Source of the DNA: an uncultured Pelagibacteraceae bacterium
Lineage (GTDB): Bacteria; Pseudomonadota; Alphaproteobacteria; Pelagibacterales; Pelagibacteraceae
Direction of reading: 5' to 3'
Assembly: GCA_902519445.1 (NCBI GenBank)
Contig: CABYJR010000003.1
Coordinates: 1-48,568 of the forward strand
DNA: 48,568 nucleotides
Shown piece after piece: positions 1-48,568 of this stretch. Numbering within the stretch: position 1 is the stretch's first letter; each line of letters opens with the position of its first letter. The notes below the pieces were generated by a model, which was not told the origin of the DNA, made no database searches, and saw nothing but the letters and a program-made list of their open reading frames with translations. Position numbers and translations under genes: made by a program.

Positions 1-405
1 TAAATCTTTTTTATCAAAATTTATTATTTGATTTTTTTCCTCTACTAAATCATTTAAAAATTCAGAATAATCAACTTCAAAAATCCGATAAAGTTTTTCT
101 TTTTTTATTTCGTTTTTAATTTTAAATCTAATTATTCCTGATAGACTAATTATAAATCTTTTATCTTCTGTTTCATTAAAACTTACAATTTTGCCCAAGC
201 ATCCTATTTTGTAAACTTCTGGCGAAACACTCTTTCTGTTTTTTGGCTGTACCATTCCAAACATTCTATTATCTTTCATAGAATCGTTAACAAGTTGAAT
301 GTATCGATCTTCAAATATATTTAATGGTAAAATTGTTTTTGGAAAAAATATTGCACTAGACAGTGGAAAAATTGGAATTTTATTTGGGAAGTGTTCTTTT
401 TTCAT
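1..405 (-). CDS. Lon N-terminal (substrate-binding) domain protein, partial
   Basis: This gene runs off the left edge of the window, so only the first 135 codons are visible and no stop is reached. It begins MKKEHFPNKIPIFPLSSAIF and continues with FPKTILPLNIFEDRY and a GMVQP-like stretch. This is the typical start of the Lon substrate-binding domain (PF02190), found either at the N-terminus of Lon protease or alone in about 200-residue proteins. The domain binds unfolded protein segments in the cytoplasm. The lack of a long N-terminal extension and the position next to small metabolic genes make a stand-alone LON-domain protein more likely than full Lon, but the missing C-terminal part would decide. 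It lies 16 bases downstream of nadC on the same strand. Confidence 0.8.
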   Translation of the reverse strand, partial: MKKEHFPNKIPIFPLSSAIFFPKTILPLNIFEDRYIQLVNDSMKDNRMFGMVQPKNRKSVSPEVYKIGCLGKIVSFNETEDKRFIISLSGIIRFKIKNEIKKEKLYRIFEVDYSEFLNDLVEEKNQIINFDKKDL

Positions 406-421
406 TAATAATATTTATTTT

Positions 422-1237
422 TTATATTTCTAATTTGAAGTTTATAAATGGTGCGCTATGTGTTATTTGTCCTATAGATACTCTATTAACTCCGGTAGAT
501 GCTATTTTCCTAACATTTTTTAAAGATATTCCACCAGAAGCTTCTGTTTCATATTTATTTTTTACTATATTTATTCCTTTTTTAATATTTTTTTTATTCA
601 TATTATCAAATAATATTCTATTAAATTTTAAACCAATAATTTTCTTAAGCTGACCAAGATTATCTACTTCCACTGTAATTTTTTTTCCTTTTCTATTTTT
701 AATAGCCTTTTTAACTAATTTTTGAATATTTCCATCTATAGCCACATGATTATCTTTTATTAAAATTTCATCACTTAAATTGAATCTGTGATTAATTCCA
801 CCTCCCAGTTTAACGCCATATTTTTGTATTAATCTTAAATTTGGTATTGTTTTTCTTGTGCAACAAATCTTGCATTTTTTACCTTTAACTTTGTCTACAA
901 ATTTTTTTGTTTTTGTTGCTACTCCAGAAATTAAACTTAAAAAATTAAGAGCCACTCGCTCACTTTTTAAAATTGCTTTAGCTTTTCCATTTATTTCTGC
1001 CACAACTTTACCTTTATTTATTTTTTTTCCATCTTTAATATTTGTTTTAAAACTAATTTTTTTATCTGAATATTTAAAAGCTTCTTTTGCAAAATTTAAT
1101 CCGCCTATTATACAATTTTCATTTGAAATAATTTTTGCTTTTATTTTATTATTATTTTTTATAAGTCGCGTAGTAATATCTCCAGAAGGCTTCAAATCTT
1201 CTGACATTGCTTGTTTAACTAAATTTTTTATTATCAC
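422..1237 (-). CDS. nadC: Nicotinate-nucleotide pyrophosphorylase (quinolinate phosphoribosyltransferase)
   Basis: The enzyme converts quinolinate plus PRPP to nicotinate mononucleotide, CO2 and PPi, the step after NadA in de novo NAD synthesis. The 271-residue length is usual for bacterial NadC. Family signatures visible are EDLKPSGDITT near the start, RVALNFLSLISGVAT around residue 94, the CTRKTIPNLR block, KYGVKLGGGINHRFNLSD, ILIKDNH, VEVDNL and a late EASGGI. The catalytic basic residues of these blocks are present. The gene starts 9 bases after the stop of nadA, so the two are almost surely co-transcribed. No nadB or aspartate dehydrogenase gene is seen next to them. Confidence 0.95.
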   Translation of the reverse strand: MIIKNLVKQAMSEDLKPSGDITTRLIKNNNKIKAKIISNENCIIGGLNFAKEAFKYSDKKISFKTNIKDGKKINKGKVVAEINGKAKAILKSERVALNFLSLISGVATKTKKFVDKVKGKKCKICCTRKTIPNLRLIQKYGVKLGGGINHRFNLSDEILIKDNHVAIDGNIQKLVKKAIKNRKGKKITVEVDNLGQLKKIIGLKFNRILFDNMNKKNIKKGINIVKNKYETEASGGISLKNVRKIASTGVNRVSIGQITHSAPFINFKLEI

Positions 1238-1246
1238 GTTTGGAAA

Positions 1247-2236
1247 TTAACGCCCTATTGCAGCCATTCTTTGTACAGATTTTCTTGCCATAGCTGCTAT
1301 ATTGTGCCCGATTTTAATTTCATTAGTTTCATTTTTTAGGCAGTCATATATTTTATTAAGTGTAATTTTTTTCATATGGGGACAAAGATTACAAGGTTTT
1401 ATAAATTGAACATTAGGATTTTCGATCTGAACATTATCACTCATTGAACATTCCGTTACTAGCAAAACCTTTTTAGGTTGTTTTTCCTTAACATATTTTA
1501 CCATATTCGAAGTAGATCCTGCAAAATCAGATGCAGTGATTACATCAGGCGGGCATTCTGGATGTGCTATAACTTTAATATCAGGATTTTCTTTTCTAAT
1601 ATCCTCAACTTCTTTTCCTGTAAATTTTTCATGAACTATACAAGTACCCTGCCAAGAAATAATTTTAACTTTTGTATTTTTTTGAACGTAGTTAGCTAAA
1701 TAATGATCTGGAAGAAAAATTACTTTATCAACACCAAGTGATTCTACAACTTTTACTGCATTAGCGGATGTACAACATACATCTGATTCAGCTTTAACTT
1801 CGGCGGATGTGTTAACATATGTAACAACTGGAACGCCTGGATATTTTTCTTTAAGCATTCTCACGTCTTTACCCGTAATTGACGAGGCTAGTGAACATCC
1901 TGCTCCCATATCTGGTAATAAGACTTTTTTATTTGGATTCATTAATTTTGCGGTTTCAGCCATAAAATGTACTCCACACATTACAATAATATCTGCACTA
2001 GTTTTTTCTGCTTCTACAGCTAAAGCTAACGAGTCGGCAGCTATATCGGCTATACCATAAAAAATTTCAGGTGTTTGGTAGTTATGAGCTAATACAACAG
2101 CATTTTTTTCTTTTTTTAGTTTATTAATCTTATGAATCAATGGAGCATGAAAAGCCCATTCAACTTCAGGAATAAACTTAGAAACTTTTTTATAAATTGG
2201 GTCAGTTTCCTTTTTTATTTGGTCAGTTATCTCCAT
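1247..2236 (-). CDS. nadA: Quinolinate synthase
   Basis: NadA condenses iminoaspartate with dihydroxyacetone phosphate to quinolinate and carries an oxygen-sensitive 4Fe-4S cluster. The 329-residue protein shows the family blocks VVLAHNYQTPEIFYGIADIAADSLALA, VMCGVHFMAETAKLMNP, LLPDMGAGCSLA, VVTYVNTSAEVKAESDVCCTSANA and LPDHYLANYVQ. The three conserved cluster cysteines can be assigned to VMCGVH, the later HPECP segment, and PCNLCPHMKKI near the C-terminus. The gene is divergent from tRNA-Leu/add with a 57-base gap, and it leads the two-gene nadA-nadC operon. Confidence 0.97.
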   Translation of the reverse strand: MEITDQIKKETDPIYKKVSKFIPEVEWAFHAPLIHKINKLKKEKNAVVLAHNYQTPEIFYGIADIAADSLALAVEAEKTSADIIVMCGVHFMAETAKLMNPNKKVLLPDMGAGCSLASSITGKDVRMLKEKYPGVPVVTYVNTSAEVKAESDVCCTSANAVKVVESLGVDKVIFLPDHYLANYVQKNTKVKIISWQGTCIVHEKFTGKEVEDIRKENPDIKVIAHPECPPDVITASDFAGSTSNMVKYVKEKQPKKVLLVTECSMSDNVQIENPNVQFIKPCNLCPHMKKITLNKIYDCLKNETNEIKIGHNIAAMARKSVQRMAAIGR

Positions 2237-2253
2237 ATATAAAATCTATCAAC

Positions 2254-2282
2254 TTGAAGATAAGTTGTCATTCATTTATTCT
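2254..2282 (+). promoter_or_regulatory. Promoter for tRNA-Leu and adenine deaminase
   Basis: A sigma70-type pair is readable here: TTGAAG (2254-2259), a 17-base spacer and TATTCT (2277-2282). The expected start point is about 2289, just before the mature tRNA 5' end at 2294. The -35 hexamer is embedded in the dyad CAACTT-GAAGAT-AAGTTG. There is no separate promoter-like sequence between the tRNA and add, so both are probably driven from here. Confidence 0.5.
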
Positions 2283-2293
2283 GACGCACTGTT

Positions 2294-2379
2294 GCGGTTG
2301 TGGTGGAATGGTAGACACGTAAGCTTGAGGGGTTTATGACAGCAATGTCGTGGAGGTTCAAATCCTCTCAACCGCACCA
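2294..2379 (+). tRNA. tRNA-Leu (anticodon GAG)
   Basis: The acceptor stem GCGGTTG (2294-2300) pairs with CAACCGC (2369-2375), followed by discriminator A and a genome-encoded CCA. The D-arm has the leucine-type sequence TGGTGGAATGGTAGACAC. The anticodon stem TAAGC/GTTTA encloses loop TTGAGGG, giving anticodon GAG, which reads CUC and CUU. A long variable arm (TGAC...GTCG) marks it as a class II tRNA, and the T-loop is TTCAAAT. Only 7 bases separate the CCA end from the ATG of the next gene. Confidence 0.95.
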
Positions 2380-2386
2380 ATAAATT

Positions 2387-3376
2387 ATGAATATTGTTGA
2401 ATTTATAAAAAAAGTTCCTAAAACCGAATTGCATTTGCATATCGAAGGAACCCTTGAGCCTACTCAAATGTTCGAGTTAGCTAAGAAAAATAATATTTCT
2501 ATTCCTTTTAAAAATATCCAAGAGGTTAAAGCTGCTTACAACTTTAGTAATTTAGAATCTTTTTTAAAAATTTATTATGAAGGGGCAAAAGTTTTAATAA
2601 AAGAAAAGGATTTTTTCGATTTAACTTGGGCTTACGCGTTAAAATGTAAAGAAGATAATATAGTTCATACGGAGATTTTTTTTGATCCACAAACACATGT
2701 TAATAGAGGTATTGATTTTGAAATTGTTATAAATGGTATTTACAAAGCACTTCAAAAAGCCAATAGGGAGTTTGGGTTAAGTTTTAAAATTATAATGTGT
2801 TTCTTGAGACATCTTAGTGAAAAATCAGGATTTGAAATATTAGATCAGGCTTTAATTCATAAAGATAAAATTTTTGGTGTTGGGCTAGATTCGTCTGAGA
2901 AAGGTAATCCCCCAAGTAAATTTAAAAAATTGTTTAAAAAATCAATTGAAGAAGGTTTTTTAACATTTGCTCATGCAGGAGAAGAAGGCCCACCAGAATA
3001 TATTTGGGATTCTATAAATCTTCTTAAGGTAAAAAGAGTTGACCATGGAGTTCAGTGTCTTCAAGATAAAAAATTGGTTGAAAAATTACGCAATGATAAA
3101 ACACCGTTAACAGTTTGTCCCCTTTCAAATATAAAATTACATGTATTTAACGATCTTAAAGAACATAATTTAAAAAAAATGCTAGATGAAAAATTAATGG
3201 TGATGGTAAATTCTGATGATCCAGCATATTTTGGAGGCTACTTAAACAAAAATTTAATTGAGATTCAGTCTGCGCTGAGTCTTTCTATTATTGATATAAA
3301 AACTTTAATTATTAACTCATTTAAATCTTCTTTTTTAAGCGAGGAGAAAAAAGCTGAATGGATTTCAAAAATTTAA
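2387..3376 (+). CDS. Adenine deaminase (adenosine-deaminase superfamily, type 2)
   Basis: This 329-residue protein is a zinc aminohydrolase of the adenosine deaminase superfamily. Metal ligands are visible in ELHLHIEGTLEP near residue 14 (HxH), FAHAGEEGPPEY around 198 (His with the catalytic Glu), RVDHGVQC, and VNSDDPAYFGGY near 278 (tandem Asp). The motifs LHIEGTLEP, IFFDPQTH and SDDPAYFGGY are typical of the bacterial and fungal adenine deaminase branch (adenine to hypoxanthine plus ammonia). Adenosine deaminases proper have a different first block. The role is therefore most likely purine salvage in the cytoplasm, though adenosine as substrate cannot be excluded. The gene follows tRNA-Leu by 7 bases and has no Shine-Dalgarno sequence of its own outside the tRNA. 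Confidence 0.88.
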   Translation: MNIVEFIKKVPKTELHLHIEGTLEPTQMFELAKKNNISIPFKNIQEVKAAYNFSNLESFLKIYYEGAKVLIKEKDFFDLTWAYALKCKEDNIVHTEIFFDPQTHVNRGIDFEIVINGIYKALQKANREFGLSFKIIMCFLRHLSEKSGFEILDQALIHKDKIFGVGLDSSEKGNPPSKFKKLFKKSIEEGFLTFAHAGEEGPPEYIWDSINLLKVKRVDHGVQCLQDKKLVEKLRNDKTPLTVCPLSNIKLHVFNDLKEHNLKKMLDEKLMVMVNSDDPAYFGGYLNKNLIEIQSALSLSIIDIKTLIINSFKSSFLSEEKKAEWISKI

Positions 3377-3411
3377 GTAAAAAAAATATTCTTATTAAAT
3401 TCACTCAGAAT

Positions 3412-4401
3412 TTAGTATTTTTTCTTTAAAAGATAAAAGTTTAAAGATCCAAATGTAACTGCTGATAGCATTAAAAAAGTATCTAAATAAAATATCATTA
3501 AAATCCCCATAACTTTTTTTATACCTTTTGTATTATTTACAAATCTTAAAAAACCAATGTGGAGCAACACATAAAAGATATTTAAAATCAAAAAAATCAA
3601 ACCAAATATTTTGTTAGTAAAAAAAATACTAGCAATAAAAGTTAATAAAATTAAACCTAGTATTGGGATTCCCAAAATTACTTTAGAGTAGTTTGTTTGT
3701 TTAATTTTATTAGTATATGTTTTTTCTCTTAAGTAGAATTTTATTCTATCAACATCTTGGGTGAATCTTCTTTTAATAAATTTTATAGTGTTATAATTGA
3801 CTCTGTGTTCAATTTGTAAATTTCTTAATATTAATATTTTATATCCTTTGTTAATTAGCGTATATCCAAATTGTTCGTCTTCACAAGATGCTTTTTTCAT
3901 CTTTGTATCAAAACCATTAAACCCCATAAATATTTTTCTTCTTATTCCAAAGCAAGCAGTTACCAAAGTTGTTGCGTATTTTTTATTTTCAGGCCAAACG
4001 TAATAACACAAATAGCTTTGATAAAATTGAGTAGCTATATATTTATAATTAGGTTCGTGTGAATATGTTCCTTGTATAGCATTAATTTCTTCGGATAAAA
4101 ATTTTTCACTAATTAAGTTTAAGGAATTTTTATTTATTATTACATCCGAATCTAAAAACAACAAAATATCACCTTCAGATTTTTCGGCACCTTTATTTCT
4201 AGCAAAAGCAGGACCTTTGTTTTCATCTAATTCTATAATTTTACATTTGTATTTTTTTGCTATTTCTACGGAGTCGTCTGAGCTATGATCAGATACAACA
4301 ATCACTTCAAAATTTTTGTAGCTGGATTCAAAAATAGAATCTAAACATTCTTTTAATGTTAAAGAGGCATTATATACCGGTATAACAATGGAAATTTTCA
4401 T
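3412..4401 (-). CDS. Family 2 glycosyltransferase with C-terminal membrane segments
   Basis: The N-terminus MKISIVIPVYNASLTLKECLDSI is the classic GT-A fold start, followed by VVSDHSSDDSVEIA and the DXD-like metal site FLDSDV around residue 86. Residues about 240-325 contain two or three hydrophobic stretches (ILGIPILGLILLTFIAS and others), so the protein is probably anchored to the inner membrane. GT2 enzymes move a sugar from a nucleotide sugar onto lipid or polymer acceptors; the substrate cannot be told from sequence. It shares one base with the upstream radical-SAM gene, so the two are translated from one message and may act on the same product. The 3' end is convergent with add. Confidence 0.85.
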   Translation of the reverse strand: MKISIVIPVYNASLTLKECLDSIFESSYKNFEVIVVSDHSSDDSVEIAKKYKCKIIELDENKGPAFARNKGAEKSEGDILLFLDSDVIINKNSLNLISEKFLSEEINAIQGTYSHEPNYKYIATQFYQSYLCYYVWPENKKYATTLVTACFGIRRKIFMGFNGFDTKMKKASCEDEQFGYTLINKGYKILILRNLQIEHRVNYNTIKFIKRRFTQDVDRIKFYLREKTYTNKIKQTNYSKVILGIPILGLILLTFIASIFFTNKIFGLIFLILNIFYVLLHIGFLRFVNNTKGIKKVMGILMIFYLDTFLMLSAVTFGSLNFYLLKKKY

Positions 4402-5537
4402 TATTTAATTGATGAAGCTATTTTAATTAATCTTGGATAATACTTTGAATTAAAAAGTATATTTACTTGATTAAAGCATTCATGAGTACAAAAACATTTA
4501 GTTTTTCTAATAAAGTTAACTTCTTCTTTGGCTTTTTTAGATAGCCATAAATTTCTAAAATTAAGATTAAAATCTCTGATGTTTCCTATTTTATGTGTTT
4601 CATCTAATATTTCGCAAGGATAGACTTGGCCTTCAGGGTACATAACACCACTTAAATTTGCAGAAAAGCATGGAGATTGATAATTATTTGTTTCGTATAT
4701 TTTTTCTACCATATCATTTAAGATTACTCTTCCTGCCGTGGCTAATTTATTTCCGGGAAATTTTTTATGTCCTGGCATTTTTTTTGAATAAAATAAACTA
4801 TTTCTATATTCGACAGCTTCTTTGTAGAGTTTCATGTCTAGATTTTCGTTTACTTTTTCTCTCGGATCTCCCCTTACTAAAGTGATTGTTATATTGTCAG
4901 GTTTTGCTAATTTATAAATTCCCTCTACTATATTTTTAATTTTTTTTTGATTTTCTGAAGTAAAAGTAGTTATAATCCCAATGTTTAATCTTTGCTCAAA
5001 TTCTTTTTGTAATTTTTTTAAATGCTCAATTGTCTCAAGTGCTTTTTTAAAAGATCCTTTATGAGTTCCCATTCTTATTTTATCATGGTCTTCTTCTAAA
5101 CCATCAATTGAAATCATTTGGTTAAGAACAAGTTCTGGACACCAAACCATCATATTTCTTATTTGTTTGTCCATTTTTTCTAAATACCATCCATTAGAAG
5201 GTATATTTACTATTGGCACCTTGGTATTTTCATAAAATATTTTTACTATTTGATCCAGGTCATGTCTTAAATATGGTTCACCACCAGTAAGCACTAAGGT
5301 AAGCAAAGGATCCATTGTTTTTGTAAAAGTATTTATTTCTTCCAGCGTTAATTCATTAAATCTCTTATTTAAACTGTCATGATAAAAACAATGAGAACAG
5401 CTTAAATTACATCTGCTAGTTGGAAAGTATATAAAATAAGAAGGCAATTTATTTTTTTTAAAAAAAGTTTTGTGTATGTGATGTTGAAACTGCTTTGGTT
5501 TGCTTTTTGATATATTTTTAAATTCTTTATTTTCCAT
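4401..5537 (-). CDS. Radical SAM protein with SPASM-type C-terminus
   Basis: The radical-SAM cluster motif is CNLSCSHC (Cys43, Cys47, Cys50; CX3CX2C), preceded by YFPTSR and followed by a TGGEPYLR motif near residue 85. The C-terminal part has further cysteines, in PCFSAN, YPCEIL, and a KCFCTHEC cluster near residue 350. This resembles the auxiliary-cluster SPASM/twitch region found in PqqE, anSME and sugar-modifying enzymes. The 378-residue length fits. No peptide precursor is seen nearby. It lies between ygfZ (3-base gap) and a GT2 gene (1-base overlap), so the target may be a glycolipid or surface sugar, but this is inference only. Confidence 0.82.
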   Translation of the reverse strand: MENKEFKNISKSKPKQFQHHIHKTFFKKNKLPSYFIYFPTSRCNLSCSHCFYHDSLNKRFNELTLEEINTFTKTMDPLLTLVLTGGEPYLRHDLDQIVKIFYENTKVPIVNIPSNGWYLEKMDKQIRNMMVWCPELVLNQMISIDGLEEDHDKIRMGTHKGSFKKALETIEHLKKLQKEFEQRLNIGIITTFTSENQKKIKNIVEGIYKLAKPDNITITLVRGDPREKVNENLDMKLYKEAVEYRNSLFYSKKMPGHKKFPGNKLATAGRVILNDMVEKIYETNNYQSPCFSANLSGVMYPEGQVYPCEILDETHKIGNIRDFNLNFRNLWLSKKAKEEVNFIRKTKCFCTHECFNQVNILFNSKYYPRLIKIASSIK

Positions 5538-5540
5538 AAT

Positions 5541-6455
5541 TTACATCCAATGTGGTTTAGATACCTTAACTTTAGATTTGCCACAAGTTAGTTCTTTATT
5601 ATTAAATTCTTTTAGGTCAGGATCAACAATCTTAATAAGCGCAAAAGTAAAAGGTTTATCTATCATTACTTTACCTATTTCATTACTTTTGTATTTTATA
5701 ATATCGTTTTCAAAAATTTCTCCTTCTATTTTTTGTATAGGCAGAATTCTTCTCCTTAGCTTATTTCTTAATTTAATTCTCGAGGTATTTTCTTGTCCAA
5801 CATAGCATCCCTTTTTAAAATCAATGCCATTTAATTCGTCTAAATTATTTTCAACACCAAAGATTTTATCTTTAAGTTTGCACAAGTCAATTTGAGGAAT
5901 TCCCAAGGCAAAACTTTTTTCATAATATTTTTTTTTATCAATTTTTTTTAAATCAAGCTTTTTAATTATATTTTCAGTATTTCCAATTTTGGTAATTATT
6001 TTTGCTCCAAGGCCTTTATGTCTTGGGTCAACATAAATTCGTTCATTTTCACAAGATAAAGTTGAACCTTCTTCACAAGATAAAGCTGAACCTTCCACGT
6101 GTTGGGATTTGGTAATTTCTTTAAATTTTTCTAAGGAAATAATAATGTTAGTGTATTTTTTACTATAATCTATTAAATTTACTTTTGTCCTAAGTTTGTA
6201 AAAATTAAAAAGCTTTATGATCTCTAAAGTTATTTTTTTTTCACATTCTAGTAAATATCCATCTTCAAATTTTAGTATAAAAAATTCATATAAATATTTA
6301 CCCTGAGGAGTAAAAATCGATGAAAATAACGTTAAGTTATCTGTTATTTTTTCAATATCATTAGTGACAATATTTTGGAGAAAAGATCCAGCCTCGTCGC
6401 CATTTATCTTTATAAAACCTCTATCATCAAGAATTGTAGTTTCGTTAATTTCCAT
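5541..6455 (-). CDS. ygfZ: Folate-binding protein YgfZ (GcvT-like, Fe-S cluster repair)
   Basis: YgfZ is a tetrahydrofolate-dependent member of the GcvT fold that supports maintenance of some Fe-S enzymes; the mitochondrial homologue is IBA57. The diagnostic motif KGCYVGQENTSRI is present around residue 220 and includes the conserved Cys. The N-terminus DRGFIKINGDEAGSFLQNIVTNDI is also typical. The 304 residues match the family. An internal 24-bp tandem duplication adds the repeat EGSALSCE/EGSTLSCE near residues 121-136, in a poorly conserved loop. The next gene, 3 bases downstream, encodes a radical-SAM Fe-S enzyme, a plausible client. The gene is divergent from pyrC with a 42-base gap. Confidence 0.9.
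   Translation of the reverse strand: MEINETTILDDRGFIKINGDEAGSFLQNIVTNDIEKITDNLTLFSSIFTPQGKYLYEFFILKFEDGYLLECEKKITLEIIKLFNFYKLRTKVNLIDYSKKYTNIIISLEKFKEITKSQHVEGSALSCEEGSTLSCENERIYVDPRHKGLGAKIITKIGNTENIIKKLDLKKIDKKKYYEKSFALGIPQIDLCKLKDKIFGVENNLDELNGIDFKKGCYVGQENTSRIKLRNKLRRRILPIQKIEGEIFENDIIKYKSNEIGKVMIDKPFTFALIKIVDPDLKEFNNKELTCGKSKVKVSKPHWM
6048..6095 (-). repeat. 24-bp tandem duplication inside ygfZ
   Basis: Two adjacent 24-base units, 6048-6071 and 6072-6095, differ at a single base (ttcacaagataaag[t/c]tg...). The unit is in frame and gives eight residues twice (EGS-A/T-LSCE), each copy adding one Cys. Near identity of the copies suggests a recent slippage or duplication event. Confidence 0.9.
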
Positions 6456-6497
6456 ATTTGCAAATAATCATACTATAATATATTAAATAGCTAGAGA

Positions 6498-7811
6498 ATG
6501 CCTGCTTCTTTTGATCTTATCATTAAAAATGGCAAATGTTTTATAGACGGCCAATTAAAAAAAGCCGATATAGGTATATCCAACGCAATAGTAAAAAAAA
6601 TAGGCAATATAGAAACCTCTAATCAAAAAGTTTTGGATGCTACTAATCTTACAATTTTACCTGGAATCATAGATACCCAAGTTCATTTTAGAGAGCCAGG
6701 CTCTACTGATGTTGAAGACTTAGAAACAGGAAGTAAAGCAGCTGTTCTAGGTGGGGTCACCTCAGTATTTGAGATGCCAAATACTAATCCACCAACTTCC
6801 AATCAAACTGAATTTAATAAAAAACTTAGTTTAGCCAAAAATAGAATGTTTTCTAATTATGCTTTTTATTTTGGGGCTACCCCGCAAAATATGGAAGATT
6901 TACAAAAGGTAGATAAGCTTGAAGGATGTTGTGGAGTAAAATTATTTGCAGGCTCTTCAACAGGAAATCTTTTAGTTAAAGATGAAAAAGATATAGAAAA
7001 AGTTATTTCAAATAGCTCTAAAGTTGTTGCTATCCATTCAGAAGATGAAGATATTTTAAATCTTAGAAAAAAATTTATAAAAAAAGGGGATGTGAGCTCT
7101 CATCCAATTTGGAGAAATGAAGAATGTGCAATGTCCTCAACTAGAAGAGTAGTGAAGATTGCGGAGCGGTATAATAAAAAAATTCATGTTTTACATGTAA
7201 CTACAAAAGAAGAAGTAGAATTTTTATCAAGGTATAAAGGGAATGTTACTTTTGAAATTACTCCACAACACTTAACTATAAGTGCTCCACATTGCTACAA
7301 ATTACTAGGATCGCTTGCACAAATGAATCCTCCTATTAGAGAAAAGAAACACCAAGATATGTTATGGAAAGCAGTAAAAGATAGTTTGGTCGATACCATT
7401 GGATCAGATCACGCACCGCATAGTTTAGAAAATAAAAAGAAAGAATATCCTCATACTCCATCAGGAATGCCAGGAGTTCAAACACTTGTTCCACTTATGC
7501 TTAATCACATCAACAATAATAAATTAACTTTAAACCAATTCATAAAATTAGTTTGTGAAAACCCAGTAAGAATTTTTGGAATCAAAAACAAAGGTTACAT
7601 TAAAGAAGGATATGATGCTGATTTAACTATCGTGGATATGAATATGAAAAAAGTAATTAAAAACGATTGGATTGCAAGTAAATGTGGCTGGACTCCATTT
7701 GATGGTTATGAAGTAAAAGGTTTTCCTTTAGGAACGATTGTAAATGGAAAAGCAATTGTTTGGGATGGTAAGCTTATTGAAAAAGCTAATGGTAAACCGT
7801 TAAAATTTTAG
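6498..7811 (+). CDS. pyrC: Dihydroorotase (class I type)
   Basis: The enzyme closes carbamoyl-aspartate to dihydroorotate in pyrimidine synthesis. The 437-residue amidohydrolase shows DTQVHFREPGSTDVEDLETGS (residues 59-79), FEMPNTNP, GVKLFAGSSTGNL with the probable carboxylated metal Lys, IHSEDE, IHVLHVTT, ITPQHL and IGSDHAPH. The first metal-binding motif is DxQxHxR: Gln61 replaces the first His of the usual DxHxHxR. I recall similar QVHFREPG forms in other bacterial dihydroorotases, so this is probably a functional subgroup and not decay. The C-terminal GWTPFDGYEVKGFP is also typical. Its stop is interlocked with the convergent gene at 7808. Confidence 0.9.
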   Translation: MPASFDLIIKNGKCFIDGQLKKADIGISNAIVKKIGNIETSNQKVLDATNLTILPGIIDTQVHFREPGSTDVEDLETGSKAAVLGGVTSVFEMPNTNPPTSNQTEFNKKLSLAKNRMFSNYAFYFGATPQNMEDLQKVDKLEGCCGVKLFAGSSTGNLLVKDEKDIEKVISNSSKVVAIHSEDEDILNLRKKFIKKGDVSSHPIWRNEECAMSSTRRVVKIAERYNKKIHVLHVTTKEEVEFLSRYKGNVTFEITPQHLTISAPHCYKLLGSLAQMNPPIREKKHQDMLWKAVKDSLVDTIGSDHAPHSLENKKKEYPHTPSGMPGVQTLVPLMLNHINNNKLTLNQFIKLVCENPVRIFGIKNKGYIKEGYDADLTIVDMNMKKVIKNDWIASKCGWTPFDGYEVKGFPLGTIVNGKAIVWDGKLIEKANGKPLKF

Positions 7812-8905
7812 AGTAGATTTTCTTTCCAAAACTTAAAGTAATCCTTTCTGAACGATCCCCATTTATTTCCACCTTCGTAAGCTCCTGTACCAATACATAG
7901 TTCAGCATAGTAAGCGTTCCAGTTTTTTGCAAGAAATGATCTTTTATCTTTTTTGAAAAGTTTATGAAATTCTTCTTCAGATTTAACTTCACCATGTTTT
8001 ATCATAAGATCCATCTGTTCCTTGTTCCAGCTTCCATCATCTTCTGTGTAGTAAGGTGGGCAATTATAAAAGGTTTGTGGTTCTTCCTGATATGAAGCTT
8101 TCCAATTACCAAGGAACCCATGACCCCATAATTTTTTAACTGTTATTTCTATATCTCCTCCATTTGCTTTAATTTTTTCGCCTTGGATTACACAGTGTTT
8201 TGCTAGAGTATAGTCATCCTTACCACCTAGGACCATCCAGGTTTTAGTTTCTTTTACCGGCTGAGGGTTTCTAAACATTCCTATACTCCAACAATCTGGA
8301 GATCTAGGTTGTGCGGCAGCAAAATATAAATCTTCACTCACAATAGCATCTCTTAATCTTTTTTCAGAAATCATAAGTGAAATTATTCCACCTCTTGAAT
8401 AACCAGAAATGCCAACTTTTTTTATATTAATTTTTGGATCTTTTGATAAATGTTCAAGCGCCATAAATGCATCAACATAAGTTGACCAATGTGTTGCTTG
8501 TTGCTGATTTGCGTATGTATTTATTACATTTCTTCCAGAAAAATTATCTAAGTACATTACTGCTATTCCCATTTTTAACAATGGTTTTAGTTGCTTTCTA
8601 TAATATTTATACCATTCATCCATAAAATCAGCTGGTCCACCGCTTGAATGAACTATTATTAAAACTGGGAACGGACCTTCACCTTTGGGATAATGAATTA
8701 ACGCATCCACCTTGACTGGTCGATCTTTATATCGCCCTTCTTTTATTTCCAAATAATCTTCGGCATTATATGATTGAATTTTTATCAACTCAGCATCTTT
8801 ATGAATTCCATATTTTTCCTTCATCACTTTTAATGGGGATCTAAATCCCGCAAATGCAGTGTTTGCAATTAATAAACAAATTAGAATTATAAATATTTTT
8901 TTCAT
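7808..8905 (-). CDS. Exported dienelactone-hydrolase-like alpha/beta hydrolase
   Basis: A signal peptide is evident (MKKIFIILICLLIANTAFA, cleavage after residue 19), so the protein probably acts in the periplasm. The mature part has an alpha/beta-hydrolase core: HYPKGEGPFPVLIIVHSSGG, then the nucleophile elbow GYSRGG near residue 170, an Asp in VLGGKDDYT, and a late His in LWGHGF. The fold is closest to the dienelactone hydrolase family. The true substrate is unknown; an ester or lactone is most likely. It overlaps the 3' end of the upstream prpE by 4 bases, so the two are co-transcribed, which hints at hydrolysis of a compound yielding short-chain acids. Confidence 0.8.
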   Translation of the reverse strand: MKKIFIILICLLIANTAFAGFRSPLKVMKEKYGIHKDAELIKIQSYNAEDYLEIKEGRYKDRPVKVDALIHYPKGEGPFPVLIIVHSSGGPADFMDEWYKYYRKQLKPLLKMGIAVMYLDNFSGRNVINTYANQQQATHWSTYVDAFMALEHLSKDPKINIKKVGISGYSRGGIISLMISEKRLRDAIVSEDLYFAAAQPRSPDCWSIGMFRNPQPVKETKTWMVLGGKDDYTLAKHCVIQGEKIKANGGDIEITVKKLWGHGFLGNWKASYQEEPQTFYNCPPYYTEDDGSWNKEQMDLMIKHGEVKSEEEFHKLFKKDKRSFLAKNWNAYYAELCIGTGAYEGGNKWGSFRKDYFKFWKENLL

Positions 8906-10794
8906 TTTATTATTTTATGTTTTTTTAAATCCCCTTTTATCTCATCGAGTATAGCAGGATCATCAATAGTTGCTGGCATTTTATAAGGTTCATTATCGGC
9001 AATTTTCCTGACCGTACCTCTTAATATTTTACCCGATCTTGTTTTAGGAAGTCTTTTTATAACTATGGCAGTTTTAAAAGCTGCAACGGGACCAATTTTT
9101 TGCCTGATCATTTGCACACATTCTTTTGAAATGTCTTCGTGTTTTTTAGTAACACCAGCTTTAAGTGTTAATAGTCCAATGGGTAATTGTCCTTTTAATT
9201 TATCTGCAATTCCTAAGACTGCACATTCTGCAACATCTTGATGTTCTGCTAAAACTTCTTCCATGGCACCCGTTGATAATCTGTGACCGGCAACATTAAT
9301 AATGTCATCTGTTCGTGACATAATCCAAACATAACCATCTTCATCAATATGTCCCGCATCATACGTTTGATAGTAGCCAGGGTAGTTTGACATATAAGTT
9401 TCTTTATATCTTTGATCAGCACCCCAAAGCGTTGGAAAAGTTCCTGGCGGAAGTGGAAGCTTAACAACTACATCGCCCATTTCATTAGGCTTTGCTTCTT
9501 TACCATCGCTCTTTAATACTTTTACATCATAACCTGGAACAGGTTTACATGCAGATCCATATTTTGTTTTTTCTAATCCTATTCCTGCGCAGTTCGCACT
9601 GATCGCCCAACTTGTTTCTGTTTGCCACCAATGATCAATAACAGGAACTTTTAACAAGCCTTCGGCCCATTTTAATGTATCTGGATCTGCTCTTTCTCCA
9701 GCAAGGAATAATGATTCGAAAGAAGATAAGTCATACTTTTTAAAAAAAGTTCCATTAGGATCTTCTTTTTTAATTGCACGAAATGCTGTAGGAGCTGTGA
9801 ATAATGATTTTACTTTGTGTTCAGAAATAATTCTCCAGAAGACTCCCGCATCAGGTGTTCCAACGGGTTTTCCTTCAAATAATACTGTCGTACATCCATG
9901 GAAGAGAGGAGCATAAACAATATAGGAATGTCCTACTATCCAACCAATATCACTAGCTGACCACCAAACATCATCTGGATTAATGTTATAAATATTTTTC
10001 ATGGTCCACTTTAAAGCTACAATGTGTCCACCAATGTCTCTGACAATTCCTTTAGGGACGCCTGTTGTTCCAGAAGTATAAAGAATGTAAGCGAAATCAT
10101 TAGCATTCATCTCAACACAATCTACTGGTTTTGTATCTTTTATAGCATCGTTCCAATCAATTTCATTTTTATCCAAAGAAATTTGAAAATTTTTTCTTTG
10201 GTAGATAATACATTTTTCAGGTTTGTGTTTTGCTAATTCGATTGCTTTTTTAAGAAGAGGTTTATATTCAATTGTCCTTCCTGGTTCATACCCACATGAT
10301 GCTGATAAAATAATTTTTGCTTTTGAATCATCTATTCTGCTTGCAAGTTCATTAGGAGCAAAGCCACCGAAAACTACAGAATGAACTGCCCCAATTCTTC
10401 CACAAGCAAGCATAGCTATGACGGCTTCTGGAATCATAGGCATATAAATTATAACCCTGTCTCCTTTTTTAATTCCCTGATTTATTAAAGCGCCTGCAAA
10501 AATTGAAACCTGATCTTTTAATTCGCTATAAGTTATTTTTTTTTGAAACTTTGTAATTGGGCTGTCATATATAATTGCAACTTTTTCACCTTTCCCATTA
10601 TCAACATGCAAATCTACTGCGTTATAACAAGTATTCGTGGTTCCATCTTGGAACCATTTGTAAAAAGGAGGTTTGTCTGAATTTAAAATTTTATTTGGTT
10701 TTTTGTACCAAAATATATTTTCAGCAACTTCTGACCAAAAACTCTGAGGATCCTTTATAGATCTTTGATAAATTTCTTGATATTTTGAAGCCAT
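8902..10794 (-). CDS. prpE: Propionyl-CoA synthetase (AMP-forming acyl-CoA ligase)
   Basis: This 630-residue member of the acetyl-/propionyl-CoA synthetase group activates a short carboxylic acid with ATP and CoA. Visible blocks are the P-loop YTSGTTGVPKGIVRD (about 236-250), WWSASDIGWIVGHSYIVYAPL, DHWWQTETSW (acyl-pocket region), YQTYDAGHIDEDGY, MSRTDDIINVAGHRLSTGAMEEVL and LPKTRSGKILRGT with the catalytic acetylatable Lys. The N-terminus SFWSEVAENIFWYKKP and the YGSACKPVPGYDV block fit PrpE/ACSS3 better than AcsA, but acetate or acrylate-type substrates are possible. It is the first gene of a two-gene unit, divergent from ferredoxin. Confidence 0.88.
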   Translation of the reverse strand: MASKYQEIYQRSIKDPQSFWSEVAENIFWYKKPNKILNSDKPPFYKWFQDGTTNTCYNAVDLHVDNGKGEKVAIIYDSPITKFQKKITYSELKDQVSIFAGALINQGIKKGDRVIIYMPMIPEAVIAMLACGRIGAVHSVVFGGFAPNELASRIDDSKAKIILSASCGYEPGRTIEYKPLLKKAIELAKHKPEKCIIYQRKNFQISLDKNEIDWNDAIKDTKPVDCVEMNANDFAYILYTSGTTGVPKGIVRDIGGHIVALKWTMKNIYNINPDDVWWSASDIGWIVGHSYIVYAPLFHGCTTVLFEGKPVGTPDAGVFWRIISEHKVKSLFTAPTAFRAIKKEDPNGTFFKKYDLSSFESLFLAGERADPDTLKWAEGLLKVPVIDHWWQTETSWAISANCAGIGLEKTKYGSACKPVPGYDVKVLKSDGKEAKPNEMGDVVVKLPLPPGTFPTLWGADQRYKETYMSNYPGYYQTYDAGHIDEDGYVWIMSRTDDIINVAGHRLSTGAMEEVLAEHQDVAECAVLGIADKLKGQLPIGLLTLKAGVTKKHEDISKECVQMIRQKIGPVAAFKTAIVIKRLPKTRSGKILRGTVRKIADNEPYKMPATIDDPAILDEIKGDLKKHKIIK

Positions 10795-10865
10795 AACTAA
10801 AGTTTATCGAACTATTTAAGCACATCATTTTATCTATTGCATTATTTTATTTAGCCTATATCTAG

Positions 10866-11198
<333 letters not shown>

Positions 11199-11206
11199 TT
11201 TAATAA

Positions 11207-12226
11207 ATGATAAAAACAGACGCATTAATAATTGGAGCTGGTCCGGTAGGGTTATTTGTGGTTCAACAATTAGGATTAATTGGACTTAAAGCGGAAGTGG
11301 TAGACAATCTTGATAAAATAGGAGGTCAGTGTATAGAACTTTATCCAGATAAACCAATTTACGATATTCCAGCATTACCAGAATGTACTGGAGAAAGTTT
11401 AACAGAAAGTTTATTAGAACAAATTAAACCTTTCAAAACTAATTTTCATTTAGGACAAAGAGTTGAGGAAATTTCAAAAGAAAAAAATAATTGGAAGATT
11501 GTTACGAGTAAAAAAAATATTTTCTCAGCACCAAATATTATCATTGCAGCTGGAGTAGGATCTTTTGAACCAAGAAAATTTCAAATTAAAGAAGCAGAAA
11601 AATTTGAAAACAATGGTATTTTTTACTCAATAAAAGATAAAACTCTTTTTAAAAATAAAAAAATTTGTATTTTTGGTGGAGGTGATTCAGCATTAGATTG
11701 GGCGATTGAATTATCAAAAATTGCTAATGTAACTCTAGTTCATCGTAGAAATGAATTTAGAGGTGCAGAACACAGTTCAGAAGTTGTAAAAAAATTAGAA
11801 AAGGAAGGTAAATTAAAAATAAAAACACCTTTTCAAATCAACTCTATTGAAGGTAACAATAAAATAAATTCAATTACTATTAAAAATGAAAAAGGAGAAA
11901 TAGAAAAGATTCCAACCGATTGTATTTTAGGTTTTTTTGGCTTGATAATGAAACTAGGTCCTATTGCAGAATGGGGATTAAATCTTGATAAAAAAACAAT
12001 TCCAGTTAACACAGAAAATTTTCAAACCAACAAAGAAGGAATATTTGCCATTGGGGATATCTGTTCTTATCCTGGAAAATTAAAATTAATTTTATGTGGT
12101 TTTCATGAAGGGGCTCTTGCTGCTAGAGCTTGTTTTAAATTAGCTAGACCTAATGAAAAGTATAGATTTGAATTTACGACAACATCTAAAAGCATGCAAG
12201 AAAGATTAGGTATAAAAAAAAAGTGA
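11207..12226 (+). CDS. Ferredoxin--NADP+ reductase, thioredoxin-reductase-like type
   Basis: This 339-residue flavoprotein has FAD-binding GAGPVGLFVVQQLGLIG near the N-terminus, KIGGQCIELYPDKPIYDIPALP, the NAD(P)-binding site IFGGGDSALDWAIEL around residue 152, VHRRNEFRGAE (NADP-type arginines), and GIFAIGDI near the end. It lacks the CxxC redox pair of true thioredoxin reductase, which marks it as the YumC-like ferredoxin/flavodoxin reductase group. It is placed directly behind the 2Fe-2S ferredoxin, so the pair likely passes electrons between NADPH and ferredoxin. The GTG start of the GST gene overlaps its TGA stop (GTGA). Confidence 0.92.
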   Translation: MIKTDALIIGAGPVGLFVVQQLGLIGLKAEVVDNLDKIGGQCIELYPDKPIYDIPALPECTGESLTESLLEQIKPFKTNFHLGQRVEEISKEKNNWKIVTSKKNIFSAPNIIIAAGVGSFEPRKFQIKEAEKFENNGIFYSIKDKTLFKNKKICIFGGGDSALDWAIELSKIANVTLVHRRNEFRGAEHSSEVVKKLEKEGKLKIKTPFQINSIEGNNKINSITIKNEKGEIEKIPTDCILGFFGLIMKLGPIAEWGLNLDKKTIPVNTENFQTNKEGIFAIGDICSYPGKLKLILCGFHEGALAARACFKLARPNEKYRFEFTTTSKSMQERLGIKKK

Positions 12227-12849
12227 TCGAATTATTTTATTCGAATACTCCTAATGGAAGAAAAATATCCATTATGTTAGAAGAAATAAAATTTGATTAT
12301 AAAATAACAGAAATAAATCTTTCCAAAGGAGAACAATTTAATTCAACTTTTAGAAAAATAAGTCCTTTAAGCAAAATACCAGCAATAACAGATCATAAAA
12401 ATAAAATCAGCTTATTTCAGTCAGGCGCTATTTTAATTTATTTAGCTGAATTAAGTGGAAAATTTTATGATATTGATAATAAAAATGTTATAAACGAATG
12501 GCTAATGGCACAAATGGGTGACATTGGTCCAATGCTAGGACAACATCATCAGTTCCATCATTTCAACCCCGGTAAAAGTAAATTTGGTGAAGAAAGATAT
12601 TTTAATATTGCTAAAAAACTGTACAAAGATTTAGATGAACATTTATCAAAATCAGATTTTTTAGCAGGCAAAAAGTATACTATTGCTGATATAGCAACTT
12701 TTCCTTGGATAGCCCGACATAATTGGCATGATATTGGTTTAAAAAATTTTAAAAATCTAAGCAGATGGTATGAAATAATTTCCAAAAGAGAAGCTGTAAT
12801 AAAAGGTTACGATTGTTTAAAAAAGGGAGAAGGTATACCGAAGATTTAG
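12223..12849 (+). CDS. Glutathione S-transferase family protein (YfcG/Nu-like)
   Basis: The start is GTG at 12223, overlapping the stop of the preceding gene by 4 bases. The N-terminal thioredoxin-like domain reads YSNTPNGRKISIMLEEIKFDYKI, very close to the Nu-class GSTs such as YfcG, followed by ISPLSKIPAITD (cis-Pro) and FQSGAILIYLAE. The C-terminal helical domain has the YTIADIATFPW block. Nu-class enzymes mainly show glutathione-disulfide reductase activity, so a role in thiol redox balance alongside the ferredoxin reductase is plausible. The length of 208 residues is normal. Confidence 0.9.
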   Translation: MIELFYSNTPNGRKISIMLEEIKFDYKITEINLSKGEQFNSTFRKISPLSKIPAITDHKNKISLFQSGAILIYLAELSGKFYDIDNKNVINEWLMAQMGDIGPMLGQHHQFHHFNPGKSKFGEERYFNIAKKLYKDLDEHLSKSDFLAGKKYTIADIATFPWIARHNWHDIGLKNFKNLSRWYEIISKREAVIKGYDCLKKGEGIPKI

Positions 12850-12850
12850 T

Positions 12851-13258
12851 TTATAAATCTGCAAAAATTTTCTCATTTTTTTCGTGTTTTTCTTGAGCTT
12901 CAATTGATAAAGTGGCTATTGGTCTTGCAATTAATCTCTTTAACCCAATAGGTTCGCCAGTTTCTTCGCAATAACCATAAGCATTGTCATCAATTCTTTT
13001 TATAGCTTTATTGATTTTTGAGAGAAGTTTTATTTGTCTATTTAATGTGCGCATTTCAACAGTTTTTTCCGTTTGTGAAGAGGCTTGATCTATAATATCA
13101 GGAGATGAAATTTCTCCATCAATTTCATTTAAATATAAACCTTTAGTATTGGATTCCATTATTTCATTTTTCCAATCGATTAGCTTTTTCCTAAAGAATT
13201 TTTTGTGTTTTTCACACATATATTTTTCTTTATCATTTGGGATATATTTTTTAACCAT
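12851..13258 (-). CDS. dksA: DksA-type RNA polymerase secondary-channel regulator
   Basis: The 135-residue protein begins with a coiled-coil region (KKHKKFF..LIDWKNEIMESN) and carries the acidic-tip-like DGEISSPDIIDQASSQTE near residue 50. It ends with the degenerate zinc finger YGYCEETGEPIGLKRLIARPIATLSIEAQEK. Only one of the four zinc cysteines of E. coli DksA remains, as is usual in alphaproteobacterial DksA. DksA acts with ppGpp on RNA polymerase to control rRNA and amino acid promoters. Its 3' end lies one base from the convergent GST gene. Confidence 0.93.
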   Translation of the reverse strand: MVKKYIPNDKEKYMCEKHKKFFRKKLIDWKNEIMESNTKGLYLNEIDGEISSPDIIDQASSQTEKTVEMRTLNRQIKLLSKINKAIKRIDDNAYGYCEETGEPIGLKRLIARPIATLSIEAQEKHEKNEKIFADL

Positions 13259-13347
13259 AAACTATAAGATCTAAATTATTTAAGGTTGGTGAGTATATTA
13301 ACGTTTTTACGTGTGTCAAGAGCCATAAACTTGTATAAATTTGGGCT

Positions 13348-14727
13348 ATGAAATTTAGAAAAACTGATATTAACAAAGGTTTAATATTTTTTTTATTTGC
13401 TCATCTAATTATATGGACTTTAGTTCCAACAATCTCAAATACCAATTTACCACTAGATACCATAGAGGCTTTAGCATGGGGAACCAATTTAGATTGGGGT
13501 TATAGCAAACATCCCCCAGTAAGCGCTTGGTTTGCGAAAGGAATATTTAAAATATTTGGAAATCAGGATTGGGCTTATTATTTTCTCAGCCAGCTTTGTG
13601 TTGTAACAGCTTTTTTTGTTGTTTTTAAATTTTCTGAAGATTTTTTTAAAAATAAAATATTTAGTTTAATTTCAGTGCTATTATTAGAAGCTATTTATTT
13701 TCATAATTTTACTACACCTGAGTTTAATGTTTATGTTGCCCAGTTACCTTTTAGAGCGCTAGCAGTTTATTTTTGCTGGAGAGGTTTTAAGTATAACGAT
13801 AATTTAAATTGGATATTATTTGGCATATCTGCGGCGTTTGGATTTTTATCCCATTATTTATTTATTTATCTTCTTGTCGCTATGGATGTATTTTTTCTTT
13901 ACATGATTTTTAAAAAGAAAATTAATTTTAAATGTTTAATTTCTATAGTTCCATTTTTTTTACTTTTGTTGCCTCATATAATTTGGCTTATAGACAATAA
14001 CTATACTACGATTACTTATGCTTTTCACAGAACTGGTGTAGATGATCAAAACTTTTTAAATCATTTAACTTATCCATTTATTTTTTTAGGAAAACAAATT
14101 GGAATACTCATACCCTTTTTTTTAATTTTTATATTTTTAATTTCAAAATTCAAAATAAAGATCCATTTTAAAGATAAAAAGTTATTATTTTTAATAATCA
14201 TTAATATTGTTCCAATCATTTTGATTTTTGCAACTTCTATGTTGATGGGTGCAAAAATCAGAACAATGTGGATGTCTTCCTTTTATTTATTCATGGGAGT
14301 TTTATTTTTATATATTTTTCAAAAAAAAATTATCTTTAAAAAAATAAAATATTTTCTTTCAATACTTTTATTTTTATTTATCTTGTCCCCCGGAATCTAC
14401 TTGTATGTTTCTATTTCAGAAAGCAATAAGAGAACAGATTATCCTGGAAGAGAAATTTCAATAATAGTACAAGAAAAATGGGATAATAATTTTAAAGATG
14501 AAATTAAATCTGTCATAGGTCATCAATGGAGTGCTGGAAATTTATCTTATCATTTAAAATCAAATCCTAAATGGTATTCACATTCAAATGCTTTTGTTGA
14601 GAGAACATTTGATGATTTTATTGAGACAATAGGAAAAGATGGTTTTATAATTGTTAATGGCGAATGTGTATCGGGTGTATTATTTAAAATAAAAAATAAT
14701 AATATCTGTATGAATGGTAAAAAATGA
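13348..14727 (+). CDS. Family 39-type glycosyltransferase (ArnT/PMT-like membrane protein)
   Basis: The 459-residue protein has a transmembrane start and then DTIEALAWGTNLDWGYSKHPPVSAW near residue 42, the acidic first-loop signature of GT39/ArnT-like enzymes that use polyprenyl-phosphate sugars. About ten hydrophobic segments follow (such as FLSHYLFIYLLVAMDVFFLYMIF and LISIVPFFLLLLPHIIWL), then a soluble C-terminal region of about 90 residues. It probably adds a sugar to lipid A, cell-surface glycans or proteins on the periplasmic side. The next gene is a DPM1-like GT2 overlapping by 4 bases (ATGA), which could make the polyprenyl-phosphate sugar donor. Confidence 0.85.
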   Translation: MKFRKTDINKGLIFFLFAHLIIWTLVPTISNTNLPLDTIEALAWGTNLDWGYSKHPPVSAWFAKGIFKIFGNQDWAYYFLSQLCVVTAFFVVFKFSEDFFKNKIFSLISVLLLEAIYFHNFTTPEFNVYVAQLPFRALAVYFCWRGFKYNDNLNWILFGISAAFGFLSHYLFIYLLVAMDVFFLYMIFKKKINFKCLISIVPFFLLLLPHIIWLIDNNYTTITYAFHRTGVDDQNFLNHLTYPFIFLGKQIGILIPFFLIFIFLISKFKIKIHFKDKKLLFLIIINIVPIILIFATSMLMGAKIRTMWMSSFYLFMGVLFLYIFQKKIIFKKIKYFLSILLFLFILSPGIYLYVSISESNKRTDYPGREISIIVQEKWDNNFKDEIKSVIGHQWSAGNLSYHLKSNPKWYSHSNAFVERTFDDFIETIGKDGFIIVNGECVSGVLFKIKNNNICMNGKK

Positions 14728-15608
14728 ATAAATTTATAATTTTAATTCCTTTATTTAATGACTGGAAATCTGTTTCAAGATTATTAGACGAAATAGATTT
14801 AAAAGTGAATGCCTGGAAAGCTGAGGTTTCTGTTTTAATAGTAAATGATGCCTCAACAGAAAAAAGATCTGGGCTTCAGTTTAATTTCAAGAAAATAAAA
14901 TTTGTTAAAATTTTAAATATGAAAAAAAATACAGTTCACCAAAGGTGTATTGCTGCTGGATTAAAATATATTTGTAAAAATGAAGATTTTGATAGAGTTA
15001 TTGTCATGGATGCAGACGGAGAAGACAGACCGGAGGAGCTAAATGATTTTTTTAAAAAAGCTGAAGAAAACCCCAATATGACTATAACTGGTAATAGATT
15101 TAAAAGATCCGAGACTTTAATTTTTAAGATTTTGTATGAAGTTCATAAGGTTTTGACCCTTATATTTACCGGAAAGTTAATAAAATTTGGTAACTTTTCC
15201 TGTTTACCAAAAACGCATGTGGAGCAGTTAATTCAAAAGCCATATTTATGGAATTCTTATTCCAGCTCAGTTGTAAGAACAATTAATGATAGAACATTTA
15301 TATCTTCAATTAGAGGATCAAGATATGTGCTACCTTCAAAGATGAATTTTTGGGGTCTTATTTTTCATTCATTATCTATAATTTCTGTATTCAGAAATTT
15401 AGTTATTATCCGATCAATTTTACTTTTTTTAATTTATTTATTTTTAATTTATGGAAATATTTCTTTTTTAACAATGTTTCCAATATTTTGTTTATTAGTA
15501 TTTGTCCTTCTTATTTTAAAAATATCTAACCGTTCAAATATGGAAGAATTCAATCAATCTTTAGAAAATATTGGGACCATTGATATTCTAGATTCTAACA
15601 GTAGGTAA
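14724..15608 (+). CDS. Family 2 glycosyltransferase, polyprenyl-phosphate sugar synthase-like
   Basis: The N-terminus MNKFIILIPLFNDWKSVSRLLDEID and VLIVNDASTE indicate a GT-A fold, with the metal site VMDADGEDRPEEL around residue 94. About 230-275 are two hydrophobic segments, so it is membrane-bound. The architecture matches dolichol/undecaprenyl-phosphate mannose or glucose synthases, which feed GT39-type enzymes such as the gene it overlaps upstream. The final codons overlap umuC on the other strand by 21 bases. Confidence 0.82.
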   Translation: MNKFIILIPLFNDWKSVSRLLDEIDLKVNAWKAEVSVLIVNDASTEKRSGLQFNFKKIKFVKILNMKKNTVHQRCIAAGLKYICKNEDFDRVIVMDADGEDRPEELNDFFKKAEENPNMTITGNRFKRSETLIFKILYEVHKVLTLIFTGKLIKFGNFSCLPKTHVEQLIQKPYLWNSYSSSVVRTINDRTFISSIRGSRYVLPSKMNFWGLIFHSLSIISVFRNLVIIRSILLFLIYLFLIYGNISFLTMFPIFCLLVFVLLILKISNRSNMEEFNQSLENIGTIDILDSNSR

Positions 15609-16865
15609 TAATCTAAAGGAAGCTGTATCAATTTTAGAATAGTGTTGTTTTTTGCCAGACCATATTTTTTTTAAACCAGCTTGAGCAATGCTTAAAGAAT
15701 TACGCCCATATCTGGCATTAGCATAATCAATTGCTTTCATGAGTTTTTCTCTCTTTATTTCATTTCTAATTTTTGAAAATAGATTTTTATCATAGGAATT
15801 TACATCTTCTAGACCCGATAAGATTATACCAGCTTTTTGATATTTGTATCCTTTTCTATAAATATTTTTCAAAATAAATAAAGCTTGTTTTATTAATTCA
15901 ATGCTGTCATTCGTTTTTATTGCCAAGTCAATACTTTTACTATTTGCATAATAATTTTTTTTATCTACAAAAGGACTTGTTCTTATAAAAACAGTTATTT
16001 TTTTAACCGTTTGTTTGTCTAATCTTATTTTTTCAGCAGCATTTAGACTGTGTGCTGTTATGGCTTCGCTAAGTTCTTCCAATTTTGTAACTTTTTTTCC
16101 AAATGATCGTGATACACAACAATTTTTTCTTTTCTCTTCATGTGGCTCTAAAGATATACACGGAAATCCTCTTAACTCCATTGCAGTACGTGATCCAAAA
16201 ACATTTGTATTTTTTTTTATCCAACTATTGTGAATTTTTTTAAGATCATAAGCTGTATTTATTCCATTTTTAATATAAAATTTTGTTAATTGACGTCCTA
16301 CACCCCAAACATTATTTATTTCAATTTCTAAAAGAAAGTTATCTACTTGTTTTGAATTTATAAAATCAATGACTCCTGATTTTTCTTTTTTTGCAATATA
16401 ATTAGCTGCTTTACTTAAAGTTTTTGTCGTTGCAATTCCTATACTAGTAGGTATGCCAGTCCACTTTAAAATAGTTTTTCTTATTTTATAAGCATGTTCT
16501 AATAAGTTTTCATTTTTTATGGAAGATAAATCTAAAAAAGCTTCATCAATGGAATAAACTTCCATTTGTGGAGAAAACTGTTTTAAAGTTTTCATGACTC
16601 TTCTAGATATATCTCCATATAATGCAAAATTTGTAGAAAAAATTTTTACATCATTTTTTTTTACTATTTTCGCTACTTTAAAATATGGTTCTCCCATTTT
16701 TATTCCCAAATTCTTAGCTTCTGCAGATCTAGATATTACACAACCGTCATTGTTTGATAGAACAACAACTGGTTTTTTAAGTATTGATGGATTAAATAAT
16801 CTTTCACAAGAAACATAAAATGAATTGCAATCAACTAGAGCAAATTTTTTTTTACTATAAAGCAT
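15588..16865 (-). CDS. umuC: DNA polymerase V catalytic subunit UmuC
   Basis: UmuC is a Y-family translesion polymerase. The palm residues are visible: FALVDCNSFYVSCERLFNP near the start, VVVLSNNDGCVISRS, and YSIDEAFLDLS at about residue 103 (catalytic Asp-Glu). The helix-hairpin-helix-like WGVGRQLTKFYIKNGI follows, and the family tail RLLPTVRI. The length of 425 matches E. coli UmuC (422). A Cys-rich YccC extension is absent. The gene overlaps umuD by 11 bases and its 3' end overlaps the convergent glycosyltransferase by 21 bases. Expression is probably controlled through the LexA-type site ahead of umuD. Confidence 0.95.
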   Translation of the reverse strand: MLYSKKKFALVDCNSFYVSCERLFNPSILKKPVVVLSNNDGCVISRSAEAKNLGIKMGEPYFKVAKIVKKNDVKIFSTNFALYGDISRRVMKTLKQFSPQMEVYSIDEAFLDLSSIKNENLLEHAYKIRKTILKWTGIPTSIGIATTKTLSKAANYIAKKEKSGVIDFINSKQVDNFLLEIEINNVWGVGRQLTKFYIKNGINTAYDLKKIHNSWIKKNTNVFGSRTAMELRGFPCISLEPHEEKRKNCCVSRSFGKKVTKLEELSEAITAHSLNAAEKIRLDKQTVKKITVFIRTSPFVDKKNYYANSKSIDLAIKTNDSIELIKQALFILKNIYRKGYKYQKAGIILSGLEDVNSYDKNLFSKIRNEIKREKLMKAIDYANARYGRNSLSIAQAGLKKIWSGKKQHYSKIDTASFRLLPTVRI

Positions 16866-17247
16866 GGATTGCGTAAGTTACTACACCCCAAATGGAAATT
16901 TCAGAATTTTCAGTTAAATTAATTTTATCCTCAGATTTTTTTGATCCTGAAGTTAAAAAAGTTTCATTTTTTTCTCTTAAGAAGCTTTTTACAACTAGTT
17001 CTTCATTAATATTTACAATTACGGTAGAAAAATTTTTTGGATTAAGACTTCTATCTACTACTAAAAGATCCCCATCATGGATTCCAACACTGTCCATAGA
17101 TTTTCCCTGTACTCTAATAAGAAATGTTGAAGGTATGTTTTTTATTAAGTGACCATTAAGATCAATGTCATCTTCTACATAGTCTGTTGCTGGAGAAGGA
17201 AAACCTGCGCCAACTTTATTTAAATGGAAAGGTAAAAGTGCTTTCAT
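16855..17247 (-). CDS. umuD: UmuD, self-cleaving subunit of DNA polymerase V
   Basis: I choose the start at 17247 (MKALLPFHLNKVGAGFPSPATDY) and not the ORF-track start at 17295. It matches the UmuD family N-terminus, follows an AGAGAAC purine stretch, and sits just behind a LexA-type site. The 130 residues contain the cleavage pair Ala14-Gly15, the catalytic Ser50 in GKSMDS and Lys87 in LVVKSF. The Ser-Lys spacing of 37 equals that of E. coli UmuD (Ser60/Lys97). No helix-turn-helix domain is present, so it is not LexA. After RecA-stimulated self-cleavage, UmuD' joins UmuC for translesion synthesis. Confidence 0.93.
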   Translation of the reverse strand: MKALLPFHLNKVGAGFPSPATDYVEDDIDLNGHLIKNIPSTFLIRVQGKSMDSVGIHDGDLLVVDRSLNPKNFSTVIVNINEELVVKSFLREKNETFLTSGSKKSEDKINLTENSEISIWGVVTYAIHAL

Positions 17248-17250
17248 AAT

Positions 17251-17265
17251 GTTCTCTTTTTGTTC
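17251..17265 (-). promoter_or_regulatory. LexA box (SOS operator) of umuDC
   Basis: The sequence GTTC-TCTTTTT-GTTC (reverse strand GAAC-AAAAAGA-GAAC) is an exact match to the alphaproteobacterial LexA box GTTC-N7-GTTC. It ends 4 bases from the umuD ATG, so bound repressor would also cover the ribosome-binding region. The exact motif in front of an SOS gene makes chance unlikely. Confidence 0.8.
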
Positions 17266-17446
17266 TAATATATAAAAGAATATGAAATATAGCAACCTGT
17301 GGAAAACGCCCCAATAAGTTGTATTTTGAGTCCAAAAAAGAATCTTAAGTGAATCAAAACATGAACATCAAAACCAGAGCTTGTTATGATGTGGATAACT
17401 ATTACTACAATATGAAAATCATGCTAAAAAATTTAAATTAAAAGAA

Positions 17447-17818
17447 ATGAAAAAACTAACCTGTCACTGTGGTGAAGTAGAGGCCGAAGTAAAATTGCCA
17501 GAAAATGGATTTGAAACACTTGCTAGATGTAATTGTTCAATTTGTAAAAGAAAGGGTTATGTTATGACGCCAGTTAATCCAGAAAATTTTAAACTTGTTA
17601 AGGGACAAGAACGTTTAACTCTTTATCAATATCATACAAAAGTAGCTGAACATTATTTTTGTTCAAAGTGTGGAATTTATACTCATACAAATCCAAGAAG
17701 CAATCATGATAAAGTTTACATGATAAACGTTGGCTGTATCGAAGGAGTAAATCCATTTGATTTTAAAAATGTTATAATTAAAGATGGCGCCAATCATCCT
17801 CTTGATAAAAAGAAATGA
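17447..17818 (+). CDS. GFA (glutathione-dependent formaldehyde-activating) / CENP-V family protein
   Basis: The 123-residue protein has the zinc-binding cysteine pattern of the GFA fold: CHCGEVEAEV near residue 5, ARCNCSICKRKGY near 28, and HYFCSKCGIYTHTNPR near 70. Members bind small thiol adducts or act on glutathione conjugates; true formaldehyde-activating activity is rare and unproven here. The gene is divergent from umuDC with a 180-199 base spacer and overlaps the following kinase by 4 bases (ATGA). Confidence 0.88.
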   Translation: MKKLTCHCGEVEAEVKLPENGFETLARCNCSICKRKGYVMTPVNPENFKLVKGQERLTLYQYHTKVAEHYFCSKCGIYTHTNPRSNHDKVYMINVGCIEGVNPFDFKNVIIKDGANHPLDKKK

Positions 17819-18738
17819 AAGAAAAAGAGGATTGTTTCTTAAAAGTAAAAAGGGATTATTTAAGGTTTTTAAATAAGGAAAAGATCTTTGGTAAATCTAA
17901 AGTAGCGAAGATAGAAAGTTTAAAAAAAATTTATATACCCATGTCATTTTGGATAGAAAAGAAATACAGAGAAAAAGGTAAAACATTATTTTTAGGCCTT
18001 TCAGGAGGACAAGGATCTGGCAAAACTACAGTTACAGGAATTTTAAAAATTATCTTAAAAAAATTTTTCAAAAGAGAAATACAAGTTAGTTCTATTGATG
18101 ATTTTTATAAAACTTTAAAAGATCGCAATCAGATGTCATACAAAATTCATAATCTTTTTAAAACAAGAGGAGTACCAGGAACTCATGATATTAATTTACT
18201 TAAAAAATTTTTATATAATTTAAAAAAAATAGATTTAAAAAAATTCAAATCTCCAAAATTTGATAAATCTATCGATGATCGTTTTAAAAAAAAATATTGG
18301 AATAATATAAAAAGAAAACCCGAAATTGTAATATTAGAAGGTTGGTGCATTGGAGCCAAACCCCAATCAAATACTTTAATAAAAAAACCAATAAATATTC
18401 TTGAAAAGCAAGAAGATAAAAATCTTATATGGAGAAAATATGTGAATGAAAAGCTCAAAAGAGAATATAAAAGCCTTTTTGCAAAAATAGATCATTTTAT
18501 TTTTATAAAAATTCCTAATTTTAAGATGGTATTTAAATGGAGACTTCTTCAAGAAAAAAAGTTAAGAAAGAAATCTAATTCAAATAAAAAGATAATGAAT
18601 TATAAAGAAATAAAACGTTTTATTATGTTTTACCAAAGAATTACTTTGCAAATGATTAAAGATTTAAGTAAATCTGCATCAGTGGTAATGTTCATGAGAA
18701 AAAATCATGAAATTAAAAAAATTATATTTAGGGCATAA
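17815..18738 (+). CDS. D-glycerate 3-kinase-like P-loop kinase
   Basis: The 307-residue protein has a Walker A motif LSGGQGSGKTTV near residue 62, then SSIDDFYKTLKDRNQ, TRGVPGTHDINLL, SPKFDKSIDDRF and VILEGWCIGAKP. These are the signature blocks of the GLYK/YGR205w group of P-loop kinases, which resemble pantothenate and uridine kinases. The plant member phosphorylates D-glycerate to 3-phosphoglycerate in photorespiration; here it would feed glycerate into lower glycolysis. The protein is extremely Lys-rich. It starts within the stop of the GFA gene and ends 4 bases before the tolC-like gene. Confidence 0.8.
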   Translation: MKEKEDCFLKVKRDYLRFLNKEKIFGKSKVAKIESLKKIYIPMSFWIEKKYREKGKTLFLGLSGGQGSGKTTVTGILKIILKKFFKREIQVSSIDDFYKTLKDRNQMSYKIHNLFKTRGVPGTHDINLLKKFLYNLKKIDLKKFKSPKFDKSIDDRFKKKYWNNIKRKPEIVILEGWCIGAKPQSNTLIKKPINILEKQEDKNLIWRKYVNEKLKREYKSLFAKIDHFIFIKIPNFKMVFKWRLLQEKKLRKKSNSNKKIMNYKEIKRFIMFYQRITLQMIKDLSKSASVVMFMRKNHEIKKIIFRA

Positions 18739-18742
18739 ATAA

Positions 18743-20029
18743 ATGAAAACTTTTTTAAAAATTTTATTAATTGGAATTTTTTTTATTGGATTTAGCGAAT
18801 CCCAAGCTAACTCTTTGTTAGAGTCGTTACAGTCTGCATATGTAAATAATTCTAAACTTAATGCTGAAAGAGCAAGCATGCGTGCTTCAAGAGAAGAGAA
18901 GCGTGAAGCTGTAAGTGAATTTTTACCAAGTGTGACTGTTTCAGGATACGATAGCGAAATAGAAAATACTAATCCAACAGGAGAAAATGGTACAAATTTT
19001 AGACCATCAGAACAATCCATTTTAGTAGAACAAAAAATTTTTCAAGGTTTTGGAGGAGTCGCAAATTTGCAAAAAAAAAGACAGGGACAAAAATTGGCTG
19101 AATTTAAACTTAAAAAAATTGAACAAGAAACTTTATTAGAAGCAGCCAAAGCACATACTGAACTTTTGTTAAATAGAGAAAAAGTTAATATTAATCTAAC
19201 AAATATAGATTTGTTAGAACGACAAGTTGAAACTGACTTTAATAGATTGGAAAAAGGAGAAATAAGTTTAACTGATTTATCACAGTCGGAATCATCATTA
19301 GCAGGCGCAAAAGCTCAATTAATAGCAGCCCAAAATGATTTAATAACTAGCAAAGCAAATTTTGAAAAAGTAGTTGGAAAAAAACCTACGGAAAATATTG
19401 AAAAAGTAAATCAAATTAATTTAAATATACCTGAAAGTTTGGCGACAGCATATAAAATATCTACTTTAGAAAATCCCGATTTACAAATTGCATTAATGGA
19501 GTTTGATAAATCTAAATCTGATCTAGTAATTGCAGCTTCAGAATTTTCTCCTTCCGCAACAATTTCCTATAAAATTGCTGAACAAGAAGATTTAAGTGCT
19601 ACTGTAAAAGAAAGAACTCAGCAAACAGTAAGCGCTACAGCATCATGGCCATTGTTTGCAGGAGGTAAAAATGCTTTTAATTATAGAAAACATCAAGAAA
19701 TAAAAAATCAGAAAGAACTTTTGCTTGAAGAAGAAAAAAAAACAACCGAAACAAAAGTTGCTAATGCGTGGTCCAGTTATCAATCCTCAAAAGGAGTTCT
19801 AGATTCTACAAGAGCCCAAGTAAAAGCTGCAGAAATTGCAAACGAAGGCATAACTTTAGAATATGAATCTGGCACTAGCAGAACTACACTAGAGGTTATT
19901 CAGTCGCGATCTATTTTATTAAATTCAAAAATAAATTTAGCTAGCTCTGAAAGAAACTTTCTTATATCTCAGTTTAATCTATTGTCAGCAGTAGGAAGAC
20001 TTACTGCAAAAAACTTAAATTTAAAGTAA
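18743..20029 (+). CDS. tolC: TolC family outer membrane efflux protein
   Basis: A signal peptide (MKTFLKILLIGIFFIGFSESQANS) precedes a 400-residue mature part made of two repeated halves of long helices and short beta segments, as in TolC. Typical blocks are LLESLQSAYVNNSKLNAERASMRASREE, VLVEQ-like QSILVEQKIFQGF near residue 90, and the second-half ATASWPLFAGGKN. The protein forms a trimeric outer-membrane tunnel for type I secretion or RND/MFS efflux. No inner-membrane partner genes are adjacent, so it may serve several pumps. A T-run follows the stop. Confidence 0.92.
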   Translation: MKTFLKILLIGIFFIGFSESQANSLLESLQSAYVNNSKLNAERASMRASREEKREAVSEFLPSVTVSGYDSEIENTNPTGENGTNFRPSEQSILVEQKIFQGFGGVANLQKKRQGQKLAEFKLKKIEQETLLEAAKAHTELLLNREKVNINLTNIDLLERQVETDFNRLEKGEISLTDLSQSESSLAGAKAQLIAAQNDLITSKANFEKVVGKKPTENIEKVNQINLNIPESLATAYKISTLENPDLQIALMEFDKSKSDLVIAASEFSPSATISYKIAEQEDLSATVKERTQQTVSATASWPLFAGGKNAFNYRKHQEIKNQKELLLEEEKKTTETKVANAWSSYQSSKGVLDSTRAQVKAAEIANEGITLEYESGTSRTTLEVIQSRSILLNSKINLASSERNFLISQFNLLSAVGRLTAKNLNLK

Positions 20030-20083
20030 TTTTTTTTTATAATTGTGAAAAAAGTCCTGATTTTAAAGGGGTTTAATTAACTC

Positions 20084-20111
20084 TTGATAAAAAGAACAAA
20101 ATGTGTACATT
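20084..20111 (+). promoter_or_regulatory. recA promoter with a candidate LexA box
   Basis: A sigma70-like pair TTGATA (20084-20089) and TACATT (20106-20111) is separated by 16 bases. Between them lies GAAC-AAAATGT-GTAC (20094-20108), which fits the alphaproteobacterial GAAC-N7-GAAC box with one mismatch. A repressor bound there would block RNA polymerase, the expected arrangement for recA. The gene starts about 46 bases downstream of the -10. Confidence 0.55.
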
Positions 20112-20156
20112 TAAAAGCATGATTCGTTAATTAAATTATTAAAAAAAAGGTAAATT

Positions 20157-21263
20157 ATGACCAAAAATAACTTAAAAATAGTAAAGTCAGGTAAAAATCA
20201 GGAAATTGAAGTTAAACAGAAAAATAAGGCTCTAGAAGCAGCAATTAGCCAAATAGACGAAAATTTTGGAAAAGGCTCGGTAATGAAGCTTGGCCAAAAA
20301 GCTGCTATAAACGTCGAAGCCATATCAACAGGATCCCTAGGCTTGGATTTAGCTCTTGGTATTGGCGGACTTCCTAAAGGTAGAATTGTAGAAATTTATG
20401 GACCAGAATCTTCTGGAAAAACGACCTTAGCCTTGCAAGTAGTGGCAGAGGCTCAAAAAGTTGGAGGAATTTGCGGATTTATTGATGCGGAACATGCAAT
20501 GGATCCAGTTTATGCAAAAAAACTAGGTGTAAAAACAGAAGAGCTTTTAATATCACAGCCAGATACCGGTGAGCAAGCACTGGAAATAGCCGATACATTA
20601 ATAAAATCAGGTTCTATTTCTGTCTTAGTAATAGATTCCGTTGCTGCATTAACTCCAAGAGCAGAGCTCGAAGGCGAAATGGGAGATCATCACGTAGGAC
20701 TACAATCACGATTGATGAGTCAAGCTCTTAGAAAATTAACAAGCTCAATCGCAAAAACTAACACCATGGTTATATTCATTAATCAAATAAGAATGAAAAT
20801 TGGAGTTATGTTTGGAAATCCAGAAACAACTTCTGGAGGCAATGCATTAAAATTTTATTCATCAGTAAGAATGGATATAAGACGAATAGGAGCAATCAAA
20901 GAAAAAGAACAAATTGTTGGTAATTCAACAAGAGTTAAAGTTGTTAAAAATAAAGTATCTCCTCCATTTAAAGTTATTGAATTTGATTTGATGTACGGAA
21001 AAGGAATAAGTAAATCTGGTGAATTAATAGATTTAGGAGCAAAGGCAGATGTGGTTGAAAAATCAGGTGCCTGGTATGCTTATAAAGGTGAAAAAATAGG
21101 CCAAGGTAGAGAAAATGCCAAAATTTACCTAGAACAGAATCCAAAAATTGCCGCAGAAATTGAAATGAGCATTAGAACAAAAGCTGGCTTAATTTCTAAG
21201 AAAATTGAAGGCAATCCTACGGTTGAAAAATCAAATACAGATAAAAAAGATTCAGAAAAATAG
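20157..21263 (+). CDS. recA: Recombinase RecA
   Basis: RecA forms filaments on single-stranded DNA, drives strand exchange and stimulates self-cleavage of LexA and UmuD. The 368-residue protein shows Walker A GPESSGKT (82-89), Walker [10 protein letters not shown], loop L1 region [39 protein letters not shown] (loop L2), and the C-terminal RAKAG-like IRTKAGLI. There is an unusual Lys/Asn-rich extension of about 20 residues before the conserved ALEAAISQI start and an acidic/Lys tail. It is single-gene, with its own promoter and a hairpin terminator. Confidence 0.98.
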
Positions 21264-21280
21264 TAGTTAGCTCTCATGCG

Positions 21281-21305
21281 GAAAGGCGCTTATAAGGCGC
21301 CTTTC
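21281..21305 (+). terminator. Hairpin terminator after recA
   Basis: The 9-bp stem GAAAGGCGC/GCGCCTTTC encloses a 7-base loop (TTATAAG) beginning 17 bases after the recA stop. It is followed only by a short CT-rich run (TTCCCG), so it is a strong hairpin but a weak classical T-tract. It separates recA from alaS. Confidence 0.75.
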
Positions 21306-21348
21306 TTCCCGTATAGACATCATTCTAAAAAACTGTATTTATTAGAAG

Positions 21349-24024
21349 ATGGCTGAAAAAACATTAAAAAATGTAAGAAAATCCTTTTTAAATTACTTTT
21401 CAAGCAAGAAACATAACATTGTGGATTCAAGCAATTTAGTTCCAAGCAATGATCCGACATTAATGTTTACAAATTCTGGAATGGTACAATTTAAAAATGT
21501 TTTCACGGGTCTTGAAAAAAGAGATTATAAAAGAGCTACTACATCACAAAAATGTGTTAGAGCCGGCGGGAAACATAATGATTTGGAAAATGTGGGCTAT
21601 ACTCCAAGACACCATACATTTTTTGAGATGTTAGGAAATTTTTCTTTTGGAGATTATTTCAAAGACGTTGCTATTGAATTAGCATGGAATTTAATTACTA
21701 AAGAATTTCAGGTATCAAAAGATAAGCTTAGTGTGAGTGTATATTCAGAAGACAAGGAAGCTTTTGATCTGTGGAAAAAAATAGCAGGTTTACCAGAAAG
21801 TAGAATTTACAAAATATCAACAAGTGATAATTTTTGGTCGATGGGAGATTTAGGACCCTGCGGACCATGCTCTGAAATATTTTATGATCATGGAGAACAT
21901 TTGAAAGGAGGGCCTCCAGGAAGTAAAGACCAAGATGGGGATCGTTTTATTGAAATATGGAACTTGGTATTTATGCAATTTGAACAGGTTTCAAAAGACA
22001 AAAGAATAAATCTTCCAAAACCATCTGTAGATACTGGTATGGGTTTAGAAAGAATTTCAGCATTGCTTCAAGGCACGCATGATAACTATGATACAGATCA
22101 TTTTAAAACTTTAATTGAAGCTTCTTCAAGTTTGACTAAAACTAAAGTTACTAAAGAAAATATATCAAGCCACAGAGTAATAGCTGACCATCTCAGAGCA
22201 AGTTCATTTTTAATTGCAGAAGGAGTTTTACCATCAAACGAAGGTAGAGGTTATGTTTTAAGAAGAATAATGAGAAGAGGTATGAGACATTCACATGCTC
22301 TAGGTAGCAAGAAACCAATTTTCTATAAAATGATACCAACTTTGATTAGTGAAATGTCAGATTCTTATCCTGAGCTAAAGAGAGCAGAACCTTTAATTAC
22401 CGAAACATTAAAAAATGAAGAAGAAAAATTTTCTTCATTACTTAACAGAGGAATAGAAATTTTAAATGAAAATTTAAATAAAGTTGAAAACAATTCTTTT
22501 CCTGGTGAAATTGCTTTTAAACTATATGACACATATGGATTTCCACTAGATCTTACCGCGGATATTTTAAAAAATAAAAATATAAAAGTTGATAATGCTG
22601 GTTTTGATAAAGAAATGGAAAAAAGTAAAAAATTAGCACGAGCTAATTGGAAAGGATCAGGAGATAAATCTATAGAAGAAAAATGGTTTAAAGTTAGAGA
22701 AAAACTTAATCCCACAGAATTTTTGGGCTATGAGTTTGACAAACTTGAGGCCGTTGTTCTTAAAATATCTAAAGGTAAAGATTTTGTTAATGAAGCAAAA
22801 ACTGGAGATGAAGTCGAAATAATAACTAACCAAACACCGTTCTATGGTGAATCAGGAGGACAGGTTGGCGATCAAGGAATAATTTATTCTAATAGTTGTA
22901 AAGTTCTTGTCAACGATACTCAGAAAAAAATGGGGGACCTTCATGTTCATTATGGAAAAATTGAAAAAGGATCTTTAAAGATTAATGAAACTGTAAATTT
23001 AGAAATCGATGTGCGAAGAAGGAATGATGCTAGAGCTTATCATTCAGCAACGCATTTACTTCATGAAGCTCTAAGAAGAACGCTTGGTAAACATGTAACT
23101 CAAAAAGGATCTCTAGTTAGTTCTGAAAAACTTAGATTTGATTTTAGTCACAATAAACCTGTTGAAAAAAAAGAAATTGAAAAAATAGAAAAATATGTAA
23201 ATGAAATGGTTTATTTAGGTACTGATGTTAAAACTAGAATTATGTCTCCTAAAGAAGCTGTAGCTAAAGGCGCTTTAGCTATGTTTGGTGAAAAATATGG
23301 AGACGAGGTTAGAGTTTTATCAATGGGAAAAGATAACGATGAATATTTTTCTACCGAGCTTTGTGGAGGTACACATGTTAAAAATACAAAAGATATTGGA
23401 AAATTTAAAATTATTAGCCAATCATCAATTGCCGCTGGTGTTAGAAGAATAGAGGCTTTAAGAGAAAGGCAATTAGATGATTACGAAAAATCTTTAATGA
23501 AAGGCAAATCTTTAAAAGAGAAAAGTCTAAAAGATCAGATAGACTTAATTAAAAAAGAATTATCAAAATATAAAGTAAAACCTGATTACAAAGAAGATTT
23601 AGAATTATCTGAAAATATTAAAAATTTAAATAAACAATTAGATAAAATTAAAATTAATAACATAATTAAGGACAAATCAAAAAATATTATCAAAGATAAA
23701 AAAATAGGTACTTTTATTCTTAGACACCAAGTTCTTATTGATTTTCCTCAGAAGGAATTGAGAAATGTAGTAGATCAAAGTAAAAAAGACATTAAAGAAG
23801 GTATTGTTGTTGGTTTTTCTACTTTTGAAGGAAAAGTTGGTGTTGCAGTTGGAGTTACAAGTGAATTAACAAAAAAATATGATGCTGTTACGCTTGTTAA
23901 GATTGCTTCAGAGATACTTGGAGGAAAAGGTGGAGGCGGTAGAAAAGATTTTGCTCAGGCGGGAGGAACAAATAAGGACACAATTGAAGAAGCCTTTAAA
24001 GCTGTAAGAAAAAAAATTAGTTAA
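21349..24024 (+). CDS. alaS: Alanyl-tRNA synthetase
   Basis: The 891-residue length and domain order are normal for bacterial AlaRS. The class II core holds [38 protein letters not shown], and the motif-2 [19 protein letters not shown] tRNA-binding region follows, then the editing domain with zinc-binding [13 protein letters not shown] (about 565) and [10 protein letters not shown] (about 670). The C-Ala domain ends with [17 protein letters not shown]. It charges tRNA-Ala and clears mischarged Ser and Gly. The 3' end overlaps the convergent icd gene by 8 bases. Confidence 0.98.
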
Positions 24025-25231
24025 GACTTTTTTTTAAGTTGGAGTCTAACACTTCTAGAAATTGTTTTGTTGTGAGATATTTCTGGTTTTTACCTATTAG
24101 CATGGCCAGATCTTTTGTCATAGATCCACTTTCAATTGTTTGTATACAAACTTTTTCTAAATTTTTTACGAATTTTTTTAGATCTTCGTTGTCATCCAAC
24201 TTTCCTCTGTGATATAGACCTCTTGCCCATGCAAAGATAGAAGCTATCGGATTAGTTGAAGTTTCTTTACCTTGCTGGTGCAATCTGTAGTGTCTTGTAA
24301 CAGTCCCATGAGCAGCTTCAGATTCTATAGTTTTTCCATCTGGAGACATTAAAACGCTAGTCATAAGGCCTAATGAACCAAATCCTTGGGCTATTGTATC
24401 TGATTGGACATCTCCGTCATAATTTTTACATGCCCAAATGTAATTTCCATTCCATTTCATTGCGGATGCAACCATATCATCAATAAGTCTGTGCTCGTAA
24501 GTTATTTTTCTTTCTTTAAATTTTTCTTGAAATTCTTTTTTATAAATCTCTTCGAATAGATCTTTAAATCTTCCATCATAACTTTTTAAGATTGTATTTT
24601 TTGTGGACAAATATACGGGCCATTTTCTATTCAAACCGTAATTCATACATGCTCTTGCGAAATCTCTTATTGAATCATCCAGGTTATACATCGAAAGAGC
24701 AACACCGGGCCCGGTGAAGTTAAAAACTTCAAATTCTTTTTTTTCTTTACCGTCTTCTGAAGTCCATTTTATTTCAAGCTTACCTTTGCCAGGGACTTTA
24801 AAATCAGTTGCTCTGTATTGATCTCCAAAGGCATGTCTTCCAATTACAATTGGATTTGTCCAGCTCGGCACAAGTTTTGGAATATTTTTACATATTATTG
24901 GTTCTCGAAAAACAGTTCCTCCCAAAATATTTCTTATCGTCCCATTAGGAGATCTCCACATCTTTTTTAATTTGAACTCTTTTACACGATTTTCATCAGG
25001 AGTTATAGTTGCACATTTTATACCTACGCCAATTTTTTTTATAGCATTGGCACAATCAATTGTTACCTTATCAGAGGTTTTGTCCCGATATTTTATACCT
25101 AAATCATAATATTTGATATCTAAGTCGATATAGGGAAGAATTAATTTTTTTTTGATAAAATCCCATATTATTCGGGTCATTTCATCACCATCTAACTCCA
25201 CAATAGGGTTTTTTACTTTGATTTTCGTCAT
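24017..25231 (-). CDS. icd: NADP-dependent isocitrate dehydrogenase (eukaryotic-like dimeric type)
   Basis: The TCA-cycle enzyme converts isocitrate to 2-oxoglutarate with NADP+. The 404-residue protein is of the homodimeric subfamily II type, with [24 protein letters not shown] at the N-terminus, [35 protein letters not shown] (substrate Ser and Arg residues), ENF-region [47 protein letters not shown] (metal Asp residues), and HGTVTRHYR for NADP binding. It is monocistronic, convergent with alaS and divergent from psd. Confidence 0.97.
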
Positions 25232-25305
25232 ATATATTTTAATTTTTTCAATTGAATTAAACTACTTAATATACATATTAACGTACAATTACAAAACATA
25301 TAGAT

Positions 25306-25959
25306 ATGATAGATATATTGTTTCCAAAGCTTCACAAAGAAGGTTATAGATTTTTAGCTATAGCCGCTGTTATAACATTTATTCTTTTGCTGATTTCTAA
25401 TTTTTTTGGAATAATAAGTTTGATTATTACAATATGGGTATATTATTTTTTTAGAGATCCTGAAAGAATTCCAATTAATGATGAAAATTATTTACTAAGC
25501 CCAGCAGATGGAGTGATTTCTCAAATTACAGAATTAAATGGCCCTCAAGAATTAGGTTTAGATAATAAAAAATATACAAGAGTCAGTATTTTTATGAACG
25601 TCTTTGACTGTCATGTAAACAGGGTTCCTTCTTCAGGAAAGATCACAAAAATATTTTATAAACCTGGAGAATATTTAAATGCATCTTTGGATAAAGCTAG
25701 TGAGAAAAATGAAAGAAACTATGTTAAAATGTCCAACAAAAATGGAGATGAATTAATTTTAGTTCAAATAGCGGGTTTAATTGCCAGAAGAATAGTATGT
25801 GAAAAAAAGGAAAATGATGAAATTAAACAAGGAGATAGATTTGGAATGATTAGATTTGGTAGTAGAGTTGATTTATATTTTGAAAATTACCAATTGATGG
25901 TAAATACAAATCAAAAAACTATTGCAGGAGAAACTATTTTAGCGAGAAAAGAAAAATGA
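25306..25959 (+). CDS. psd: Phosphatidylserine decarboxylase (short form)
   Basis: The enzyme turns phosphatidylserine into phosphatidylethanolamine at the inner membrane. The 217-residue short form has a membrane-inserting N-terminus (two hydrophobic stretches to about residue 45), then FFRDPERIP, LLSPADGVISQI, VSIFMNVFDCHVNRVPSSGKI, and the maturation site RFGSRVDLYF near residue 186, where cleavage between Gly and Ser would form the pyruvoyl group. The stop overlaps the pssA ATG by 4 bases, so both steps of PE synthesis are coupled. Confidence 0.96.
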   Translation: MIDILFPKLHKEGYRFLAIAAVITFILLLISNFFGIISLIITIWVYYFFRDPERIPINDENYLLSPADGVISQITELNGPQELGLDNKKYTRVSIFMNVFDCHVNRVPSSGKITKIFYKPGEYLNASLDKASEKNERNYVKMSNKNGDELILVQIAGLIARRIVCEKKENDEIKQGDRFGMIRFGSRVDLYFENYQLMVNTNQKTIAGETILARKEK

Positions 25960-26747
25960 TTGAAAACAAAAAAGAGTTTAAATTAATATCAAAAAAAAAC
26001 CCTAAATCACTTTTACCAAATGCTTTAACAATTTTTGGAGTTTGTTTAGGTTTAAGCTCAATAAAATTTGCAATCGACTTAAATTATTCTATGGCCGTAA
26101 TAGCTATTGGGTTTGCTGCTATTCTTGACACTTTAGATGGAAGAGTAGCAAGATTAATTAAAGGAACTTCAAAAGTTGGTAAAGAACTAGACTCTTTAAC
26201 TGATGTTATTAGTTTTGGAGTTGCCCCAGGGTTTGTAATGTATTTTTGGGCTTTAAATGAGATAGGAAAATTTGGATGGATGTTTGTTTTAATTTACACA
26301 GTATGTTGCGCTCTTCGTTTAGCTAGATTTAATTTAACAACTATAGAAGAAAACGAATCATGGAAAATAAATTTTTTTGAAGGAGTGCCGTCTCCTGCAG
26401 CTGCCGGTTTAGTTCTATTGCCTCTTATATTAAATTTAAGCGGTTTAATTAAGTTAGATAATTATGCACTAATTAGTTCTATAACAATATTAACAACATC
26501 AATTTTAATGGTGAGCAAACTTCCAACCTACTCATTAAAAAGAATTGTGATACCAAGAAATTTAGCGATTTTCTTATTATTAGGAATAGGAGTTTACGTA
26601 AGTTTATTAATTTTTTATATTTTTAAAACATTATTTTTCACAGGGGTGCTTTATCTTTTGTTAATTCCCATAAGTTTTTTCCATTTTAGAATAAAAAACA
26701 AAAAAACATACAAACCTGTGACAGATGAAGATGAAGATATTTTGTAA
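25956..26747 (+). CDS. pssA: CDP-diacylglycerol--serine O-phosphatidyltransferase
   Basis: PssA makes phosphatidylserine from CDP-diacylglycerol and serine. The CDP-alcohol phosphotransferase motif is complete: LDGRVARLIKGTSKVGKELDSLTDVISFG (D-G-x2-A-R-x8-G-x3-D-x3-D) near residue 60. It has about eight hydrophobic segments and 263 residues, as in subclass II PssA. The order psd-pssA with a 4-base overlap is the usual operon. An acidic C-terminal tail (VTDEDEDIL) is present. Confidence 0.96.
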   Translation: MIENKKEFKLISKKNPKSLLPNALTIFGVCLGLSSIKFAIDLNYSMAVIAIGFAAILDTLDGRVARLIKGTSKVGKELDSLTDVISFGVAPGFVMYFWALNEIGKFGWMFVLIYTVCCALRLARFNLTTIEENESWKINFFEGVPSPAAAGLVLLPLILNLSGLIKLDNYALISSITILTTSILMVSKLPTYSLKRIVIPRNLAIFLLLGIGVYVSLLIFYIFKTLFFTGVLYLLLIPISFFHFRIKNKKTYKPVTDEDEDIL

Positions 26748-26762
26748 AATTATATTAAATTC

Positions 26763-27386
26763 TTGAAAAAAAATAAAATTTCTAAAAATTGGTTAGCAAA
26801 ACAGAGGAAAGATCCTTATTTTAAAGAATCTAAAATTCTAGGTTATAGATCTAGAGCAGTTTTTAAAATTATAGAAATGAATAAAAAGTTTAAGTTTCTT
26901 AAAAAAAATTCATTATTAATAGATCTTGGTTCAAGTCCAGGAAGTTGGACACAATTTGCGGGCAAAGAAATAACCAAAGGCAAAATATTGGCCGTAGATA
27001 TTATACCGATGAAAAAAATAGATAATGTAGATTTTATAAATGGAGATTTTTTGGATAAAGATATTTTTGAGAAAATAAGAGTATATTTCAAAAGTAAAGT
27101 TGATGTAGTTTTATCAGATATGGCTCCAAACACATCGGGAAATAAGGAAATGGATACATATAGAACTGGAGAACTATGTCTAAATGCAATGAACTTATCG
27201 AAGAAAATTTTACAAGATAATGGGGTCTTTATATCAAAATTGTTTATGGGATCTGTATTTAAGGATATTAATGAAACTGCAAAAAAAAGCTTCAAAAAGG
27301 TTGCTATATATAAACCTTTAGCAAGCAAAAAAGAATCTAAAGAAATTTATATTTATTGTAAAGGTGTTTTAAAAAATGATAAATAA
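26763..27386 (+). CDS. rlmE: 23S rRNA 2'-O-methyltransferase RlmE (FtsJ)
   Basis: RlmE methylates U2552 of 23S rRNA during assembly of the large subunit. The 207-residue protein (TTG start at 26763) shows DPYFKESKILGYRSRAVFKIIEM, the SAM-binding LIDLGSSPGSWTQFA, VLSDMAPNTSGNKEMD and VFISKLFMGS. The catalytic tetrad K-D-K-E can be assigned to SRAVFK, LSDMAPN, ISKLF and ASKKESKEIYIYC. It lies 15 bases after pssA and its TAA overlaps the ATG of an alternative start of the next gene. Confidence 0.95.
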   Translation: MKKNKISKNWLAKQRKDPYFKESKILGYRSRAVFKIIEMNKKFKFLKKNSLLIDLGSSPGSWTQFAGKEITKGKILAVDIIPMKKIDNVDFINGDFLDKDIFEKIRVYFKSKVDVVLSDMAPNTSGNKEMDTYRTGELCLNAMNLSKKILQDNGVFISKLFMGSVFKDINETAKKSFKKVAIYKPLASKKESKEIYIYCKGVLKNDK

Positions 27387-27409
27387 TGTGGAGTTTAAGT
27401 AATTATATT

Positions 27410-27856
27410 ATGAAAAAAAATTTAATAATAAATATACTGATAATTTTGTTTTTTATGAATTCAAATGTTTTTTCAAAAGAATCAAACTATTTTATTAAAG
27501 GAATAAAACATTTTAATAATCAGGAATTTGATAAATCAAAAATATTCTTTGAAAGAGATTTAGTCTTTAATCCAAAAAGTGAAAAATCTTATCTATTTTT
27601 GGCAAAAATCTTTAATGAAAAAAAAAATGTAGAAGAAGAAGAAATTAACTTAAAGAATGTTCTGCTAATAAATCCTAAAAATGACGAAGCAATCTATATG
27701 TTAACACTTATTAAGATAAACCAATCTGATTATAGTGAAGCAGAAAACCTTATTAATACATTTACCTTAGTTTGCAAATCCTTCTGTTCAAAGAAAAAAG
27801 AAATTGAATTAAAATTTAAAAAATTGAATCCAGAAAATGCAAAAAGTAACAATTGA
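27410..27856 (+). CDS. Exported tetratricopeptide-repeat protein
   Basis: I prefer the start at 27410, giving the clean signal peptide MKKNLIINILIILFFMNSNVFS; the track start at 27386 (TAATG overlap with rlmE) adds eight residues in front. The mature part of about 125 residues has TPR-like helices: YFIKGIKHFNNQEFDKSKIFFERDLVFNPKSEKSYLFLAKIF, then a second and a third repeat with NPKNDEAIYMLTLIK. It likely scaffolds an envelope complex in the periplasm. It overlaps panB by 20 bases. No specific partner can be named. Confidence 0.75.
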   Translation: MKKNLIINILIILFFMNSNVFSKESNYFIKGIKHFNNQEFDKSKIFFERDLVFNPKSEKSYLFLAKIFNEKKNVEEEEINLKNVLLINPKNDEAIYMLTLIKINQSDYSEAENLINTFTLVCKSFCSKKKEIELKFKKLNPENAKSNN

Positions 27857-28616
27857 AAAAATCTATAAAAAAAAAGGAAAACAACCAATCGTTTGTTTAA
27901 CAGCATATACTAAAAATGTTGCTAAAATTGCTGACAAGTACTGCGATATAATTTTGGTTGGTGATTCATTAGGTATGGTTTTATACGGAATGAAAACAAC
28001 AAGAAGTGTTAAAATTGAAACTATGATTTTGCATGCAAAGGCCGTTAAAGATGCTTCAAAAAAAAGTTTAGTGGTTTTTGATATGCCTTATAAAACTTAT
28101 ACAAATAAATTTAATGCATATAAAAATGCAAAAAAAGTTATTAAATTAACAAAATGTGATGCAGTAAAACTTGAAGGTGGAAAAAAGATTTCAAAAATTG
28201 TCAATTTTCTTGTAAAGAAAGGAATACCAGTTCTTGGTCATGTTGGGTTATTACCTCAAACCTCAAGAAATTTTAAGGCGCGGGGTAAAAATTTCTTTGA
28301 AAGAAAAACAATTTTAAAGGATGCGATTTCAATTTCTAATTCAGGTGCCTTTGCAATAATAGTAGAATGTGTTGTTGAAAGATTAGCAAAGGAAATTACA
28401 AAAAATATTATGATTCCAACAATTGGTATAGGAGCATCCAGATATTGCGACGGTCAAATTCTTGTTACAGAAGATTTAACAGGACTGAGTGATTTTTTAC
28501 CAAAATTTGTTAAGCAATATGCAAATTTAAATAAATCAATAGAAAAATGCATAAAAAATTATGTTAAGGATGTAAGAATGAAAAGATTTCCTTTCACTAA
28601 GAATGTATATAAATAA
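27837..28616 (+). CDS. panB: 3-methyl-2-oxobutanoate hydroxymethyltransferase
   Basis: PanB uses methylene-tetrahydrofolate to convert 2-oxoisovalerate to ketopantoate, the first committed step to pantothenate and CoA. The 259-residue protein contains IVCLTAYTKNVAKIADKYCDIILVGDSLGMVLYG (metal Asp in VGDS), VVFDMPY (second Asp), AVKLEGG, VLGHVGLLPQ and AIIVECV (catalytic Glu), then IPTIGIGASRYCDGQILV. All ligand positions are intact. panC is not in this window. The gene begins 20 bases before the end of the TPR gene. Confidence 0.96.
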   Translation: MQKVTIEKIYKKKGKQPIVCLTAYTKNVAKIADKYCDIILVGDSLGMVLYGMKTTRSVKIETMILHAKAVKDASKKSLVVFDMPYKTYTNKFNAYKNAKKVIKLTKCDAVKLEGGKKISKIVNFLVKKGIPVLGHVGLLPQTSRNFKARGKNFFERKTILKDAISISNSGAFAIIVECVVERLAKEITKNIMIPTIGIGASRYCDGQILVTEDLTGLSDFLPKFVKQYANLNKSIEKCIKNYVKDVRMKRFPFTKNVYK

Positions 28617-28628
28617 AAGATAATTTAA

Positions 28629-29279
28629 ATGGCAAACAATTTATTTGAAACCCAATACGACCTAACTAAAAAATCCAAATTAAAGGAATTTTATGAAACC
28701 AAAAAAATATTAATTTTTTCATCAATATTTGCATTTATAATTATTGTAGTCAGTTATAGCTATTATCAGAGCAGCAAAGAAAAAAAAAAGATTTTGTTGT
28801 CAGAAAATTACATACAAGCCAAGATTTATCTTGAAAAAGGCAACAAAGTGAAAGCACTAGAAACTTTAAAAAATATAACTTTTTCAAATGATGCAACTTA
28901 TTCAACCTTATCTTTTTTTATGATATTGAATGAAAATTTAATTAATAACAACGAAGAGATTTCAAAATTATTCGATCATCTATTACAAAATAACAATTTT
29001 GATAAAGAAATAGAAGATTTGTTGCATTACAAAAAGGCATTATTTAAATCAAGTTACGTCAATGAAGAAAAATTCTTAGAAGAAGTTAGTCCTTTATTAA
29101 AATCAAAAGAGACACTATGGAAAGGTCACGGATTAATGTTAATAGGAGATTATTATTTTTCAAGAAAAGAATATGTAAAAGCAAAAGATTTTTACACTCA
29201 AATTCTTACGATAAAAAATTTACAGCCAGAACTTTATGAGCAGGCTAAAACGAAACTTATCAATATAGCCAATGATTAA
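28629..29279 (+). CDS. YfgM-like membrane-anchored TPR protein
   Basis: The 216-residue protein has an N-terminal cytosolic stretch, one transmembrane helix (ILIFSSIFAFIIIVVSYSYYQSS, residues about 27-49) and a periplasmic helical domain with TPR-like pairs (ENYIQAKIYLEKGNKVKALETLKNI). This is the layout of YfgM, which works with SecYEG and PpiD on exported proteins. The next gene, overlapping by 8 bases, is BamB-like, the same neighbour YfgM has in E. coli, which supports the assignment. Confidence 0.78.
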   Translation: MANNLFETQYDLTKKSKLKEFYETKKILIFSSIFAFIIIVVSYSYYQSSKEKKKILLSENYIQAKIYLEKGNKVKALETLKNITFSNDATYSTLSFFMILNENLINNNEEISKLFDHLLQNNNFDKEIEDLLHYKKALFKSSYVNEEKFLEEVSPLLKSKETLWKGHGLMLIGDYYFSRKEYVKAKDFYTQILTIKNLQPELYEQAKTKLINIAND

Positions 29280-30621
29280 TAAAAGAATATTAATTTTATT
29301 GATATTATTCACTGTATTAAGTAGCTGTTCATTTGATAGCAAGACAGGAATCTGGGGCGACGCTGCTAAAGAGAAGAAAAGAATTTCAGAATTAGAAAAA
29401 GAGCAACAAGAAATAATTAAAGTAGAAAAAATTTATACATCTGACAAAACTTTTTATAAAGAAGTGGCTTTATCAAAAAATATAGTTTTACCTAAACCAC
29501 AAAATAAATCTTCATGGATAATGTCAAATGAAAATTACCAAAATGACAAGGGAAATATATATCTGCAAGGTATAAATAATATTTTTTTAAAAAAAAAAAT
29601 TGGAAAAGATAAATTTTCAGGCAGTAAAAAAATTACCTCACTTTTAGTTTTAAGAAATAATATGATTTTTTCTGATGATAAAGGAACAATTTTTCATGTA
29701 AATGAAAGAGGAGGAATAATATGGAAGAAAAATATATACAAGAAAGCATATAAAAAAATATATAAAAATTTAGTTTTTTCAATTTATAAAGATAATATTT
29801 ATGTTGCGGACAATATTGGTTTTATTTATTCAATTAATTTAAACGATGGACAAATGCTTTGGATTAGAAATTATGAAATTGGTACGAAATCTAATATTAA
29901 AATTTTTAACAATAAGATTTTTTTAATAAATGAAGATAATAAAATTCTTTGCTTAAACACAAATGATGGGTCTTTAATTTGGAGTATTCTTTCAATAAAA
30001 TCATTTATTAAAACTGAAAATTTATTATCTTTAGCTATTTCTAAAGATGGAAATTTACTTGCAATTACATCAGCAGCAGATATTTACAAAATTAGAGGGG
30101 ATACAGGAGATATTTTTTGGTCAAGAAACACAGCAGATTCGTTATACGCAGATGCAACTGATTTTTTTGTTTCGTCTGAAATAGTTATTAACGATGATAA
30201 AGTAATTTTTTCCTCAGGTAATAATACTTTTTTACTTAAGTTGGAAAATGGTGAAACTCTTTGGAAACAAGAGGTAAGTTCTGTTGCGGCTCCAATTGTT
30301 AGTGGCGAAAATATTTTTATTCTTAGTGATAACGGTTATTTAGTTATTATTGAAAAAGATACGGGAGAAATCATTTCATCAACAAATATATTAAAAATTC
30401 TAAAAAGAAAGAAACAAAAAACAAAAATAACAGGTTTTATTATGGGTTCTAATAAGATTTATTCTATAACGTTAAATGGATTTTTAATTTCTAGTTCTGC
30501 CATTTCAGGTAAAGCTGAGTTTTATAAAAAAATTGGAGGTCCAAACATATCTCCTTTAGCTATAAATAATGGAAAACTATACATACTGACCGATAAATCA
30601 AAAATTTTAGTATTAAATTAG
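29272..30621 (+). CDS. bamB: BamB-like PQQ-repeat beta-propeller lipoprotein
   Basis: The N-terminus MINKRILILLILFTVLSSCSFD is a lipoprotein signal with lipobox LSSC (Cys19). The 430-residue remainder contains repeated propeller blades with the PQQ-like pattern, such as NDGQMLWIRNYEIGT, NDGSLIWSI, GDTGDIFWSRN and ENGETLWKQEV. BamB is an accessory subunit of the outer-membrane protein assembly complex. The protein is longer than E. coli BamB (392) and has an extra Lys/Glu-rich N-terminal linker. der/engA, often next in other bacteria, is absent; instead a convergent membrane gene shares its stop codon. Confidence 0.82.
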   Translation: MINKRILILLILFTVLSSCSFDSKTGIWGDAAKEKKRISELEKEQQEIIKVEKIYTSDKTFYKEVALSKNIVLPKPQNKSSWIMSNENYQNDKGNIYLQGINNIFLKKKIGKDKFSGSKKITSLLVLRNNMIFSDDKGTIFHVNERGGIIWKKNIYKKAYKKIYKNLVFSIYKDNIYVADNIGFIYSINLNDGQMLWIRNYEIGTKSNIKIFNNKIFLINEDNKILCLNTNDGSLIWSILSIKSFIKTENLLSLAISKDGNLLAITSAADIYKIRGDTGDIFWSRNTADSLYADATDFFVSSEIVINDDKVIFSSGNNTFLLKLENGETLWKQEVSSVAAPIVSGENIFILSDNGYLVIIEKDTGEIISSTNILKILKRKKQKTKITGFIMGSNKIYSITLNGFLISSSAISGKAEFYKKIGGPNISPLAINNGKLYILTDKSKILVLN

Positions 30622-31091
30622 TCGTGTATTCCTAATTTTCTTGAGTAAAATACTCTAAAAAACCAATATAAAACAAGTCCCGTTGGTCCAGAAAAATAAA
30701 TTAAGATTAGTGGGAAAAAAATTATTTTTCTAGGAATGTTATATTTAACAGAATCTCTAGATACCCAAGATCCAAGAAAAAGATTTAATGCCAAAAAATG
30801 TATCCAGAAAAACAACAAGAAACTCTCTGTAGCAAAGATCGTATAAAGATTATCGATACTTAAATATAGTTTAAAAATATCAACAAAAGGTTCATTTAAT
30901 AAAATTGATTGATATAAGACATATAAGTAGGCGGTAGATAAAATAATAGGGAGTATTATTGAATTGACAAAAATTTGTGTAATTTTTGAGTTAGGAATAA
31001 ACATTAATAACAGCCAAAATGGCAATACACCAAAACTGCTATATATGTATATGTTTTCAAAAGTTAAATATTCTTGAAATTGAAATAGCAT
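30618..31091 (-). CDS. ABA4-like (DUF4281) membrane protein
   Basis: This 157-residue protein has four hydrophobic segments. Its features, FGVLPFWLLLMFIPNSKIT, WIHFLALNLFLGSWVSRDS and FSGPTGLVLYWFFR, match the ABA-deficient-4-like family. The plant member is linked to neoxanthin synthesis; bacterial members have no proven role, and a carotenoid link is only a guess here. It is convergent with the BamB-like gene, with interlocked stop codons (TTAG), and divergent from recX with a 35-base gap. Confidence 0.72.
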   Translation of the reverse strand: MLFQFQEYLTFENIYIYSSFGVLPFWLLLMFIPNSKITQIFVNSIILPIILSTAYLYVLYQSILLNEPFVDIFKLYLSIDNLYTIFATESFLLFFWIHFLALNLFLGSWVSRDSVKYNIPRKIIFFPLILIYFSGPTGLVLYWFFRVFYSRKLGIHD

Positions 31092-31126
31092 AAAATTCTA
31101 AATATATAATATAATATATAAAAAAC

Positions 31127-31687
31127 ATGAATCCTATTAAAAATAAAAAAAATCTAGATACGGCAGTGGATGAAATAAGAAATTTTGCCTATACATATAT
31201 TGAAAAATATAGTCCTTCAAAACAACAATTAAGAACTTATCTATTTAAAAAACTCATTAAAAAGGAGCAAAAAACAATAAACAAGAAGGAAATTTTTAGT
31301 TTAATTGACGCTGTGATTATTTCTTTAATTGATCAAAAATTTTTAAGTGATGAATATTATTCTGATTCTAAATCGAAAATTTTTTACAGAAGAGGCTATT
31401 CACTTAATAAAATAAGATATAATTTAATTAAAAAAGGAATTGACCAAAAATATATTAAGGCAAGTATTTCAAAAATAAAAGAAAACGAATCAGATCCCGA
31501 TTTTTTTTCAGCAATTAAAATGTGTAAAAGAAGAAGGATTGGACCAAATAGAGAAGAAAGTAATAGATCATTATTTTATAAAAAAGATATTTCAATATTA
31601 GCGAGATCAGGTTTTAGTTATGAGGTATCTAAAAAAGTTTTAGATCTTCCAAAGGCGGAATTTATGAAATTTTGTAAAATGATTTAG
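31127..31687 (+). CDS. recX: Regulatory protein RecX
   Basis: RecX binds RecA filaments and limits their growth. The 186-residue protein is all-helical with three-helix repeats: TYIEKYSPSKQQLRTYLFKKLIKK, then LIDQKFLSDEYYSDSKSKIFYRRGYSLNKIRYNLIKKGI, and ending ARSGFSYEVSKKVLDLP. It is strongly Lys-rich, as are its neighbours. The gene is 10 kb from recA, not downstream of it as in many bacteria. Confidence 0.85.
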   Translation: MNPIKNKKNLDTAVDEIRNFAYTYIEKYSPSKQQLRTYLFKKLIKKEQKTINKKEIFSLIDAVIISLIDQKFLSDEYYSDSKSKIFYRRGYSLNKIRYNLIKKGIDQKYIKASISKIKENESDPDFFSAIKMCKRRRIGPNREESNRSLFYKKDISILARSGFSYEVSKKVLDLPKAEFMKFCKMI

Positions 31688-31688
31688 T

Positions 31689-31823
31689 TTATTTTTTATT
31701 TTTTTTATTATTTTTTGATAAATAGTAATTTAACTGTTTTTCTAATCTTTTTTTAACATATAAAAAAAATATAATTCCAAAAAAAGCTACTGACAAAACA
31801 ATAACAAGAACTGTTTTTATCAT
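31689..31823 (-). CDS. Small membrane protein, 44 residues
   Basis: This ORF is too short for the ORF track. It reads ATG at 31823 to TAA at 31689: one N-terminal transmembrane helix (IKTVLVIVLSVAFFGIIFFLYV) followed by a Lys/Asn-rich cytoplasmic tail. Its stop is one base after the end of recX on the other strand. A well-formed helix plus positive-inside tail argues for a real gene, but no homologue is recognised. Confidence 0.45.
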   Translation of the reverse strand: MIKTVLVIVLSVAFFGIIFFLYVKKRLEKQLNYYLSKNNKKNKK

Positions 31824-31857
31824 TTTTATTTATAAAAATTTATATTATTTATATGTT

Positions 31858-32124
31858 TTAGGGAGCAAGGAATAATTGAGTTTTGTCTTTTGGTAAATAT
31901 GTTTGTTGCAACACTTCTTTGTTGATGGCATCAAGCGCATGTTCGCTTATAGATTTTCCAGTACTTTGTTTCACTAGGTATCCAGCGCCTGTAGTTACTC
32001 CAGACTGGACTATAGAAGCCGTAGTGAATCCTGAAGTTGCTGGACCTATTAAAGCCATAGGTGCCATGAAGCAGCCGGATAAAGTTACACCCAAAGTAAC
32101 TATTAAAAGTAATCTTTTAAACAT
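31858..32124 (-). CDS. Small lipoprotein of unknown function
   Basis: The start is set at 32124 because it gives a lipoprotein signal (MFKRLLLIVTLGVTLSGCF, lipobox LSGC) while the track start at 32199 adds 25 unrelated residues. The mature part of about 70 residues has a Gly/Ala-rich stretch (LIGPATSGFTTASIVQSGVTTGAGYLVKQSTG) followed by SISEHALDAINKEV. This could be a small outer-membrane lipoprotein with a glycine-rich membrane-active segment. I do not recognise the family. Confidence 0.65.
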   Translation of the reverse strand: MFKRLLLIVTLGVTLSGCFMAPMALIGPATSGFTTASIVQSGVTTGAGYLVKQSTGKSISEHALDAINKEVLQQTYLPKDKTQLFLAP

Positions 32125-32214
32125 CGAATCCCCAATTATTTGAAAGAGTTTATATTTTTTATTAAACAAAAAAAAGGAACAAATTATCCAATTTAACACA
32201 ACTCAAAGTTGTAA

Positions 32215-32991
32215 TTATTTTTCTAAATTATGTGATCTTTTTGCTATTATGGGTAAGTTCTTATAATTTTTTTTCCCATACGCGAATTCTTTTTCATCAT
32301 GTGTTGTCATAGAGCCTCCGGCATGAACAAGTATCGCATGTCCGGCAGCTATATCCCACTCATAAGCTCTAGCATTTGCTGCATAAATATCAGCTTCACC
32401 GGCAGCTAAAATACAAAATTTAAATGAACTAGACATTTTTATTGTTTTAGAAACATTATGTTTTTTATAAATATTTAAAATTTCAATCGGCGTATGGTTT
32501 GAATTTTCCAATCCTATAACTTTGCCTGAATTCTTTTTATTACAATTTAATTGAAAAGTTTTTCCCTTAAAGGTCTCGTAAGCTAGGTTTTTTCCATAAG
32601 AAAAAAACAATCTTTCTTTTGCAGGAGCGTAAATTATTCCCGCTACAGGTTTTAAATCAATTATTAAGGCAGCATTTAAAGTATATTCATCTCTTTTTTT
32701 AATATAATCTTTAGTTCCATCAATTGGGTCTATTAACCAAAAGTCATTGTGTTTATTTTCTATATTTAAATTTACAGTCTCTTCAGAAATAATAGGTATA
32801 GAAGGTGTTAAATCTTTTATTTTTCTTCTTAAAATTTTATCAACTAGCAAATCTCCATCAGTTACAGGGGATTTATCAGGTTTAATCGTAATTTTTACGC
32901 CCTTTTCGCTTATTTCTTTTGCAATTTTGCCTGCTTCTAGAAACGTATCCAAAAGGGATTCTATAGTATTTTTTAATTTTGTGTTATCCAA
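32215..32991 (-). CDS. cysQ: 3'(2'),5'-bisphosphate nucleotidase CysQ
   Basis: CysQ hydrolyses PAP (3'-phosphoadenosine 5'-phosphate) to AMP, relieving inhibition in sulfate assimilation and related transfers. The 258-residue inositol-monophosphatase-fold protein has VTDGDLLVD, PIISEET (metal Glu), LIDPIDGTKDYIKKRDEYTLNAAL (the DPIDGT metal site near residue 92) and YEWDIAAGHAIL (third Asp) around 210. It begins with TTG at 32991, inside the end of the DUF3553 gene (8-base overlap). An inositol-phosphatase activity cannot be excluded. Confidence 0.88.
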   Translation of the reverse strand: MDNTKLKNTIESLLDTFLEAGKIAKEISEKGVKITIKPDKSPVTDGDLLVDKILRRKIKDLTPSIPIISEETVNLNIENKHNDFWLIDPIDGTKDYIKKRDEYTLNAALIIDLKPVAGIIYAPAKERLFFSYGKNLAYETFKGKTFQLNCNKKNSGKVIGLENSNHTPIEILNIYKKHNVSKTIKMSSSFKFCILAAGEADIYAANARAYEWDIAAGHAILVHAGGSMTTHDEKEFAYGKKNYKNLPIIAKRSHNLEK

Positions 32992-33160
32992 TTTTGCTAA
33001 CTTTCTCTAAAGTAACTTCTTTAGCATTTATAACCTTCTTGCCCGTGTTTTCAAAATTAACAGTTACTTTATCATTAATTATTGATTGAATTTGTCCTAT
33101 TCCCCAGTCTTTATTATTAGGATTTATGACAAAATCGCCAGGTTCATAATCTAAAAACAT
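32984..33160 (-). CDS. DUF3553 domain protein, 58 residues
   Basis: This ORF is absent from the track because of its length. It runs from ATG 33160 to TAA 32984 and encodes [20 protein letters not shown] followed by a [14 protein letters not shown] block. That pattern (GDFV-x-P-x-x-x-DWG-x-GQ-x-Q...VTVNFE) is the alphaproteobacterial DUF3553 domain, a small beta-barrel-like fold related in look to the C-terminal UvrD/PcrA binding domain. A nucleic-acid or polymerase-associated role is only a guess. It overlaps the TTG start of cysQ by 8 bases. Confidence 0.85.
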
Positions 33161-33212
33161 TTATAGAAAAATACCATTATATATAATAAAACAAATACAT
33201 TATTTAATAGAT

Positions 33213-34355
33213 ATGTCAGTAAAAAAGGCAAATTCATTAGGTTTTTCAAAGAACCCAAAAGACACAAAAATTGTGGTTGCAATGTCTGGAGGTGTAGATT
33301 CTTCCACTGTTGCAGGTTTAATGAAAAAAGAAGGATATAATGTTATAGGCATAACGCTTAAACTTTATGATGATGCAAAATCGCCTAAAAAAAGCAGACA
33401 ATGTTGTGCCGGACAAGATATTTTAGACGCAAAAAGAGTATCTCAGAAATTAGATATTGATCACAAGATATTATATTACCAAAAAAACTTCAGAAAAGAA
33501 GTTATAGATTCATTTATTGATAGTTATGTTCGCGGAGAAACACCCATACCATGTGTACAATGTAACCAAACTGTAAAATTTAGAGACTTATATGATTATG
33601 CTAAAGAGTTAAAAGCAGATGCTTTAGTTACAGGGCACTATGTGAATAGAATCCAAAAAAATGGACAGGCTGACATGTATAGGGCTGCCGATTTAAAAAG
33701 AGATCAAAGCTACTTCCTTTTTGCTACAACTCAAAAACAATTAAATTTTTTAAGATTTCCGTTAGGAAATTTACAAAAAAATCAAACCAGAAAAATTGCT
33801 TCGGAACTTAGTTTAAATGTAGCAGATAAACCTGATAGTCAAGATATATGCTTTGTTCCTAATGGAGATTATGCTTCGGTAATAAATAAATATAGACCTA
33901 CGTCTTTTAAAAAAGGCGCAATTTTAAATACAAAAAATGAAACGATAGGTACCCATGAAGGAATAATTAATTATACCATAGGGCAAAGAAAAGGAATTAG
34001 GATAGCAAGGCAACAACCATTTTATGTAGTAAATATTGATGCTTTGAAAAACACGATTACAGTAGGAAATATGGATGATTTATTTGTAAAAAAGATTTTT
34101 GTTAAAAATTTAAATTTATTAAGCAGTTTTGGAGAAAATAAAAATAATTGCTACGTGAAAGTTAGATCAACAGGCAAATTAATTAAAGCTGATATAAAAT
34201 TAAATCAAAATTCAGCAGAAATTAAATTAGAAGAAAATGAAAAAGGCGTTTCTCCTGGTCAAGCTTGTGTATTTTATTCAAAAAACAATCATGGGGATAA
34301 AGTTCTTGGGGGTGGATGGATAGTAAAAGCAGACAACAAATATTTATCCACATAA
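33213..34355 (+). CDS. mnmA: tRNA-specific 2-thiouridylase MnmA
   Basis: MnmA thiolates U34 of tRNA-Lys, Glu and Gln using ATP and persulfide sulfur. The 380-residue protein has the PP-loop [10 protein letters not shown] (22-31), then the [15 protein letters not shown] block typical of the alphaproteobacterial form, [13 protein letters not shown] with the first catalytic Cys, [23 protein letters not shown] with the second catalytic Cys, and the GQRKGI and SPGQACVFY motifs of the C-terminal tRNA-binding barrel. It is monocistronic and followed by a separate structured RNA gene. Confidence 0.97.
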
Positions 34356-34397
34356 TTCAACTGGTCTACATCAAAAATAAACAAAACAACTAAATAG

Positions 34398-34426
34398 TGA
34401 TTTAATTTTTTTTTTAAAGGTATAAT
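34398..34426 (+). promoter_or_regulatory. Promoter of the structured RNA at 34.4 kb
   Basis: A perfect -10 hexamer TATAAT (34421-34426) lies 17 bases after a weak -35 (TGATTT, 34398-34403), and the interval is a nearly pure T tract that could serve as an UP-like or flexible spacer. The expected transcription start is around 34433. No protein start codon follows, which supports an RNA gene. Confidence 0.65.
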
Positions 34427-34432
34427 GTAGAA

Positions 34433-34618
34433 AGTGACTTAAGAGGCAACTCTTAACCGGCCAGATAAGGAAAGACCGAGAGGTTCAAGCTTATAGGGCG
34501 GAAAACTCCGCAAAGTAGCGCTTAACATAGCGGGGTGGCGGGTTCGGCGGTAGCGACTACAACGACGAACCAAATTTAAAAGTTCTAACACGAAAGTGTT
34601 AGAACTTTTGGTTTTTTT
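34433..34618 (+). ncRNA. Unidentified structured RNA, about 186 nt
   Basis: This GC-richer island in AT-rich DNA has no convincing ORF but folds well. Hairpin 1 is TTAAGAG-GCAA-CTCTTAA (34439-34456, GNRA loop). Hairpin 2 is ATAAG...CTTAT enclosing GACC-GAGA-GGTT (34465-34494). Hairpin 3 is GCGGA-AAAC-TCCGC (34498-34511). Hairpin 4 is GGTTCG...CGAACC enclosing GTAG-CGA-CTAC (34541-34571). CCGGCC (34457) may pair with GGCGGG to close a multibranch. A 14-bp terminator ends it. I could not match it to SRP RNA (no GGAAGCAGC loop), tmRNA (no tag or T-arm), RNase P (no ACAGAA..P4 core) or 6S RNA. The exact 5' end is inferred from the -10 box. Confidence 0.7.
34578..34618 (+). terminator. Rho-independent terminator of the structured RNA
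   Basis: A perfect 14-bp stem AAAAGTTCTAACAC/GTGTTAGAACTTTT closes on a GAAA tetraloop (34592-34595) and is followed by GG and seven T. It is the strongest terminator in the window. The stop codon of the convergent membrane gene (34599-34601) lies in its right arm, so it may also serve that gene. Confidence 0.9.
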
Positions 34619-35315
34619 GGGCCTTCCAAAAAAAGAAAGTTAATAAATAAAATAAAACTACACCAATAAAATAATTCCATTCCAGTATATGTTTGAACTG
34701 AACGTTGCCTGAAGAGGTTAATATTGGCAAGGATGCTAATGCTGTAAAAGCTAATATTGAAACTAATAAAATTTTTAAAATAAGTATCTTTTTATTAATT
34801 AACTCAGAAATAATTTTTTTAATTTTAAATAAAGTTATTACATATAAAGCTTGAGCCACTATTTCAAATATAATAAATGCCAAAAGGACGAATCTTCTAA
34901 ATAGTTTATATAAATCGTGTTCAAAACTAACTCCTAGAAAAATTGAATGAATAATTAAAAAAATAGCTGACAGAACTCCATATATCATAAAACGTTTTTT
35001 TTGGATCGATTCAGCGCTTATATTTTGAATTAAAGCATTTGTTGTGATCCAATATTTAATTAAAAGTAAAGCTGTTATTATCATGCATGGTTTAAAAACA
35101 AGATAAGCAGGATAATTTCTGGCAACTCGGCTAATGGATACTGATCCGTCAATGTAAGGAATAGTAAACCCAACCTTTCCTATCTGACCTACTTTAAATA
35201 TGGTATTTTCGAAAAGCTCCCATTCTATGTTAATAAACAAACATAAGTTTAGCGCAATAACAGGCAATACAAAAATCCAAAGGCTAAGGATTCTAATTTG
35301 GTTAATTTTTTCCAC
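34599..35315 (-). CDS. Multi-spanning membrane protein, possible Frag1/DRAM/Sfk1-like
   Basis: The 238-residue protein (GTG start at 35315) has about six hydrophobic segments, for example LWIFVLPVIALNLCLFI, MIITALLLIKYWI, YGVLSAIFLIIHSIFLGV, IIFEIVAQALYVITLF, ILLVSILAFTALASLPIL and YFIGVVLFYLLTFFFW. The first loop contains the polar stretch YIDGSVSISRVARNYPAY, which loosely recalls the Frag1/DRAM/Sfk1 family. I cannot assign a function. It starts 8 bases after a tiny basic ORF on the same strand and ends inside the terminator hairpin of the convergent RNA gene. Confidence 0.65.
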   Translation of the reverse strand: MEKINQIRILSLWIFVLPVIALNLCLFINIEWELFENTIFKVGQIGKVGFTIPYIDGSVSISRVARNYPAYLVFKPCMIITALLLIKYWITTNALIQNISAESIQKKRFMIYGVLSAIFLIIHSIFLGVSFEHDLYKLFRRFVLLAFIIFEIVAQALYVITLFKIKKIISELINKKILILKILLVSILAFTALASLPILTSSGNVQFKHILEWNYFIGVVLFYLLTFFFWKAQKNQKF

Positions 35316-35323
35316 CTAGATCT

Positions 35324-35407
35324 CTATTTTCTTTTATTTCTTTTTCTAGCTCTTCTTTTTTTAGAGCCCATTTTTCTTCGGCCCCTATGTTTTTTTGGAT
35401 AACCCAT
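35324..35407 (-). CDS. Tiny highly basic protein, 27 residues, possible ribosome-associated peptide
   Basis: An ATG at 35407 is preceded by a perfect AAGGAG ribosome-binding sequence (35419-35424 on the reverse strand), unusual in this genome stretch. The peptide (MGYPKKHRGRRKMGSKKRRA..., 27 residues) has 16 Lys/Arg. Its RRKMGSKKRRARKR core looks like the tiny COX24/AURKAIP1-type (mS38-like) ribosomal peptides of bacteria and mitochondria. That resemblance is by eye and could reflect composition alone. It sits 8 bases ahead of the membrane gene. Confidence 0.5.
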   Translation of the reverse strand: MGYPKKHRGRRKMGSKKRRARKRNKRK

Positions 35408-35490
35408 ATTTATATATACTCCTTGGTAATTTAATTAATTGACCTTATTGAGTGGATATAGCATTCTCTGATTTTGTTATCAAATATTTT

Positions 35491-36675
35491 ATGCCCAAAA
35501 GTATAAAAACATATTTAAAAACTGCTGCAAAAGATTATTCATCTAGATCAGTAAACCCACCTGTTGTACGAGCTTCTACAATCCTATTTAGAACCATGCA
35601 AGAGTTAAGAAAATTTCAAAAGGACGTTATAAGTAAAAAAAAACCTGAAGTAGAACATTGGGATTATGGAAGATCAGGAACACAAACAACATTACAACTC
35701 CAAAAAATGCTAAGAAGATTAGAGGACGCTTATCAAGTATTTTTAACTCCGACAGGTTTTGCTGCCGTTGCTTTATCAATAATGAGCGTTTGTAGACCTG
35801 GCGATGAAATTTTAATTTCAGATGGAGTGTACAGACCAACACAAAAACTTGCAGACGATTTATTAAAAGAATTTAAAGTAAAAGCTGTTTGGTATAATCC
35901 AAATAGTTTTGAAGATTTTAGAAACAAAATCACAAGAAAAACCAAACTCATTTATGTCGAGAATCCTGGAAGCAATACCTTTGAAATGAATGATTTAGGA
36001 AAAATAGTTTCTTTAGCAAAAAGTAAAAATATATTTACAGCTATTGATAATACTTGGGCAACAGCATATTTTTTTCAACCATTAAAATTAGGTTTTGATA
36101 TAGCAATAACATCTGCAACTAAATACTATTCAGGTCACTCCGATGTTATGGCAGGTACCGTTGCAGTAAACAAAAAAGCGTATGAAAAAGTTTGGTGGTA
36201 TAATCATGTATCTGGTTATAGATTATCATCTGATGATGCTTATCTAATAATTAGAGGTTTAAGAACTTTAGATATAAGACTTGAAAAACATGAAGAAAAT
36301 ACAAAAAAAGTTATTAATTTTTTAAAAACCCAAAAAAAAATAAGCAAAATACTGTATCCGTATAAATCTTCTTCAAAGGAATTTAAATTATGGAAAAAAT
36401 ATTATTCGGGCGCTTCTGGATTATTAAGTTTAATTATAAAAAGCAAAAGTAAAAATTCAGTATATAAATTTGTAAATTCATTAGAACTTTTTGGAATTGG
36501 ATATAGTTGGGGAGGATTTGAAAGTCTTGCTGTTTATACCGATCCCGTAGAATTAGGAACAAGAAGATATTTTAAATTTGAAAAAAATGAACACTTAGTT
36601 CGTTTACATATTGGGTTAGAAGATACAAAAGATATAATTAATGATTTAAAAAGATCATTAAAATTTATTAAATGA
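35491..36675 (+). CDS. metC: Cystathionine beta-lyase-like PLP enzyme (Cys/Met metabolism family)
   Basis: I set the start at 35491 (MPKSIKTYLKTAAKDYSSRSVNPPVV), which gives the usual N-terminal length of the family; the track's GTG at 35452 adds 13 unlikely residues. The 394-residue protein shows YGRSGTQTTLQLQKMLRRLE, IYVENPGSNTFEM, AIDNTWATAYFFQPLKLGFDIAITSATKYYSGHSD (the PLP Lys in SATKY near residue 212) and GIGYSWGGFESL. It cleaves cystathionine or cysteine S-conjugates to pyruvate, ammonia and a thiol. Overlap with an MFS gene (ATGA) suggests the substrate or product is transported, and the sulfur genes downstream support a link to organosulfur use. Confidence 0.88.
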   Translation: MPKSIKTYLKTAAKDYSSRSVNPPVVRASTILFRTMQELRKFQKDVISKKKPEVEHWDYGRSGTQTTLQLQKMLRRLEDAYQVFLTPTGFAAVALSIMSVCRPGDEILISDGVYRPTQKLADDLLKEFKVKAVWYNPNSFEDFRNKITRKTKLIYVENPGSNTFEMNDLGKIVSLAKSKNIFTAIDNTWATAYFFQPLKLGFDIAITSATKYYSGHSDVMAGTVAVNKKAYEKVWWYNHVSGYRLSSDDAYLIIRGLRTLDIRLEKHEENTKKVINFLKTQKKISKILYPYKSSSKEFKLWKKYYSGASGLLSLIIKSKSKNSVYKFVNSLELFGIGYSWGGFESLAVYTDPVELGTRRYFKFEKNEHLVRLHIGLEDTKDIINDLKRSLKFIK

Positions 36676-37901
36676 CAAAAGAAAAGTTTTTTCCAAGTAG
36701 CACAGCTTTTTTAACGCTTATTTCAGCATGTTTAATAGTTGCGATATTTATGGGACTCCGCATGGTCTTTGGAATGTTTACAGATTTTTTTGTCGAAGAC
36801 TTACAGTGTACGATTACAGAGTTTGGTTTAGCAATAGGATTACAAATGCTAATGTGGGGCATGTTTGCGCCAATATTTGGTGCGTTAGCAGATAAAATTG
36901 GAAGTGGAAAAGTTACAATAATTGCAGCTTGTTTTGTAGCATTAGGAATTTATTTGCTTTATTCAGGACCAAATACAGGAATATTTTTTCAAATTAATCT
37001 TGGTTTATTAATTGGAATTGGTTTAGGTGGTACAGCAATAAGTGTTCAGATCGCAGCAGTTGGAAAACATTTCCCAAATAAAACTAGAGGAATGGCTATA
37101 GGAATTGTAGTCGCTATGGCATCAATAGGTTATTTTTTCTCTCCTATATACACAAAATTTGCTTTATCTACTTTTGGTTGGGAAAAAACACTTAATACAT
37201 ATTTGTATTTTGTTTTGTTCGGAATTATTGCTGCAATCTTTCTACGCGAAGTTAAGAAAGAAAAGAATATAAATAACAGTACTAAGGTGGATAATCAAAC
37301 TCTTACAGAGGCGTTAAAGGAAGCTCTTAATCATAAAGGTTTTATACTTTTAATACTTGGTTTTTTTGTATGCGGTTTTAATATAACTTTAGTTTCAGCA
37401 CACATACCTAGTTACATCCAAGAGCGTGGCTTTGAAATATGGACGGCAGCTGCAATTTTATCTTTAATAGGTCTTTTTAATGTTTTTGGAACATTAACAT
37501 TTGGTTATTTATCAGGAAAGTATAGTAAAAAAATATTATTGAGTATTTTATATTTTGCACGAGGAGTAGTTTTAATATTATTTTTAGTTTTGCCAACCTC
37601 AACTTATGTAGCCTTAGGATTTGGAGTGCTTTATGGTTACCTGTGGCTAGCAACTATACCACCCACAAACGGAATTATTTCACAAATTTTTGGCACAAAA
37701 TATTTAGCAACTTTATATGGAATAGTTTTTTTTAGTCATCAAATAGGATCTTTTTTAGGTGCGTATCTAGGTGGATATTTTTATGATGAATATGGATCAT
37801 TTGATTATGCTTGGTATTTATCTATAGCATTATCTTTTTTTGCAGCAGTGGTTCATTTACCTATAGATGAGAAACCGCTACCTAGACTTGCTACAGTATA
37901 A
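36672..37901 (+). CDS. Major facilitator superfamily transporter
   Basis: The 409-residue protein has twelve predicted membrane segments and the MFS loop 2-3 signature GALADKIGSGKVTIIAA near residue 72, plus the second-half equivalent FGYLSGKYSKKILLSI. The layout recalls the OFA/monocarboxylate-type carriers (RMVFGMFTDFF at the start of helix 1). It overlaps the PLP lyase by 4 bases and is followed 21 bases later by an APS-kinase-like gene, so it probably moves a sulfur compound or small organic acid across the inner membrane. The substrate is not deducible. Confidence 0.85.
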   Translation: MTKEKFFPSSTAFLTLISACLIVAIFMGLRMVFGMFTDFFVEDLQCTITEFGLAIGLQMLMWGMFAPIFGALADKIGSGKVTIIAACFVALGIYLLYSGPNTGIFFQINLGLLIGIGLGGTAISVQIAAVGKHFPNKTRGMAIGIVVAMASIGYFFSPIYTKFALSTFGWEKTLNTYLYFVLFGIIAAIFLREVKKEKNINNSTKVDNQTLTEALKEALNHKGFILLILGFFVCGFNITLVSAHIPSYIQERGFEIWTAAAILSLIGLFNVFGTLTFGYLSGKYSKKILLSILYFARGVVLILFLVLPTSTYVALGFGVLYGYLWLATIPPTNGIISQIFGTKYLATLYGIVFFSHQIGSFLGAYLGGYFYDEYGSFDYAWYLSIALSFFAAVVHLPIDEKPLPRLATV

Positions 37902-37922
37902 AAACTACAATATATAAATTTT

Positions 37923-38330
37923 ATGAAAAAAATACTTGTTATGGGTTTGCCAGGTTCTGGAAAAACAACTTTAGCATCAGAATTAGTTAATTTATTAAAA
38001 GCAAAATGGATTAACAATGACAAAGTAAGAAAAGAAGCGAATGATTGGGATTTTTCTGAAGAAGGAAGAACAAGACAAGCAAAGAGAATGGCTGAACAGG
38101 CAGAAAAATATAAACTTGAAGGAAATTATGTAGTTTGTGATTTTATTTGTCCTACGCCAAAAGCTAGGGAAATATTCAACGCAGATTTTATTATTTGGGT
38201 AGATACAATTAAAAAGGGTAGGTACGATGATACAAATGCAATGTTTGTAAAACCTGAGAAATTTGATTTTCATGTAACAACGCAAGATGCTAAAAATTGG
38301 GCAACCAAGATAGTGGAGAAAATAAAATAA
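37923..38330 (+). CDS. Adenylylsulfate-kinase-like P-loop protein
   Basis: The 135-residue protein carries Walker A GLPGSGKTTLA (8-18) and the APS-kinase-like blocks WINNDKVRKEANDWDFSEEGRTRQAKRM and VVCDFICPTPKAREIF (compare DFICP-x-x-x-R in APS kinases), then IIWVDTIKKGRYDDTN. It is shorter than normal CysC (about 200), lacking the C-terminal part. If it acts on APS it would make PAPS, but the truncated form may have another nucleotide or sugar target. It overlaps the next gene by one base (TAATG), so the two form a unit. Confidence 0.78.
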   Translation: MKKILVMGLPGSGKTTLASELVNLLKAKWINNDKVRKEANDWDFSEEGRTRQAKRMAEQAEKYKLEGNYVVCDFICPTPKAREIFNADFIIWVDTIKKGRYDDTNAMFVKPEKFDFHVTTQDAKNWATKIVEKIK

Positions 38331-38704
38331 TGTCATACAAATGGGATAATAAAAAACCAACGGCACAAATGTTAGGTAGATGGCAACCTTTCCACGATGG
38401 CCATTACGCATTATTCGAAGAAATAATTAAAAAAACTGGTCAAGTTTGCATTCAAATTAGAGATGTCCAGGGAGTAGATGACAATCCATTTGATTTTGAA
38501 ACTGTTAAAAAAAATATAGAAGAAAAATTAAATCCCAAATACAAAAATAGGTTTAAGATTATGTTGGTTCCAAATATTACTAATATTAGCTATGGAAGAG
38601 GCGTAGGATATAAAATTGAAGAAGTGGTCCTTCCAGAAAAAATTCAACAGATCTCAGCTACAAAAATTAGGGAAAAAATGAGAAAAGAAGGAAAGCTTAA
38701 ATAG
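38330..38704 (+). CDS. Small nucleotidyltransferase (cytidylyltransferase/NMNAT-like)
   Basis: The start is set at 38330 because the ATG overlaps the upstream TAA (TAATG) and gives MSYKWDNKKPTAQMLGRWQPFHDGHYALFE; the track start at 38297 lies within the kinase gene. The HxGH motif in GRWQPFHDGH and the late ISATKIREKM (ISxT/S) are the two active-site motifs of the nucleotidylyltransferase superfamily. The 124 residues are near the minimum for this fold. It forms a translational unit with the APS-kinase-like protein. Possible reactions include adenylyl or cytidylyl transfer in sulfur or phosphate compound activation. Confidence 0.8.
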   Translation: MSYKWDNKKPTAQMLGRWQPFHDGHYALFEEIIKKTGQVCIQIRDVQGVDDNPFDFETVKKNIEEKLNPKYKNRFKIMLVPNITNISYGRGVGYKIEEVVLPEKIQQISATKIREKMRKEGKLK

Positions 38705-38808
38705 CAATTACAACTTTAAGTTGATAAATATTTTGTCATAGGCCTTTAATCTTTCTTGATTAAATATACGAAAAGGATAATGATCAGCCATTAACCATGG
38801 AGGAAACA

Positions 38809-39480
38809 ATGTTTTCAAAAGAACTAAATAAAAAACTAGATGAGTATCATCTTCTAAACCACCCTTTTTACAAATCTTGGAATGAAGGTAAGCTAACTAG
38901 AGAAATAATTAAGGATTATGCTGAGCAGTATTATCAACATGTAAAAGCATTTCCTAGGTACATAAGTGCAACACATTCTTTATGCGAGGATTTAGAAAAA
39001 AGAAAAATTTTACTTGAAAATCTTCAAGATGAAGAAAAAGATGGAGCAGATCATCCAAAACTTTGGAAAAATTTTGCACTAGCAATAGGTGCTGATGCAG
39101 AGAAAATTGAAAATGTAAATAAAGAAAAATTTACATCTGAATTAATCGATAATTTTTTTAAAAATGGAAGATCAAGTTATGCAGAAGGTTTGGCATCTCT
39201 TTATACTTATGAGAGACAAATCCCTGAAATCGCAGAAACAAAAATTAGAGGTTTGAAAAATCATTATGGCGTTACATCAAAAGAAGGCCTAGAGTTTTTC
39301 GAAGTTCATAAAGCTGCTGATGTTCATCATAGACAAGCATGTGAAAAATTACTTGATGCCATGTCTAAGGAAGAACAAGAGGAGGCAGAAAAGTCAGCCT
39401 TATCTACAGCAAAGTATCTTTGGAATTTTTTAACTGGAATTGCGGTTAAACATAATATTCCAATGCAAGCTGCTGCTTAA
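38809..39480 (+). CDS. CADD-family haem-oxygenase-like diiron protein (folate/pABA related)
   Basis: The start is 38809, not 38797: the first codons of the longer ORF are GGAGG, an ideal ribosome-binding site 5 bases before this ATG. The 223-residue helical protein has the CADD signature LLNHPFYKSWNEGKL, YAEQYYQHVKAFPRYISATHS, then metal ligands in LQDEEKDGADHPKLW, YTYERQIPEIAETK and EVHKAADVHHRQ. In Chlamydia, CADD yields p-aminobenzoate from its own tyrosine and replaces the usual pab enzymes. The equivalent Tyr (HPFY) is present here. It lies just before aprM, across a hairpin. Confidence 0.82.
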   Translation: MFSKELNKKLDEYHLLNHPFYKSWNEGKLTREIIKDYAEQYYQHVKAFPRYISATHSLCEDLEKRKILLENLQDEEKDGADHPKLWKNFALAIGADAEKIENVNKEKFTSELIDNFFKNGRSSYAEGLASLYTYERQIPEIAETKIRGLKNHYGVTSKEGLEFFEVHKAADVHHRQACEKLLDAMSKEEQEEAEKSALSTAKYLWNFLTGIAVKHNIPMQAAA

Positions 39481-39506
39481 TCAATTTGGAGTTATAAAAT
39501 ATTAAA

Positions 39507-39538
39507 TAATAGACGGTTCTTTTTAGAACCGTTTATTA
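39507..39538 (+). terminator. Stable hairpin between CADD and aprM
   Basis: A 14-bp stem TAATAGACGGTTCT/AGAACCGTTTATTA (one G-T pair) with a TTTT loop lies 26 bases after the CADD stop and 25 before aprM. No T-tract follows on either strand, so it may be a partial terminator, an mRNA end protector, or an attenuator that sets aprMBA levels apart from upstream genes. Confidence 0.6.
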
Positions 39539-39563
39539 AAATTTATAAAAAAAGGAATAATAC

Positions 39564-40364
39564 TTGATTACTAATAATCCATTTTCTATTCTTTCAGAAA
39601 CTGTGCCAGCTATTGCAATGCAAAGTTTTGTTATAGTTATGGGTTTATTGGTGATTCTAGGAACTTTGGTAGACATAATTCATAAAAAAAATGTAAAATA
39701 TTTTTTTGAAAATGCAAAGAAGGCAAAAAAATCAGCTAAGAAAATACTTACAGCAAGTGAAAAAACTTCTGTTATTATTAAAACAATAGCTAGTGACATA
39801 GCTACTACATCAGAGTTAGGAGCTGGCAAAAGAAGAGTCGCACATCTCCTTGGTATGTATGGAACTATTTTGTTTTGGTTCGGCTCTGTTGTAATGATTT
39901 TTTGTTATTCTTCACCATCTTCAAATACTCCCTCAGTATGGCCAATCATGTGGCATCTCGGAGCAATAATGACTATTCTTGGAGGATCTTGGTTTTGGTT
40001 TTTTTTAAGAGTAGATGTTTATTCAGAAGCTCAACCTTGGTACAGAATTATTAAAGCTGATTTATTTGTACTAGCACTTTTAGCGACCTCTTTATTTGGT
40101 TTAATATGGTCATTTTTACAGTCCTTGAATTTGAATGATAGATGGGATGATAAAGTATTTTTGATTTTGTTTATTATATCTAACCTAGTTTTGTTTGGAG
40201 GAGTATATTGGTCAAAATTTGCTCATATGTTTTACAAACCCGGAGCCGCTATTCAAAAAAATTTAGCTGAAGCAGATGGTTCAAGAGATAATATGCCACC
40301 ACCAGCCGATGCACCTGAAAAATTTGGATTAGGTATAAAACGTGAGGCACCAAAGCACTATTAA
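39564..40364 (+). CDS. aprM: AprM, membrane anchor of adenylylsulfate reductase
   Basis: The gene starts with TTG at 39564, preceded by AAAAGGA. The 266-residue protein has about five transmembrane helices (for example AMQSFVIVMGLLVILGTLVDII, MYGTILFWFGSVVMIFCY, MWHLGAIMTILGGSWFWFFL, FVLALLATSLFGLIWSFL, ILFIISNLVLFGGVYWSKF). The long first cytoplasmic loop is Lys-rich, with GKRRVAHLLGMYG after it. It probably links AprBA to the quinone pool in sulfur oxidisers. The AprM-AprB-AprA order is the one known for SAR11 and other sulfur-oxidising proteobacteria. Confidence 0.85.
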   Translation: MITNNPFSILSETVPAIAMQSFVIVMGLLVILGTLVDIIHKKNVKYFFENAKKAKKSAKKILTASEKTSVIIKTIASDIATTSELGAGKRRVAHLLGMYGTILFWFGSVVMIFCYSSPSSNTPSVWPIMWHLGAIMTILGGSWFWFFLRVDVYSEAQPWYRIIKADLFVLALLATSLFGLIWSFLQSLNLNDRWDDKVFLILFIISNLVLFGGVYWSKFAHMFYKPGAAIQKNLAEADGSRDNMPPPADAPEKFGLGIKREAPKHY

Positions 40365-40402
40365 TATGTATAAAAATTATATAAAGAAGGAAAAAAAATA
40401 AT

Positions 40403-40873
40403 ATGTCAACTTTTGTATATATGACCCGTTGTGATGGATGTGGACATTGCGTTGACATTTGTCCATCTGACATCATGCACATTGATGAAACAATAAGACG
40501 TGCAAAAAATATCGAACCTAATTTTTGTTGGGAATGTTACTCATGTGTTAAGGCATGTCCAAATCATGCAATTGATGTTCGAGGATACGCTGACTTTGCT
40601 CCCATGGGACATAGCGTACGAGTTAGAAGAGAAGAAGAGAAGGGTACTATATCTTGGAAAATAAAATTTAGAAATGGAACTGAAAAAGATTTTGTCTCTC
40701 CGATAACAACAAAGCCATGGGGAAAATTTATTCCAAAGCTCGCTGAAGGTGAAAAACCAAATCAAGGAGAAATTAAATCTCAAATTCTTTATTCCGAACC
40801 AGAGGGATTAAACACAAAAAAAGATTTACCTACGATTAATAAAAATTCATTTAAAAAAGGGGTTTATTATTAA
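40403..40873 (+). CDS. aprB: Adenylylsulfate reductase beta subunit (electron transfer)
   Basis: The 156-residue protein begins with two 4Fe-4S ferredoxin motifs, CDGCGHCVDICP (residues 10-21) and CWECYSCVKACP (42-53). A C-terminal tail ending LNTKKDLPTIN wraps the alpha subunit in known structures. In sulfur oxidisers the AprBA pair runs toward APS: sulfite plus AMP gives APS and two electrons. AprB passes electrons from the AprA flavin to the membrane partner AprM. Its TAA overlaps the ATG of aprA. Confidence 0.96.
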   Translation: MSTFVYMTRCDGCGHCVDICPSDIMHIDETIRRAKNIEPNFCWECYSCVKACPNHAIDVRGYADFAPMGHSVRVRREEEKGTISWKIKFRNGTEKDFVSPITTKPWGKFIPKLAEGEKPNQGEIKSQILYSEPEGLNTKKDLPTINKNSFKKGVYY

Positions 40874-42732
40874 TGGCAAAGCACAAAACTCATAATGAAG
40901 AATGCGATATACTTGTAGTGGGTGGCGGAATGGCCGGTACTGGAGCAGCATTTGAAGCAAGACATTGGGGACGAGATTTAAAAATTATTTGTGTTGAAAA
41001 AGCAAACATCGATAGAAGCGGTGCAGTTGCCCAGGGCCTCTACGCGATTAATTGTTATATGGGTATGCAGTGGAATGAAAATCAACCAGAAGATCATGTA
41101 AGATATGCCCGTAACGATTTAATGGGACTAGTAAGAGAAGATTTGGGTTATGATATGGCTCGTCATGTGGATTCTACAGTTCACATGTTTGATGAATGGG
41201 GTTTACCTATGATGAAAAATCCAAAAACAGGACGTTATCAAAGAGAAGGTAAATGGCAAATAATGATTCACGGGGAAAGTTATAAACCAATAGTAGCTGA
41301 AGCAGCAAAAAAATCTGCAGATAAAATTTATAATCGAATAATGATTACTCATTTATTAATGGATGAGAATAATGAAAATAGAGTTGGTGGGGCGGTAGGT
41401 TTTAATATGCGGACAGGAGATTATTATGTTTTCAAAGCTAAAACTGTAATTGTCGCTGCAGGAGGAGCTTCACATATATTTAAACCTAGAGCAGTAGGTG
41501 AGGGAATGGGAAGAACTTGGTACGCTCCATGGAGCAATGGCTCTGCTTATGCTTTACCAATTGCTGCTGGAGCAAAAATGACTCAAATGGAAAACCGAAT
41601 TGTTTTATGTAGGTTTAAAGATGGATATGGACCGGTAGGAGCTTATTTTTTACATTTAAAAACTTACACACAAAACGCTAATGGTGAGAACTACGAAAAA
41701 AAATGGTACGAGCAAACAAAAAAATTAGTAGGAGAGTATATCGACCACCATCCGACACCAACATGTTTACGTAATCATGCCTTTGTTCAAGAAGTCATGG
41801 CCGGAGGTGGACCAATACATATGGTGACTAAAGAAGCTTTTCAAGATCCTCATCTAGAAACGGTTGGTTGGGAAAACTTTCTTGGAATGACAGTTGGACA
41901 AGCAGTTGTTTGGGCATCTCAAAATATAGATCCTAAATATACAAATCCTGAACTAACAACTTCAGAACCATATGTGATGGGTTCGCACGCAACATGTTCA
42001 GGAGCTTGGGTAAGTGGTCCAGAAGATATATCTCCACCAGAGTATTATTGGGGATATAATAGAATGATGACAGTTCAAGGTCTTTTCGGAGCAGGTGATA
42101 CTGTTGGAGGAAGTGCTCATAAATTTTCATCGGGTTCTTTTACAGAAGGACGTTTAGCTGCAAAAGCTGCTGTAAAATATATTGAAGATCAAAAAGCAAA
42201 AAATATCAAAGTTAGCGAAAAGCAATGTGAAGATTTTAAAAAAATTATATATAAACCATTAGACAATTATACTGTTGGGAGAAATGAGATTACTGGTGGT
42301 ACAGTTTCGCCAAGTTATTTTTCTCCAATTCAAGGTCTTCAACGTCTTCAAAAAATTATGGATGAATATGTTGGAGGTATTTCAGTTAATTATATGACTA
42401 ACGGAAATTTACTTAAAAAAGGACTAGAATTGTTGCAGTGGCTACAAGAAGATCTAGAACATATTGGTGCCGAAGATTATCATCAGCTTATGCGTGCATG
42501 GGAATTAAAACATCGAACAATAACATCACAGTGCGTAACTGAACATACCTTATTTCGTGAGGAAACACGTTGGCCAGGATATTATTACAGAGGAGATCAT
42601 ATGAAGTTAGACGATGAAAATTGGCATTGTTTAACAGTATCTCGTCGTGATCCTAAAACAGGGAAGTTTAAAATGGAAAAGATGCCCGTTTATCATATCA
42701 TTGGAGATGAAGATAAAAAAAAGGCCTCATAA
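40873..42732 (+). CDS. aprA: Adenylylsulfate reductase alpha subunit
   Basis: The 619-residue flavoprotein has the FAD site VVGGGMAGTGAAFEARHWG near the N-terminus, NIDRSGAVAQGLYAINCYMG, VAAGGASHIF, the catalytic Arg region RIVLCRFKDGYGPVGAYFL (about 247-265), MGSHATCSGAWVSGPED with the active-site His, and LFGAGDTVGGSAHKFSSGSFTEGRLA. These are the active-site blocks of AprA. It catalyses AMP-dependent sulfite oxidation to APS in the cytoplasm. It is translationally coupled to aprB and followed 9 bases later by an unknown 116-residue gene. Confidence 0.97.
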   Translation: MAKHKTHNEECDILVVGGGMAGTGAAFEARHWGRDLKIICVEKANIDRSGAVAQGLYAINCYMGMQWNENQPEDHVRYARNDLMGLVREDLGYDMARHVDSTVHMFDEWGLPMMKNPKTGRYQREGKWQIMIHGESYKPIVAEAAKKSADKIYNRIMITHLLMDENNENRVGGAVGFNMRTGDYYVFKAKTVIVAAGGASHIFKPRAVGEGMGRTWYAPWSNGSAYALPIAAGAKMTQMENRIVLCRFKDGYGPVGAYFLHLKTYTQNANGENYEKKWYEQTKKLVGEYIDHHPTPTCLRNHAFVQEVMAGGGPIHMVTKEAFQDPHLETVGWENFLGMTVGQAVVWASQNIDPKYTNPELTTSEPYVMGSHATCSGAWVSGPEDISPPEYYWGYNRMMTVQGLFGAGDTVGGSAHKFSSGSFTEGRLAAKAAVKYIEDQKAKNIKVSEKQCEDFKKIIYKPLDNYTVGRNEITGGTVSPSYFSPIQGLQRLQKIMDEYVGGISVNYMTNGNLLKKGLELLQWLQEDLEHIGAEDYHQLMRAWELKHRTITSQCVTEHTLFREETRWPGYYYRGDHMKLDDENWHCLTVSRRDPKTGKFKMEKMPVYHIIGDEDKKKAS

Positions 42733-42741
42733 TTTTAAAAA

Positions 42742-43092
42742 ATGAGTCTTCTTGACAAAAAAGACGACGAAATATTTAAACTGGCTGAACCCATTTGGGA
42801 CAATCTAGTAAAATCATCTAACATGAAGGATTATGGGTCATTTACTAAAGATTTTTCTTCACAGATGTTGTACGGCGCTAATGAAGTAGAACTTGGAAAA
42901 CAGTGGGCAAGCAACAAATTATTGACAAATTTATCTGAAGATAGAGAGTTCCTAGGGTGTTTAAGACGAAATGGTTTTATCACTGTCCTTTTAAAACAGA
43001 AAAGTGCTAATATTTCAGGAGATTTCCTAGGCAGGTTAGTGCTGGGGGTTGAAGATGAACAAATTAAAGTTTTTGGAGCAACAATCTTTTAG
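42742..43092 (+). CDS. AprA-linked conserved protein of unknown function, 116 residues
   Basis: The gene lies 9 bases after aprA and is certainly in its operon. The protein starts MSLLDKKDDEIFKLAEPIWDNL, then has FTKDFSSQMLYGANEVELGKQW, and a hydrophobic beta-rich C-terminal half (GFITVLLKQKSANISGDFLGRLVLGVEDEQIKVFGATIF). The pattern of helices then a curved sheet recalls NTF2/SnoaL-like folds, but this is by eye. It has one Cys (EFLGCLRRNG). No signal peptide, membrane segment or known motif is seen. It may aid AprBA assembly or sulfite binding. Confidence 0.7.
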   Translation: MSLLDKKDDEIFKLAEPIWDNLVKSSNMKDYGSFTKDFSSQMLYGANEVELGKQWASNKLLTNLSEDREFLGCLRRNGFITVLLKQKSANISGDFLGRLVLGVEDEQIKVFGATIF

Positions 43093-43150
43093 TTATAAAT
43101 TTTTAAAATATCTCTAGACAAGTACTCTTAACCCATGTTAAGAAAAAAAA

Positions 43151-43276
43151 ATGTTACAGTCTTTTAAAAAATTACCTCAACAAATAAGTCTTAATCCTCG
43201 TAAAATAGGTCTACAATTAGTACTTTTAATTTGCTGGATGGTAATTCTTATTGGAACATTTTCATTTTTAAGCTAA
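43151..43276 (+). CDS. Single-pass membrane miniprotein, 41 residues
   Basis: This short ORF, absent from the track, reads MLQSFKKLPQQISLNPRK followed by one transmembrane helix (LQLVLLICWMVILIGTFSFL). The short positively charged head and clean helix suggest a real inner-membrane protein in the gap between the aprMBA unit and the sulfite exporter. Nothing else is visible in the 43093-43339 gap. It has no recognised homologue. Confidence 0.45.
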   Translation: MLQSFKKLPQQISLNPRKIGLQLVLLICWMVILIGTFSFLS

Positions 43277-43339
43277 AAATCCATCTTTTTTCCATCTATT
43301 TATTGACATTATTATGTACTAAGAATAATTGTTAATTTT

Positions 43340-44437
43340 ATGGAAGTTTTCTTACCTATAGCAGAAGTTCAAATAAACATAGTTTTATTTCTTTTCGTAA
43401 GTTTTGTTATAGGTTTTTTATCAGGATTATTTGGTGTTGGTGGCGGTTTTTTAATGACTCCATTTTTAATTTTTATGGGAATACCCCCAGCTTATGCGGT
43501 AGCAAATGAAGCAAACAATATTCTAGCATCATCAACTTCTGGTTCTTTAACTCATTGGTTCAAAAAAACTATAGATCTTAAAATAGGTTGGATGATAATA
43601 GCAGGTGGATTGATCGGCACTGCTTTTGGTATGTTAACATTTGGATATTTTAAAGGGATAGATAAAATAGATTTAGTTATAACTTTGGCCTATATGTATG
43701 TTCTCGCCATCATAGGAAGTTTTATGCTTAGAGATGGCATTATGGAGATTGATAGGATTAAAAAAAAAGTAATAATAAAAAAAAAATTACATACTCATTA
43801 CTGGATACACGGTTTACCTTTTAGAACTAGATTTAAATCTTCCAAAGTTTATGAAAGCGCTTTAGTTCCAATTATACTAGGTATTTTTGTAGGTTTTGTT
43901 GCAGCAATTATGGGAGTCGGGGGAGCATTTTTAATGGTTCCTGCGATGATATATTTAATTGGCATGCCAACAAAATTAGTACCTGGCACTTCATTATTTG
44001 TCACAATATTTGTAACTGGTTTCGTCGTTGTTTCTCACGCTTTTGCATATAATACAATAGATCTGGTTTTAGTTTTAATTCTCATTACAGGTTCTATTTT
44101 AGGAGTTCAAACCGGTCAAAAAATTGGACAAAGACTACAGGGTTCTGAACTAAAAACTTTACTAGCTTTGCTCATGCTTTCAGTAGGAGTTTTAATGGCA
44201 TATAACACTTTTTTTAGAAATGGGGCAGACTCTCCTGCTATTAAAATTCCGACAGATAAAATTGTTGAAATAAGTGAGTTTGGTAATACAATTTTTACTA
44301 TTTCTGAAAAATACCCAATCGTTTATGGAGCTTCCTCAATATTTTTAGCATTGGTAGCTGGAGTAGCAGCATCTTTTATAAGAAAAAAATTAAGCCAATG
44401 GCGAGCTGCAAGACTTAATAAACCGGCAAAGTATTAA
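43340..44437 (+). CDS. TauE/SafE family sulfite exporter
   Basis: The 365-residue membrane protein contains the duplicated TauE/SafE motif: GFLSGLFGVGGGFLMTPFLI near residue 29 and FVAAIMGVGGAFLMVPAMIY near 193. It has about eight to nine transmembrane segments. Such proteins export sulfite or sulfoacetate, or take up organosulfur anions. Here it stands between aprBA and the sulfite-producing suyAB/xsc genes, so sulfite export is the best guess. Its TAA overlaps the ATG of a cytochrome c gene. Confidence 0.9.
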   Translation: MEVFLPIAEVQINIVLFLFVSFVIGFLSGLFGVGGGFLMTPFLIFMGIPPAYAVANEANNILASSTSGSLTHWFKKTIDLKIGWMIIAGGLIGTAFGMLTFGYFKGIDKIDLVITLAYMYVLAIIGSFMLRDGIMEIDRIKKKVIIKKKLHTHYWIHGLPFRTRFKSSKVYESALVPIILGIFVGFVAAIMGVGGAFLMVPAMIYLIGMPTKLVPGTSLFVTIFVTGFVVVSHAFAYNTIDLVLVLILITGSILGVQTGQKIGQRLQGSELKTLLALLMLSVGVLMAYNTFFRNGADSPAIKIPTDKIVEISEFGNTIFTISEKYPIVYGASSIFLALVAGVAASFIRKKLSQWRAARLNKPAKY

Positions 44438-44754
44438 TGAATAAAATATTTTTTAAAATAATATTTTTAATTTTAATAATAATTTTCACTACATCAAGTA
44501 ATGCAGACGATAAGATGGCCATGGGTTTAGAAGTTTATAACAATAAAGCCCAGTGCGGCGTTTGCCATACTTTAGAATCCGCAGGTTCTAACGGGCAAAT
44601 CGGTCCAAATCTAGATGTTGTTAAACCAACTATAGAACAAATTATTTTGACCGTTACTAATGGAATTGGAGTGATGCCTTCGTTTAAAGATACACTTTCT
44701 AAAGAAGAAATAGAATCTTTAGCTCATTACGTTTTTAATAGTACTAATAAATAA
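44437..44754 (+). CDS. Periplasmic class I cytochrome c
   Basis: A signal peptide (IFFKIIFLILIIIFTTSSNA, cleaved near residue 23) leads to a small mature domain with the haem-binding motif CGVCH around residue 40 and the distal Met in GVMPSFKDTLS. The length of 105 residues is that of small monohaem cytochromes such as SorB or c5-like proteins. The one-base overlap with the exporter suggests joint function: periplasmic sulfite or thiosulfate oxidation with this cytochrome as electron acceptor. A periplasmic sulfite dehydrogenase (sorA) is not in the window. Confidence 0.9.
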   Translation: MNKIFFKIIFLILIIIFTTSSNADDKMAMGLEVYNNKAQCGVCHTLESAGSNGQIGPNLDVVKPTIEQIILTVTNGIGVMPSFKDTLSKEEIESLAHYVFNSTNK

Positions 44755-44764
44755 TTTAAATTCT

Positions 44765-45931
44765 TTAGGCGCTTCTGTAGAGTTTAGTCATGACAAATTC
44801 TTTATGACCCAAAGCTTCAGCACAAGTTAATCTACCATTAGCTACTCTAATAGTTGTTTTTATCAATTCATCACCAGCTTCTGATAGATTCATTTCTCTA
44901 GAAAGAATTTTTGATACATCGCAGTCTATATGTTCTCCCATGGATTTTACTGTTAATGGGTTAGCTGTTAATTTTATAACTGGTTCAATTGGGTTGCCCA
45001 CTATATTACCTTGTCCTGTTGGAAATAAATGAATATTAAAACCTGCTGCTGCTTGAAGAGTTACACATTCTGCTGCTGCAGAAGAAGTATCCATAAAATA
45101 TAAACCTTTACCTTTAGTTGGTGCTTCAGCCGGTTCTAACACATCAATAAATTTACAAGATCCAATTTTTTGAAAGTTTCCAAAAGCTTTTTCCTCAATA
45201 GTTGTAAGACCTCCAGCTATATTTCCAGCAGTAGGCTGGCTTTCTGAAAGGTCATCAGTAGCTTCTCTAAGAATAAAATCATTATAAGCACTCCAAGTTT
45301 TCATGAATTTTTTTGAGGCCTCAGGAGTAGCTCCTCTTTTAGCACAAACAGTTTCAGCACCTGTTAGTTCAGATGTTTCACCAAAACATAAGTGAACTCC
45401 AAGTGGTTCTAATTTATCCATAAGATTTCCAACTGTTGGATTTGAAGCTAGACCTGATGTGGTATCAGATTCACCACATTTAACTGATATCCATAAATCA
45501 CTTAAAGGGCATTCTTCTCTTTGTTTTTCAGAGGCCCACATTACAAATTCTTGCGCTTTTTTTGATGCCTTCATCACAGTTCCAATGTCGCCTGTACGTT
45601 CTATATGAAAACCTTCAACAGGCTTTCCTGTTTTTGATATTCCATCCACAATTCTTTTTGTCCACTTAGGTTCAATACCTATAACTATAACAGCAGCTAC
45701 ATTTGGATTACTTCCAGTTCCGATCATTGTCCTAAAATGTAATTCTAGATCCGCTCCGAATTGAAGTCTTCCATAAGAATGAGGTAAAGCAATTGTGCCT
45801 TTAATATTATTTGCTACTGCTTCCGCGCATGCATTTGAAATATCATCTACCGGAAGAATAATTACATGATTTCTTGTACCAGCTCTTCCGTTTTCTCTTT
45901 TATATCCTAAAAAACTTTTTGGAATTTCCAT
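44765..45931 (-). CDS. suyB: (2R)-sulfolactate sulfo-lyase subunit beta (UxaA family)
   Basis: SuyAB splits sulfolactate into pyruvate and sulfite. The 388-residue protein belongs to the altronate/galactarate dehydratase family, with [21 protein letters not shown] at the start, [66 protein letters not shown] and [19 protein letters not shown]. Length and motifs match known SuyB (about 389). Altronate dehydratase remains an alternative, but the split into a 95- and a 388-residue subunit and the divergent xsc make a sulfonate role much more likely. It starts 4 bases after suyA. Confidence 0.83.
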
Positions 45932-45935
45932 GATA

Positions 45936-46223
45936 TTACCACTTCTTAGTTTTTACATTTTGAACATGTACATGCTCACCTTTTTTTATTGATTTAACTA
46001 CTTTGCCAATATCGTGTCCATATTTTAAAATAGTATCCCCTTCCTTAAGGTCTTGAAGTGCAATTTTGTGACCAAGAGGGATTTCGTTGATAGATTTTAT
46101 TTTAATTGTTTTATCATTTTCCATTATCCAACCTGTACATTCTTGATTTTTGGACGTTTTATCAATAACGACAACCGCCACATTGTCTTTTTCGTCGTGA
46201 ATTATCAAATCTGTTCGAGACAT
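45936..46223 (-). CDS. suyA: (2R)-sulfolactate sulfo-lyase subunit alpha (SAF domain)
   Basis: The start at 46223 ([21 protein letters not shown]) is chosen because it follows AGGAAA and gives a 95-residue SAF-domain protein like known SuyA; the track ORF adds 69 unrelated residues that lie across xsc. The visible SAF features are [43 protein letters not shown], typical of the small subunit of sugar-acid dehydratases. It probably closes over the active site of SuyB. The gene is divergent from xsc with a 60-base shared control region. Confidence 0.85.
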
Positions 46224-46283
46224 TTTCCTACTGGATATAGCCTTAAAATTGATATATTTAAAGTATTTTTTAAGGATTTTATC

Positions 46284-48068
46284 ATGACTAAAATGACAAC
46301 AGAAGAAGCTTTTGTAAAAGTTCTTCAAATGCACGGAATAGAACATTCTTTTGGAATTATAGGTTCCGCTTTTATGCCAATCTCTGATCTTTTCCCTAAA
46401 GCCGGTATAACCTTTTGGGATGTTGCCCATGAATCAAATGGCGGCCTGATAGCTGATGGTTACACTCGTGCTACAGGTAAAATCGCTATGTGTATTGCAC
46501 AAAATGGACCAGGAATTACAGGTTTAGTAACCCCAATTAAAACATCATACTGGAATCACACTCCTATGCTTTTAGTAACGCCACAAGCAGCAAACAAAAC
46601 AATAGGTCAAGGAGGATTTCAAGAAGTTGAACAGATGAATCTTTTTAAAGATATGGTTTGTTATCAAGAGGAAGTTCGCGATCCATCACGTGTGGCAGAA
46701 GTTTTAAATCGTGTAATAGAAAAAGCAATAAGAGGATCTGCTCCAGCACAAATTAACATTCCGAGAGATTATTGGACACAAGTAGTTGATATAGAATTAC
46801 CTCCAATTGTTCGACTAGAAAAACAAGCAGGAGGGTCAAGCGCAGTTGCCGAAGCTGCTAAACTATTATCCAATTCAAAATTTCCAGTTATATTATCAGG
46901 TGCAGGCGTAGTTATTGGTAACGCAATAGAAGATTGTAAGAAATTGGCAGAACGTTTAGATGCTCCTGTGTGTTCAGGATATCAACATAATGATAGTTTT
47001 CCCGGAAGTCATCCTCTTGCAGTAGGACCTTTGGGATACAACGGTTCCAAAGCTGCTATGCAGTTAATTTCTAAGGCAGATGTAGTTTTAGCTTTAGGAA
47101 CAAGATTAAATCCTTTTTCAACGTTGCCAGGTTATGGAATTGATTACTGGCCAAAAAAAGCAAGCATTATTCAAGTTGATATGAATTCAGATAGAATTGG
47201 TTTAACCAAAAAAGTAACAGTTGGAATTTGTGGTGATGCAAAATTAGTAACACAACAACTGTTGGCTAAATTGTCAAAAAATGCAGGAGATACAGATAGA
47301 GATAAACGTAAGGCATTAATACACCAAACTAAATCAGCATGGCTTCAGACTCTTACAAGTTTAGATCATGAAGAAGATGATCCAGGAACAACGTGGAATA
47401 AAGATGCGAGAAAAAGAGATAAAGACAGAATGTCACCACGTATGGCATGGAGAGCAATACAAGCTGGACTTCCATCAAATGCAATCATCTCAAGTGATAT
47501 TGGAAACAATTGTGCTATTGGTAATGCTTATCCAACTTTTGAAAAAGGAAGAAAATATTTAGCTCCAGGGCTTTTCGGACCATGTGGTTATGGATTTCCC
47601 GCTATTCTTGGCGCTAAAATTGGATGTCCGGATATTCCTGTTGTTGGTTTTGCTGGAGACGGTGCTTTTGGAATTAGTATGAGCGAAATGAGTTCATGTA
47701 ATCGCAAAGAGTGGCCGTCAATTACTATGGTAATTTTTAGAAATTATCAATGGGGAGCAGAAAAAAGAAACTCAATACTTTGGTTTGATGATAATTTTGT
47801 AGGAACCGAATTAGATCCAGATTTAAGTTATGCTAAAGTTGCTGAAGGATGTGGTTTAAAAGGAGTTCAAGTTAAAACACAAGAAAAACTTACTGAAGCT
47901 TTAAAAAAATCCTGTGAGGAACAAAAAAAAGGAGTAACTACTTTTATCGAGGTTATCTTAAACCAAGAGTTAGGCGAACCTTTTAGAAGAGATGCTATGA
48001 AAAAACCAGTTAAAGTAGCAGGTATTAATAAAAGCGACATGAAACCTCAAAAGGTAATTACAAGCTAA
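46284..48068 (+). CDS. xsc: Sulfoacetaldehyde acetyltransferase
   Basis: Xsc uses thiamine diphosphate and phosphate to turn sulfoacetaldehyde into acetyl phosphate and sulfite; it is the key C-S cleaving enzyme for taurine and isethionate. The start at 46284 (AAGGA seven bases before) gives 594 residues, the usual length; the track's start at 46053 is not credible. The protein shows DVAHESNGGLIADGYTRATGKI (cofactor Glu), GQGGFQEVEQMNLFKDM, a central Rossmann domain with LALGTRLNPF, and GFAGDGAFGISMSEM...NYQWGAEKRNS for TPP/Mg binding. No taurine dehydrogenase or pta is in view. Its stop interlocks with the convergent M24 gene. Confidence 0.95.
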   Translation: MTKMTTEEAFVKVLQMHGIEHSFGIIGSAFMPISDLFPKAGITFWDVAHESNGGLIADGYTRATGKIAMCIAQNGPGITGLVTPIKTSYWNHTPMLLVTPQAANKTIGQGGFQEVEQMNLFKDMVCYQEEVRDPSRVAEVLNRVIEKAIRGSAPAQINIPRDYWTQVVDIELPPIVRLEKQAGGSSAVAEAAKLLSNSKFPVILSGAGVVIGNAIEDCKKLAERLDAPVCSGYQHNDSFPGSHPLAVGPLGYNGSKAAMQLISKADVVLALGTRLNPFSTLPGYGIDYWPKKASIIQVDMNSDRIGLTKKVTVGICGDAKLVTQQLLAKLSKNAGDTDRDKRKALIHQTKSAWLQTLTSLDHEEDDPGTTWNKDARKRDKDRMSPRMAWRAIQAGLPSNAIISSDIGNNCAIGNAYPTFEKGRKYLAPGLFGPCGYGFPAILGAKIGCPDIPVVGFAGDGAFGISMSEMSSCNRKEWPSITMVIFRNYQWGAEKRNSILWFDDNFVGTELDPDLSYAKVAEGCGLKGVQVKTQEKLTEALKKSCEEQKKGVTTFIEVILNQELGEPFRRDAMKKPVKVAGINKSDMKPQKVITS

Positions 48069-48568
48069 AGAATAACAAGATCAAGTTTTTGTTTTCCAAG
48101 TCTTTCGTTTCCTTTTTCAGTAACAAGATAAGTTTCCCCCAAATTCATTGCTAGTTGGTTTTTCGAATCCATAAGTATCATATGCATAAAAAATACCATT
48201 CCAGGTTTTAAAATTAGCGGGTTGTTTGCGAAGATCATTGGTGGCACATCCATCCAATTAGGAGAAAAAGTAGCTCCTAATGAATAACCACAAGCATTCA
48301 TTCTAGACTTATTATAACCAAGATCATCAAATGTTTTGGCATGTTCGTTAAAAACCTCTCCAACTGTATTGCCAGATATAAGTTTTTCTTTGCATTTAGT
48401 TAAAGCCTCAAGACAAGCTTCATGCATTTTGTAATGTTTTGGATTTGCTTTACCTATAGGTATAGTTCTCATCATAGCTGAGTGATAGTGCTTATAAGCT
48501 CCAGCCCATTCTATTGTTAATTGATCTGGGTTAGATAAAATTCTTTTTTCAGCTTGGTATCTACATAA
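48065..48568 (-). CDS. M24-family metallopeptidase-like protein (creatinase/aminopeptidase P fold), partial
   Basis: The frame is open to the right edge, so the N-terminal part is missing; the ORF-track Met at 48475 is internal. The visible 167 residues are the end of the pita-bread domain: ILSNPDQLTIEWAGAYKHYH, MMRTIPIGKANPKHYKMHEACLEALTKCKEKLISGNT, ACGYSLGATFSPNWMDVPP, LILKPGMVFFMHMILMDSKNQLAMNLGETYLVTEKGNE. These are M24 C-terminal blocks, but the usual late metal Glu/His pattern is altered (ACGYSLG in place of GHGxG), so it may be a non-peptidase member acting on a small amide. It is convergent with xsc, sharing a CTAA stop overlap. Confidence 0.72.
   Translation of the reverse strand, partial: LCRYQAEKRILSNPDQLTIEWAGAYKHYHSAMMRTIPIGKANPKHYKMHEACLEALTKCKEKLISGNTVGEVFNEHAKTFDDLGYNKSRMNACGYSLGATFSPNWMDVPPMIFANNPLILKPGMVFFMHMILMDSKNQLAMNLGETYLVTEKGNERLGKQKLDLVIL

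Follow-up and report, generated by a model that had tools for sequence, protein, structure and literature searches.

A conserved sulfonate and sulfite gene block in SAR11 bacteria, with an orphan companion of APS reductase and a kinase-nucleotidyltransferase pair as candidate new parts

Few organisms in the sea are as abundant as SAR11 bacteria, whose diet is believed to include taurine and related sulfonates. In PMC12636525 (ISME J 2025), suyAB, xsc and aprAB are core or near-core genes of the Pelagibacteraceae and are proposed to serve sulfite removal. In PMC5069961 aprBA transcript levels were lower when sulfur was limiting and detoxification is favored; a table there gives both cysC and aprA for the same isolates. 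PMC10356861 summarizes the peptide evidence from SAR11 for Tpa, Xsc and AprAB, and states that ATP sulfurylase is missing in most SAR11 and that sulfate release from taurine by SAR11 has not been shown; it also describes a taurine to Xsc to AprAB to Sat route in 'Ca. Taurinisymbion ianthellae'. In the sulfur-oxidizer lineage I of AprBA, aprM has been described and its product proposed as the membrane anchor of AprBA (PMC2211403).

The window analyzed here is a whole contig (C3) of 48,568 nucleotides from a 64% complete SAR11 genome (733 kb, 52 contigs). All of the genes named in the initial annotation were found in it when checked against profiles; p116 and the CADD gene had gone unmentioned there. 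Between 35.5 and 48.07 kb the genes follow each other in this order:

35479..36675, plus strand: metC, cystathionine beta-lyase (TIGR01324 370.9 bits, cut-off 365.9), a probable neighbor and not a part of the block
36672..37901, plus strand: MFS transporter (PF07690)
37923..38330, plus strand: kin, a short APS-kinase-like P-loop kinase (PF01583 38.7 bits), first half of phrog_10255
38330..38704, plus strand: nt, a 124-aa HUP-type nucleotidyltransferase (PF01467 marginal), second half of phrog_10255
38797..39480, plus strand: CADD-family p-aminobenzoate synthase (TIGR04305 305.9 bits, cut-off 200), a probable passenger
39564..40364, plus strand: aprM, membrane protein (weak QmoC match; position upstream of aprBA)
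40403..40873, plus strand: aprB, APS reductase beta subunit, Fe-S (TIGR02060 188.7 bits, equivalog cut-off 135.65; PF12139)
40873..42732, plus strand: aprA, APS reductase alpha subunit of sulfur-oxidizer lineage I (TIGR02061 998 bits, equivalog cut-off 642; active-site residues)
42742..43092, plus strand: p116, an orphan with a predicted NTF2/SnoaL fold and strict companion of aprA (co-occurrence, position, AlphaFold/Foldseek)
43340..44437, plus strand: tauE, TauE/SafE-family exporter (PF01925 151.5 bits)
44437..44754, plus strand: small SorU-like c-type cytochrome (NF052248 92.8 bits, cut-off 100)
44765..45931, minus strand: suyB, by homology the large subunit of sulfolactate sulfo-lyase (PF20629 and PF04295)
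45936..46223, minus strand: suyA, by homology the small subunit of sulfolactate sulfo-lyase (weak SAF domain; pairs with suyB in relatives)
46284..48068, plus strand: xsc, sulfoacetaldehyde acetyltransferase (TIGR03457 956.7 bits, equivalog cut-off 676.4)

The suyBA and xsc genes are divergent. Homology places the start of xsc near 46284 and not at 46053 as in the list of open reading frames, where the frame begins too early; with the start corrected, suyA and xsc do not overlap.

To place this locus among its relatives, co-occurrence was scored over 118 Pelagibacterales genomes and gene order over 80 aprA loci of Pelagibacteraceae whose genomes are public. Both aprA and a true xsc are present in 92 of the 118 genomes, one genome has aprA alone, eight have xsc alone and 17 lack the two genes (Fisher 1.3e-13, a value that overstates independence because the genomes share ancestry). 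In several of the xsc-only genomes xsc lies at a contig edge, and these cases may reflect assembly gaps. Where the two genes share a contig, the median distance between them is 3.6 kb in family f1 (more than 8 kb in 3/76) and the range is 12.6-19.4 kb in family f2. The order aprM-aprB-aprA-p116-tauE-suyBA-xsc is kept in the 80 aprA loci as far as the contigs extend, and among the 53 loci whose contig runs on for 8 kb or more past aprA, p116, suyA, suyB and xsc are found in all 53 and tauE in 51. The clustering of sulfonate and sulfite genes is not due to chance. The initial annotation had linked the sulfonate lyases to aprMBA, and xsc and suyAB are not rare neighbors but adjoin aprMBA in nearly all aprA-bearing relatives. 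It should be noted that the sulfite-removal role of suyAB, xsc and aprAB in SAR11 is already published, and that the addition made here is the conserved synteny.

The reactions of the three enzymes are established for their families: Xsc yields acetyl phosphate and sulfite from sulfoacetaldehyde, SuyAB yields pyruvate and sulfite from sulfolactate, and AprBA turns sulfite and AMP into APS with the release of two electrons. SuyAB has a split architecture, in which SuyB carries the GD_AH_second and GD_AH_C domains and SuyA a weak SAF domain (18.8 bits, cut-off 21). There is no dedicated sulfolactate sulfo-lyase profile, and against the galactarate dehydratase profile SuyB scores 158.8 bits (cut-off 730.85). 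Plasmid genes annotated merely as UxaA family hydrolases are 65-70% identical to SuyB; a 65%-identical homologue in Cupriavidus adjoins hpsN/hpsO, which encode sulfopropanediol dehydrogenases, and the gene after another plasmid homologue encodes a putative sulfate exporter. In 19 of the 53 SAR11 loci a YeiH-family putative sulfate exporter is inserted next to suyB, and TauE probably exports sulfite or sulfate. The cytochrome c has SorU as its best match, and its slot is variable, being often held by other genes in relatives.

The active site of AprA is intact as judged from its residues, with equivalents of Asn74, Glu141, Trp234, Arg265, Arg317 and His398 all conserved (A. fulgidus numbering, PMC2211403), and the Ile at position 261 is typical of lineage I, to which the protein belongs. 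The capacity for sulfite oxidation, on which the initial annotation depended, is thus predicted from the sequence. In 55/55 related loci with enough upstream DNA, aprM lies directly 5' of aprBA, and its product, for which the profile search gave only the weak match to QmoC, may take electrons from AprBA.

The claim that sulfite from sulfonates is passed to APS is supported by the linkage and the AprA site, its central idea being already published; the inclusion of the PLP lyase and the MFS carrier in one genetic unit is not supported. The PLP lyase, metC, has the profile score of an ordinary cystathionine beta-lyase, and metC, the MFS gene and CADD are probably passengers. The CADD protein is a member of the p-aminobenzoate synthases (PMC11965152), and its gene is one of pABA synthesis; most relatives have pabB-pabA-pabC in its slot. 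Upstream of aprM, the 55 loci comprise 44 with pabB, 11 with CADD and none with both; CADD together with a close pabB was found in 0/118 genomes. One genome (G037) lacks apr, suy and xsc and has retained CADD, nt and tauE.

The gene for p116, a protein of 116 aa, begins 10-59 nt downstream of aprA in 80/80 loci and is present in exactly the 93 of 118 genomes that have aprA (one of these aprA genes being a contig-edge fragment). One more family of Alphaproteobacteria (f149) also has it 3' of aprA. Searches of Pfam, NCBIfam, PHROG and PDB gave no sequence match. The AlphaFold model has a mean pLDDT of 92.6, and its best Foldseek matches are NTF2/SnoaL-like (best E 1.1e-3, TM up to 0.62), which suggests that p116 belongs to the NTF2-like superfamily with its alpha+beta cone fold. 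The simplest reading is that p116 is a stable companion of AprBA or an aid to its assembly or electron transfer. Its standing as a strict companion of aprA looks new.

The kin protein lies above the Pfam cut-off for PF01583 (APS_kinase) and below the TIGR00455 equivalog cut-off (30.7 vs 138.7 bits); it has the P-loop and a D-x-D-x-x-R-like motif and lacks the FTG lid. The cysC listed in the table of PMC5069961 is presumably this same gene. By sequence nt resembles a shortened NMN adenylyltransferase, with NadM-type enzymes as best matches, and has 124 aa against about 168-181. A reduced acceptor region would be in keeping with a small acceptor, for example sulfate. No match of nt to PF01747 (Sat) was obtained in the profile search, and an hhalign comparison with Sat proteins of SAR11 did not support the assignment (probability 7). 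A PDB match of nt to Crov588 was dropped, as it consisted of many weak repeat matches spread over a leucine-rich-repeat protein.

Over the 118 genomes, nt and aprA occur together in 84, singly in 9 and 9, and in neither form in 16 (Fisher 8e-8, again with independence overstated by shared ancestry), and within family f2 alone the corresponding counts are 11, 0, 0 and 7. In that family kin-nt has the opposite arrangement, convergent to p116, in 10/10 of the aprA loci examined, whereas in genera g1 and g6 nt lies upstream of aprM. Genus g3 carries kin-nt far from apr, and the idea that kin-nt is dedicated to apr in all SAR11 was dropped for this reason. Several g3 genomes scored as lacking aprA resemble assembly gaps, with xsc or pabB at contig edges. 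Nine aprA-bearing genomes are without nt, and one of them (G072) is also without any HIT gene.

Outside SAR11, relatives of nt were found in at least 218 viral stretches; among the best 80 of these, kin and nt are fused in 58 and side by side in others. The viral fusions lie in T4-like settings near recA-like (uvsX) and uvsY-like genes, identified by eye, and in cultured phages kin-nt is found near NADAR and MazG-like genes. For a fused homologue, a phage protein, the nearest PDB sequences and folds are APS kinases. Haloarchaeal plasmids carry nt as a fusion with a complete APS kinase (TIGR00455 147.8 bits, cut-off 138.7) that has the FTG lid, and a sulfotransferase gene lies just 5' of the fusion in 8/8 annotated plasmids, although these are related operons and in effect one setting. 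Viral contigs searched with the haloarchaeal fusion yielded nothing. Microvirga lotononidis has a fused kin-nt flanked on one side by a sulfotransferase gene, whose product we take to be NodH-like, and on the other by cysD-cysN. The CysN there is without the kinase domain of NodQ-type proteins and has DUF2061 instead; three viral contigs also have a small DUF2061-type protein that overlaps kin-nt at its start. The haloarchaeal and Microvirga settings suggest a part for kin-nt in the chemistry of sulfate, APS or PAPS, and this association with sulfotransferases looks new. We put the chance that kin-nt acts on APS, PAPS or sulfate at about even, judging from sequence and setting. That nt is itself sulfurylase-like is a tentative suggestion, and since Microvirga also has CysDN, a sulfurylase would be redundant there.

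Taken together, the block is likely to serve sulfonate-sulfite disposal in SAR11 by the AprBA route, with kin-nt as the best candidate for APS turnover. Xsc would cleave sulfoacetaldehyde, made elsewhere from taurine or isethionate, and SuyAB would cleave sulfolactate; in both cases sulfite would be freed in the cytoplasm. AprBA, with p116 as a putative small NTF2-fold partner, would combine the sulfite with AMP to form APS and pass two electrons via AprM to the quinone pool, and TauE may export excess sulfite or the end product. The classic ATP sulfurylase that the initial annotation had noted as absent from this stretch is not found in the rest of its genome either (PF01747, 64% complete); Sat is absent from 113 of the 118 genomes, this one included, and present in five. 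In view of this absence, the use of sulfite for energy that the initial annotation proposed is tentative. Because there is no Sat, APS would most likely be turned over by the small kin-nt pair, for which the phage fusion, the haloarchaeal APS kinase-nt beside sulfotransferases and the Microvirga setting make the best case. A more specific version, in which nt is a new 124-aa ATP-sulfurylase-like adenylyltransferase, kin a trimmed APS kinase, the module is shared with phages and p116 is the AprBA partner, is a possibility that we hold to be less likely than not.

Other explanations place APS turnover, or sulfite oxidation itself, elsewhere. ADP sulfurylase (APS:phosphate adenylyltransferase) is a relative of the HIT/GalT superfamily, and APS from AprBA could be hydrolyzed or phosphorolyzed by a HIT protein to AMP and sulfate with no gain of ATP, so that the pathway would be detoxification only and kin-nt unrelated to it. 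Such a role agrees with pabBAC-HIT lying directly 5' of aprM in 43 of the 55 loci, with a HIT gene behind suyB within the suyAB operon of other lineages, with the ADP sulfurylase activity cited in PMC6382920 and with the preference for detoxification in PMC5069961. Nevertheless, HIT seems to share a transcript with pabABC and may simply ride along with it, family f2 genomes with aprA have one HIT gene only, and both the cluster in this window and G072, which has aprA, are without HIT; we regard this explanation as rather unlikely. G072, having aprA and neither HIT nor nt, together with the HIT-pabABC linkage weakens any scheme in which HIT and nt are strict alternatives for APS.

A stronger competitor, though one we would still not bet on, is that kin-nt is a nucleotide or NAD module of phage origin, composed of a NadR-like kinase and an NMN adenylyltransferase, and a chance neighbor of apr. 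The NadM-type best matches of nt, the frequency of the fusion near uvsX/uvsY in T4-like viral contigs and its place beside NADAR in a cultured phage, and the mobility of kin-nt in SAR11, where G062 and G049 carry it without sulfur neighbors, all agree with it. However, kin matches APS kinases best in both sequence and fold, nt is shorter than NadM, and the haloarchaeal fusion by sulfotransferase genes and the Microvirga sulfation operon are hard to fit to NAD metabolism. Finally, a molybdenum sulfite dehydrogenase working with a SorU-like cytochrome could be the main route of sulfite oxidation, with AprBA secondary. The cytochrome next to tauE comes close to the SorU cut-off, but PF00174 is absent from this genome (64% complete) and from 84 of the 118, and its longer copies of sulfite-oxidase size are found in genera without apr (g2, g4 and g5) and in just a few apr-bearing genomes, which makes this route very improbable.

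The block is real, conserved and largely known in outline, and its new testable content is p116 and kin-nt. Gene context supplies candidates for APS turnover (kin-nt), for a companion of APS reductase (p116) and for export (TauE/YeiH). If nt activates sulfate, it would be a new small enzyme type common to SAR11, phages, haloarchaea and a nodulating bacterium; if kin-nt runs towards ATP, it would close the path from sulfonate through sulfite and APS to sulfate and ATP, a pathway thought to be without its last enzyme.

Compared with the SAR11 model in the available portions of PMC12636525 and PMC5069961 and in work cited in PMC10356861, the genes, the organisms and the flow from sulfonate to sulfite to APS are the same; presence and function are covered there, whereas linkage, p116 and kin-nt are added here. 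'Ca. Taurinisymbion ianthellae', as described in PMC10356861, shares sulfite oxidation by Xsc and AprAB and has Sat and Qmo, whereas SAR11 has AprM and, in those 113 genomes, no Sat. With the AprBA of sulfur-oxidizer lineage I (PMC2211403) the block has in common the aprM-aprB-aprA order, the active site and the Ile at position 261; in SAR11, aprA is followed by p116, a protein without a profile in the libraries used. Lastly, kin-nt shares with PAPS synthetase (APS kinase plus ATP sulfurylase) the order of a kinase and then a HUP nucleotidyltransferase domain, and in haloarchaea the sulfotransferase neighbors; it differs in the 124-aa length of nt and its lack of a PF01747 signal, and is known here from sequence and context.

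The slot upstream of aprM (window 38797-39480 and its equivalent in the 80 public Pelagibacteraceae aprA loci, L001-L080) is occupied by either CADD or pabABC, which substitute for one another at a single locus. CADD and a close pabB occur together in none of the 118 Pelagibacterales genomes. This pattern lends genetic support to CADD as the maker of p-aminobenzoate in SAR11.

Features in and around the apr-suy-xsc block:
window 32215-32991, a bisphosphate nucleotidase resembling CysQ, encoded some 7 kb before aprM and scoring 201 bits to TIGR01331, below the cut-off of 229
window 48065-48568, M24 peptidase, ectoine-hydrolase-like, adjoining xsc and truncated by the contig end
L015:8198-8599 and L027:13344-13742, HIT-family gene, with equivalents in other loci

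In 43 of the 55 loci the HIT-family gene lies immediately 5' of aprM; in others it follows suyB. Its apr-linked product is possibly an APS hydrolase or phosphorylase. A putative sulfate exporter of the YeiH family stands between tauE and suyB in L028 (13553-14653) and 18 other loci. Relatives of the genome to which the window belongs have a homocysteine S-methyltransferase-like gene adjoining suyB (L003, L007, L027). In family f2, an omega-aminotransferase, which could convert taurine to sulfoacetaldehyde, and a dimethylglycine-dehydrogenase-like gene precede xsc (L211:13952-19517; L212:9511-15073).

One genome (G037, locus L230) has lost aprMBA, p116, suyAB and xsc, with CADD, nt and tauE remaining adjacent. 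Several apr-less SAR11 genera (genomes G001, G009, G066, G074) encode 400-aa molybdenum oxidoreductases of sulfite-oxidase size, which may oxidise sulfite by another route.

The kinase-nucleotidyltransferase fusion, phrog_10255, is widespread among viral contigs, many of them T4-like, and is also present in five cultured phages of Stenotrophomonas, Xanthomonas and Clavibacter (L081-L160; L213, L235, L236). A small DUF2061-type protein overlaps the kin-nt start in viral contigs (L128:149-430, L134:4309-4590, L148:1086-1310); in Microvirga, the CysN encoded next to kin-nt carries this domain as a fusion (L217:7755-9344).
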